The notes below the pieces were generated by a model, which was given only the letters and a program-made list of their open reading frames with translations, was not told where the DNA came from and did no database searches. Positions 1 through 44,604 of a stretch of 44,604 nt of DNA are shown piece by piece. Every line of letters starts with the position of its first letter. Positions within the stretch are counted from its first letter, which is position 1. The position numbers and the translations under genes were made by a program. The DNA is from an uncultured Bacillota bacterium (GTDB lineage: Bacteria; Bacillota; Clostridia; Christensenellales; Borkfalkiaceae), in contig CASEFE010000065.1 of NCBI GenBank assembly GCA_949287105.1, forward strand, positions 1 to 44,604, read 5' to 3'.

Positions 1-36
1 AAACGGATCTCTTAAATTGATTTCATCAAGTTTCAT
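1..36 (-). CDS. GH43-like glycosidase, N-terminal fragment (runs off left edge)
   Basis: Only the first 12 codons are inside the window. Read on the minus strand from the ATG at 36 they give MKLDEINLRDPF. An AGGAGA ribosome site at 46-51 and a good promoter at 60-88 sit just upstream, so a real gene start is well supported. The pattern 'INxRDPF' directly after the start is typical of clostridial GH43-type five-bladed propeller glycosidases, where the Asp is the catalytic base. That family call rests on 12 residues and is an inference. The gene diverges from glnN, and a glycosidase here would match the glycan-degrading genes further right. Confidence 0.55.
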   Translation of the reverse strand, partial: MKLDEINLRDPF

Positions 37-59
37 AATAGCAAATCTCCTATGGTTTC

Positions 60-88
60 AGTATACAATATCTGCATAAAAATTTCAA
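60..88 (-). promoter_or_regulatory. Promoter of the leftward GH43-like gene
   Basis: On the minus strand TTGAAA (83-88) and TATACT (60-65) are separated by 17 bp. Transcription would begin near 53, giving a leader of under 20 nt that starts almost at the ribosome site. The rest of the divergent region (about 90-226) shows no further gene; the small ORFs there lack ribosome sites. Confidence 0.6.
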
Positions 89-226
89 GTCTGTAAAAAA
101 ATTTGCCGCGGAAGGGATATGAGAGCAAGCGATACGGATGTTCAATATGCAGAGTCAGTTTATAAAGATTCATGAAAATAATACATGGTATAAAAATGAA
201 TGATAATACAAAATGCGGCGTATTTG

Positions 227-255
227 TTGACAAAACGGCAAGAGGGAATTATAAT
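227..255 (+). promoter_or_regulatory. Consensus promoter of the glnN operon
   Basis: TTGACA (227-232), a 17-bp spacer and TATAAT (250-255) match the sigma-A consensus perfectly at both boxes. The predicted start is near 262, about 96 nt before the glnN start. A promoter this strong with a structured leader suggests that control is exerted after initiation, through the attenuator at 276-341. Confidence 0.88.
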
Positions 256-275
256 CAAAGCATAAAATCAATAGA

Positions 276-341
276 GCAACAAAGGCGTTGCGGCTGACTT
301 CTTGGAAAAAAGAAGGAAAGTCTGCAACGCCTTTTGCTTTT
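276..341 (+). promoter_or_regulatory. ANTAR-type antiterminator/terminator leader of glnN
   Basis: Two mutually exclusive structures are visible. The early hairpin pairs GCAAC (276-280) with GTTGC (287-291) around a six-base loop AAAGGC, with A at loop position 1 and G at position 4 as in RNA targets of ANTAR proteins. The late hairpin pairs AAAGGCGTTGC (281-291) with GCAACGCCTTT (324-334), 11 perfect base pairs followed by a T-rich stretch to 341, an intrinsic terminator. The early hairpin consumes the 5' arm of the terminator. A nested CTTCTT/AAGAAG stem (298-303/310-315) has loop GGAAAA, which does not fit the hexaloop rule. ANTAR targets usually have two hexaloop hairpins, and only one clear example is seen here. 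Confidence 0.7.
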
Positions 342-357
342 ATACGGAGGTTTAAAA

Positions 358-2445
358 ATGAAAGTTCCCGAATTGTTTGCGTCGGATGTTTTCAATCGAC
401 AGGTAATGCAGGATAAATTACCGAAAGAAACGTACAAGTCACTGTTAAAGACGATAGACGAAGGTGCGCCCCTTGATATGAGCGTTGCGAACGTCGTTGC
501 CAACGCGATGAAAGATTGGGCTGTTGAAAAGGGAGCGACGCATTTTACGCATTGGTTTCAGCCGATGACAGGTATTACGGCCGAAAAGCATGATTCGTTC
601 ATTTCGCCCACAAAAGACGGGAAAGTGATCATGGATTTTTCGGGGAAAGAATTGGTGGTAGGCGAACCTGACGCATCGAGCTTTCCTTCGGGCGGAGTCC
701 GTGCAACGTTTGAGGCGCGTGGATATACGGCGTGGGATCCCACTTCGTTTGCTTTTGTAAAAGACGGAACGCTGTATATTCCCACTGCATTTTTCTCATA
801 TAGCGGAGAAGTGCTTGACAAAAAAACGCCGCTTCTGAAAAGCATGGCGGCGCTCAACAAGGAGTCATTGCGGATTTTGCGTTTATTCGGGAACACGGCT
901 GTAAAGCGCGTGGTTTCAACCGTGGGGGCAGAGCAGGAGTATTTTCTGATCGATAAAAAAATGTTTCAGGCGCGCAAAGACCTCGTTTATACGGGCAGAA
1001 CCTTGTTCGGAGCGAAACCGCCCAAAGGACAGGAATTAGAGGATCACTATTTTGGCGCGATCAAGACGCGTGTTTCCGCGTATATGAAAGATCTGGACGA
1101 AGAGCTTTGGAAATTAGGCATTCTTGCAAAGACAAAGCACAATGAAGTGGCGCCCTGTCAGCACGAGCTTGCGCCGGTATTTACAAGCACGAACGTAGCG
1201 TCAGACCAGAACCAAATCATCATGGAAACGATGAAAAAAGTGGCTGAGCGGCATGGACTGCAGTGCTTGCTGCATGAAAAACCTTTTGCGGGCATCAACG
1301 GCAGCGGAAAACATAACAACTGGTCGATGAGCACGGATACGGGCATCAATCTTTTTGATCCCGGTTCGACGCCGGCGGAAAACGGACAGTTCATGTTATT
1401 TTTGACTGCTGTGATCGTGGCCGTCAATGAGTACCAGGATTTATTGCGATTGTCGGTAGCGAGTGCGGGAAACGATCACCGGCTTGGTGCAAACGAAGCG
1501 CCTCCCGCCATTGTTTCCGTGTATTTGGGCGAAGAGCTGGAAGGGGTGATCGAGTCGTTGGAGACCGGCGTAAAATACAGCGGAAAGGGTAAAAAGACAA
1601 TGAAGCTCGGGGTAGATACTTTGCCGGAGCTTCCGAAAGATACGACAGACCGCAACCGCACGTCGCCGTTTGCATTTACGGGCAATAAATTTGAATTTCG
1701 TATGGTAGGCTCGTCATTTTCGCTTGCGGGGCCGAACATTATCATCAACACGGCGGTAGCCGATGTTTTGCGCAGGTTTGCCGACGAACTGGAAAAAGCA
1801 ACCGATTTCAATACCGCGTTGCATGATCTGGTGGTGCGCGAAATCAGTGAAAACAAGCGGATTTTGTTCCACGGGAACAACTATTCGGAAGAATGGAAAA
1901 GGGAAGCGGAACGGCGCGGACTGTTGAATCTGAAAAGTGCGGCGGAGGCATTGCCTTATTTTGCGAGCAAAAGAAATATTGCGTTGTTTGAACGCAACGG
2001 TGTATTTACCGAACGCGAAGTCGTCACCAGAACGGATATCATGCTTGAAAATTACTGCAAAGTCTTAAATATTGAAGCACTGACCATGTTGGAAATGGCG
2101 AAAAAGGACATATACCCGGCGGTGAACGGATATGTTGTTTCGTTGTGCGAAGCGATTGAGCGCAAAAAGAGTGTAATGGCGGATATCGATTGCGGAGCCG
2201 AACAAAAGCTGATCCGTAAGCTTTCAAAGCAGAATACGGCTATGATGTCGGATGCGGATCGGTTAGAGGAAGCGTTGCTTGCGGCAAAAGAATACGAAGA
2301 ACCGGCAGAGCTTGCGAAATTCTTTTCGGAACGTGTGATTCCGCTGATGCGCGAATTGCGTGCTTATGCAGATGACATGGAAATGTCTGTGGCTGAAAAA
2401 TACTGGCCGTTCCCTACGTATGGCGACATTTTGTTCAGCGTGTAA
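358..2445 (+). CDS. glnN: Glutamine synthetase type III
   Basis: Makes glutamine from glutamate, ammonia and ATP in the cytoplasm. At 695 aa it has the length of GSIII, far longer than GSI or GSII. The N-terminus ([13 protein letters not shown]) and the conserved blocks [35 protein letters not shown] and [10 protein letters not shown] (N314-S323, including the nucleotide/substrate-binding region) identify the family. The start at 358 is chosen because GGAGG lies at 346-350; an in-frame start at 334 would fall inside the terminator stem. It is cotranscribed with the ammonium transporter 31 nt downstream, and its leader carries the ANTAR-type attenuator. With GOGAT next door it forms the ammonia-assimilating cycle. 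Symbol glnN is the usual one for GSIII; some annotations use glnA. Confidence 0.95.
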
Positions 2446-2476
2446 AAATAAATTCGGATGAAAGAGGTAAACAAAA

Positions 2477-4222
2477 ATGGATGGTATATTTGGCGCTACG
2501 GGGGTATGGTTCCTGATCGGTGCGATTCTCGTCTGGTTTATGCAGGCAGGATTTGCAATGGTAGAAACGGGGTTTACGAGAGCAAAGAATGCCGGCAATA
2601 TCATCATGAAAAACCTGATGGACTTTTGCATCGGCACGATCGTTTTTGTACTGTTGGGCGCAGGACTTCTGATGGGAGAAGATGCTTTATTCGGCCTGGT
2701 CGGGGTTCCGAATCTCGGCGTGTTCACTGATTTTGCCAATTACGATTGGTCGACGTTTTTCTTCAACCTTGTATTTTGCGCAACGACGGCAACGATCGTA
2801 TCGGGGGCAATGGCAGAGCGTACAAAATTTCTTTCGTATTGTATCTATTCGCTAGTCATCAGTGCAGTAGTGTATCCGATCGAGGCGCACTGGGTGTGGG
2901 GAGGCGGCTGGCTTTCGGGCGCTTTGTTCGGCACCGAAGGGTATTTCGGCAATGTAACATATATTGATTTTGCGGGGTCGTCGCTGATCCATATGGTCGG
3001 CGGAATATCTTCCTTTATCGGAGCGCTCATTCTGGGGCCTCGGTGGGGAAAATATCTGGATAAAAGCGGAAAGCCGACGCTTAATCGTAAACAGGCGGAA
3101 TATGTACGGGCGATACCGGGGCATAACCTTACGATCGGGGCTTTGGGCGTATTTATTCTTTGGTTTTGCTGGTACGGATTCAACGGAGCGGCGGCAAGCG
3201 ATATGGTGCAGTTTGCGCAGATTCTGGTCACGACCACGATCGCAACGGCGGCGGCAACTTGTGCGACGATGATTTTTACATGGGTCAAGAACAAAAAACC
3301 GGATGTATCCATGACGTTGAACGGATCGCTGGCCGGTCTGGTTGCGATCACAGCCGGATGTGCGGCGGTGGATGTTGTAGGCGCTTTCTTTATCGGAGTG
3401 GTTGCGGGCATTCTTGTGGTTGTAGCCGTAGAAGTCATCGATAAAAAATTTCATGTGGATGATCCGGTCGGTGCGATAGCGGTACATGGCTGCAACGGTT
3501 TATGGGGAACGATCGCCTGCGGATTATTTTCAGTCGAAACGGGGTTGTTTTATACGGGTAATTTTACGCAGCTTATAATACAGTTGATCGGGATCGTGTG
3601 CATAGCGGCTTGGACGATTGTCTGTATGGTAGCATTGTTTCAGATATTGAAACACACGGTCGGTTTGCGTGCCTCTAAGACGGAGGAAATGGAAGGCTTG
3701 GATAAACACGAACACGGTTTGCCCAGTGCCTATGCCGACTTTGTTCCCGTTCCTCTGGCGGCGGAAACGCTGGATCCGGAAGACGCACCGTTTGAAACAG
3801 CGGTCGATACGGACACGGAGCTTATAAAGATTCCGGATGCGTCAGGATATGCAACCGCGGATAAAAAACTGACGAAAGTAGTCATTTTAACAAAGCAATC
3901 GAAGTTTGAACAATTAAAACAGGCATTGAATGCCATCGGCGTTACGGGGTTGACGGTAACGCAGGTATTGGGATGCGGAGTTCAGAAGGGAGCAAGCGAA
4001 TATTACCGTGGCGTGAAAGTGGACATGGACTTGTTGCCGAAAGTGAAGGTGGAAGTTGTGATCAGTAAAATTCCCGTTTCGGAAGTGGTTGAGGCTGCCA
4101 GACGGGCGCTGTATACAGGTCATATCGGCGACGGAAAAATATTTGTGTACGACGTAGAAGGAGTTGTTCGGGTACGGACAGGCGAAACGGGATATGACGC
4201 GTTGCAGGATGAAGAGCAATAA
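2477..4222 (+). CDS. amt: Ammonium transporter fused to a PII signal protein
   Basis: A 581-aa membrane protein. Residues 1 to about 410 form the Amt/Mep/Rh channel with eleven hydrophobic segments. The twin pore histidines are visible as H172 (LIHMVGG) and H337 (AVHGCNG), and GAHWVWGGGW-like and ILWFCWYGFNGA blocks are typical. After an acidic linker (about 410-460), residues 464-577 are a complete GlnB/PII domain: KLTKVVILTKQSKFEQLKQA, then the T-loop with SEYYRG and FLPKVK-like VDMDLLPKVKVEVV. Known PII proteins plug Amt channels, so the fusion places sensor and channel in one chain. RBS AAAGAGG (2461-2467). It lies 31 nt after glnN and is followed by a strong terminator. Confidence 0.93.
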   Translation: MDGIFGATGVWFLIGAILVWFMQAGFAMVETGFTRAKNAGNIIMKNLMDFCIGTIVFVLLGAGLLMGEDALFGLVGVPNLGVFTDFANYDWSTFFFNLVFCATTATIVSGAMAERTKFLSYCIYSLVISAVVYPIEAHWVWGGGWLSGALFGTEGYFGNVTYIDFAGSSLIHMVGGISSFIGALILGPRWGKYLDKSGKPTLNRKQAEYVRAIPGHNLTIGALGVFILWFCWYGFNGAAASDMVQFAQILVTTTIATAAATCATMIFTWVKNKKPDVSMTLNGSLAGLVAITAGCAAVDVVGAFFIGVVAGILVVVAVEVIDKKFHVDDPVGAIAVHGCNGLWGTIACGLFSVETGLFYTGNFTQLIIQLIGIVCIAAWTIVCMVALFQILKHTVGLRASKTEEMEGLDKHEHGLPSAYADFVPVPLAAETLDPEDAPFETAVDTDTELIKIPDASGYATADKKLTKVVILTKQSKFEQLKQALNAIGVTGLTVTQVLGCGVQKGASEYYRGVKVDMDLLPKVKVEVVISKIPVSEVVEAARRALYTGHIGDGKIFVYDVEGVVRVRTGETGYDALQDEEQ

Positions 4223-4248
4223 CGGAACGCATGTATTTTTTCGGGGAA

Positions 4249-4284
4249 AACAGGTTCCTGTCATGATGGCAGGAACCTGTTTTG
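4249..4284 (+). terminator. Terminator of the glnN-amt operon
   Basis: AACAGGTTCCTG (4249-4260) pairs perfectly with CAGGAACCTGTT (4270-4281/2) around a 9-nt loop and ends in TTTT. It lies 27 nt after the amt stop codon and separates the operon from the GOGAT operon. Confidence 0.92.
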
Positions 4285-4381
4285 ATAAGAAGTTCTTATG
4301 TAGTGTATAAGTATAAAAAAACCAAAAAATTTTTTATATTTTCCATTCAAAATAGCGAAAAAACGAATTTTTTCTCTATGC

Positions 4382-4410
4382 TTGACGTGCAGAGAATGCC
4401 TGCATATAAT
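4382..4410 (+). promoter_or_regulatory. Promoter of the GOGAT/glutamine-use operon
   Basis: TTGACG (4382-4387), 17-bp spacer, TATAAT (4405-4410). Very A/T-rich tracts upstream (4312-4380) could act as an UP element. The leader from about 4417 to 4452 is short, and I see neither an ANTAR-type hairpin nor a terminator in it, unlike the glnN leader. No further terminator appears until 15244, so this promoter probably serves all ten genes. Confidence 0.8.
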
Positions 4411-4452
4411 GAACAAAGTAATCAAAAAGTTCAGTTTTCAGGGAGACAAAAA

Positions 4453-5559
4453 ATGTTGTTAAGAGAAGGCGAGTTCAGAAATCCATCCGGCTGTGCCATT
4501 GCAGGCGTCATAGACAGAAGCGGACAGAGTATGAATGGTGAACAGATCATCGAAGCGATTTCGGTGATGCACGAAAGGTCGAACGGATTGGGCGGCGGAT
4601 TTGCGGGATATGGAATTTATCCGCATTTTAAAGATTTCTATGCGTTCCATCTGTTCTACGAAGGTGCAACGGCGCAGGAAGAAACGGAAACGTTTATCAA
4701 GCGTCATTTTGAGATAGTGTATTTTTCGGAGATTCAGACGCGCAAACTTCCTTCCATACAGAATGAACCGCTCATTTATCGATATTTTTTGGCGCCGTTG
4801 CCGCAAAAGCTTGCAAACAGCCATTTGGACGAGCGGGAATACGTAGCCCGATGTGTCAATCGGATCAATGCGCAGATAAAGGGCGCTTATGTTTTTTCGA
4901 GCGGAAAAAACATGGGGATTTTCAAAGGGGTCGGGTATCCGGAAGAGATCGGCCGGTTTTATCGGCTGGAAGAATATGAAGGATATGCGTGGACGAGTCA
5001 CGGAAGATACCCTACGAACACGCCCGGCTGGTGGGGCGGTGCGCATCCGTTCGGACTTTTGGATTTTTCCGTAGTGCATAACGGCGAAATTTCTTCTTAT
5101 GATGCAAATCGTCGTTATATTGAGATGTTCGGTTATAAATGCACATTGCAGACGGATACGGAAGTCATTTGCTATATCATCGATTATCTTGTGCGGAAGA
5201 GGGGGCTTACGCTTGAAGAAACAGCGCACGTAGTAGCGGCTTCGTTTTGGGAAACGATCGCAACAAAGGATGCGCAGGCGCGCGAGCAGGAGACCATTTT
5301 GCGCCGGATGTTTCCGTCGTTGCTGATCACAGGTCCGTTTTCGATTATTTTCGGATATGAGGGCGGCCTGATGGCGTTAAACGACCGTTTGAAGTTACGA
5401 TCGATGATCTGTGCGGAAAAGGGAGACCGAGCATATATTTCGAGTGAAGAGAGCGCGATACGAAAAATCGAACCGGATCTGGATCGGGTTTGGGCGCCTG
5501 CGGGGGGAGAAGCGGTCGTATTTGAATTGTACAAAAAAGAAGGAGAGCAAAAGAAATGA
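4453..5559 (+). CDS. Glutamate synthase, separate glutamine amidotransferase subunit
   Basis: A 368-aa class II (Ntn) glutaminase corresponding to domain 1 of bacterial GOGAT, here a stand-alone protein as in archaea and many Clostridia. It releases ammonia from glutamine for the synthase subunit. Family blocks: SGCAIAGVID near the start, ERSNGLGGGFAGYGIYP, HGRYPTNTPGWWGGAHPFG, VVHNGEISSY, and LQTDTEVICYIIDYL. The likely nucleophile is C14 and would need removal of a 13-residue propeptide, as in large-subunit GOGAT; this is inferred. The start at 4453 has AGGGAG at 4440-4445; an upstream in-frame start at 4282 would lie before the promoter. Its stop overlaps the next start as ATGA, so the two are translationally coupled. 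Confidence 0.9.
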   Translation: MLLREGEFRNPSGCAIAGVIDRSGQSMNGEQIIEAISVMHERSNGLGGGFAGYGIYPHFKDFYAFHLFYEGATAQEETETFIKRHFEIVYFSEIQTRKLPSIQNEPLIYRYFLAPLPQKLANSHLDEREYVARCVNRINAQIKGAYVFSSGKNMGIFKGVGYPEEIGRFYRLEEYEGYAWTSHGRYPTNTPGWWGGAHPFGLLDFSVVHNGEISSYDANRRYIEMFGYKCTLQTDTEVICYIIDYLVRKRGLTLEETAHVVAASFWETIATKDAQAREQETILRRMFPSLLITGPFSIIFGYEGGLMALNDRLKLRSMICAEKGDRAYISSEESAIRKIEPDLDRVWAPAGGEAVVFELYKKEGEQKK

Positions 5560-7064
5560 GCATGTACATACAGCCTGAATACGAAGTGATCCGCAATGAA
5601 CAAAGGTGTATAAATTGCCGGGCATGCGAAAGGCAATGTGCAAACGAAGTACATTTTTTTGATCCGAAAACGGGAAAAATGAATACGGATGATGCAAAAT
5701 GTGTCAACTGCCATCGCTGTGTCTGTATATGTCCGACGCACGCTTTGAAGATCGTGAGATCGGACGACACATATAAAGTGAATGCAAATTGGAGCAAACA
5801 AACGATCAACGAAGTGTATAAGCAGGCCGATTCGGGCGGCGTACTGTTGTCATCGATGGGCAATCCGAATCCTTTGGTGAGCTTTTGGGATAAAATGCTG
5901 ATCAATGCTTCGCAAGTTACAAATCCGCCCATTGATCCGTTGCGGGAACCGATGGAAACGCAAGTTTGTTTGGGTAAAAGGACGGCGAAGATCGAAAGGG
6001 ACGCAAGCGGCAAACTCAAAAACACATTGCTCCCGCACCTCGAATTAAAAGTTCCGATCATGTTTTCGGCAATGAGCTACGGATCGATCAGTTATAATGC
6101 GCATGCAAGTCTTGCGCGTGCGGCGCAAGAACTCGGTACTTATTATAATACGGGCGAGGGCGGGCTGCACAAAGATTTTTATAAGTACGGCAAAAATACG
6201 ATCGTGCAGGTAGCTTCGGGCAGATTTGGAGTTTTCAAGGATTATTTGGAAAATGCGGCGGCGATCGAAATCAAGATGGGACAAGGCGCAAAGCCGGGGA
6301 TCGGCGGGCATTTGCCGGGTACAAAAATATCATCGGACGTTGCCGAAACGCGCATGATTCCCGAAGGGGTAGATGCCATATCACCGGCTCCGCATCATGA
6401 TATTTATTCCATCGAAGATTTGCGGCAGCTCGTCTATTCGCTGAAAGAGACAACTTCGTATAAAAAACCGATCATTGTAAAGATTGCGGCCGTTCACAAT
6501 GTTGCGGCCATTGCAAGCGGTGTTGCCCGAAGCGGTGCGGATATAATTGCGATCGACGGGTATTGTGGCGGAACGGGTGCGGCCCCGACGAGGATTCGGG
6601 ACAACGTCGGGATACCCATTGAACTGGCTTTGGCGGCAGTTGATCAGCGATTGAGGGAAGAAGGGATCAGGGATGAAATTTCCATTGTTGCGAGCGGCTC
6701 GGTGCGGTCTTCATCGGATGTGGTGAAAGCGATCGCGTTGGGAGCGGATGCGTGTTATATCGGCACGGCGGCATTGTTGGCGATGGGTTGTCATCTTTGC
6801 CGAGCCTGTCAACAGGGGAAATGCAACTGGGGGATCGCAACGCAGCGTCCTGATCTCGTAAAGCGGTTGAATCCGGAAACGGCGTCCAAGAATTTGGTGA
6901 ATCTGGTTACGGCATGGGATCGGGAAATACAGGAAATGATGGGCGGAATGGGCATCAATTCGATCGAAGCGTTGCGCGGCAATCGGCTCATGCTTCGCGG
7001 AATCGGGCTTACGGATACCGAGTTAAAAGTTTTAGGCATCCGATATGCAGGTGAATCAATATAA
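5556..7064 (+). CDS. gltB: Glutamate synthase, FMN synthase subunit with N-terminal ferredoxin domain
   Basis: Forms glutamate from 2-oxoglutarate and channelled ammonia. Residues 1-65 are a two-[4Fe-4S] ferredoxin: C18-x2-C21-x2-C24-x3-C28 and C49-x2-C52-x2-C55-x3-C59-P. The remainder is the FMN-binding TIM barrel, with TGEGGLHKDFYKYG, AIEIKMGQGAKPGIGGHLPG, DAISPAPHHDIYSIEDL, IDGYCGGTGAAPT and VASGSVRSSSDVVKA. GCHLCRACQQGKC supplies the cysteines for the usual Fe-S centre. No GltD-type NAD(P)H subunit is encoded in the window, so electrons probably enter through the ferredoxin domain from a reduced ferredoxin or unlinked reductase. The start overlaps the previous stop (ATGA); an alternative ATG lies at 5562. 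Confidence 0.92.
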   Translation: MSMYIQPEYEVIRNEQRCINCRACERQCANEVHFFDPKTGKMNTDDAKCVNCHRCVCICPTHALKIVRSDDTYKVNANWSKQTINEVYKQADSGGVLLSSMGNPNPLVSFWDKMLINASQVTNPPIDPLREPMETQVCLGKRTAKIERDASGKLKNTLLPHLELKVPIMFSAMSYGSISYNAHASLARAAQELGTYYNTGEGGLHKDFYKYGKNTIVQVASGRFGVFKDYLENAAAIEIKMGQGAKPGIGGHLPGTKISSDVAETRMIPEGVDAISPAPHHDIYSIEDLRQLVYSLKETTSYKKPIIVKIAAVHNVAAIASGVARSGADIIAIDGYCGGTGAAPTRIRDNVGIPIELALAAVDQRLREEGIRDEISIVASGSVRSSSDVVKAIALGADACYIGTAALLAMGCHLCRACQQGKCNWGIATQRPDLVKRLNPETASKNLVNLVTAWDREIQEMMGGMGINSIEALRGNRLMLRGIGLTDTELKVLGIRYAGESI

Positions 7065-7087
7065 AAAATGAAAAAAACAGGGTGCGT

Positions 7088-7831
7088 ATGATTGCGCCGC
7101 GGGAGTATCCAATGGTAATCGAAGCGGAAGGAAAAACATTTGCCGCGTTGAACAGCGAAGTTCGCGCGTGCGAAGATTCAGAGATTTTGATCAAAAATTG
7201 TGTAGGGCAGCGGTATATAGCGGCGGGGCTATCGAAAAAAAGTCTGGCCATAGAAGGAACGCCGGGCAATGCTTTGGGGGCGTATCTGAACGGAGCAAAA
7301 ATTCTTTTGCGCGGCAACGCGCAAGAAGCGACGGGAGATACCATGAACGGCGGAGAGATCGTAGTATGCGGAAACGCGGGCGATGCCACGGGTTATGCCA
7401 TGCGCGGCGGAGAAATTTTTGTGCGCGGGGATGTGGGATACCGTTGCGGGATCCATATGAAAGCGTATAAAGAGCATAAGCCTGCGATCGTTGTGGGAGG
7501 CCGTGCGGGCAGTTTTTTAGGCGAATATCAGGCGGGAGGGATCCTGATTATATTGGGTAAAGATGTAAAAGGGTCTCCGGTCGGGAACTTTTGCGGAACC
7601 GGTATGCACGGCGGAGAAATATACCTTCGGTGCAATGCGTTGCCCAAACTGCTTCCGGCGCAGGTGAAGGCGGAAAGGCTGGAATCTTTGCCGGAAGGAA
7701 AAGTAAAGAGTTTAGTACAGAAATGGTGTGAACTGTTCAAGGAACAGGAATCGGAATTTTTAAATTCATCTTATTTTCGGTTGATTCCGAACAGTGAAAA
7801 CCCGTATAAGCAAATGTATACCGTGAATTAG
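7088..7831 (+). CDS. Glutamate synthase, GXGXG-domain subunit
   Basis: A 247-aa protein matching the C-terminal domain 3 of GOGAT, a right-handed beta-helix that in the fused enzyme packs between the synthase and amidotransferase parts. Repeating glycine motifs are obvious: GNALGAYLNGAKI, GDTMNGGEIVVCGNAGDATG, YAMRGGEIFVRGDVG and GAGSFLGEYQAGG-like segments. The ATG at 7088 is preferred, with AGGGTG at 7079-7084 in a ribosome-site position; a GTG at 7082 in the same frame is the alternative. It follows the synthase subunit by 23 nt, completing a three-gene GOGAT. Annotations may call it gltB3 or 'GltB alpha-like'. Confidence 0.87.
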   Translation: MIAPREYPMVIEAEGKTFAALNSEVRACEDSEILIKNCVGQRYIAAGLSKKSLAIEGTPGNALGAYLNGAKILLRGNAQEATGDTMNGGEIVVCGNAGDATGYAMRGGEIFVRGDVGYRCGIHMKAYKEHKPAIVVGGRAGSFLGEYQAGGILIILGKDVKGSPVGNFCGTGMHGGEIYLRCNALPKLLPAQVKAERLESLPEGKVKSLVQKWCELFKEQESEFLNSSYFRLIPNSENPYKQMYTVN

Positions 7832-7845
7832 AAGGCGGAGGGAAT

Positions 7846-8397
7846 ATGCAAAAAGTTGCGGTGAGGTGTGCCGGTCGAACGGCGGAAAAAAAGTTATCAG
7901 ATTATCTGAATGAGAACGGCTTTTCGGTTTCATCGGTGGACAGCGTCGCAGATTTTTCCGAGCAAACGGAAATAAAGGCGGTGATATTCGGGCTGCTGCC
8001 GATCAGCGAATGGGCAGAATCGGCAAACGCGGCAATGAAACTGCACATAGCGGTGGTCGTCATTGCGAAACCGGAAGAAAAAGAGCAGGCGGAGATGCTT
8101 TTATCGGGTACGGGTGCAGTAGTTTTTACTTTACCGATCAGGCCGGAGGGGTTATTGCAGGCACTTCGAACTTCGATAGAAATGAACGAGTGTGTGCGCA
8201 GGCTGAACGAAGAAAATGAGAAACTGAAAATTGCGTTGAGCGATATGAAACTGATCGACCGTGCAAAATGTGCTTTGATATGGTATCTGGGGATGACGGA
8301 AAAAGAATCGCATCGTTTTATTGAAAAGCAGGCCATGGATCGGCGGGTGAGCCGGCGTGAAATAGCTACGGAGATATTAAAAACATACGAATCGTAG
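7846..8397 (+). CDS. ANTAR-domain RNA-binding antiterminator with degenerate receiver
   Basis: A 183-aa regulator. Residues about 1-115 have a response-regulator-like alternating alpha/beta pattern. The position where the phosphorylated Asp should follow beta-3 is glycine (AVIFG, G49), and the late Lys-Pro is Arg-Pro (PIRPEG), so this is a pseudo-receiver. A coiled-coil (about 118-140) leads to the ANTAR domain (about 135-178): KLIDRAKCALIWYLGMTEKE, ESHRFIEKQAMDRR and SRREIATEIL, a nearly textbook match. ANTAR proteins bind hexaloop RNA hairpins and prevent termination. The natural local target is the glnN leader (276-341). The input signal cannot be phosphorylation of the usual kind; contact with a GOGAT or PII partner is speculation. 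RBS GGAGGG at 7836-7841. Confidence 0.92.
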   Translation: MQKVAVRCAGRTAEKKLSDYLNENGFSVSSVDSVADFSEQTEIKAVIFGLLPISEWAESANAAMKLHIAVVVIAKPEEKEQAEMLLSGTGAVVFTLPIRPEGLLQALRTSIEMNECVRRLNEENEKLKIALSDMKLIDRAKCALIWYLGMTEKESHRFIEKQAMDRRVSRREIATEILKTYES

Positions 8398-8406
8398 GAG
8401 GGAGAG

Positions 8407-9231
8407 ATGCTGCAGAAGTTTACGAAAATGGAGGGAGCGGGAAACGATTATATTTATTTTGATTGTTTACGCGAAGACCTTTGCGAACCGGAAAAATTAG
8501 CAGTAAAACTTTCCGATCGGCACAAAGGGATCGGGGGCGACGGGATCGTTCTGATCTGTAAAAGCCGGGCGGCGGATGCAAAAATGCGTATGTTCAATGC
8601 GGACGGAAGTGAAGGAAAAATGTGTGGCAATGCGATCCGTTGTGTCGGAAAATATTTATACGATCACGGGTATGTTTCCAAAACGGACATACAGGTCGAA
8701 ACGCTGAGCGGCATAAAGCAATTAAAACTTTTTCCCGAAAAAGGAACAGTGCGGGTCGATATGGGAAAATATTCGCTGAAAGCGGAGGATATCCCCGTAC
8801 GCACGGCATTGGAGCGGATCGTGGATCAACCTGTATCGATCGCGGGAAAAATGCGCCGCATCACCTGTGTATCCATGGGAAATCCGCATTGTGTTGTTTT
8901 TACCGATCCGGATACGATCGATATAGAAAAAATCGGTCCGTTGTTTGAAAACGATCAGATTTTTCCCGAACGGATCAATACGGAATTTGTAAAGAAAATC
9001 GGCGAACGGGCGTTAAAAATGCGCGTATGGGAGCGAGGCAGCGGAGAAACGCTTGCCTGCGGAACGGGTGCCTGTGCCGCGGCCGTTGCGGCGGTAGAGA
9101 GAGGGGTATTTCCGCGGAACGAAGATATTCTGGTGCAATTGCGCGGCGGAGAGCTGACCGTCAACGTCGGGGACACGATCTATTTGACGGGAGAGGCAAA
9201 AACGGTTTTTTCAGGAGAAATTGAAATATAG
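8407..9231 (+). CDS. dapF: Diaminopimelate epimerase
   Basis: Converts LL-diaminopimelate to the meso form used for lysine and peptidoglycan. At 274 aa it has the family length. Both catalytic cysteines are present at nearly canonical positions: C73 in GKMCGNAIRC and C218 in LACGTGACAAAV. The start MLQKFTKMEGAGNDYIYFD is the standard N-terminus, preceded by AGGAGGGAG. It follows the ANTAR gene by 9 nt. Its substrate is the product of the DapL encoded about 3 kb downstream in the same operon. Confidence 0.96.
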   Translation: MLQKFTKMEGAGNDYIYFDCLREDLCEPEKLAVKLSDRHKGIGGDGIVLICKSRAADAKMRMFNADGSEGKMCGNAIRCVGKYLYDHGYVSKTDIQVETLSGIKQLKLFPEKGTVRVDMGKYSLKAEDIPVRTALERIVDQPVSIAGKMRRITCVSMGNPHCVVFTDPDTIDIEKIGPLFENDQIFPERINTEFVKKIGERALKMRVWERGSGETLACGTGACAAAVAAVERGVFPRNEDILVQLRGGELTVNVGDTIYLTGEAKTVFSGEIEI

Positions 9232-9267
9232 ATCCGGCTTTGAATAAAAGGTCAGAGGAAAACAGTT

Positions 9268-10704
9268 ATGGATGAGATTCATGAAGAGTGCGGCGTATTC
9301 GGTATTTATTGCAGGGAAAGGCAGGATGTCGTTTCGCAGGCGTATTACGGGCTGTATGCGTTGCAGCATCGCGGTCAGGAATGTTGCGGGATCGCCGTAG
9401 GTGACGACGGGTATTTGCACTGTCATAAACAGGCGGGACTGGTCAGTGAAGTTTTTACGCCCGGAGTTCGTAAAGAAATGGGATTCGGAAACATGGCGGT
9501 CGGGCATGTGCGTTATGGTACGACGGGTGCAAACGATCCGAGAAATGCGCAGCCGATCGTCGTCAATCATAAGAAAGGCAAAATGGCGCTTGTACATAAC
9601 GGCAACCTTTCCAATGCTTCAAATTTAAGGTCGAAACTCGAATCGAAGGGCGCTATTTTCCATACGACGAGCGATTCGGAAGTGATCGCGTATCTGATCA
9701 CGAAAGAACGCCTGCAAAGTCCGTCCATTGAGGAGGCGATTGAGCGTACGATCCCGCATTTGCGCGGCGCGTATTCCATGATCATAATGTCGCCGACAAA
9801 GTTGATCGCCGTGCGTGATCCGAACGCATTTCGTCCTTTATGTTACGGAAAAACGGAAGACGGTTCTTATGTAATAGCATCGGAAAGCTGTGTGCTGGAT
9901 GCGGTGGGAGCAAAATTTATACGGGATCTGGATGCAGGGGAGATTCTTGTTTTCGATAAAGACGGGGTGCGATCGTTGCGCACGCATTGCAACAAAAGAA
10001 AGCCTTCGGTCTGTATCTTCGAATATATTTATTTTGCGCGCCCCGATTCGTGCATAGACGGAACATGGGTGCACGACGCACGGAAAAAGGCGGGGAGGAT
10101 CTTGGCGCAGACGTATCCTGTGGAAGCAGATGTGGTGATCGGAGTTCCCGATTCGGGCATCGATGCGGCGATCGGGTATGCAGAATTTGCAAAAATACCA
10201 TTCGATATGGGATTTGTAAAGAACAAGTACATAGGAAGAACGTTTATTGCGCCTTCCGATGATCAGAGAAGGAACGGGGTACGGATCAAATTAAATCCGG
10301 TCAGGAGTGTTGTCAACGGGAAACGCGTGGTGTTGATCGACGATTCGATCGTGCGCGGTACGACGAGCCGAAGAATCGTTAAAATGCTGCGGGATGCGGG
10401 GGCAAAGGAAGTTCATTTGCGCGTATCCGCGCCGCCGTTTTTATATCCGTGCCATTTCGGAACGGATATCGATTCAAAAGAAAATCTGATTGCGTGCGGG
10501 CATTCGGTTACGGAAATAGCAAAAATTATCGGAGCCGATTCGGTCGGATTTTTTCCGATCCGGAAGCTGGATCAGCTGGTGGCATTGCCGCAAGGGTTTG
10601 GGTTTTGTAAAGCGTGTTTTGACGGAAAAAATCCTGTTCGGGTATCAAAAGATGCGGGCAAAAACAAATTTGAGCAAAAGATCGGGGCGACCCGATCGGA
10701 ATGA
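9268..10704 (+). CDS. purF: Amidophosphoribosyltransferase
   Basis: First committed step of purine synthesis: PRPP plus glutamine gives phosphoribosylamine. The 478-aa protein starts [15 protein letters not shown]8 is the glutaminase nucleophile after removal of a short propeptide. [13 protein letters not shown] and [10 protein letters not shown] belong to the Ntn domain. The PRPP loop [15 protein letters not shown] has D358 and D359. Extra cysteines (C in [28 protein letters not shown] and FCKACFDG) are those of the oxygen-sensitive [4Fe-4S] Bacillus-type enzyme. The gene is separate from other pur genes in this window and sits among glutamine-using enzymes. RBS GAGG at 9254-9257. Confidence 0.96.
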
Positions 10705-10763
10705 CGGGCACAGTCGAACGATCGACAGAAAGGAAAAAGCGTTTGGGCGCGGGAGGATTGGCA

Positions 10764-12386
10764 ATGAAGTATATATTTGTAACGGGCGGCGTTGTTTCGG
10801 GGCTGGGAAAGGGAATAACGGCGGCAAGTCTCGGAAGATTGCTGAAAGCGCGCGGCTACAAAGTCGCTTCGCAAAAATTGGATCCGTACATCAATATCGA
10901 TCCCGGAACGATGAGTCCGTATCAGCACGGTGAAGTGTTCGTAACCGAGGACGGAGCGGAAACGGACCTCGATCTGGGACATTATGAGCGTTTTATCGAT
11001 GAAAATCTGAATAAGTACAGCAACCTTACGACAGGAAGGGTATACTGGAATGTTCTGAACAAGGAACGCAAGGGGGAGTATCTCGGACAGACGGTACAGG
11101 TCATACCGCATATTACAAACGAGATCAAATCGTTTATATACAATGTCGGAGCGCAGAGCAATGCAGACATTGTCATCACGGAGATCGGCGGAACGATCGG
11201 AGATATTGAAAGCCAGCCTTTTATCGAAGCGATACGGCAGGTATCGATGGAACAAGGAAGGGAAAACTGCTGTTTTATACACGTAACGCTTGTTCCGTAT
11301 ATATCGGGTTCCTGTGAATTCAAATCAAAGCCGACGCAGCATTCCGTCAAAGAATTGCAAGGCATGGGGATTGCTCCCGACGTCATTGTAGCGCGGGTGG
11401 ATGCGCCGCTTCCCGAAGAAATCAAAGCAAAAATTGCAATGTTTTGCAACGTGGAGAGAGACTGTGTGATCGAAAACCGTACGTTATCGATTCTGTATGA
11501 AGCGCCGGTCATGTTAGAAAAGGAAAATTTTTCGCCGATCGTATGCAGGAAATTGAAACTTTCGCCGAATACGATCGATATGCGGGATTGGGAAGCTATG
11601 TTGCGGCGTGCAAAAAATTGCACCAAAAAAGTTTGCATTGCGTTGGTCGGCAAGTATGTGCAGCTGCACGACGCGTATCTGTCGGTCGCGGAGGCGCTGA
11701 CGCATGCGGGATTTGAAAACGGTGCAAAGGTGGAAATCCGATGGGTAGACAGCGAAAAATTAACAGTTGAAAATATCCAAGACACTTTGAAAGGCGTAAA
11801 CGGTATTCTTATCCCGGGCGGATTCGGCGGGAGGGGGATCGACGGAAAAATTCTGGCGGCGAAGTTTGCGCGGGAGCAAAACATTCCATTTTTGGGGATT
11901 TGTCTTGGGATGCAGATCGTTGTGATCGAGTTTGCTAGAGATGTTTTGGGGATCGAAGATGCCGGCTCTTCCGAGTTTTCGCCGGACGGCGCGAACAACG
12001 TGATAGACATCATGCCCGATCAGCGCGGTGTAAAAATGGGCGGAACGATGCGTCTTGGCGCATATCCTTGCAAAATTCAAAGGGGAACACAAATGTTTTC
12101 CGCGTATGGAAAGGAACTTGTTTTTGAGAGGCATCGCCATCGTTTTGAATTCAACAATCAGTATCGGGAACAGTTCAAAATTGCGGGCATGGTGCTTTCG
12201 GGGCTGTCACCGGATGAATCGTTGGTGGAGGCGGTTGAGTTGCCGGATAAGCTTTTCTTTGTGGGCGTGCAATTTCATCCGGAATTCAAATCCCGTCCGA
12301 ACGCAGCGCATCCGTTGTTTTTCGAGTTTGTAAAGGCGGCTGAAAGATATGCCGAACAGGAGGAAAATCAGAATGAAAATCAATGA
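10764..12386 (+). CDS. pyrG: CTP synthase
   Basis: Aminates UTP to CTP using ATP and glutamine. The 540-aa chain has the N-terminal synthase domain ([20 protein letters not shown], then [20 protein letters not shown]) and a C-terminal class I glutamine amidotransferase domain with C380 in LGICLGMQ and the His/Glu pair in GVQFHPEF. The start at 10764 is chosen because GGAGG lies at 10752-10756 and the protein then begins exactly as the family does; upstream in-frame codons (from 10701) are not conserved. Its last 14 nt overlap the start of dapL. Along with the GOGAT glutaminase, purF and asnB it is one of four glutamine-dependent enzymes in this operon. Confidence 0.97.
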
Positions 12387-13554
12387 AAACTATACCCTGT
12401 TACAGGAAAATTATTTGTTTTCGGAGATCGCGCGCAAAGTAAAATCCTTTTCGGAAAAATATCCCGACCGCGAGGTTCTGAAAATGGGGATCGGCGACGT
12501 AACGTTGCCGCTTGCACCGGCGGTGATCGAAGCAATGCGTTCTGCCGTGGAAGAAATGGGAAAAGCAGAAACATTCCGAGGCTATGGTCCCGAGCAAGGC
12601 TATATGTTTTTGCGGGAAAGAATTTGCAATTATTACCGTTCCTTCGGAGTTTATGTAGATGCGGACGAAATTTTTGTAAGCGACGGAGCCAAAAGTGATT
12701 TAGGAAACATTCTCGACCTGTTTGATAAGGACAACACTGTGCTGATACCCGATCCGGTCTATCCGGTATATGCGGATACGAACAAAATGGCGGGCAGGAA
12801 GATCATTTATATAGCGGCAACGCAAAGCAACGGATTTTTGCCTATGCCGTCCGAAAAAACAGACGCAGACATCATTTATCTGTGTTCGCCGAACAACCCA
12901 ACCGGAGCGGCGTACAGTACAGAGCAACTAAAAGAATGGGTACGTTATGCGCGGGAAAGGGATGCAGTCATTTTATATGATGCGGCGTATGAAAGTTTTG
13001 TAGAAGAAAAAGGGATTGCGCGCAGCATTTATCTTGTCGAAGGGGCAAAAGAATGCGCCATCGAGTTTTGTTCTTTTTCCAAAACGGCGGGATTTACGGG
13101 TTTGCGTTGCGGATATACGGTTGTTCCGTTTGCGTTGAAGCGGAAAGGCGTATCGCTCAGGAATATGTGGTTGCGGCGGCAGACAACAAAGTTTAACGGT
13201 GTTAGTTATATTGTTCAGCGCGGGGCGGAAGCCGCGTTTTCGGACGAGGGATTGAAGCAAATCGCAAAAAATCTGCTCGTTTATCGAAAGAATGCAAAGA
13301 TCATCTGTGAAGCGTTGCGCAAGTTAGGGATATGGTATACGGGCGGAGAAAATTCCCCGTATGTCTGGCTGAAATGTCCGAATTTTTCGGATAGCTTTCT
13401 GTTTTTTGATGAATTACTGGAAAAAACCGGAGTAGTGGGAACGCCCGGCGGCGGATTCGGGCAAAACGGCGAAGGATTTTTCCGCTTGACGGCTTTTGCA
13501 GACAGAAAGACGGTACAAAAAGCCATGGAAAAGTTTGCGAAAGTATTTTCGTAA
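12373..13554 (+). CDS. dapL: LL-diaminopimelate aminotransferase
   Basis: A 393-aa fold-type I PLP aminotransferase that makes LL-diaminopimelate directly from tetrahydrodipicolinate with glutamate as amino donor, bypassing the succinylase/acetylase routes. Family features: [20 protein letters not shown] at the start, [37 protein letters not shown] and the Schiff-base lysine K237 in [14 protein letters not shown]. The start at 12373 has CAGGAGG at 12358-12363 and overlaps the end of pyrG. Other DAP-pathway genes apart from dapF are not in the window. A general aspartate-type aminotransferase is the alternative, but the N-terminus fits DapL well. Confidence 0.9.
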
Positions 13555-13569
13555 AGAGAGGAAACAATT

Positions 13570-15153
13570 ATGTGTTCTATATTTTGTTGTACCACCAAAC
13601 GAATCGATAAAGCAAAAATGAATGAATGTTTTTATAAAACCATCTCGCGCGGTCCGGACATGACAGCCATCGATGAAACGCCGAGCGGATACATGGGATT
13701 TCATCGGCTTGCCATCATGGGATTGAATGCCGAGGGAATGCAGCCGTTCTGGGTCGGGAACAGCATGCTGGTGTGCAACGGTGAAATATACGGTTTTCGG
13801 AAACTAAAAAAGCAATTGCAGGCAAAAGGATACCACTTTCATTCAGACAGTGACTGTGAAATCCTGCTTCCGATGTATGCTGAATACGGATTAAAAATGT
13901 TTTCGATGTTAGATGCCGAATTTGCCCTTGCATTGTACGACGGAGAAACGGGTGAATACATTGCCGCGCGGGATCCGATCGGTATACGTCCGCTGTATTA
14001 CGGATATTTGGAAGACGGTGCGATCGTATTTGCGAGCGAACCAAAAAATCTGGAAGGTTTTGTGGCGGGGAAAATATCGCCTTTTCCGCCGGGGAAATAT
14101 TATTATAAAGGCAAATTTCATACGTATTGCGATATTGCGGCGGTGCAAGCTTATCAAAAAGGGGATTTAAGCGAAATCTGCGAAAATATCCGAAAAAAGT
14201 TGATAGCGGGCGTCGAAAAGCGTCTGGACAGCGATGCTCCGGTCGGTTTTTTGCTTTCGGGCGGTTTAGACAGTTCGCTGGTATGTGCGATCGGGGCGAG
14301 GGCAATGAATAAGCCGATACGCACGTTTGCCATCGGCATGGATCAGGATGCGATCGATTTGAAATATGCCCGTGAAGTGGCGGAATATATTCATTCCGAA
14401 CATAGGGAAATCATCATAACCCGCGATGATGTTATCGGGGCGCTGGAAGAGGTGATTTATGCTTTGGGAACGTATGATATAACTACGATCCGGGCATCGA
14501 TAGGAATGTATCTTTTATGCCGTGAAATTCATAGAACGAGCAATGTTCGGGTACTTTTGACGGGGGAAATTTCTGACGAATTATTCGGGTACAAATACAC
14601 CGATTTTGCACCGAGTGCGGAAGAATTTCAAAAAGAATCAAAAAAACGTATTCGCGAACTGCATATGTATGACGTTTTGCGGGCGGATCGATGTATTTCC
14701 GTGCATTCGATGGAAGCGCGGGTACCGTTTGGGGATCTTGATTTTGTGAAGTACGTAATGAGCATCGATCCTGAACTGAAAATGAATAAATACGGAAAGG
14801 GAAAATACTTATTGCGCCGTGCCTTTGAAGGGGATTGGCTTCCGCGCAATATCTTGTATCGTGAGAAGGCGGCATTTTCGGATGCGGTCGGGCATTCGAT
14901 GGTCAATGATCTGAAACTTTATGCGGAAACGAAGTACGGTCCCGATTGGGAAAGCGAGGCGAAAAAATATTCGTATCATGCAAAACCGTTTACAAAAGAG
15001 AGTTTGCTGTACCGAGAAATATTTGAAAAATTCTATCCCGGGCAAGCAGAAATGATCAAAGATTTTTGGATGCCGAACAAAAATTGGGAAGGGTGCAATG
15101 TCGACGATCCGAGTGCGCGCGTTTTGTCCAATTATGGAGACAGCGGCAAGTAA
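13570..15153 (+). CDS. asnB: Asparagine synthetase (glutamine-hydrolysing)
   Basis: Makes asparagine from aspartate with ATP and glutamine. The 527-aa protein starts MCSIFCC, giving the Ntn nucleophile C2 after Met removal. The amidotransferase half includes ISRGPDMTAI and MLVCNGEIYGF; the synthetase half has the ATP pyrophosphatase loop LLSGGLDSSL (S230-S236) and LTGEISDELFGYKY. It ends the operon: it starts 15 nt after dapL and is followed, about 90 nt on, by a terminator. Confidence 0.95.
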   Translation: MCSIFCCTTKRIDKAKMNECFYKTISRGPDMTAIDETPSGYMGFHRLAIMGLNAEGMQPFWVGNSMLVCNGEIYGFRKLKKQLQAKGYHFHSDSDCEILLPMYAEYGLKMFSMLDAEFALALYDGETGEYIAARDPIGIRPLYYGYLEDGAIVFASEPKNLEGFVAGKISPFPPGKYYYKGKFHTYCDIAAVQAYQKGDLSEICENIRKKLIAGVEKRLDSDAPVGFLLSGGLDSSLVCAIGARAMNKPIRTFAIGMDQDAIDLKYAREVAEYIHSEHREIIITRDDVIGALEEVIYALGTYDITTIRASIGMYLLCREIHRTSNVRVLLTGEISDELFGYKYTDFAPSAEEFQKESKKRIRELHMYDVLRADRCISVHSMEARVPFGDLDFVKYVMSIDPELKMNKYGKGKYLLRRAFEGDWLPRNILYREKAAFSDAVGHSMVNDLKLYAETKYGPDWESEAKKYSYHAKPFTKESLLYREIFEKFYPGQAEMIKDFWMPNKNWEGCNVDDPSARVLSNYGDSGK

Positions 15154-15243
15154 AAAAAGCGGTAATTTAAAATCTATAAGTATAAAAATCGATTTGAAAT
15201 CTCTTTATGTTTGATAAACAAAAACTGAATTTTTTGTAACGAA

Positions 15244-15283
15244 AAAAAGCCCGGGTCGTTTCTAAAAAAGGTCCGGGCTTTTT
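15244..15283 (+). terminator. Terminator after asnB
   Basis: AAAAAGCCCGG (15244-15254) pairs with CCGGGCTTTTT (15273-15283). The loop is 18 nt. It closes the long glutamine-use operon and, with A-tracts on one side and T-tracts on the other, could work in both directions. Confidence 0.88.
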
Positions 15284-15353
15284 CTGTTTGCGTTCAAAGA
15301 AAAAGGTTACGTTTTCAAAGCGAGCGAAAGGGTGCAAATTTTGATTTATGAAC

Positions 15354-15382
15354 TTGTTTTTTTCTTGGAAATATGGTATACT
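15354..15382 (+). promoter_or_regulatory. Promoter of the restriction-modification genes
   Basis: TTGTTT (15354-15359), 17-bp spacer, TATACT (15377-15382), about 65 nt before the methyltransferase start. The remainder of the 293-nt gap between asnB and the methyltransferase holds the terminator and A/T-rich sequence without a recognisable gene. Confidence 0.6.
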
Positions 15383-15446
15383 CTTTAAAACAAAATTTGA
15401 AATTGACAGAAAAAAGCAGCGGACATGAAAGCAAGGATGCGATGAT

Positions 15447-16433
15447 ATGAAAGATAAGATGAACAAAAAAGACGGGGCAGAATCTTCAAAAAAACAACAA
15501 GGAAGAAATAAGACCATTCATACGACTTTGGAGGAAGGAAAGCAATATTTGGATCGTTGCATTCAGGTTAAAGTGCCTCAAATCGATTTAGCGAATGTGA
15601 CGGACAAAACCATATGGGGCGATATGTTTTCGGTGTGTTCGATGCTTCCGAAAGAAAGTATCGACCTGATCATAGCAGACCCTCCGTATAATTTAACGAA
15701 ATCTTTTAACGGAACGATTTTTTCAAAGCAAAAGGAAACGGATTATGAAAATTATACTCGCCGTTGGTTGGATCAGGTAGCGCCGCTTTTGAAAAAGAGC
15801 GGTTCGATTTACGTGTGCTGTGACTGGGCGACAAGCTTAATCATAGGAAGGGTGCTGGAAGAATATTTTCAGATCAGGAACCGGATCACATGGCAGAGAG
15901 AAAAGGGGCGCGGTGCCCAGGCCAACTGGAAAAACGGTATGGAAGATATATGGTTTGCGACCAAGGGCAACGAATATACGTTCAATCTGAATGCGGTAAA
16001 AATCAGGAAAAAAGTGATCGCTCCTTATCGTGTCGACGGACAGCCGAAAGATTGGAAGGAAACAAAACAAGGAAATTATCGGGACACCTGCCCTTCCAAT
16101 TTTTGGGATGATATCACGATCCCGTTCTGGTCGATGGCAGAAAATACCGATCATCCGACGCAAAAGTCCGAAAAGCTGATCGCGAAGATCATGCTTGCAA
16201 GTTCCAATGAAGGGGATGTGGTTTTGGATCCGTTTCTGGGTTCCGGTACGACGAGCGTGGTTGCCAAGAAACTGAACAGACGATATATAGGCATTGAAAA
16301 GGAAGCCCGGTATTGCTTATGGACGGAACAAAGGCTGAGCATGGCGGAAGAAAATCCTGAAATACAAGGGTATGTAAACGGAGTGTTCTGGGAAAGGAAT
16401 TCTTTTTCGGAACAAAAGAACAAAACGAAATAG
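15447..16433 (+). CDS. DNA methyltransferase of a type II restriction-modification system
   Basis: A 328-aa S-adenosylmethionine-dependent methyltransferase that modifies an amino group (N6-adenine or N4-cytosine). The catalytic motif IV DPPYNL is at D78-L83 and the AdoMet motif I DPFLGSGTT is at D261-T269. Motif IV before motif I is the beta-class order. HPTQKSEKLI and YIGIEKEARYC flank motif I as expected. Between the two lies a target-recognition region (GRGAQANWKNGMEDIWFATK). The recognition site cannot be deduced here. The start at 15447 has AAGG 10 nt upstream; the ATG at 15459 is possible. The endonuclease gene follows 29 nt later on the same strand. Confidence 0.92.
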   Translation: MKDKMNKKDGAESSKKQQGRNKTIHTTLEEGKQYLDRCIQVKVPQIDLANVTDKTIWGDMFSVCSMLPKESIDLIIADPPYNLTKSFNGTIFSKQKETDYENYTRRWLDQVAPLLKKSGSIYVCCDWATSLIIGRVLEEYFQIRNRITWQREKGRGAQANWKNGMEDIWFATKGNEYTFNLNAVKIRKKVIAPYRVDGQPKDWKETKQGNYRDTCPSNFWDDITIPFWSMAENTDHPTQKSEKLIAKIMLASSNEGDVVLDPFLGSGTTSVVAKKLNRRYIGIEKEARYCLWTEQRLSMAEENPEIQGYVNGVFWERNSFSEQKNKTK

Positions 16434-16462
16434 CGCAAAAGAAAAAGTTTTAGGGGAAAACT

Positions 16463-17629
16463 ATGTATAATGCCGAAATCATCGAAAAGTTGGTTCGTTT
16501 TATCCAAGAGAAGGACGGCATCCGGGATAAGGGGATTTTGTCAAAGCTGGTGCAGAATCAATTTCGGCTGGAGAAAAACAGAAGCGTTTTTTTTAACGAA
16601 TGGTTTGCGATCCGATTTTGCAGGTCGGAAAAGAGATATTGTTCCAATACGGTTTTATCTTTGTCCGCGCTGACAATGTATGACATGCTGCCGATGATCA
16701 TCTGTCTTGTAACGCCCTATAAAAATTATTTGATGCTGGCAAACAGTACTTTTCTGAAAAAAATCAGCCAGACATCTCAGAATTTAAGGACAGACAAAAT
16801 CCGAGGAAGCTTCAACAGCAATAATATCATGAGAGAATCGGGAGGTATCCAGAACACGCCGGAAAATTTTGAGGCTCTATTTGCGTTGCATCAAAAGCAT
16901 ACATTTTCTGAAAATCTTGCGCGTTTAGTGGAAGCTACAAGCCAGATCGAACCGAAAGGGAAAAAGTTTATCCCGAGCGAAGAAGAGATAGAATGTATAA
17001 ACGGATCGATAAATCGGGCGATCGCGTTTATGGGATCGGAAGAATATCGGGTTCTGGATGCGGACTTAAAGGAAAGAGTCAAAGCCGTAGAGGAAGAGAT
17101 TTTGTTGGCTGCATCGATCGATAATGTCAATCTTCGCGGAAGATTTATTGAATTTCTGATCACGGGCGAAGGGGAAGCAAAGGAGCTTTTGATCCGATGC
17201 CTGCATGGAAAAAAGATGCCGCCGAAAATTTTTACTGCCGACAAACTGGGCGATTACAAGCGAAATTTTGAACATTTTAAAACGGAAACAGATATCAAAA
17301 CAAAGGTGTTATTCTTAAAAAGCAACCCGAAAGGTTACAATGTCGATAAAGTTCTTTCGTTTTTGGCAGAGGAAAAGAGCGTATATCTTATTTTTCTTGT
17401 CGCAATCGATTTGCAGGGAAAAATTCATACGCGGCTTTGTTCGATGTATAACCGTCAGATACTGGAAGGCACGTCTGTCAAACATGAATGGGCGGGCAGA
17501 GATTCGAGAGGTGTTACGCAGTTTCAGGGAAAAGCACTTAAAAGTACGATATTTTCTTTTGAAAACGAAATCGATTTTGAAAGCGCCCAAATATTTTTAT
17601 CGAAACTTATAAAAGGGGAAGAAGGTTAA
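16463..17629 (+). CDS. Putative type II restriction endonuclease
   Basis: A 388-aa protein without signal peptide, directly after the methyltransferase, with AGGGGA at 16452-16457. I do not recognise a named isoschizomer family with certainty. A plausible PD-(D/E)xK core lies in TETDIKTKVLFLKSNPKG, where D277-I278-K279 would supply the catalytic acid and lysine at the edge of a predicted beta-hairpin; a second strand (VYLIFLVAIDLQG) follows. The section SQTSQNLRTDKIRGSFNS resembles the N-terminal region of restriction enzymes I have seen paired with beta-class methyltransferases. A run of eight T (about 16587-16594) lies inside the gene, but the frame is intact. A defence role is inferred mainly from linkage. 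Confidence 0.72.
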   Translation: MYNAEIIEKLVRFIQEKDGIRDKGILSKLVQNQFRLEKNRSVFFNEWFAIRFCRSEKRYCSNTVLSLSALTMYDMLPMIICLVTPYKNYLMLANSTFLKKISQTSQNLRTDKIRGSFNSNNIMRESGGIQNTPENFEALFALHQKHTFSENLARLVEATSQIEPKGKKFIPSEEEIECINGSINRAIAFMGSEEYRVLDADLKERVKAVEEEILLAASIDNVNLRGRFIEFLITGEGEAKELLIRCLHGKKMPPKIFTADKLGDYKRNFEHFKTETDIKTKVLFLKSNPKGYNVDKVLSFLAEEKSVYLIFLVAIDLQGKIHTRLCSMYNRQILEGTSVKHEWAGRDSRGVTQFQGKALKSTIFSFENEIDFESAQIFLSKLIKGEEG

Positions 17630-17672
17630 AAGATAAGAAAATATTTTTTGAATAGAAAACGAAAAAAGATAT

Positions 17673-17722
17673 AAAAACGGCGGAGGAGCTTGCAAATAAT
17701 TGCAAGCTCCTCCGCCGTTTTT
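17673..17722. terminator. Strong bidirectional terminator between convergent genes
   Basis: About 23 bp of perfect stem (arms 17673-17695 and 17700-17722) around the loop ATAA. It is flanked by an A-tract on the left and T-tract on the right, so it terminates both the rightward restriction gene and the leftward GH20-like gene. Confidence 0.95.
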
Positions 17723-17750
17723 TTATATTGTAAAAAGTTTTAAGGATTTG

Positions 17751-19877
17751 TCAGTTCTGATCGGAAGTGTCATCGAGTTTTGAAGCAAAGGTTTGTAAAA
17801 CAGCGACGGCAGGGTCATTATCCTCATCAAACGAAACAAAGTCTTGGTTTTCCTTCATCCAGTCATAGCTGCCGCACTCCCAGTAATAAGTCTGCGGTCT
17901 TGAAAACAAAAATCTTGCAATTCTGTGGATGGCAGGCAAAAGGCGGTGCCCGTCGCGAAGAGAGAGGATAAAATCTGCGAGTCTGTCGATATTCGAGATC
18001 GTTTCGCGCATCCGAAGTACGGGTGAGTTTTCAAGCCCGAAAATCTCGGAACAATCTTGTGCAAATTGCAAAGCTTCGAGGTTGTCTTCTTTGTGAGAGC
18101 GGATAAGATCGGCTGCGTCCGATAACAACTTTTGAAATTGTTTTGGATCGCTGAACTGTATTTTCGCGGCAAGATCATATTTTTGGAATGCGCGGTCAAA
18201 TTTTTCGTAGCGTAAACAGAGTACGCGGTGCACAATGAGCGGAAGTTTATAAATAAAGAAAAATTTGTTTTGATTTTTCAGGTCGATTTCAGAAAAAAGT
18301 TTTTGAAGATGTTGAACGCAATCGCGGTATTTTTTGATGTTTTCGCCCGAAAGACAATGAGAATAGAGCATAGAAAAGTTGAGAGGGTTGGCCGTGGCGA
18401 ATACACATTTTCGAAGGGTAACTCCGCGCAATTCAGGCGGGAAAAGGCTGAGAAGTTCGGAGCGGAAATCGCCCGCATAGAAAAGATATTCCGAAAGGGA
18501 ATCGTCTGAAATGCGGAACTTTTGAAAAGAAAAAGCTTTCAGAAACTCTTGAAGGGTAGAATTTTTGCAAAAAGAATCACCGCAACCGCACCAATTCAGG
18601 GCAAGGCCTGCGGCAAGGGAAAAGGTATGCAGTTCGGCATGGGAACAAGTCTGGTTGATCCAGTCGGTCGTGAGCATGCCGATGGCGCCTTTTTTTTCGG
18701 CGTTGGAGTAAAGCGCGTGTTGGGTAAATCCCTGCGCGGGGATACAGGAAGAAACATAGCAGCTGAGCGTAGATGCGCAGGCGATAAACGGAAGGTTGTT
18801 ATCGGCAAAAAACTTTTGAGAAATTTTACTTTCTCCGTTATAAAACCAATCATAGAAGATGACGTTGTCCCGCATCTGATCGAGAAAGGCAAAATCCTGG
18901 CTGCGCTTGGAAGGATCGCATTGTTCTTTCCGATAACACCAGAAGCTGGAATCAGGTTCCATGATCAGAACTTCGTCGGACCAAAGCCCCATTTTGCGGC
19001 CGCGGCTTTTTAAAATCGAATTGATAAACAAAAAATATTGCAAATAGATCCCGTTTTTTCCGAGTTTTTCAAATTCGGTTTTGCATTGCGGACATTTTCC
19101 GATCATATCCACTTCATCTCCGCCGACGTGGATGATGTCGGAAGGGAACAGGTCACAGATTTCGTTGATCATGTTTTCAACGAGCGAACGTACTTTTTGG
19201 GAATGAATGCACAGGGAAGAAGAAAAACTGTACAGGGGGTTCTGGGAATCGGCATCGTATTCTTTGAGGTCGTTGTGAATCTGATAGGATAAAAAATCTC
19301 CGCAATGGCCGAGAACATTGATGCAGGGCACCACGGTGATTTTATAAATCTGCGCAAATCGGATGAGTTCGCGAAGATCTTCCGTTGTGATCTGCCCTTT
19401 TCTTCGGTAATGAGGGAGGCAGGAAAAGGGATAATCCATTTCAAAATAGAGGTAAAGGTGGGTTGCTTTGAGCATGGCAATGTCCTGAACGAAAGTAAAA
19501 AACCAGTCTTTGCGGTAATCTACGTTCAGTTGGCCGGTACAGATCTGAACGGCTCTGTGGCGGTTTAATGGTTGGTCTTCGATGGTAAGGCAGGGCAGAT
19601 GTTCTTTGTACTGATTGACCAGCTGTTTTAAGGTAACAAGTCCGTATTGCAGAGCGGTTTCGGAAGCGGCGCGAATGGAAACGCCGTCCGAAGAAATTTC
19701 AAGGATATATTTTTGATCCGGCAAAGACGGATCGTCAATGAGTCGGACAGCGGAATCGCCGGTTTTCGGAAAAAGATTGCAGGCAAAAAAGCGCGGATCG
19801 TCAAGAAAAAGCGTTTTGTCAAAGGTTCCTTTTTTGTCGAGGAGAAGAGCGGGATAGGGAACAAGCAGATGTTTCAT
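17751..19877 (-). CDS. GH20-like beta-N-acetylhexosaminidase, cytoplasmic
   Basis: A 708-aa protein. Residues 1-100 look like the GH20b N-terminal domain. The TIM barrel follows: HRAVQICTGQ, YRRKGQITTEDLRELIRFAQ, VVPCINVLGHCGDF and the catalytic pair D254-E255 in IIHVGGDEVDMIG, the hallmark of substrate-assisted retaining hexosaminidases. LWSDEV is a further barrel strand end. About 300 C-terminal residues, mostly helical, exceed the usual family core. There is no signal peptide, so the enzyme should act on imported N-acetylhexosaminides. The start at 19877 has GGAG at 19885-19888. The gene diverges from the AraC regulator. Exact substrate is unknown; this subgroup may not act on GlcNAc. Confidence 0.8.
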   Translation of the reverse strand: MKHLLVPYPALLLDKKGTFDKTLFLDDPRFFACNLFPKTGDSAVRLIDDPSLPDQKYILEISSDGVSIRAASETALQYGLVTLKQLVNQYKEHLPCLTIEDQPLNRHRAVQICTGQLNVDYRKDWFFTFVQDIAMLKATHLYLYFEMDYPFSCLPHYRRKGQITTEDLRELIRFAQIYKITVVPCINVLGHCGDFLSYQIHNDLKEYDADSQNPLYSFSSSLCIHSQKVRSLVENMINEICDLFPSDIIHVGGDEVDMIGKCPQCKTEFEKLGKNGIYLQYFLFINSILKSRGRKMGLWSDEVLIMEPDSSFWCYRKEQCDPSKRSQDFAFLDQMRDNVIFYDWFYNGESKISQKFFADNNLPFIACASTLSCYVSSCIPAQGFTQHALYSNAEKKGAIGMLTTDWINQTCSHAELHTFSLAAGLALNWCGCGDSFCKNSTLQEFLKAFSFQKFRISDDSLSEYLFYAGDFRSELLSLFPPELRGVTLRKCVFATANPLNFSMLYSHCLSGENIKKYRDCVQHLQKLFSEIDLKNQNKFFFIYKLPLIVHRVLCLRYEKFDRAFQKYDLAAKIQFSDPKQFQKLLSDAADLIRSHKEDNLEALQFAQDCSEIFGLENSPVLRMRETISNIDRLADFILSLRDGHRLLPAIHRIARFLFSRPQTYYWECGSYDWMKENQDFVSFDEDNDPAVAVLQTFASKLDDTSDQN

Positions 19878-19926
19878 GGTTTAACTCCAAATTTTGTTAA
19901 AAAAATCGCGCAAATATAACAATTAC

Positions 19927-19955
19927 ATGATAACACAAAAGGCAACGGTTGTCCA
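19927..19955 (-). promoter_or_regulatory. Promoter of the GH20-like gene
   Basis: On the minus strand TGGACA (19950-19955), 17-bp spacer and TATCAT (19927-19932). The -35 overlaps the small inverted repeat GTCCACGGAC (19951-19960), a possible operator. Confidence 0.5.
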
Positions 19956-20011
19956 CGGACGGAAAAAATTTATATTTTTTATGAGCAAAAAAATATCTGT
20001 TTTGAATGCTA

Positions 20012-20040
20012 TTGACAGAAAAAAAGGAAACGGGTATAAT
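20012..20040 (+). promoter_or_regulatory. Consensus promoter of the AraC-family gene
   Basis: TTGACA (20012-20017), 17-bp spacer, TATAAT (20035-20040): perfect at both boxes. Transcription would start near 20047, about 25 nt before the ATG. Confidence 0.85.
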
Positions 20041-20071
20041 AAAAGCCAATCAAAGAAGAGGAAGGGGAAAT

Positions 20072-20902
20072 ATGTACGAGTGCATTCCTGGCGTATTGTA
20101 TGAAAAATTTCGGGACGGGGAGCAGCTGTTTGAGATCAAAAAACATCCGGTGAAAAATTATTATCCGCATTTTCATTATGCGACGGAGATCTGTTTTGTA
20201 AAGTCAGGCCAATTTGAGGCGGTCATCAACGGCGAACGGGTATCCGTCGGGGCAGGGGACATTCTCTTTATCAACCCGGGAGAATTGCATCAGTACATAG
20301 AAACGGGCGAATGTGACGTCGTGATCGCGATCATAAGTGAAATTTATTCCTCTGATTTTGTTACGGAATTCGGGCAGGTATCTTTTGACCATGTATTGCG
20401 GACAAAAGAGGTGAATGCTAAGATATATACTTTAATGGAAGAGTTTTACGAGACGCAGAGCCAAAATTATTTTTTGGAAAATAAAATTTTTGCAGACAAA
20501 TTATACAGTTTTCTCATCCGTAATTATCAATTCAAGGAAAGGGATACTTCGACAAAGCTTCTGAACAAGATCCTCGATTATATTTATGAAAAGTATAAAG
20601 AGGATCTGACGATAGAAAATGTGGCGCGGCATTTTTCCTATTCAAAGGTAACGATATCGAAGTTATTTCAGCAAAAAGTGCGCGTGGATTTTCGTGTGTT
20701 TGTCAACGATGTGCGGGCGGACATGGTGCGTCGGATGATGAATGATCCGCGGTATGCGGATTGGCAGTTATTGCAACTGGTGGAAGAATGCGGATTCAAC
20801 AGCGTGGCGACGTTTTATCGAAGTTATAAGCGCAGGTACGGTGAATTGCCTACGGCAGAGCGGGCAAAGCTCATTTCGTCGGGAACCGCAAAAGAAATGT
20901 AA
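20072..20902 (+). CDS. AraC-family transcriptional regulator
   Basis: A 276-aa DNA-binding regulator. Residues about 20-105 are the cupin-like sensor (PHFHYATEICFVKSGQFEAV, then GDILFINPGELHQY). The C-terminal 95 residues carry two helix-turn-helix motifs: LTIENVARHFSYSKVTISKL and LQLVEECGFNSVATFYRSYK, the latter with the conserved GF-S-AtFYR pattern. The start at 20072 is chosen because GAAGGGGA lies just upstream and the promoter is at 20012-20040; an upstream ATG (20006) would lie inside the promoter. It sits between the divergent GH20-like gene and the long surface-protein/ABC operon, and probably senses an oligosaccharide and activates one or both. Confidence 0.93.
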   Translation: MYECIPGVLYEKFRDGEQLFEIKKHPVKNYYPHFHYATEICFVKSGQFEAVINGERVSVGAGDILFINPGELHQYIETGECDVVIAIISEIYSSDFVTEFGQVSFDHVLRTKEVNAKIYTLMEEFYETQSQNYFLENKIFADKLYSFLIRNYQFKERDTSTKLLNKILDYIYEKYKEDLTIENVARHFSYSKVTISKLFQQKVRVDFRVFVNDVRADMVRRMMNDPRYADWQLLQLVEECGFNSVATFYRSYKRRYGELPTAERAKLISSGTAKEM

Positions 20903-21042
20903 CTATTATTTTTGAGATTGTACGAAAATCTTAAAAAAGGCAAATGAAGGAAAAAATCATTTGAAAACGGCTACATTCTAAAAAAACAGAGCGAAATTAA
21001 TTGGAAAAATATGGTTTTTGAAAATAAATAAAAAATATGTTT

Positions 21043-21075
21043 ATCATTTTTGAGAACTGCCCGATTACTTTTGAG
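21043..21075 (+). promoter_or_regulatory. Candidate AraC half-sites (direct repeats 21 bp apart)
   Basis: ATCATTTTTGAG (ending 21054) and ATTACTTTTGAG (21064-21075) are direct repeats whose GAG ends are exactly 21 bp apart, two helical turns. The second copy abuts the position expected for the -35 box of the promoter with -10 at 21099-21104. A third copy, ATTATTTTTGAG, ends at 20916 directly after the araC stop codon. The layout matches class II activation by AraC proteins. The assignment is an inference. Confidence 0.45.
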
Positions 21076-21094
21076 TAGATAGGGCAGTTTTTTT
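21055..21094 (+). terminator. Terminator of the araC gene, overlapping the next promoter
   Basis: AACTGCCC (21055-21062) pairs with GGGCAGTT (21082-21089), and ACT/AGT in the loop may extend it. A run of seven T follows. Confidence 0.85.
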
Positions 21095-21098
21095 ATTG

Positions 21099-21104
21099 TA
21101 TAAT
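21099..21104 (+). promoter_or_regulatory. -10 box of the surface-protein/ABC operon promoter
   Basis: A perfect TATAAT with no recognisable -35 at the 17-bp position (TAGATA at 21076-21081). This is the typical form of a promoter that needs an activator. Start would be near 21111, about 59 nt before the first gene. Confidence 0.5.
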
Positions 21105-21169
21105 GAATCAAAATGCACGAGAATCGATTCTTGGGCAAAAAATATTTTTTTCGAGAGGGGATTAAACCT

Positions 21170-23797
21170 ATGAAAGAAAAAAAATCAATAAAAGCATTTT
21201 TGATATTTGCTTTTATGCTGGCGGCGATGTTATGTGTTTTTGTCGCCTGTTCAGAGGATCCGAAAAGCGTATATTCGTTTGAAGGCATAGAAGATATCCA
21301 TTTATCGCAAAGCGCAACGGAATATGATTTTTCGGAAGGTGTGACGGGATTCAAAGATCTCAAAGAAGCGGAATTTCAAGTAGACGCGTCGGCTGTAAAA
21401 TTCGGCACGGCGGGGAAATATGAAATCACGTACAGCATTGAAAATTATAAACAGACGGCGAACGTTTATATTTACGGAATGCCTGAATTTACGGTAACGT
21501 CATCGACCATTACATATGCCGAAGCGCAGACGGAATCCGGCTTAAAGAGCGGTGTTACGGCAAAAGACACGTTCGGAAATGTATTGGAGATCAAAGTGAC
21601 GCAGAAAATCGCGGCAGGCGCCGGCGGTTACATAGAATACGGAAATCACACCGTGAAGTATACGGCGACGGATAAAGTCGGCAACACAAAGGAATATGAG
21701 CGGGAAGTGACCGTATCGGATGCGGATAAGCCGCAATACGAGGAGTTTGCGATCGATCTTTTGGATATTGATGTATCGAAAAACCTCGGAAATGTGGAAC
21801 TGATCGCGATCAAGTTTGACAATGAGCCGATGCAGGCGGGCGAATACACGTTTGCGGGCGGATATTTGGCGTTTTCTTCGGAGTTTGTGTTGCAGCAGGA
21901 GCTTGGAAAACACACGGTATTTTTGGCTACGTCGGCGGGGTATGGCGAAATGGCTTGGAATCTGACGGACGCGCAGCCGGCAGATTTTGCGATCGATCTT
22001 GCGGATATGGGGTATGCAAATCAACTTTCCATTCCGAAGGCACAGCTTTTATCCAACCAACGGAATATCACGTTTGAATATGTTTTGAAAGACGGACAGG
22101 GAAAGGTTTGCGAGCTTACGGATGACGGGGAAACATTGTCTTTTATACCTGGATTGGGAACAGACTTCACGCTGACGGTCAACGCGAAGCGCGGAACGGA
22201 AAGCGCGGGTTCGGAAGAGTTTGATTTCAAGGTATATGACGATGTATACGCATGGGTAACGAACGCGAACGAAAAGAAGAACAATGTTTTCGTAAAGCCC
22301 GATTATCTTGGCACATACAGTGAAGAGCAGGCTTATGAAGGCGACAAAGGCTCTTATTACATAAAAAACCAGACGGAACAGGATCGCGGAAATGTTGCGA
22401 TCAACCTGAAATCGACGGGTTTGGTTCCGGCGGGTTCCGCTTTTGTGATTTACGTATATAACCCGACGGGCGTAGAACTGGATAGTTATATTTACACCAA
22501 CAGCGGATATTGGATTCCGCCGCGCGTGGAAGCTGCGGGGATCCTTTCGGGCGTTGCGAAAGTTCCGGCGGAAAAGGGCTGGCACAAAGTGGAGATTACG
22601 CTGGTGCCTGGTTTTGACGGAAACTTTGTGAATATGACAAGTGAAACGGCAAACAGTGCGGAAACGCAGATCCGTTTCACAACGAGCGACTGGCAGTGGA
22701 GCGGCGAAGGCGATTTCGGTATATACGTATCCAACATTTATTTGAAACAAGACCATACAACGACGACTGTAATTTATGATGAAAATGGATTTACGGAAAA
22801 CGGATTGGTCGGTGCGGAGCTTGTTTTGCCGAAGATCGCGCAGCAAGACGGCCGTATTCATGCGGAATATGCGCTGGAAACAAAAGACGGAACACCGGTA
22901 GAAGAGGGCTGGAATGCAGCGGAATTCAAATTTGTACCGAAAGAGGAAGGGGAATACACCTATCGCATCACGTCTTATTGGCGGGATATAGAGATCGAAA
23001 CAAAAGAATATACGATTCAGGTTGCGGGATCGGTGACGCTGCCGGTGGAAAAGTCGTACGAATACAATTTTGAAACGGGCGAAGTGGTATTGCCGGAAGC
23101 ACTTGTTGCGGAAGTATTGCAGGGAAAGACGGTTCGCTATTCCATTCAGGCGAGCGGCGGTGAAAAGCAGGTTCTCGGGCAGGATCGGAAATACACTTGC
23201 ACGAAGATCGGCGACTATACATATTCTGCGGAAGTTCTGGATACGGACGGGGCGTCTGTACTCGATTCTGCCAGCGCAACCATCCGCCTCGTGCCTTCGA
23301 ATGTACTGATCGGGTTCGGACAGGATGCCGCGTCTGTCAACGGGCTCGACATGGGTATGGGTACGACCTTTACACACACAGATACAAAGGCATATAACGG
23401 TGAACTCGGTTCGGTGTTGATGGACAATACGAATCAAACCTTTGGAGAAAAAGGAAACTTCAATTTGCAGATGGGAGCGACGAATATTGCAAACGTCGAC
23501 CAGATCGTGTTCTGGATCTATGTACCCGCGAATGTACAGTTGGGATTCAACGTCTATTCTGCAACCAGCTGGATTTACAGCAATTACTGGTATAACGGGC
23601 AGCAATATACAAGCGATACGGTATATCCGGTTCAGGGCAAAGCAGAATGGCAGAAAATTGAATTCAACATTCAGGAAAATGTATCGGGTGCCGACATTCG
23701 GCTGAATATTATAACCGATTCGAACCAAGGGTATCCTTGGGAAGAGGGGCAACCCGCGCAGATCTATATTTCAAACATTTATTATAAAGTTTTCTGA
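21170..23797 (+). CDS. Cell-surface lipoprotein with Ig-like and repeated carbohydrate-binding-like modules
   Basis: An 875-aa exported protein. The signal peptide ends in the lipobox VFVAC, giving lipidated C27. Next come beta-rich Ig-like/cadherin-like segments (about 35-320: FGTAGKYEITYSIENYKQTA, VKYTATDKVGNTKEYEREVT). Two similar beta-sandwich modules follow, about 375-545 and about 700-875, each ending in a matching strand (YVSNIYLKQ and YISNIYYKVF) and rich in exposed Tyr/Trp. A further Ig-like part lies between. No catalytic motif is seen. It most likely captures glycan at the cell surface for the ABC system downstream. The start at 21170 follows GAGAGGGG (21153-21160). I do not recognise a named family. 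Confidence 0.8.
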   Translation: MKEKKSIKAFLIFAFMLAAMLCVFVACSEDPKSVYSFEGIEDIHLSQSATEYDFSEGVTGFKDLKEAEFQVDASAVKFGTAGKYEITYSIENYKQTANVYIYGMPEFTVTSSTITYAEAQTESGLKSGVTAKDTFGNVLEIKVTQKIAAGAGGYIEYGNHTVKYTATDKVGNTKEYEREVTVSDADKPQYEEFAIDLLDIDVSKNLGNVELIAIKFDNEPMQAGEYTFAGGYLAFSSEFVLQQELGKHTVFLATSAGYGEMAWNLTDAQPADFAIDLADMGYANQLSIPKAQLLSNQRNITFEYVLKDGQGKVCELTDDGETLSFIPGLGTDFTLTVNAKRGTESAGSEEFDFKVYDDVYAWVTNANEKKNNVFVKPDYLGTYSEEQAYEGDKGSYYIKNQTEQDRGNVAINLKSTGLVPAGSAFVIYVYNPTGVELDSYIYTNSGYWIPPRVEAAGILSGVAKVPAEKGWHKVEITLVPGFDGNFVNMTSETANSAETQIRFTTSDWQWSGEGDFGIYVSNIYLKQDHTTTTVIYDENGFTENGLVGAELVLPKIAQQDGRIHAEYALETKDGTPVEEGWNAAEFKFVPKEEGEYTYRITSYWRDIEIETKEYTIQVAGSVTLPVEKSYEYNFETGEVVLPEALVAEVLQGKTVRYSIQASGGEKQVLGQDRKYTCTKIGDYTYSAEVLDTDGASVLDSASATIRLVPSNVLIGFGQDAASVNGLDMGMGTTFTHTDTKAYNGELGSVLMDNTNQTFGEKGNFNLQMGATNIANVDQIVFWIYVPANVQLGFNVYSATSWIYSNYWYNGQQYTSDTVYPVQGKAEWQKIEFNIQENVSGADIRLNIITDSNQGYPWEEGQPAQIYISNIYYKVF

Positions 23798-23816
23798 GAA
23801 GAAAAGGAAAGTTATT

Positions 23817-25271
23817 ATGAATCAATATCCGTTGAACATACCGGGGATAGCAAAGGGAAAATTTCCGATCGGGGCGTATTGTTCGCCGCAGCCGAAAAAG
23901 GAATTGAACGGAACGGAATATCCTTCGAAGGTTACGTATGAGCATTATAAAATGCTGGCGGATCTCGGTGTGACCGTAGTTTACGGTCACGCCGAAGCCA
24001 TCGGCGGCGCGAACGAGAAGTACGCCTTTGAAGCTTTGAAGCTGTGCGAAGAGGTCGGCATGCAATATCTTGTGCGCGATCTGATCGCGGAAGAATACGT
24101 ATCGCTGGGGCATCGTGAGTACAAAGATTGGCGAAAGCTGACGGAAGGGGAGCGGACCGAATTAGACGAGCGTTTTCGCCAGCGGATCCGAAAATATAAA
24201 GGATATAAGGCGTTTGCGGGAATTTCGTTTTTTGACGAGCCGGGAACGGATAGTTTTGAAGGGATCGCGGCGGCGAAAAGAGTGTTCAAGAGCGAGTGTC
24301 CTGACAAACTTTTTTATGTCAATCTGATGCCGAACAATACCGGAGCGAAGCAATTGCAGTATGGGGCGTGCCAGATCGGGGTTCCGAACAGTACGGATGA
24401 AAATCTGAAAGAGGAACGCGGAAACGGTGCGCGGTATGTATATCTTTTGCAAAAGTATAAGGAAATCGTGCAACCGGACCTTATATCGTATGACAGTTAT
24501 CCTTATGTATCGTTGGGCGGAGTGGAGAGCGTCATTCACATTGCGTTGTATGAATTGTTGCAGATCTGCGCCTGGGCGGAACGGGAATACGGCATTCCGT
24601 ATTGGCCGTTCATGCAGGTCGGAGGAATGTGGGAAGGGAGCCTGGATACGCGGATTCCCGACTATGCGGAGATGAATCTTTATGTCAATGCGGCGCTTGC
24701 ATACGGGGCAAAGGGGATTCAGCTGTTTCCCACGTGTTTTCCCAACGACTGGCTGGAAGATCAGATCGCAGATGCCGGCGTTATAGACAGATACGGCAAA
24801 AAGACGAAGTTTTATTATTATCTGAAAACGATATTGCCGCAAGTACAGGCGTGCGGGGACATATTGCAGGAATCGAAACTTGAAAAATTGATTGTAAGCG
24901 GAGCCTATTGCGGGTTGCTTCCTTCCGAAGAAGAATTGAAAAAAATCCCGTGGAACGAAACGATATACCGCGGCAAGCTGTCGGAATGCAAGAACATAGA
25001 GGCAAAAGAATGGAAAGAACTTCGCAAAACAGAAGCAACGTCGCAGTTTTTGATCGGGTGTTTTGATCGTGCCGGAGAAAGCGTGTTTTACGCGGTCAAC
25101 AATTCTGTGATCACGGCGGCGAACCTGAAACTTGAATTTGACGGTGAATATGAATTTACGTTGATCCATCGTGGCAAAAAGGAAGTTCGAACGGGTAAAG
25201 AATTGTATTTACAGCGTATTTCTGCCGGAGAAGGCGTTTTGATATTGCTTAAAAAAACGGGCGGAAAATAA
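23817..25271 (+). CDS. Putative cytoplasmic TIM-barrel glycoside hydrolase, unrecognised family
   Basis: A 484-aa protein with no signal peptide. The order of strands and helices and the motifs VVYGHAEAIG, AFAGISFFDEPGTDS (E141 placed like a GH-A acid/base), DLISYDSYPYVSLG, YWPFMQVGGMWEGS and AYGAKGIQLFPTCFPND suggest a TIM barrel related to GH42/GH5-type (clan A) enzymes. About 110 C-terminal residues look like a beta-domain (ESVFYAVNNSVITAANLKLE). It lies between the surface lipoprotein and the sugar-binding protein with gaps of 19-22 nt, so it belongs to the same operon. I cannot name its family or substrate. RBS AAGGAAAG. Confidence 0.6.
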   Translation: MNQYPLNIPGIAKGKFPIGAYCSPQPKKELNGTEYPSKVTYEHYKMLADLGVTVVYGHAEAIGGANEKYAFEALKLCEEVGMQYLVRDLIAEEYVSLGHREYKDWRKLTEGERTELDERFRQRIRKYKGYKAFAGISFFDEPGTDSFEGIAAAKRVFKSECPDKLFYVNLMPNNTGAKQLQYGACQIGVPNSTDENLKEERGNGARYVYLLQKYKEIVQPDLISYDSYPYVSLGGVESVIHIALYELLQICAWAEREYGIPYWPFMQVGGMWEGSLDTRIPDYAEMNLYVNAALAYGAKGIQLFPTCFPNDWLEDQIADAGVIDRYGKKTKFYYYLKTILPQVQACGDILQESKLEKLIVSGAYCGLLPSEEELKKIPWNETIYRGKLSECKNIEAKEWKELRKTEATSQFLIGCFDRAGESVFYAVNNSVITAANLKLEFDGEYEFTLIHRGKKEVRTGKELYLQRISAGEGVLILLKKTGGK

Positions 25272-25293
25272 ATTAGAACGGAGGATATAGGGA

Positions 25294-27039
25294 ATGAAAA
25301 AAATAATTTCGGTGTTATCGGTTTTGCTCGGATCGCTTTTTTTCATTACGGGTTGCGGACAGCTCATCAATCCGGCGCGTAAAGACGGAAAAGAGATCTT
25401 GATAAGCGTCTATAACGGCGGTTTCGGGGTGGACTGGATTGATCCGGTCATCGCAGATTTTGAAGCGGATTATCCCGAATATACGGTTGAAATTGAAGAC
25501 CGTAAGCGTACGGTGGAAGAGATCTCCAACCTGATCGCGCTCGGTCAGCAGGCGGATGCCTATATCAGCTGCGTTGCCGATTTTCATCAGGAAATCTACA
25601 AAGGCAACCTGGAAGATCTGAGCGATATACTTGAAATGAAAGTAGACGGGGATGACCGTACGATCGCCAGCAAAGTCACAAATCTCGATTTGTGGAAAAA
25701 GGTCGCTTCCAAAGACGGGGAAGGGATCTATATGCTTCCCTATGAGGATTCGGTGCTGGGATTTATATACGATCACGGAAAATTTGTAGAGATGGGGCTT
25801 TTGTACAAGGCGACAAATGATTCGGCGACAAAAACGGCGCTGAAAAATCAGAAAATTACCTTTACCGAAAGCGGAACGGAACTTATTTTCAAATCGTCGG
25901 AAAACAGAACCAATTACAAAGAAGGGGACGTGATCCTGCGTGCCGGTAAGGACGGAAAATACGGAACGTATGACGACGGGCAGCCCATCACAATAGATGA
26001 ATGGAATAAAATGTTCAGCCTATTGGACGCATACGGAAACACGGTGATCTATTCCGGGCAGGTGCTCGATTACACGACGGATATTTTCAATGGTATCTTT
26101 GCACAGTATGACGGGGTGGATGCATGGAACACGTTTTTCAGTTATTCGGGTTCCTATCAGTTTGAGGGGGACAGTGCTCCTACGACCATTAGCATGCAGG
26201 ATGGGTATAAAGTATTCGGCATGACGGGTATCAAAAAGGCGACGGAATTTTTGCAGACTTATCTTAACAACAAACAAGCTATACACGATGTAACGGACGA
26301 ATCTTCGGTATCGCACACCGAAACGCAGGCAAAATTTGTACTTGGTACGGCAAAGCCTTCCACGGATGCACCGTTTGTGGGATTACTTGTGGACGGAGTC
26401 TGGTGGGAAAACGAATCGCGCAAACTGATCTTCAAAGATCTGGAAGCGAGCAATGTAAAAGGTTTTTCATACGGAGAAAGAGATTATCGGTTCATGTTGT
26501 ATCCGGAGATCCCTGGACAGAAAGGGGCGGACGGAAAAGGCAACGGCTCGGTTGTGGCATCGCGTACGGCGGGATCTTTCATCGTTCCGAAAAATAAAAA
26601 CGCGGACATACTCGAAAAAACAAAAATTTTCCTTTCGTACACGCTGAAAGACGAACATTTATCCAACTTTACGGCTTTGACGGGCGGTATTCAGCCGTAC
26701 AATTATACGCTCACGGATGAACAGTTGAATTCCATGACTCCGTTTGCCCGCAATTATTGGGAAATGTACCACGATACGGAAAACATAAAGATCGTGCGTC
26801 CGCTTTTGGATCGGTATCTGTCGCCGCTGCCTTATAAAACTTCGAAAGGGAATGCCGTAAACTGGTATTCCAAGATCGGAGCGGTGTCTTACAATATGCC
26901 GTTGAGCGCGCTTCGGATCGCGGAAACGTCGTTGGATCCGGCGATCAGCGCAGATCCTGTAATGACGGTATTCAAAGGTTTTGAAGAGCATTTCAAGAAA
27001 AACTGGCCGACATATATGAATGAATTGAAAATAGGTTAA
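25294..27039 (+). CDS. ABC sugar transporter substrate-binding lipoprotein
   Basis: A 581-aa type 1 extracellular solute-binding protein. The signal peptide ends in ITGC, so C21 is lipidated. The mature N-terminus ILISVYNGGFGVDWIDPVIA and the DFEADYPEYTVEIED helix fit family 1 sugar-binding proteins; PSTDAPFVGLLVDGVWW and SRTAGSFIVPKNKN-like segments are typical later blocks. It is 100-150 residues longer than most, which may mean a larger oligosaccharide ligand. The two permease genes follow after 4 and 11 nt. RBS GGAGG at 25280-25284. The ligand is unknown. Confidence 0.9.
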   Translation: MKKIISVLSVLLGSLFFITGCGQLINPARKDGKEILISVYNGGFGVDWIDPVIADFEADYPEYTVEIEDRKRTVEEISNLIALGQQADAYISCVADFHQEIYKGNLEDLSDILEMKVDGDDRTIASKVTNLDLWKKVASKDGEGIYMLPYEDSVLGFIYDHGKFVEMGLLYKATNDSATKTALKNQKITFTESGTELIFKSSENRTNYKEGDVILRAGKDGKYGTYDDGQPITIDEWNKMFSLLDAYGNTVIYSGQVLDYTTDIFNGIFAQYDGVDAWNTFFSYSGSYQFEGDSAPTTISMQDGYKVFGMTGIKKATEFLQTYLNNKQAIHDVTDESSVSHTETQAKFVLGTAKPSTDAPFVGLLVDGVWWENESRKLIFKDLEASNVKGFSYGERDYRFMLYPEIPGQKGADGKGNGSVVASRTAGSFIVPKNKNADILEKTKIFLSYTLKDEHLSNFTALTGGIQPYNYTLTDEQLNSMTPFARNYWEMYHDTENIKIVRPLLDRYLSPLPYKTSKGNAVNWYSKIGAVSYNMPLSALRIAETSLDPAISADPVMTVFKGFEEHFKKNWPTYMNELKIG

Positions 27040-27043
27040 CGAA

Positions 27044-28036
27044 ATGAATATGATCATCGAAAACGATAAGACCGAAACGCTTACAGAGAGAAGCGCGGGG
27101 CTGAAAATACAAAAAAAGCGTCCGAAGCTGACGAAAAAAGTTCTGATCAAATATGGATTTGTGTGGTCGATCCTGGCATATCCGGTGTTGTTGTTTCTTG
27201 TTTTTTTCGTGTATGTCAATTTTAACTCGATCATAATGGCGTTTCAGGAACGTTCGTTTACAGGGGAAGTGATCGGATGGGTCGGGCTGAAAAACTTCGG
27301 AGATTTCATAAAAAACATTGCGGACAGTCCGTTGCTTTCGATATCCTTGAAAAACTCCTTTATTTTGTATCTGGCAGGACTTCTGATCGGAATGACTTTT
27401 CAGATCATTTTCAGTTATTTTCTGTTTCGAAAGTTCTGGGGAAGCACGGTAGTGCGCTTCATAGTTATGCTTCCGGCGATCATTTCTGAATTTATCGTCT
27501 GCCTGGTATTCAAGAAGTTTGTGGAAGGTGCTCTTCCGACGATGTTTGAAACGCTGTTTGGCTGGAAAAGTTTTCCGAACCTGATTTCGGATACGAATTA
27601 TACATTCGGCACGGTGGTGTTTTACAGCGTATGGATGTCGTTTACGACATCGCTTGTCATGTATCCGAACGCGATGAACCAGATACCGGACGAAGTTTTG
27701 GAAAGCGGCAGGATCGACGGGATCCAGATGGGATTACAGGAACTGTTTTACATGGTATTGCCGCAGATTTTCCCTACGATCACGACGTTTCTGATCACCG
27801 GATTCAGTTCTTTGCTTACATCGACGGGTCCGCTTGTCGCCTTCTTTATGATCAATGCGCCGCAGCAGGCGTTTACGATGGGGTATTATTACTATGTAGA
27901 GGTTGCGGGAAGTCAGAGTCAGATCCTGTATCCGTATCTTGCGGCGGGCGGACTTCTTATGACGGCGATCATGGCACCGCTTACTTTTCTTTTGAAATGG
28001 GCGTTGGAGAGATTCGGCCCGAGCCAGGATCATTGA
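27044..28036 (+). CDS. ABC sugar transporter permease, UgpA/LacF type
   Basis: A 330-aa inner-membrane permease of the CUT1 family. It has a charged cytoplasmic N-terminus of about 45 residues and six hydrophobic segments beginning with LAYPVLLFLVFFVYV. The coupling loop that contacts the ATPase is DEVLESGRIDGIQMGLQELF (D216 onward), a variant of the usual EAAxxDGA. No ATPase gene is near; in such systems a shared MsmX/UgpC-type ATPase elsewhere is normally used. Confidence 0.92.
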   Translation: MNMIIENDKTETLTERSAGLKIQKKRPKLTKKVLIKYGFVWSILAYPVLLFLVFFVYVNFNSIIMAFQERSFTGEVIGWVGLKNFGDFIKNIADSPLLSISLKNSFILYLAGLLIGMTFQIIFSYFLFRKFWGSTVVRFIVMLPAIISEFIVCLVFKKFVEGALPTMFETLFGWKSFPNLISDTNYTFGTVVFYSVWMSFTTSLVMYPNAMNQIPDEVLESGRIDGIQMGLQELFYMVLPQIFPTITTFLITGFSSLLTSTGPLVAFFMINAPQQAFTMGYYYYVEVAGSQSQILYPYLAAGGLLMTAIMAPLTFLLKWALERFGPSQDH

Positions 28037-28047
28037 GGTGAAAAGCT

Positions 28048-28944
28048 ATGTTGTTACGATTGCTTGGAAATAAGGTGATGAGTGTCTGTTTGAAGTATAT
28101 TTCGATCGCACTTTTGTTTATCTTTACGTTTTCGCTTCTCATTCCGCTCATCTGGATGATATATACGGCGATGAAGCCGTCTTTGGAATACTTTGAAAAT
28201 TCTTTCCGATTGCCCCAAAATTGGACATTCAGCAATTTTCTGACTGTTCTTCCGATGTTGCAGATCCGTATTCTGACCGATCGGGGCGAAGTGCTGTTCC
28301 GCGTATGGGATATGCTGGGCACGAGTGTGATCTGGGCGGCGGGAAATGCGTTTGTCTCACAATTTTTTACGTTGATCACGGCGTATGTCATTGCAAAATA
28401 TAAGTTTATCGGCAAGAATGTCATTTATATGATCGGTATCTTTGTGATGATCGTACCGATCATCGGTGCGTTGCCCTCGCAGATGGTGGTGAAAAAGGCA
28501 CTGGGTATCTATGACAGTATGTTTATGCACATCATCACCTCACCCGGCGTATGTTTTTCGGGACTGTGGTTTTTGTTGTATTATGCGGCGTTCCAGGGCG
28601 TGCCTTGGGAATATGCAGAAGCGGCGTTTATCGACGGCGCAGGTCACTACAAAGTCATGTTCAAAATCATGCTGCCCATGATGATCCCTACGTTTTCGGC
28701 CATTTTTCTTCTCGGATTTCTGGGTACGTGGAACGATTACAATTCCTTTATTATGTGGTTGCCTTCGTATGCCAATCTCGCTTACGGAATGTATCTGTTC
28801 CAGCTGGACGCGTCCAATTACGGCGCGTCGATGCCGCAGATCATGGCAGGGTTCATTATTTGCATGATACCGACGGTCATTTTATACGTTTCATCACAAA
28901 AATTGATCACCTCGAAACTGATGGTAGGTGGATTGAAAGGATGA
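28048..28944 (+). CDS. ABC sugar transporter permease, UgpE/LacG type
   Basis: A 298-aa CUT1 permease with six hydrophobic segments, partner of the preceding gene. The coupling loop reads EYAEAAFIDGAGHYKVMFKI (about residues 188-207), a canonical EAA motif. It ends LMVGGLKG, the typical C-terminus of this subfamily. GAGGTG precedes the ATG at 28048. Together with the binding protein it imports an oligosaccharide, probably one released or captured by the surface proteins of this operon. Confidence 0.93.
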   Translation: MLLRLLGNKVMSVCLKYISIALLFIFTFSLLIPLIWMIYTAMKPSLEYFENSFRLPQNWTFSNFLTVLPMLQIRILTDRGEVLFRVWDMLGTSVIWAAGNAFVSQFFTLITAYVIAKYKFIGKNVIYMIGIFVMIVPIIGALPSQMVVKKALGIYDSMFMHIITSPGVCFSGLWFLLYYAAFQGVPWEYAEAAFIDGAGHYKVMFKIMLPMMIPTFSAIFLLGFLGTWNDYNSFIMWLPSYANLAYGMYLFQLDASNYGASMPQIMAGFIICMIPTVILYVSSQKLITSKLMVGGLKG

Positions 28945-28955
28945 TAAGGAGAGTT

Positions 28956-29720
28956 ATGAATAAAAAAGGTTTTTTGGCGCTTGCAGGTATCTTTTTGACG
29001 CTTATGATGGGGGTGTGTCTGCCGTTCAGCAACACGGTTATAAAAGCGGATGCGCAGGAATCGGACAGACTGACGGTAGAATATTCGCCGGACGGGGTGT
29101 ATATTCCGATCATCCGCACGGAAGAAGGGCAGGCGTATAAGGCGGAAGTTTTTGCCAAATCGGATACGGAGTTTACATCTCCTTTTTCGGTGGATGGCAA
29201 CGTAACGTTTTATCCGGAAAGTTTAGGTGATTTTTGTATCCGCTATCAGATGAACGACAACGGAGTGGAAACCTTCGTCTATAAAGATCTGACGGTGCAG
29301 GATACAACGAAGCCCGTTTTTTCGCTGACATTGAATGATACATATAATCTCGGGGAAACGGTCTCGCTGATACCTGCGATCGAAGATAACACGGCTGAAT
29401 GGGCGACGGTCACGTACCAGCTGACGCGAAACGGTGCGCTTTGCACGGAAAAAATCGAATCGGGCAGGCTGACGCTGGAAAAAGGCGGCGAATATCGCGT
29501 GATGGTAACGGTTACGGACGCGGGCGGAAACCGTGTATGGGAGACGTTTGATTTTTCGGTGGATTCGGCGCAAAAGGGCGGCGATCAAACGGGTCTGATC
29601 ATCGGGTTGAGCGTCGGAGGCGGAGTCTTGGTATTGGCGGCAGGTGCGTGCGTCTTTTTTGTGATCAGAAAAAAGAACGCGGCAAAGCGTGAAGGAGGAA
29701 AGGATGAAAAGCAACAGTAA
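28956..29720 (+). CDS. Membrane-anchored Ig-like surface protein
   Basis: A 254-aa protein. The signal peptide (about 1-33) ends with IKADA before QESD. An Ig-like/cadherin-like extracellular part follows (VQDTTKPVFSLTLNDTYNLG, then YRVMVTVTDAGGNRVWETFD). A single transmembrane helix spans about 214-236 and the tail is Lys-rich (RKKNAAKREGGKDEKQQ), giving a type I topology. No LPXTG motif. The start at 28956 is chosen by AAGGAGA (28946-28952) and the signal peptide; the reading frame upstream of this only shadows the permease gene. Its end overlaps the next gene by 17 nt. No enzymatic motif is visible; it may hold or scaffold the neighbouring surface proteins. Confidence 0.82.
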   Translation: MNKKGFLALAGIFLTLMMGVCLPFSNTVIKADAQESDRLTVEYSPDGVYIPIIRTEEGQAYKAEVFAKSDTEFTSPFSVDGNVTFYPESLGDFCIRYQMNDNGVETFVYKDLTVQDTTKPVFSLTLNDTYNLGETVSLIPAIEDNTAEWATVTYQLTRNGALCTEKIESGRLTLEKGGEYRVMVTVTDAGGNRVWETFDFSVDSAQKGGDQTGLIIGLSVGGGVLVLAAGACVFFVIRKKNAAKREGGKDEKQQ

Positions 29721-32700
29721 GCGCGTACAGTTACTTGCGATCGGCGCAGCTTTTATGAGCATGGTCCTTGCAATTTTCGTGTTGATCGGGGCAGCGGTTT
29801 CGGTCAGAGCGGAAGAAAAACAAGAAATTTACGATTATGCCATTCAATATAAGCATTATGAAATCAAGGACTATGAGGAAGGGGTTACGGTAACGGATCC
29901 CAGAGGCGGAAGCGTGGAGATTACGGACGGAGGATTTACCCCCGTGCGCGCAGGGATCTATACGCTTGTGTTCGGAATGAACGAAAAATATTTAGAGGTT
30001 TTCGCAACGCTTCCTGCCGTAAATTACAGTTTTTCTTCTTCTTTACAGGAAGAATACGGCGTCGGCGAGTATATAACGCTTCCGAAAGCAGAGATCACCT
30101 CAAAGATCGAAAAGAACGGTGCGTATACCGTATACATTGAAAAAGACGGAAAGATCCTTCAAAAGTACAATGACCGCGAAGATCTCGTCTATCAGCCCAT
30201 GGAAGCGGGAACGTATTCGGCGATTTACGGATATACCGATTATTTCGGATATTTTTCCAACAGAGAGCTGAAATTTTCGGCTGTGGAAAAGGCGGTGGTA
30301 GCCTTTTTGCCTCCTGCGTCATTGCCCTTCGGCGGAATGGTGCAGGTGAACGCGTGTGAACTTTATAAGGGCGCGGAAAAAGCGGAAGCGGAACTTAAAA
30401 TTTATGCGCCTTCGGGCAGCGAAGAAGATATTTCCGGCGGCTCATTTGTTGCGGACGAACTGGGTGAATATGTTTATAAAATAACGGGTCAGGTCGGCGG
30501 AGAGAAGGTGGAAAGAGAATACCGTGTGCCTTGCGATCTGTTCAATCAATATCTCTTTACAGCGGGGCGTATGGCGAACGAACCCGTGGCGGAAACGGCG
30601 CTGCCGAATACATGCGCCCACACCGGAAACGGAATTTTGCTGGAAGGTACGGGTTTAGGCGCCACGTATACCTATTCGCAGACCATCAATCTGAATGAGA
30701 TCAGCAGCAGCCAGAATATTCTCACGTTTTTCCCGTATGTGACCGAAAAGATCGGTTATATGGAGACATTGGAGATCAAGTTTACGGATATTTATGATCC
30801 GTACAATGAAATTTCCATTTACTTTAAGAGATCGCCGTTCCATGATGATTTGACATTTGTGACGGCGGCGCGTAACGAGCGGCATTATGCTTTCGACAAT
30901 GAAAATTATATCCTGACAGGGGAGAACGGGCCGGTCAAGATCGGCGACAAGTATTTCTTCGGCGGTATCATGCGGAACCACTATTCGATGATGGGATTGA
31001 GCGACGAGCCGCTGGAAACCTATTCATTTTCCATGGATTATGAAAAACGGCAGATGATTCTCGATCTTACGCCTGTGGGAGAAGGTCGGATGGTGCTGAT
31101 GGATTTTGATAATCCGGTATGGTGCGGCGGCGAGCAATATGCTTGGAACGGGTTTACGACGGGCGAAGTGACCATGAGCCTGGAATTTGGCACGATCACG
31201 GGTGACAGTGCGGCGATCATTGTGACGGAAGTCATGGGGCAAAGTGTCGGCGGGGCAGTAACGAACGACGTCGTTGCACCGTATATCGAAGTCGACATGG
31301 ACAAAGAATATTTTACAAATATGCCTTACGGAGTGGTCGGGATGCCTTACTCTGTTCCGGAAGCGTGGGCGTTTGACAGTATATCGGGTTCGGCGAATGT
31401 CGTTCGCAAAATCTATTTCGGAGCGGAAGAAGTGCCGTTTGAAGGGAATGTTTTCACTCCGGAAAGCGCGGGAGAATACGAACTTGTCTATTCGGCAAAG
31501 GACGTGCGGGGCAATGGTGCGGAAAGGCGGTTTTCCTTTACGGTATACGGAACGGCGCCCGAGATCGGCATAGAAATGCAAAGCACGGATACGCCTGTGC
31601 CGGGTGAATATTATCGGTTGCCGTCTTTTGAAGTGACGGGCGCGTCCGGAAAGTACACACTTGAAAAGACGATCACGTATAACGGAGCGGAGGTTACTGC
31701 GGATGCGGCAGGAAAGATATATATCGATCATGTCGGAAGCATACAAATCCGAATTACGGTAAAAGACTGGCTTGGCCAGACTACGGAAAAGACGTTCACC
31801 ATTGAAGTGACGTCGAATGAAGTAAAAATGAACGTGCCTTATCGCTATGCGGTAGCGCAGCCGGGGCAGGAATTGTTGTTTGAGCAGCCGATTCTAAGTG
31901 ATTTTGACGGAAAAGACAGCGCGCAGATCGAAATTTCCATTTATGTAAACGGCGAGTTGCTGAATGGAGACAGTTATATAGTTCCCGTGGACGTTGAATC
32001 TTTGCAAATCGAATATGTTGTGAAGGTAAACGGGGCGGAAATGGCGCGTGAAGAGTATAAGGTTGCCGTAAGTAAAACCGATTCGACGCTTGAAAGCGCG
32101 GCGGAGAACGTCAAGGAGCTTTTCGATACGGACGGAACGATGGTATTGGCCGGAACGGATTCGGAAGAAGTGCGGTTCCGGTTTGCGAAGGACGGATATT
32201 TTGAGCTGAAAAATGCCGTATCGCAAAACAATCTCAGACTTTCGTTCTCGGTTCCGCATTATGATTTTGAATCCTTGGATATCTATCTGACGGATGCGAA
32301 CAACGAGAATATTTCAGTTTTTGTTCGGATCACCGATTATGATCTTGCGAGTGTGCGTCTGCAACTGAACGGAACGGGTGATTATTATATTCTGGACGGT
32401 TCGGTTTCGAAGCCCGGAACGCCGATCACATTCCTGTACGATTGTGACAATCTGAGCTTTAAGCGGGCTGTCAGCGAGCGCGAGATTTTTGCGATCAAGA
32501 CGTGCCTGAACGGGGATGTATTCGGCGGCTTTACGAGCGGCGGGGTGCGGATCCGCGTGGAAGTGAACGGTGTCGGGAAAGTCAGCGGCGGAGTCAATGC
32601 CACGCCTGCCGAAATACGGTTTTTGGAAGTATCCAACGAAGGATTTATGGCGTATCTGATGACGGGAATGGACATCATTGCGCCGGTCGTGAGTCTGCCG

Positions 32701-33234
32701 ACGAACAAAGAATCGGTAAAAATCGATTTCGGAAGTTCGTATACCGTTTACGCAGCGAAGGCTTTTGACGTGATCGCAGGGGCATTTGACGTGAAGGTTT
32801 CTTTGACATCTCCTTCCGGAAAGACGCTTTTAAGCGGAGAGAAGCTGAAAGATCCGTTTACGTTTAAGCTGGAAGAATACGGCAGATATGTATTGGTGTA
32901 TCAGGCGCAGTCGCCGCAGATCGGAACGGTATTGAAGGAACTGTATATAGAAGTTCCGGATAAGATCGCGCCCGAGATCACGGTAAACGGAGAAGTGATT
33001 TCGGAGGCATTGCTGGGTGATTATCTGACGGTTGCGTCCATGACGGCGACGGATAATCTTACATCCGAGCTTAAAACGAGAATCATGATCTATGATCCGA
33101 ACGCAAGGAACGTGATCGTGGAAGCGGGGTCAAGGTATCGTTTTACGTTACGCGGTACGTACAAGGTTGTGTATTATGCTTCGGATGAAGCGGGAAACAT
33201 TACGCGCGTCACGTACAGGATCGAGGTGAAATGA
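29704..33234 (+). CDS. Large secreted multidomain Ig-like/lectin-like protein
   Basis: A 1176-aa exported protein. Signal peptide: about 1-37 (hydrophobic LLAIGAAFMSMVLAIFVLIG, cleavage near VRA-EE). Ig-like modules occur near the N-terminus, in the middle (SAGEYELVYSAKDVRGNGAE) and at the C-terminus (GTYKVVYYASDEAGNITRVT). Two longer beta-rich modules of about 220 residues (around 280-510 and 790-1010) have similar order and resemble concanavalin/LamG-type sandwiches, suggesting internal duplication. There is no LPXTG, lipobox or C-terminal membrane helix, so it must be held by other proteins or released. Start at 29704 follows AAGGAGG (29692-29698) inside the end of the preceding gene. No family name recognised; role in glycan binding is inferred from context. 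Confidence 0.78.
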   Translation: MKSNSKRVQLLAIGAAFMSMVLAIFVLIGAAVSVRAEEKQEIYDYAIQYKHYEIKDYEEGVTVTDPRGGSVEITDGGFTPVRAGIYTLVFGMNEKYLEVFATLPAVNYSFSSSLQEEYGVGEYITLPKAEITSKIEKNGAYTVYIEKDGKILQKYNDREDLVYQPMEAGTYSAIYGYTDYFGYFSNRELKFSAVEKAVVAFLPPASLPFGGMVQVNACELYKGAEKAEAELKIYAPSGSEEDISGGSFVADELGEYVYKITGQVGGEKVEREYRVPCDLFNQYLFTAGRMANEPVAETALPNTCAHTGNGILLEGTGLGATYTYSQTINLNEISSSQNILTFFPYVTEKIGYMETLEIKFTDIYDPYNEISIYFKRSPFHDDLTFVTAARNERHYAFDNENYILTGENGPVKIGDKYFFGGIMRNHYSMMGLSDEPLETYSFSMDYEKRQMILDLTPVGEGRMVLMDFDNPVWCGGEQYAWNGFTTGEVTMSLEFGTITGDSAAIIVTEVMGQSVGGAVTNDVVAPYIEVDMDKEYFTNMPYGVVGMPYSVPEAWAFDSISGSANVVRKIYFGAEEVPFEGNVFTPESAGEYELVYSAKDVRGNGAERRFSFTVYGTAPEIGIEMQSTDTPVPGEYYRLPSFEVTGASGKYTLEKTITYNGAEVTADAAGKIYIDHVGSIQIRITVKDWLGQTTEKTFTIEVTSNEVKMNVPYRYAVAQPGQELLFEQPILSDFDGKDSAQIEISIYVNGELLNGDSYIVPVDVESLQIEYVVKVNGAEMAREEYKVAVSKTDSTLESAAENVKELFDTDGTMVLAGTDSEEVRFRFAKDGYFELKNAVSQNNLRLSFSVPHYDFESLDIYLTDANNENISVFVRITDYDLASVRLQLNGTGDYYILDGSVSKPGTPITFLYDCDNLSFKRAVSEREIFAIKTCLNGDVFGGFTSGGVRIRVEVNGVGKVSGGVNATPAEIRFLEVSNEGFMAYLMTGMDIIAPVVSLPTNKESVKIDFGSSYTVYAAKAFDVIAGAFDVKVSLTSPSGKTLLSGEKLKDPFTFKLEEYGRYVLVYQAQSPQIGTVLKELYIEVPDKIAPEITVNGEVISEALLGDYLTVASMTATDNLTSELKTRIMIYDPNARNVIVEAGSRYRFTLRGTYKVVYYASDEAGNITRVTYRIEVK

Positions 33235-35309
33235 TGAAAAAATTTATAACGGTTTTATTGAGCGGTATACTGCTGATCGCCATGGTCGGCTGCGGGAATA
33301 AAAATCCGTCCTCGAATACGGAGCCGCCGTTGGAGGAGGTGACCGTAGATGACGGTATCAATCAGGATAAAGTGATCGATACGCTTGCAAAGGACGGAAA
33401 GACGGAGTACCGCGTGGTGTATTCGGCGCAAGCGAATGCGGCAGAATCGTATGCGACGACGGAATTTGTCAATTTTATGAGCGAATCGACGGGGGTAAAC
33501 CTTCCGTTGAGCATCGATTCGACGGTATCGTATGATCCGCAAGGGCATTATATCTCGATCGGGCACACAAAGCTTGCGGAGCGTGCCGGCGTCGTTGCGG
33601 ACAGGGATGAATTGAACAGAGACGGTTTTGTGGTCAAGACCATCGATTCAAACCTGTATATTTTGGGCGCAAATGACCGCGGAACGATTTACGGAGTTTA
33701 TGATTTTCTTGAAAAGATGCTCGGGATCCGGTTTATTTCGACGGATGTGACATATATTCCGGAAGTGGAAGAAGTGCCTTTGTACGAGACGGACATACAT
33801 GAAGCGCCTGCGTTTGAGTATCGGAATTTTTATTCGTACAGCATGCGGGATTTTGATGATTTTTACACGCGGCTTCGCTTCAATGCGCCGGAGCGTCCGA
33901 TTTCCGATACTTACGGCGGAAGGACGGATTGGTACACGCAGCTCAACGGCCTGAGCGGGAAATACGACAACCTGAAAGCGATGTTTCCCACCTATCCCGA
34001 GTTCAATGTCATTCACAATGCTTTTTATTATGTAAACCCTGCGGAATGGTATGATACGCATCCGGAATTTTTTGCGGCGGATGAAAACGGAAATACAATT
34101 CGGGACAGTGCCGGAACGATCTGTCAGCCGAATCTTGTAAATGGTCTGACCGATGAAGGCGAATTGGATGAATCGATGGAGATCAGTGTGGCGAAAGTTG
34201 CGCTGGAATCGTTGAAAGCGTTTATACTGGACGATCCGGATGCCACGGTATTTTTCTTCGGGTATAATGACTGGGAAGTTTACGACAAGACGGAACGAAC
34301 CGTAATGATGTCGGAAAAATACGGCGGGCAGAGCGGAATTCTGATGTTGTTCATGAATATGCTTTCGCGGGAAATTGAAAAATGGATGGCGGAAAACAAT
34401 ATAAACCGTGAGATCACGTTGGCGACGTTTGCGTATCTGCATACAAAGCATGCGCCGGTGGTATCGGACGGAAAGGGCGGCTGGAAAGCAGTGGATGAGC
34501 GCGTCATACCCGCAGAAAATATTTCTGTGCGGCTTGCGCCGATCGAACTGGACTGGTACTATTCGGTCAACGATCCGAATCAACGCGAAGAATACCAGGA
34601 GCTGATCTCGCAATGGACGTATATCACGGATAATTTCATGGTCTGGACGTATGAAGCAAATTTCGGAAACTATTTGAATTATTATCCTGGAATTCGTCAG
34701 TGGTCGGACAATCTGCATTATTTTAGGGATATCGGCGTGAAATATATGATGATGCAGGGCAACTACCACGGATACGGAAGCTGGCAGCAGGATATGTTCA
34801 CCTATGTGGCATCGCGGCTTTTGTGGAATCCGGATTATAAAGTGCAGCCGTTGATCGACGAGTTCTTGCTCCATTATTTCGGCGAGAAGGGAGCGGCAGC
34901 GGTATCGGAAATGATCGAGTTGTTTGACGAGCATTTTGCAATGTTGCAGGCAGATTACGAAGATTTCTGGGTGCCGTTCCGAGATGACAACGGATCGACG
35001 CTGATGAATGCCGAATACTTTCCGATCGAGTTTTTGGCACGGGCGGAAGGCGTGATCAAAGAGGCGATTGCGGTGAATGCGGCGGACGAAGAGATCAGCG
35101 AGCGTGAACGCACGCTGTACGATCGGCATCTGGTATCGGCGTTGCTGACGCCGCAGAGCATGATCCTTCAAAATTATGCGGCTTATTACAGTGGCTCCAA
35201 AACGCCGTACGCCGCGGAATTTATCGAGAATGCGGAATATGTCGGTGTTCGGGCATTGGCGGAACTGAAAACTTTGATTCAATATAAGGCGGAATTGGGG
35301 CTTGCGTAA
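33231..35309 (+). CDS. DUF4838-type surface lipoprotein (putative glycoside hydrolase-like)
   Basis: A 692-aa lipoprotein; lipobox MVGC gives C21. Residues about 55-170 resemble the GH67/GH20-like N-terminal domain (NLYILGANDRGTIYGVYDFL, then EKMLGIRFISTDVTYIPE). The rest fits DUF4838: HPEFFAADENGN, VFFFGYNDWEVYD, ITLATFAYLHT, FMVWTYEANFGNYLNYYPGI and LLWNPDYKVQPLIDEFLLHY. DUF4838 proteins are common in polysaccharide loci but the activity is not established to my knowledge. The start overlaps the previous stop (ATGA at 33231). A second ATG at 33234 has better spacing from GAGGTG. Unlike the other putative enzymes here it is outside the cell and so may act first on the substrate. Confidence 0.8.
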   Translation: MMKKFITVLLSGILLIAMVGCGNKNPSSNTEPPLEEVTVDDGINQDKVIDTLAKDGKTEYRVVYSAQANAAESYATTEFVNFMSESTGVNLPLSIDSTVSYDPQGHYISIGHTKLAERAGVVADRDELNRDGFVVKTIDSNLYILGANDRGTIYGVYDFLEKMLGIRFISTDVTYIPEVEEVPLYETDIHEAPAFEYRNFYSYSMRDFDDFYTRLRFNAPERPISDTYGGRTDWYTQLNGLSGKYDNLKAMFPTYPEFNVIHNAFYYVNPAEWYDTHPEFFAADENGNTIRDSAGTICQPNLVNGLTDEGELDESMEISVAKVALESLKAFILDDPDATVFFFGYNDWEVYDKTERTVMMSEKYGGQSGILMLFMNMLSREIEKWMAENNINREITLATFAYLHTKHAPVVSDGKGGWKAVDERVIPAENISVRLAPIELDWYYSVNDPNQREEYQELISQWTYITDNFMVWTYEANFGNYLNYYPGIRQWSDNLHYFRDIGVKYMMMQGNYHGYGSWQQDMFTYVASRLLWNPDYKVQPLIDEFLLHYFGEKGAAAVSEMIELFDEHFAMLQADYEDFWVPFRDDNGSTLMNAEYFPIEFLARAEGVIKEAIAVNAADEEISERERTLYDRHLVSALLTPQSMILQNYAAYYSGSKTPYAAEFIENAEYVGVRALAELKTLIQYKAELGLA

Positions 35310-35335
35310 ATTATCAGTCGGGAGAAAAATATAGT

Positions 35336-37522
35336 ATGTTGTCGCAAGAGGCGCTGACTCGGAAAGAAAAGATCAAGTTGCTTTCGGGTAAAAGCGGCGA
35401 TGAAATAGCGGAAAAATACGGTACACGGTATGTGACGATGAGTGACGGGCCGCACGGCGTAAGAAAGCACGGGGTTTGTTATCCGAACATGTGTCTTATG
35501 TCGTGCAGCTGGGATCCGAAGCTATTGTTTGAAATGGGCGAATGCATCGGACAGGATTGCATTGCGGAAGGGATCGATGTATTGCTGGGGCCGAGTGTGA
35601 ATATCAAGCGTACGCCGCTGTGCGGGCGCAATTTTGAATACATATCGGAAGATCCGTATCTGGCAGGGGTGCTGGGAGCGGAATATATCCGAGGCATCCA
35701 GAGCACGGGGACATCGGCATGCGTCAAGCATTTTTGCTGTTATAACCAGGAAAACAACCGTTTCACGCAGAATGTGTATGTAGACGAAGAGACGCTCATG
35801 AACGTATACGTGCGGGTGTTCCGTATCATCATCGAAAAGTCCTCGCCGGATTATCTGATGACGGCATACAACAACGTAAACGGTGATTTTATGTCGGAAA
35901 ACCGCAAATTGATCCAGAACGTATTGCGCGAGTTGCTGGGTTATCGCGGCATCGTGATCACCGATTGGGGCGGGGTAGACTTCCGATTGAAATCCATTCT
36001 TGCGGGAGTGGACATCAACATGCCGGGCGATAAAGACACGTCTTGGAAGGAAGTAGAGGAAAAGACGCGCGGCAGTAAGGATTTTGACGCTTTGCTCAAT
36101 GAAAGCACAAAGAGGGTGATCGCCGCTTTGGAAAAAGCGACAAAGCCCAAAAGCAGAGAAAAATCGGCAGACGCATCGGTACTTCGCCGAATGGCGGCGG
36201 AGAGCATGGTACTTCTGAAAAACGAAGGATTACTTCCTTTGGGAGAAAAAGAAGAGATCGCCGTGATCGGAAAGCTGGCAACAGATCCCTGTTTTCAGGG
36301 CGGAGGATGTGCATTCGTAAAGGGAGAAAGCAATCGTTCGCCGTATGAGGAGCTGTGCGCACATTTTTGTCGGAAATTGCCCTTTGCGGAAGGCTATACA
36401 GACGAAATTTCCGAAAATGAAAGCCGTGCGCCGGAAATTGCGGCAAAGGCGGATAAAGTTTTGTTTTTTGCCGGGCTTTTGCCGGACGAAGAATCGGAAG
36501 GCTATGACCGAACGGACATTTTTCTTCCCGAAAAACAGGTATCGATTTTGAAGCAGATCTACAAAGTAAACCGCAACGTGATCGTGGTATTGACGAACGG
36601 TTCGGCTTTGGATCTTACGGAAGTTTCAAATCATTGCGGAGCCATTCTTGAATGCTATTACGGCGGAGATCAGTACGCGCAGGCATGTGTCGACATTCTT
36701 ACAGGCAAAGTAAATCCTTGCGGACGGCTGGCCGAAACTTTTCCGTGTGCACTTTCCGACTGTCCCAGCTTCAAGTACGGCGTAGACAAGAACGATACGG
36801 TTGTGTACAAAGAAGGCGAGGATATCGGTTATAAGCATTATTTAAGCCATCATATTCGGCCGCGGTATGCGTTCGGATACGGATTGAGTTATACAGACTT
36901 TGCTTATGAAGACATGGCGGTATCAAAAGAATCGGCATGGAACGAAGTGCAAGTGGAAGTTACGGTGCGCAATACGGGAAACAGGGCAGGCAAGGAAGTT
37001 GTGCAGATCTATTTGCAGCATCAGGAAGAGGCGGCACCTTCTTTGGCGGGATTTACGAAGGTCAGTCTTGAACCGGGGGAAAGCGTGTGCGTGAAAATAC
37101 CGATCGAAAGCGGTTGTTTTGAACGGTACAATCTGCATAAAAAGTGTTATGAAAAGCGATCGGGCGAATATTTGGTTTCGGTGCGCAAAGACAGCGAGCA
37201 GGTCATTTTTGAAAAACCTTTGCAGATCAGCAAAAAGTTTGTGTGTACCCGTTATACGAAAATCGACGAACTGCGTAAGATCGAAAACGGGCCGCTCTAC
37301 ATACAGAAATATTTTTCTTCTTGCATCGGTATGGCGGTGTTGGGAAAGCCCGATTACAAGCTGCGTTTCAAAGGAAATGAAATTGATGACGAACCTTTTG
37401 TCCGCAATGTTTCGTATTCGATGCCGTTATATATTTTTACGACGCTGACGGCGGGCATGCTGAACAATGCGCAATTGGATGAGATCATAGCAAAGATCAA
37501 TCAGGGCGTTGCCTGCACATAA
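35336..37522 (+). CDS. Family 3 glycoside hydrolase, cytoplasmic
   Basis: A 728-aa GH3 enzyme, beta-glucosidase/xylosidase-like, retaining. The first barrel domain has GPHGVRKHG, GPSVNIKRTPLCGRNFEYIS, the substrate-binding pair K131-H132 in ACVKHF, and nucleophile D210 in VITDWGGVD. The second domain (about 280-510) begins MAAESMVLLKNEGLLPL and carries the region for the acid/base. A fibronectin III-like domain follows (VTVRNTGNRAGKEVVQIYLQ). There is no signal peptide, so it should cleave imported oligosaccharides. It ends the operon; the next 380 nt carry repeats and a new promoter. Exact sugar specificity cannot be read from the sequence. Confidence 0.92.
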   Translation: MLSQEALTRKEKIKLLSGKSGDEIAEKYGTRYVTMSDGPHGVRKHGVCYPNMCLMSCSWDPKLLFEMGECIGQDCIAEGIDVLLGPSVNIKRTPLCGRNFEYISEDPYLAGVLGAEYIRGIQSTGTSACVKHFCCYNQENNRFTQNVYVDEETLMNVYVRVFRIIIEKSSPDYLMTAYNNVNGDFMSENRKLIQNVLRELLGYRGIVITDWGGVDFRLKSILAGVDINMPGDKDTSWKEVEEKTRGSKDFDALLNESTKRVIAALEKATKPKSREKSADASVLRRMAAESMVLLKNEGLLPLGEKEEIAVIGKLATDPCFQGGGCAFVKGESNRSPYEELCAHFCRKLPFAEGYTDEISENESRAPEIAAKADKVLFFAGLLPDEESEGYDRTDIFLPEKQVSILKQIYKVNRNVIVVLTNGSALDLTEVSNHCGAILECYYGGDQYAQACVDILTGKVNPCGRLAETFPCALSDCPSFKYGVDKNDTVVYKEGEDIGYKHYLSHHIRPRYAFGYGLSYTDFAYEDMAVSKESAWNEVQVEVTVRNTGNRAGKEVVQIYLQHQEEAAPSLAGFTKVSLEPGESVCVKIPIESGCFERYNLHKKCYEKRSGEYLVSVRKDSEQVIFEKPLQISKKFVCTRYTKIDELRKIENGPLYIQKYFSSCIGMAVLGKPDYKLRFKGNEIDDEPFVRNVSYSMPLYIFTTLTAGMLNNAQLDEIIAKINQGVACT

Positions 37523-37552
37523 AAGCGGAACGGATGTGTTTGAAAAAGTCTG

Positions 37553-37660
37553 GCTTTCCAAAAAATGTCGGAAGGCATGTTTTGCAAAGTTATGAAAAAA
37601 GTTGAAGTTTTGTAAAAATTTCGCAAAGAATACGGTTTTACAAAAATATCGGAAAGAGGC
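37553..37660 (+). repeat. Degenerate 28-bp tandem repeat, about four units
   Basis: Units starting at 37553, 37579, 37607 and 37635 share the pattern GTTTTnCAAAAATnTCGnAAAG; the last three are spaced exactly 28 bp. They lie directly after the GH3 gene in a 380-nt gap with no convincing ORF. They are too divergent and too short in period for a CRISPR array. Confidence 0.55.
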
Positions 37661-37684
37661 AGGCGCGCGTAAAGCGCGCCTGCC
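37658..37684. terminator. GC-rich hairpin after the GH3 operon, possible terminator
   Basis: GGCAGGCGCGC (37658-37668) pairs perfectly with GCGCGCCTGCC (37674-37684) around GTAAA. There is no T-run immediately after it, so it may be an RNA 3'-end stabiliser or an inefficient terminator rather than a classic one. Confidence 0.55.
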
Positions 37685-37792
37685 GATGTCATCTTTAAGC
37701 AATCATAAAAAAGCATTTGGATAAGTTTAATTTTGCCATTGGGAATATAAATTCAAAGTTGAAGACGAGAACCAAGAAAAAACGGAATACAC

Positions 37793-37821
37793 TTGCGCTT
37801 GGTCGGACAATTTGCTACAAT
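37793..37821 (+). promoter_or_regulatory. Promoter of the GH78-esterase gene
   Basis: TTGCGC (37793-37798), 17-bp spacer, TACAAT (37816-37821), about 80 nt before the start. ACCAAG (37771-37776) and CTTGGT (37798-37803) form an inverted repeat reaching the -35, a possible operator. Confidence 0.5.
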
Positions 37822-37902
37822 ACCAAAGAACAGTTCTGAGCGGAAAAGCTGTATTTTCGGCAGAAAATAAAAAAGCAAAAAATCAGGGAGTTAAAAAACG
37901 GT

Positions 37903-40833
37903 ATGAAGTCGGGAAAGTGGATCTGGTTGCATGATCGCGACGAGAAAGATGAATATGTGGTATTTTCGGATGAGTTTACGGCAGAGCGGGAGGCGCATGC
38001 AGAAATTTCCGTGGCCGGAGATTATGCAATGTATATCAACGGGGAACTTGCCGCATTCGGGCAATATGCGGATTATGCCGGTTACAAGGTTTACGATTGC
38101 ATCGATCTTTCCAAATACATAAAGAGCGGAAAAAACCGATTGGAAATCGTGGCATGGCATATCGGAGAAGATTTTTCCACTTGTCAGAACATGCCGTCGG
38201 GCTTGATATACGAAATTTTTGAAGGCGAGAAAGTGCTTGCCTGTTCGAAAGCGGGAGTTCGATGCGCGCTTTCGGCCGAATATGTAAGTTATCGGAAGAA
38301 GACGATCACGGTTCAGCTCGGGTATTCGTATACATATGATTTTGCGGGAACAAAGCGGGAACCGGATTGGAAAGGCGCGGTGGAAGTAAACGGATTCAAA
38401 AATCTGTACGAGAGGCCGAATCAAAAACTTGTTTTACGGCCGATTACCGAGGGTGTGCTCGTGGATAAAGCGAAAAATTTATACGATCTCGGTCATGAGT
38501 GCAGCGGATTTCTTCGCATGCGTTTTAGCGCGCCGAAAGGAACGCGTATCATTGTCGGATATGGGGAACACATTGTCGACGGGAAGGTGCGTGACAAGAT
38601 CGACGGGCGCGATTTTACGGTGGAATTGTTGGCGGACGGGGAAACGGATACCTTTTTGGGAACATTTCGCCGTTTGGGCTGTCGGTATTTGCAGATCACG
38701 AGCGATCAGCCAGTCGAGATTTTTGAGATCGGGATTTGTGAGCCGGAATATCCTTTGGTGGAAAAGCCTTTTTGTGCGGATAATGAATTGCGTCAAAAAA
38801 TATACGATGTGGCGGTTCGCACTTTAAAATTATGTCTGCACGAACATTACGAAGATTGTCCTTGGCGGGAGCAATCCATGTATATTATGGACAGCCGCAA
38901 TCAAATGCTGTGCGGATACTATGCGTTTGATAATCCGGAATGTGCGCGTTCTGCGATCGGGTTATTTGTTCGCGGTCAGAAAGAAAACGGGTTATTCGAA
39001 CTTTGTTTCCCCGCGCGTGTGCCGATCACGATCCCTTCGTTTTCTTTGATGCTGCCGACCGTCGTATTGGAATATACAAAGTATACTCATTCTGCGAAAG
39101 TCGCGGCAGAGGTATTTGAAAATCTGGAAAAGATGATGCAATATTTTCTTCCGAAGCTGGACGAAAGAAGCCTTTTCAAGACAAAATCGGAAAAGGGGAT
39201 CTGGCACTTCTATGAATGGGCGGGGGATTTGGACGGTGCATTCTTCTCGCCGGACGGTTCAAAAAAAGAGCGGGATGAATTTGATTCGCTGATCAATGCT
39301 TTTTTGGCAATTTCCTGCAAAGCGATGCACGATCTTGCCGTAATTCTCAATAAATTTGAGAGGGCGGCGGAATATGAGAGGATAAGCCTGAAAATCAGCG
39401 ATGCGCTGCGTTCGGTCTTTTTTGATGAAAGTTCAGGCCTGTTTCTTACCTATGAAGGCAGAACGGACAAAAGTGCTCTCGCCAATGCGCTTTGCATTTT
39501 GGCAGGCGCTTGCCCTGCCGACAAGCAGGAAGAAATTGCAGATAAGCTCGCATACGGATATGACGGCTGGGTTCAGAATACGTTGAGCATGGATAAATTC
39601 CGCTATGACGCCCTGTTGACAGTGAACGAAGCAAAGTATGCGCCGGCCATTCTCAAAGACATTGACAAAACCTATTCGTATATGTTAAATGAGGGCGCAA
39701 CTTCTTTTTGGGAAACGATCAAAGGTCAGGCAGATTTTGCGTTGGCGGGGTCATTGTGCCATGGTTGGAGTGCATTGCCGGTGTATTATTACAGGGTATT
39801 GACGGGCAGACACGAAAAAAGAGCGGAACAGATCTTTGCCATACGTGACGCGGAATATCGCAGCGAATATCGTGACGATGTTTTGGCGTATATCGGCTCT
39901 CGTTCGGAAAAATTACGAAAAGAGCGGGATAAAATTTTATACGCGGACGAAGAAAAGAAGAGAAAGATCTTAAAAGACATGCTGGGTGTGCCGCTTTGTG
40001 AAAAGAAAAGCAAAAAACCTGTAAAGTGCGTTCAAAAATTGCTGTTGGAAACGGACGAAATGGTAGCAAAACAAGTTCGCTTGGAAGTGATGCCCGGGTT
40101 TTATTTTCAGGGGATCTTATATCTTCCGCCAAAGGTTAAGGAAAAAAATGCGCTGATCGTGGCATTGCACGGCGGCGGAGGAACACCCGAGCGGATCGGA
40201 GATCTTTTTATTGATTCGGCAAATTACAATCACATGGTCAGGCGTGTACTTCGGCCGGGAACGATCGTATTTGCGCCGCAGCTTTTGCTTTGGAACGAAA
40301 GTATTTTCGGCAGCGGATACGATCGCGAAAACATCAACCGACGTCTGGTGCAGCAGGGCGGAAGCATTACGGCGCTGGAATTGTACTGCATATCGCGCAG
40401 TCTGGACTATTTTGAAAACGCGGAAGAGATCGATCCGGCGCGTATGGGAATCGTAGGCTTGTCTTACGGCGGAATGTATGCGCTGCATGCGGGGGCGGTC
40501 GATACGCGCTTTGTTTCGACGTATTCATCCTGTTGGTTCAGCGACCGTTGCAAACATAACTGGCATGACTGGGTATATTTTGCGCAGGAGAAAAAGATGA
40601 TGGATGCAGAAGTTGCGTCGCTCGTATTTCCGCGCAGATTGTTTATCGAGATCGCAGAAAACGACGAAGCATTCCCCGCGGCAGATGCAAAGCAGGAAAC
40701 GCTTCGTCTGAAAGAATTTGCAGAAAAGTGCAGTTATCGTGATTTATTGCACACAAAAGTATTTTCAGGCAAGCACGAACTGGATACGGACAATGGGATG
40801 CTGGAAGAATTTCTGAAAAGTTTGGGAGTATGA
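37903..40833 (+). CDS. Fused GH78-type alpha-L-rhamnosidase and alpha/beta-hydrolase esterase
   Basis: A 976-aa two-enzyme chain without signal peptide. Residues 1-300 hold beta-sandwich domains of Bac_rhamnosid type. The helical barrel has DCPWREQSMYIMD, with D318, E323 and D330 spaced 0/+5/+12 exactly like D567, E572 and D579 of Bacillus RhaB; GATSFWE (E604) and LCHGWSALPVYYY follow. From about 690 a second domain begins: IVALHGGGG, nucleophile S854 in GLSYGG, acid D921 in IAENDEAF and H958 in SGKHELD make a complete serine-esterase triad. The esterase resembles acetyl-xylan-esterase/DLH-like hydrolases. Coupling suggests removal of acyl groups and rhamnose (or a similar sugar) from the same imported oligosaccharide. 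The next gene starts 1 nt after the stop. Confidence 0.82.
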   Translation: MKSGKWIWLHDRDEKDEYVVFSDEFTAEREAHAEISVAGDYAMYINGELAAFGQYADYAGYKVYDCIDLSKYIKSGKNRLEIVAWHIGEDFSTCQNMPSGLIYEIFEGEKVLACSKAGVRCALSAEYVSYRKKTITVQLGYSYTYDFAGTKREPDWKGAVEVNGFKNLYERPNQKLVLRPITEGVLVDKAKNLYDLGHECSGFLRMRFSAPKGTRIIVGYGEHIVDGKVRDKIDGRDFTVELLADGETDTFLGTFRRLGCRYLQITSDQPVEIFEIGICEPEYPLVEKPFCADNELRQKIYDVAVRTLKLCLHEHYEDCPWREQSMYIMDSRNQMLCGYYAFDNPECARSAIGLFVRGQKENGLFELCFPARVPITIPSFSLMLPTVVLEYTKYTHSAKVAAEVFENLEKMMQYFLPKLDERSLFKTKSEKGIWHFYEWAGDLDGAFFSPDGSKKERDEFDSLINAFLAISCKAMHDLAVILNKFERAAEYERISLKISDALRSVFFDESSGLFLTYEGRTDKSALANALCILAGACPADKQEEIADKLAYGYDGWVQNTLSMDKFRYDALLTVNEAKYAPAILKDIDKTYSYMLNEGATSFWETIKGQADFALAGSLCHGWSALPVYYYRVLTGRHEKRAEQIFAIRDAEYRSEYRDDVLAYIGSRSEKLRKERDKILYADEEKKRKILKDMLGVPLCEKKSKKPVKCVQKLLLETDEMVAKQVRLEVMPGFYFQGILYLPPKVKEKNALIVALHGGGGTPERIGDLFIDSANYNHMVRRVLRPGTIVFAPQLLLWNESIFGSGYDRENINRRLVQQGGSITALELYCISRSLDYFENAEEIDPARMGIVGLSYGGMYALHAGAVDTRFVSTYSSCWFSDRCKHNWHDWVYFAQEKKMMDAEVASLVFPRRLFIEIAENDEAFPAADAKQETLRLKEFAEKCSYRDLLHTKVFSGKHELDTDNGMLEEFLKSLGV

Positions 40834-40834
40834 A

Positions 40835-42154
40835 ATGAAAGGACTGAAAGGAAGGTATTATTGTTTTACGATCGTGGTGCGGCTGAATCAGATCGAAGTC
40901 TCTCCGGGCGTATTTTTGGGCGTGGACGAGCGAGCTGAAAACACACCGGAAAATCTGGCTGAATATCGGCAGGCAATCTGCGATGCGGTGCCGGATGCGC
41001 GCATAACCATTGCATTCAGCCACTCCGCGCTGACGGATGAAAGTGCAAATTTTCAGAAATTAAGGGAAATGGCAAAAGATTACCACGACCGTTACGGAGA
41101 CGATGTCACGTATGTGGTGGGCGCATATTTTGGCGGAGCATACAGCCCGCGCGCAAAGATCAATGCGGCGATCGATGAAGCTCTGGGACTTTTGCGGTCT
41201 TTTATGGGTGACAAATATTTGCCGGGCAGCATTGTCGGCGGATTTTTGCCTTCGGCAGTGATCGAACACATTGCGTCGCTCGGAATACATACAGTGCAGG
41301 GCAACATTTTCAGTCAGTATTCGGTGGACAATCAGGACGGCGAGGGTTCGATATGCTATCCGTATTATCCGTCCAAAGAGCATTTCTGCAAGCCGGCGCA
41401 GGGGAAAAAAGATTTTATCGATTGCGTCAATTTTGACGGCTGGACGGTCGATTTTTTGAGTGCCATGTATTGCGGGGGCGGACATAATTGTCGGATGGGC
41501 GCAGGTCCGATCGAAGCGTTGCGCCCTTTCGGGCACGATAAGGGGATCGAGATCATGCTTTCTGCGGCCGATCAGATGCTCAAAGAAAATTGTGAGCGAA
41601 ACGGCGGGTTCGGGATGGTGACGAGTATCTGGGAGCTTTGCCTGATCCAAAAAGACGGATACCATGCAATGAACATTGACGGCAGTGTGATCACACGGTT
41701 TTTGCGCGCTCTGAAAGAGCGTTATCCGGATGTAAAGATCGTCACTTTCGGCGAACTGGGCAGTTATTTCCGCGAACATGTTCCGAATAACAGTACATTG
41801 GACTATCGGTTTGTTCATCGCGGGATCGGGGTGGACGACAGCGACGATCGAAAAGAGATCCGCTGGTATATGAATGAAAAATTTCGGCTTGCGATCTTGA
41901 AAAATCTGGATAACGGCGAAGAAAAGGTCGTCGATTTTACCGACTATACAAAAAAATATATTGAACCGGGTGATTCGGATTACAGCCGCGGAATTGTACA
42001 GCGGAATTGGAGCCTGATGGGAGATATCAATCAAAAACAAACGCGTCCGCAGGATAAGCCGATCGAATATGAGTTGCTCAGCGCACGGCAGAAGCAAATC
42101 ATAAAGGATTTTGAAGAAAAAACCGGCAAACCCATACGAACGAAATTTGAATAA
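40835..42154 (+). CDS. DUF3863-like protein of glycan loci, function unknown
   Basis: A 439-aa cytoplasmic protein beginning KGRYYCFTIVVRLNQIEVSPG. Other visible blocks are ARITIAFSHSALTDES, YVVGAYFGGAYSPRAKINAA, LGIHTVQGNIFSQYSVDNQD, CYPYYPSKEHFCKP, YCGGGHNCRMGAGPIEALRP and VTSIWELCLIQKDGYHAMN. The N-terminus and the 'RxNQIEV' start resemble DUF3863 proteins known from polysaccharide-utilisation loci; this is from memory and moderately sure. The alternation of strands and helices with acidic/His residues at strand ends looks like a deacetylase- or hydrolase-type barrel, but no catalytic set is proven. It is in tight operon with the GH78-esterase fusion, RBS GGGAG 40824-40828. Confidence 0.6.
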   Translation: MKGLKGRYYCFTIVVRLNQIEVSPGVFLGVDERAENTPENLAEYRQAICDAVPDARITIAFSHSALTDESANFQKLREMAKDYHDRYGDDVTYVVGAYFGGAYSPRAKINAAIDEALGLLRSFMGDKYLPGSIVGGFLPSAVIEHIASLGIHTVQGNIFSQYSVDNQDGEGSICYPYYPSKEHFCKPAQGKKDFIDCVNFDGWTVDFLSAMYCGGGHNCRMGAGPIEALRPFGHDKGIEIMLSAADQMLKENCERNGGFGMVTSIWELCLIQKDGYHAMNIDGSVITRFLRALKERYPDVKIVTFGELGSYFREHVPNNSTLDYRFVHRGIGVDDSDDRKEIRWYMNEKFRLAILKNLDNGEEKVVDFTDYTKKYIEPGDSDYSRGIVQRNWSLMGDINQKQTRPQDKPIEYELLSARQKQIIKDFEEKTGKPIRTKFE

Positions 42155-42157
42155 ATC

Positions 42158-42186
42158 TTGATTTTGCAGAAAGTGTATGATATAAT
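42158..42186 (+). promoter_or_regulatory. Promoter upstream of the first propeller gene
   Basis: TTGATT (42158-42163), 17-bp spacer, TATAAT (42181-42186), directly after the preceding stop codon. Transcription would start near 42193, about 33 nt before the ATG. Confidence 0.75.
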
Positions 42187-42225
42187 ACAGCAAAAATGCC
42201 GTGCAAAAGCGGCGAGAAGGGGAAG

Positions 42226-43293
42226 ATGGGGCTGATTATTGATGCAAAAAAATTGCAAAATTATCAACAACGAAACTGGCAGGGTATTCCCGGGATAGAG
42301 CGGACGAAAAAGGGGCGAATGTTTGTGACCTTTTACAGCGGCGGGAATACGGAAGAATTCGGGAATTACTGTCTTTTACTGCAAAGCGATGACGACGGGC
42401 ATAGTTGGAAAGGGCCGATTGCGGTTGCCGATTTCGGAAAACAAAAGAGATGTTTTGATCCCTGCCTATGGATAGACGATCAGCAACGGCTATGGTTTAT
42501 CTGGGCAGTAATGCCTGATTTTTGTGTCTATGCTGCGGTCTGTGAAGATCCGGACGGAGCGAGCATCGAATTTTCCGAACCGAGAGTGATCGGCAAAGAA
42601 GTGATGATGAACAAGCCGATCGTCACGCGCGAAGGGGAATGGCTGTTCCCGATGGCGGTATGGAAGCGAGGTGTCAATATTCCCGGGCTTATGGAGTCGG
42701 AGGAAGAGGATCGCCGTGCTTTTGTCTATTCGAGCCGCGACCACGGAAAAACATTTGTGCGTTTGGGCGGGGTGGATATGATAGGCAGGAGCTATGATGA
42801 GCACATGTTGTTGGAGAGCGGGGATGTGCTCAAAATGTTTGTTCGTACGACATACGGAATCGGAATGAGTACGTCTTCCGATGGCGGCAAGACATGGTCA
42901 GACGGGCAGGACACGGGCTGGAAAGGTCCGAACTCGCGTTTTTTTATCCGAAGGCTTGACAGTGGCAATGTTCTTTTGGTGAACCATGTAAATTTTGAAG
43001 GGCGCAACAATCTGACGGCCATGTTGTCCGACGACGAATGCAAGACATGGAAGGGCGGTTTGCTTTTGGACGGCCGTAATTTTGTTTCGTATCCGGATGG
43101 GGTTGAAAGGGACGGATACATCTATATCGTCTATGATCGGGAACGGGGATACGGAGATGCGAATTGTGCACAGCATGCCAAAGAGATACTGATGGCGAAA
43201 TTTACCGAAGAGGATGTGTTGAACGGAAAGATCGTGGATCCTGAAAGTCGGTTAAAGGTAGTGGTCAGTCGTTTGAAACCGGGTAAAGATTAG
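42226..43293 (+). CDS. Sialidase-superfamily beta-propeller protein (BNR/Asp-box), cytoplasmic
   Basis: A 355-aa six-bladed propeller candidate. Four Asp-box motifs are visible: SDDDGHSW, SSRDHGKTF, SSDGGKTW and a weaker SDDECKTW. The block WQGIPGIERTKKGRMFVTFY is the usual first strand of BNR glycosidases annotated as exo-alpha-sialidases. A classical FRIP motif with the sialate-binding arginine is not present, so activity on sialic acid is doubtful; another glycosidase or lyase-like activity on the same fold is possible. The start at 42226 is chosen because AAGGGGA lies at 42217-42223 and the promoter ends only 40 nt upstream. No signal peptide. Confidence 0.75.
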   Translation: MGLIIDAKKLQNYQQRNWQGIPGIERTKKGRMFVTFYSGGNTEEFGNYCLLLQSDDDGHSWKGPIAVADFGKQKRCFDPCLWIDDQQRLWFIWAVMPDFCVYAAVCEDPDGASIEFSEPRVIGKEVMMNKPIVTREGEWLFPMAVWKRGVNIPGLMESEEEDRRAFVYSSRDHGKTFVRLGGVDMIGRSYDEHMLLESGDVLKMFVRTTYGIGMSTSSDGGKTWSDGQDTGWKGPNSRFFIRRLDSGNVLLVNHVNFEGRNNLTAMLSDDECKTWKGGLLLDGRNFVSYPDGVERDGYIYIVYDRERGYGDANCAQHAKEILMAKFTEEDVLNGKIVDPESRLKVVVSRLKPGKD

Positions 43294-43333
43294 AGCAACG
43301 AACTTTGTTTTGTAAGGAGCGAGCTTAAAAGAC

Positions 43334-44464
43334 ATGGATAATTTTTTGAGTAGATACAAAATATGTATCGGAGATCAGTCAGAAACGCCCTTTCTGAACC
43401 GTTTCGGAATTTATCAGGACGGCACGACGCCGTTATTCAGGGATACAGACGGAAAGCTCTGGGCGATGAGCGGACATTCGCACGCGGGGCATATCGGAAT
43501 GTTTTGCGGAACGAGCCTTGACGATCTGAAAGAATTGTATCCGATCAACACATTGTTTTGCGTAGGGCATGCCGAATATGCTTATGCGGGGATACGGTAT
43601 CCCGAAGGAATAAAGCCGCGCGGAAGCATATGGCCGTTCGGGCTGTATATTTGTCCCGGCACGCATCGTTTCTTTTGTTTTTTTCACAATGAAACGGGCT
43701 GGAACGGCATGGGCACGGCGTACGATTCGCTGGGGCTTTGCGATACTCCGCGGTTTGATTCGGATTTTCGGCATATCGGTCTGATGCATTCGGACGATGA
43801 AGGGAAAAACTGGGTGTTTGACCGTTGGATTCTGACATCGGAATCCGTTTGCTTTACGGAAAAATACAATCCGGGCGCGGGGAAAATGCTCGGACAGGCA
43901 TCGGGGCGTATCAGCCTTGGAAGCGGCGATTTTTCGCTGTATACCGATCCGTATGGAGAATATATATATCTTGTGTACAATATTATCCATGTAAATATGG
44001 AAACGGGGGCATGGGAAGATTGCGATGTATATATAGCGCGGAGCCGGAAGCGTTCAGACGGAGTGATGGGCGATTTCGTGAAATATTATGAAGGTGCGTT
44101 CTGTGAGGCGGGAAATTTCGGAAAAGAAACGCCGATCGCGCATAATTCTTGGCATGCCCGTATCGTATACTTAAAAAAATATAAAAAATACATTCTGACA
44201 TCGTCTCCCATGCGTCCGGAAAAAGAGATCAGCCGCGTGATCGAAGACGTGATGGAAGTGCGCGAATCGGAGGATCTGTTGCATTGGAGCGAGCCTGTCC
44301 GATTGGAAAAAGGCGGGCAAGCGTTCGGCAATCATTATGTGGCGATGGTGGCGGATGATCGAAAAAATCCGCCGAACGTCATCGAAGGTGACGAAGGGGC
44401 GATTTTAAGCAACCATAACGGTACAAATGTCGATCGGTTTCGTTTTACGATCGAGAAAAAATAA
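43334..44464 (+). CDS. Putative beta-propeller glycosidase-like protein
   Basis: A 376-aa protein without signal peptide. One clear Asp-box-like motif (HSDDEGKNW) and alternating aromatic/Gly strands (GTTPLFRDTDGKLWAMSGH, YGEYIYLVYNIIHVNMETGA, HNSWHARIVYLKKYKKYILT, YEAFGNHYVAM-like end) suggest a five- or six-bladed propeller related to sialidase or GH43/GH117 folds. W/N-rich segments such as HNETGWNGMG may line a sugar-binding pocket. It follows the other propeller gene by 40 nt, probably in one transcript. AAGGAG at 43314-43319 is rather distant from the ATG. I do not recognise the family more exactly. Confidence 0.62.
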   Translation: MDNFLSRYKICIGDQSETPFLNRFGIYQDGTTPLFRDTDGKLWAMSGHSHAGHIGMFCGTSLDDLKELYPINTLFCVGHAEYAYAGIRYPEGIKPRGSIWPFGLYICPGTHRFFCFFHNETGWNGMGTAYDSLGLCDTPRFDSDFRHIGLMHSDDEGKNWVFDRWILTSESVCFTEKYNPGAGKMLGQASGRISLGSGDFSLYTDPYGEYIYLVYNIIHVNMETGAWEDCDVYIARSRKRSDGVMGDFVKYYEGAFCEAGNFGKETPIAHNSWHARIVYLKKYKKYILTSSPMRPEKEISRVIEDVMEVRESEDLLHWSEPVRLEKGGQAFGNHYVAMVADDRKNPPNVIEGDEGAILSNHNGTNVDRFRFTIEKK

Positions 44465-44560
44465 AAAAGGCGGCGACATTTTTAAAATCAATAATTTATC
44501 AAGAAAGAAATTGAGCCAACGGAATCGATAAAGAATATACCAAAAAAAGCCGTTCTGCAT

Positions 44561-44604
44561 TGTGAAGTGAACCCCAAAGTTTGGACAAAAAATATAATTA
44601 AAAT
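44561..44604 (+). mobile_element. Left end of an IS3-family (IS150-like) insertion sequence, truncated by window edge
   Basis: From 44561 the sequence TGTGAAGTGAACCCCAAAGT, continuing TTGGAC, closely resembles the terminal inverted repeats of IS150-group IS3 elements in Firmicutes (TG...CCCCAAAGTTTGGAC). The A/T-rich 44587-44604 would be the leader of orfA. The transposase itself is outside the window. The stretch 44465-44560 holds no gene I can support. Confidence 0.6.

Follow-up and report, generated by a model that had tools for sequence, protein, structure and literature searches.

In the window (the whole stretch of DNA that was analysed, 44,604 nucleotides), the type III glutamine synthetase gene glnN is preceded by a leader in which a hairpin with a six-base loop shares a strand with an intrinsic terminator, and an ANTAR protein is encoded in the neighbouring GOGAT operon. 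The locus raises the question of whether this leader is a switch worked by that protein, and whether a single hexaloop can serve such a switch. From sequence comparison, the glnN-amt leader is very probably a transcription attenuator under the GOGAT-linked ANTAR protein, with one hexaloop only.

The principle of ANTAR antitermination of nitrogen assimilation is already known, and NitR is a precedent. NitR of Clostridium saccharobutylicum (Stutz et al. 2007) is described as an ANTAR antiterminator that induces GS/GOGAT genes under nitrogen limitation (PMC6316151). ANTAR RNAs were placed before nitrogen genes, including those for ammonium transporters and enzymes of glutamine and glutamate synthesis, by Ramesh et al. 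2012 (PMC3369931). What is new, as far as sequence can tell, is the one-hexaloop architecture near the transcript 5' end and its breadth across many Clostridia. No report of a single-hexaloop ANTAR leader for glnN was found in an open-access library.

Leader and genes of the glnN locus

The first-pass annotation had described a perfect consensus promoter, a hairpin whose six-base loop carries A1 and G4, the overlap of this hairpin with the 5' arm of an 11-bp terminator stem ending in T-rich sequence, and a nearby ANTAR gene in the GOGAT operon. All four were recovered, and the coordinates are given in Table 1.

Table 1. Features of the glnN leader and the adjacent nitrogen genes in the window
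Feature	Position	Strand	Remarks
Sigma-70-type promoter TTGACA-17-TATAAT	227..255	+	12/12 consensus
Hexaloop hairpin GCAAC[AAAGGC]GTTGC	276..291	+	Loop A1 and G4; proposed ANTAR target and antiterminator
Intrinsic terminator	281..341	+	11-bp stem 281-291/324-334, inner helix, T-rich tail 332-341
glnN, type III glutamine synthetase	358..2445	+	Pfam GSIII_N, Gln-synt_C; first gene 3' of the attenuator
Ammonium transporter with fused C-terminal PII domain (amt-PII)	2477..4222	+	Pfam Ammonium_transp, P-II
Separate promoter of the GOGAT-ANTAR genes	4382..4410	+	11/12 consensus
Three GOGAT genes	4453-7831		ATG at 4453 (by eye)
ANTAR protein gene	7846..8397	+	PF03861, 55.9 bits against a cut-off of 27.3; proposed regulator

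The glnN transcript is predicted to start near 262, and the leader is about 80 nt long from there to the end of the U-tract. The strand 281-291 is common to both helices, the 3' half of the hexaloop hairpin being the 5' arm of the terminator. The RNA of 262-345 folded at -36 kcal/mol (z = -7.5), and none of 200 shuffles was equally stable. In stepwise folding, the minimum-energy form had the hexaloop up to position 325 and the terminator instead by 330; taken alone, the hexaloop had an energy of -4.7 kcal/mol and the terminator -29.9 kcal/mol.

A catalogued RNA such as a riboswitch was sought and rejected: no Rfam family reached its gathering score in the 44,604 bases, and only weak matches to unrelated families were found at 200-420. 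No GlnR/TnrA-type box (at most one mismatch) was present near glnN; the whole window held 16, with 12.0 expected. A conserved element at about 189-206, roughly TATAAATTTTCGTGATAA (by eye), was seen in the window and in genus relatives. Among the 29 hexaloop leaders of the genus, 23 have the motif TGATA 25-26 nt before the -35 box, and this conserved element is possibly an operator or an upstream promoter element.

The gap between glnN and amt-PII is 31 nt, and amt-PII is the second gene of the presumed operon. A terminator-like inverted repeat followed by T (by eye) stands at 4250-4283, 3' of amt-PII. The GOGAT leader in the window is short, and no hexaloop or attenuator was seen in it. Since the GOGAT-ANTAR genes are served by a separate promoter without a leader attenuator, the supply of ANTAR protein would be independent of the switch. 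The ANTAR gene is the only one found in the window's genome (assembly 81.6% complete). The window thus has an ANTAR gene together with GS/GOGAT genes, the gene arrangement sought for a NitR-type system.

The purF and asnB genes of the window (9268-10704 and 13570-15153) had no hexaloop motif nearby at up to one mismatch, unlike relatives, which do have the hexaloop before purF and asnB. A search for further targets in the same genome with a covariance model gave weak next matches, the best at E = 0.058. This match has an A1/G4 hexaloop but lies in coding sequence without a promoter (by eye), and no promoter-hexaloop-terminator arrangement was present in the following four as printed.

A second glnN copy in the window's genome (L061) and the glnN loci L065, L067 and L072 keep a promoter-proximal hairpin and a terminator. 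By eye, the loops of these leaders and of L074 have 5 nt or lack A1, as in ACAGC[GAGAC]GCTGT. L074, of the same altered leader type, is the only glnN found in G031, a genome without a detected ANTAR gene. These five leaders may have escaped ANTAR control, or a different factor may act on them.

Conservation of the leader and its association with ANTAR genes

The first set comprised 76 glnN matches in 61 genus and order genomes. From these, 70 upstreams in 49 genomes were read, with G022, G042, G047, G054 and one partial G035 match omitted. In 37 of the 70, a C[AANGG(C/T)]G hexaloop was present on a stem of 4 or more pairs. The first-pass annotation had suggested folding the leader with covariance across related genomes, and in an alignment of 34 of the 37 hexaloop leaders (L005, L024 and L063 omitted) hexaloop and terminator were both conserved and both covaried. 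In the hexaloop helix, 97.6% of cells were paired, 4 of 5 pairs varied on both sides and the closing C-G pair was constant; this pairing and the constancy of the loop bases are partly by construction. None of 500 shuffles reached the covariation score or the number of covarying cells of the hexaloop and 45 of 500 reached its count of covarying pairs, a comparison biased upward because the rows were chosen by loop pattern. In the terminator helix, 95% of cells were paired and 8 of 14 pairs varied on both sides. The loop bases G4 to C6 are also part of the terminator stem, so their conservation does not come from ANTAR alone.

In a hand tally of the genus, a hexaloop glnN leader was found in 24 of 27 examined genomes with ANTAR and in 3 of 7 examined without (p = 0.02). 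The exceptions were thus three ANTAR-positive genomes lacking the hexaloop and three ANTAR-negative genomes carrying it (assemblies 74-89% complete). Two genomes without a glnN match and one with partial matches only were left out of the tally.

The association was then examined in an order-wide draw of 297 genomes, in which 109 glnN upstreams were read among the matches listed. These were 29 loci that the search gave, 6 of which belong to first-set genomes, and 80 further down the ranked list with first-set genomes excluded; they were not picked for the hairpin. A fixed rule was applied, in which a terminator had to have 8 or more net pairs as well as a T-rich tail, and a competing hairpin 4 or more pairs. 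Among these listed matches, a terminator-competing A1/G4 hexaloop was found in 59 of 85 upstreams from ANTAR-positive genomes and in 2 of 24 from ANTAR-negative ones (Fisher p = 6e-8); this and the other Fisher values are overstated because related genomes are not independent, and p is only indicative. The ANTAR-negative class is also blurred by incomplete assemblies. The terminator defined by the rule was present in 72 of the 85 and 13 of the 24 listed upstreams; given a terminator, 59 of the 72 ANTAR-positive upstreams had the A1/G4 hexaloop, and 2 of the 13 ANTAR-negative ones did (p = 6e-6). The remaining 26 of the 85 listed ANTAR-positive upstreams had no such hexaloop, second gene copies being counted in. 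When competing hexaloops in the listed matches were classed by loop positions 1 and 4, the ANTAR-positive group had 59 AG and 6 of all other classes together, and the ANTAR-negative group 2 AG and 6 others. In the 59 listed leaders, position 2, which is free under the rule, was A in all and position 5 was G in 55; position 3 was variable. At the level of genomes, 58 of the 76 sampled ANTAR-positive genomes had such a leader among the matches listed.

The covariance model matched 63 of the 297 genomes. ANTAR was found in 60 of these 63 against 72 of the 234 unmatched genomes (p = 6e-22, or 7e-20 without the nine seed genomes). A C[AANG hexaloop was present in 64 of 70 model matches read (72 listed); 49 of the 64 precede glnN and 4 precede asnA, and the other 11 are followed by none of the genes tested. 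G063, G218 and G241 had a model match and no detected ANTAR. The hexaloop was absent from the matches in G063 and G218 and present in G241, and a different glnN of G063 does carry it. An antisense reading of 15 minus-strand model matches in L101-L130 was rejected, 13 of the 15 carrying the hexaloop on the right strand. In 24 of the 70 model-match loci read (for example L103, L110, L130 and L158), gltB lies upstream on the opposite strand. The attenuator in relatives is thus often between divergent glnN and gltB; in the window the two genes are in tandem.

A pattern consisting of promoter and hexaloop, with no gene and no terminator specified, was searched in the genomes of 84,980 species. At least 119 stretches were found, and the 80 loci listed contained 82 sites. 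Each site was assigned to a gene by similarity over the next 450 nt or so; for asnA and gdhA, the queries were drawn from two of the loci. Nitrogen genes followed 78 of the 82 listed sites: glnN 50, amt-PII 14, asnA 6, asnB 4, purF 2, gltB 1 and gdhA 1. The four listed sites without one were followed by a contig end, an SBP_bac_5 protein, an isochorismatase-type protein and one other protein. A terminator started near the loop at 81 of the 82 listed sites, by a rather loose rule used without a shuffled control. ANTAR was present in 48 of 50 genomes checked from the 80 listed loci and in 124 of 245 class-wide (p = 9e-11), two groups unmatched in relatedness and completeness; the two genomes of the 50 without detected ANTAR were those of L216 and L241. 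The listed sites include records titled Ruminococcus, Pseudoflavonifractor, Pygmaiobacter and others; by their titles, the cultured carriers include Ruminococcus flavefaciens ATCC 19208, Pygmaiobacter massiliensis and Pseudoflavonifractor gallinarum DSM 107456. L202 and L216 are in records titled Alistipes and Bacteroidales (Bacteroidota), which may be misnamed, contaminated or the result of transfer. The same gene themes, ammonium transporters and the synthesis of glutamine and glutamate, are described for published ANTAR nitrogen targets (PMC3369931, PMC8164766). The site in the listed relatives, unlike the GS/GOGAT target described for NitR, also stands before amt, asnA, asnB, purF and gdhA.

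A plain, unregulated terminator or a 5' stabilising hairpin was also considered, and terminator-like sites are common (16 in the first 10 kb of the window against 11.9 expected). It would not be expected to give two mutually exclusive helices that both covary, or a motif that follows nitrogen genes and ANTAR, and a constitutive terminator ahead of glnN would be costly; this explanation is hardly credible. The reader of the hexaloop could also be a small molecule, as in a glutamine-sensing riboswitch, or a different RNA-binding protein, with ANTAR a mere neighbour, and a few hexaloop-bearing genomes do lack a detected ANTAR. Hexaloop and ANTAR nevertheless co-occur strongly in the order-wide, covariance-model and gene-blind sets, the A1/G4 loop class is the ANTAR rule and no Rfam family was recovered at gathering score, which makes such a reader very unlikely. 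RNA antitermination of glnN-amt, as proposed in the first-pass annotation, thus gains comparative support from helix covariation, ANTAR association and the gene-blind recovery of nitrogen genes.

Number of hexaloops in the leader

Published ANTAR target RNAs are defined as having two hexaloops. For EutV, of the best-studied ANTAR system, the binding unit is reported to be one hexaloop and both hexaloops are reported as required in vivo; the same paper raises the role of single hexaloops as a question (PMC8934654). In a survey of actinobacteria, the accepted form was a dual stem-loop whose linker measured 2-25 nt, and some 400 targets of firmicutes and proteobacteria are described there as dual (PMC8164766). 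Single-hexaloop leaders would probably escape a survey that demands dual stem-loops.

No second hexaloop was evident to the first-pass annotation, and none with A1/G4 was found within reach of 276-291 in the window. The terminator apex was considered as a second hexaloop and rejected: by eye, the inner hairpins of the genus often have GGAAAA, GGCAAA or GGGAAA, without A1/G4, and these apex loops fit a GNRA tetraloop inside a G-A pair.

The search was extended to the 59 ANTAR-positive hexaloop leaders among the order-wide matches listed. It was independent of the start site, and shuffles gave the chance level. Within 41 nt of the hairpin, a second A1/G4 hexaloop with a stem of at least 3 was found upstream in 1 of the 59 listed leaders (3.0 expected) and downstream in 1 (2.3 expected); with a stem of at least 4, the counts were 1 and 0. 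A promoter of at least 10/12 was present upstream of the hairpin in all 59 listed leaders, against 1.7% of shuffled upstreams. The distance from the end of the -10 box to the inner arm was 7-25 nt in 58 of them and 42 nt in one. If the start is assumed 7 nt past the -10 box, these 58 leaders have the inner arm 0-18 nt from the transcript start. From the inner 3' arm of the hexaloop to its terminator partner, the distance in the listed leaders was 12-33 nt (median 16), with 12-17 nt in 41 of 59, which would leave very little time for a protein to act.

The main alternative is a classical dual-hexaloop target in which the first hairpin (P1) has diverged, or is part of a longer transcript from an upstream promoter. 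EutV-type antitermination reportedly requires P1 (PMC8934654), and the TGATA element of the genus leaders (23 of 29) could be part of another promoter. Against this, second A1/G4 hexaloops within 41 nt are no commoner than chance on either side of the hairpin in the listed leaders; all 59 have a strong promoter ahead of the hairpin, within 25 nt in 58, and in 41 only 12-17 nt separate the hexaloop arm from its terminator partner. The dual-hexaloop explanation is considered unlikely, and between the two options offered at first reading, a minimal motif is favoured over a divergent second hairpin. The lack of an above-chance second hexaloop together with the nearby strong promoter looks like a genuine single-hexaloop design. 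As no second hexaloop with a 2-25 nt linker was found, the leader was not assigned to the classical dual-hexaloop family.

Some loci have more than one site. L092, L413 and L429 have two A1/G4 hexaloops before one glnN, and L223 has two complete promoter-hexaloop units 166 nt apart. At the single locus L270, purF and asnB are each preceded by a site of their own.

The ANTAR protein and the proposed mechanism

The three-dimensional structure of the ANTAR protein was modelled with AlphaFold (pLDDT 94.7). The model showed a receiver-like domain, a long helix and an ANTAR bundle. Its best PDB matches were EutV, then Rv1626 and AmiR, and the TM score was 0.78 for the best full-length matches, EutV and AmiR. 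Alignments by phmmer were obtained with Rv1626 (1s8n), the nitrate regulatory protein NasR (4akk), AmiR and EutV. Like the window protein, AmiR has an ANTAR and a receiver-like domain, and it has His at the position of EutV Tyr164. AmiR is controlled by AmiC.

Among the EutV residues tied to RNA (PMC8934654), the window protein retains K143, K149, M172 (its Met164) and R175, whereas K147 is replaced by R and Y164 by H. At the EutV contacts R142 and R177, the window protein has M and S. The equivalents of EutV K149 and M172 are present in all 40 aligned ANTAR proteins. The phospho-acceptor Asp is absent from the window protein and from all 40 aligned proteins; the 40 are the ATG-starting ones among 48 extracted, and the eight omitted include L131, a EutV-like protein with Asp at this position. 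As the phospho-acceptor Asp is lacking, the signal would more likely be a partner protein or a ligand, as in AmiR, than phosphorylation. The PII domain beside the ANTAR regulator is a natural candidate for this signal. Its source might be the Amt-fused PII, GSIII or a metabolite, all three being guesses. Homologues of amt-PII follow the same attenuator at 14 of the 82 listed gene-blind sites.

The leader and protein resemble the EutV system of Enterococcus faecalis in that an A1/G4 hexaloop overlaps a terminator and the ANTAR protein has a REC-like N-terminal domain and a coiled coil, EutV being the best fold match. They differ in that the eut leaders have two hexaloops, P1 and P2, both reportedly required in vivo (PMC8934654), and the window leader has one; EutV is a phosphorylated response regulator, and the window protein lacks the phospho-acceptor Asp. 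With NitR, compared by description only, the window protein shares membership of the ANTAR family and, as proposed, regulation of GS/GOGAT by antitermination (PMC6316151).

The following mechanism is proposed, in which the transcription start, the binding of ANTAR protein to RNA, the readthrough and the direction of control are inferred. By default, the nascent RNA would pass into the terminator fold, and transcription would end before glnN. Under nitrogen limitation, by analogy with NitR, the ANTAR protein would be activated and would bind the single A1/G4 hexaloop near the transcript 5' end. The bound protein would hold the 3' arm of the hexaloop and thereby block the terminator, and glutamine synthetase and the Amt-PII transporter would then be made.

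It is on balance probable that such leaders form a widespread clostridial class of ANTAR antiterminators, with a single hexaloop at the extreme 5' end and without a recruitment hairpin or phosphorylation, that runs core ammonium-assimilation genes, either replacing DNA-binding regulators or acting in addition to them. If so, the ANTAR protein must bind extremely fast or ride with RNA polymerase, and the controlled set would be glnN, amt-PII, asnA, asnB, purF, gltB and gdhA. Natural switches that seemingly have a single hexaloop open the recruitment model to a direct test. These leaders also provide a candidate RNA-level switch of ammonium assimilation in gut and rumen Clostridia.
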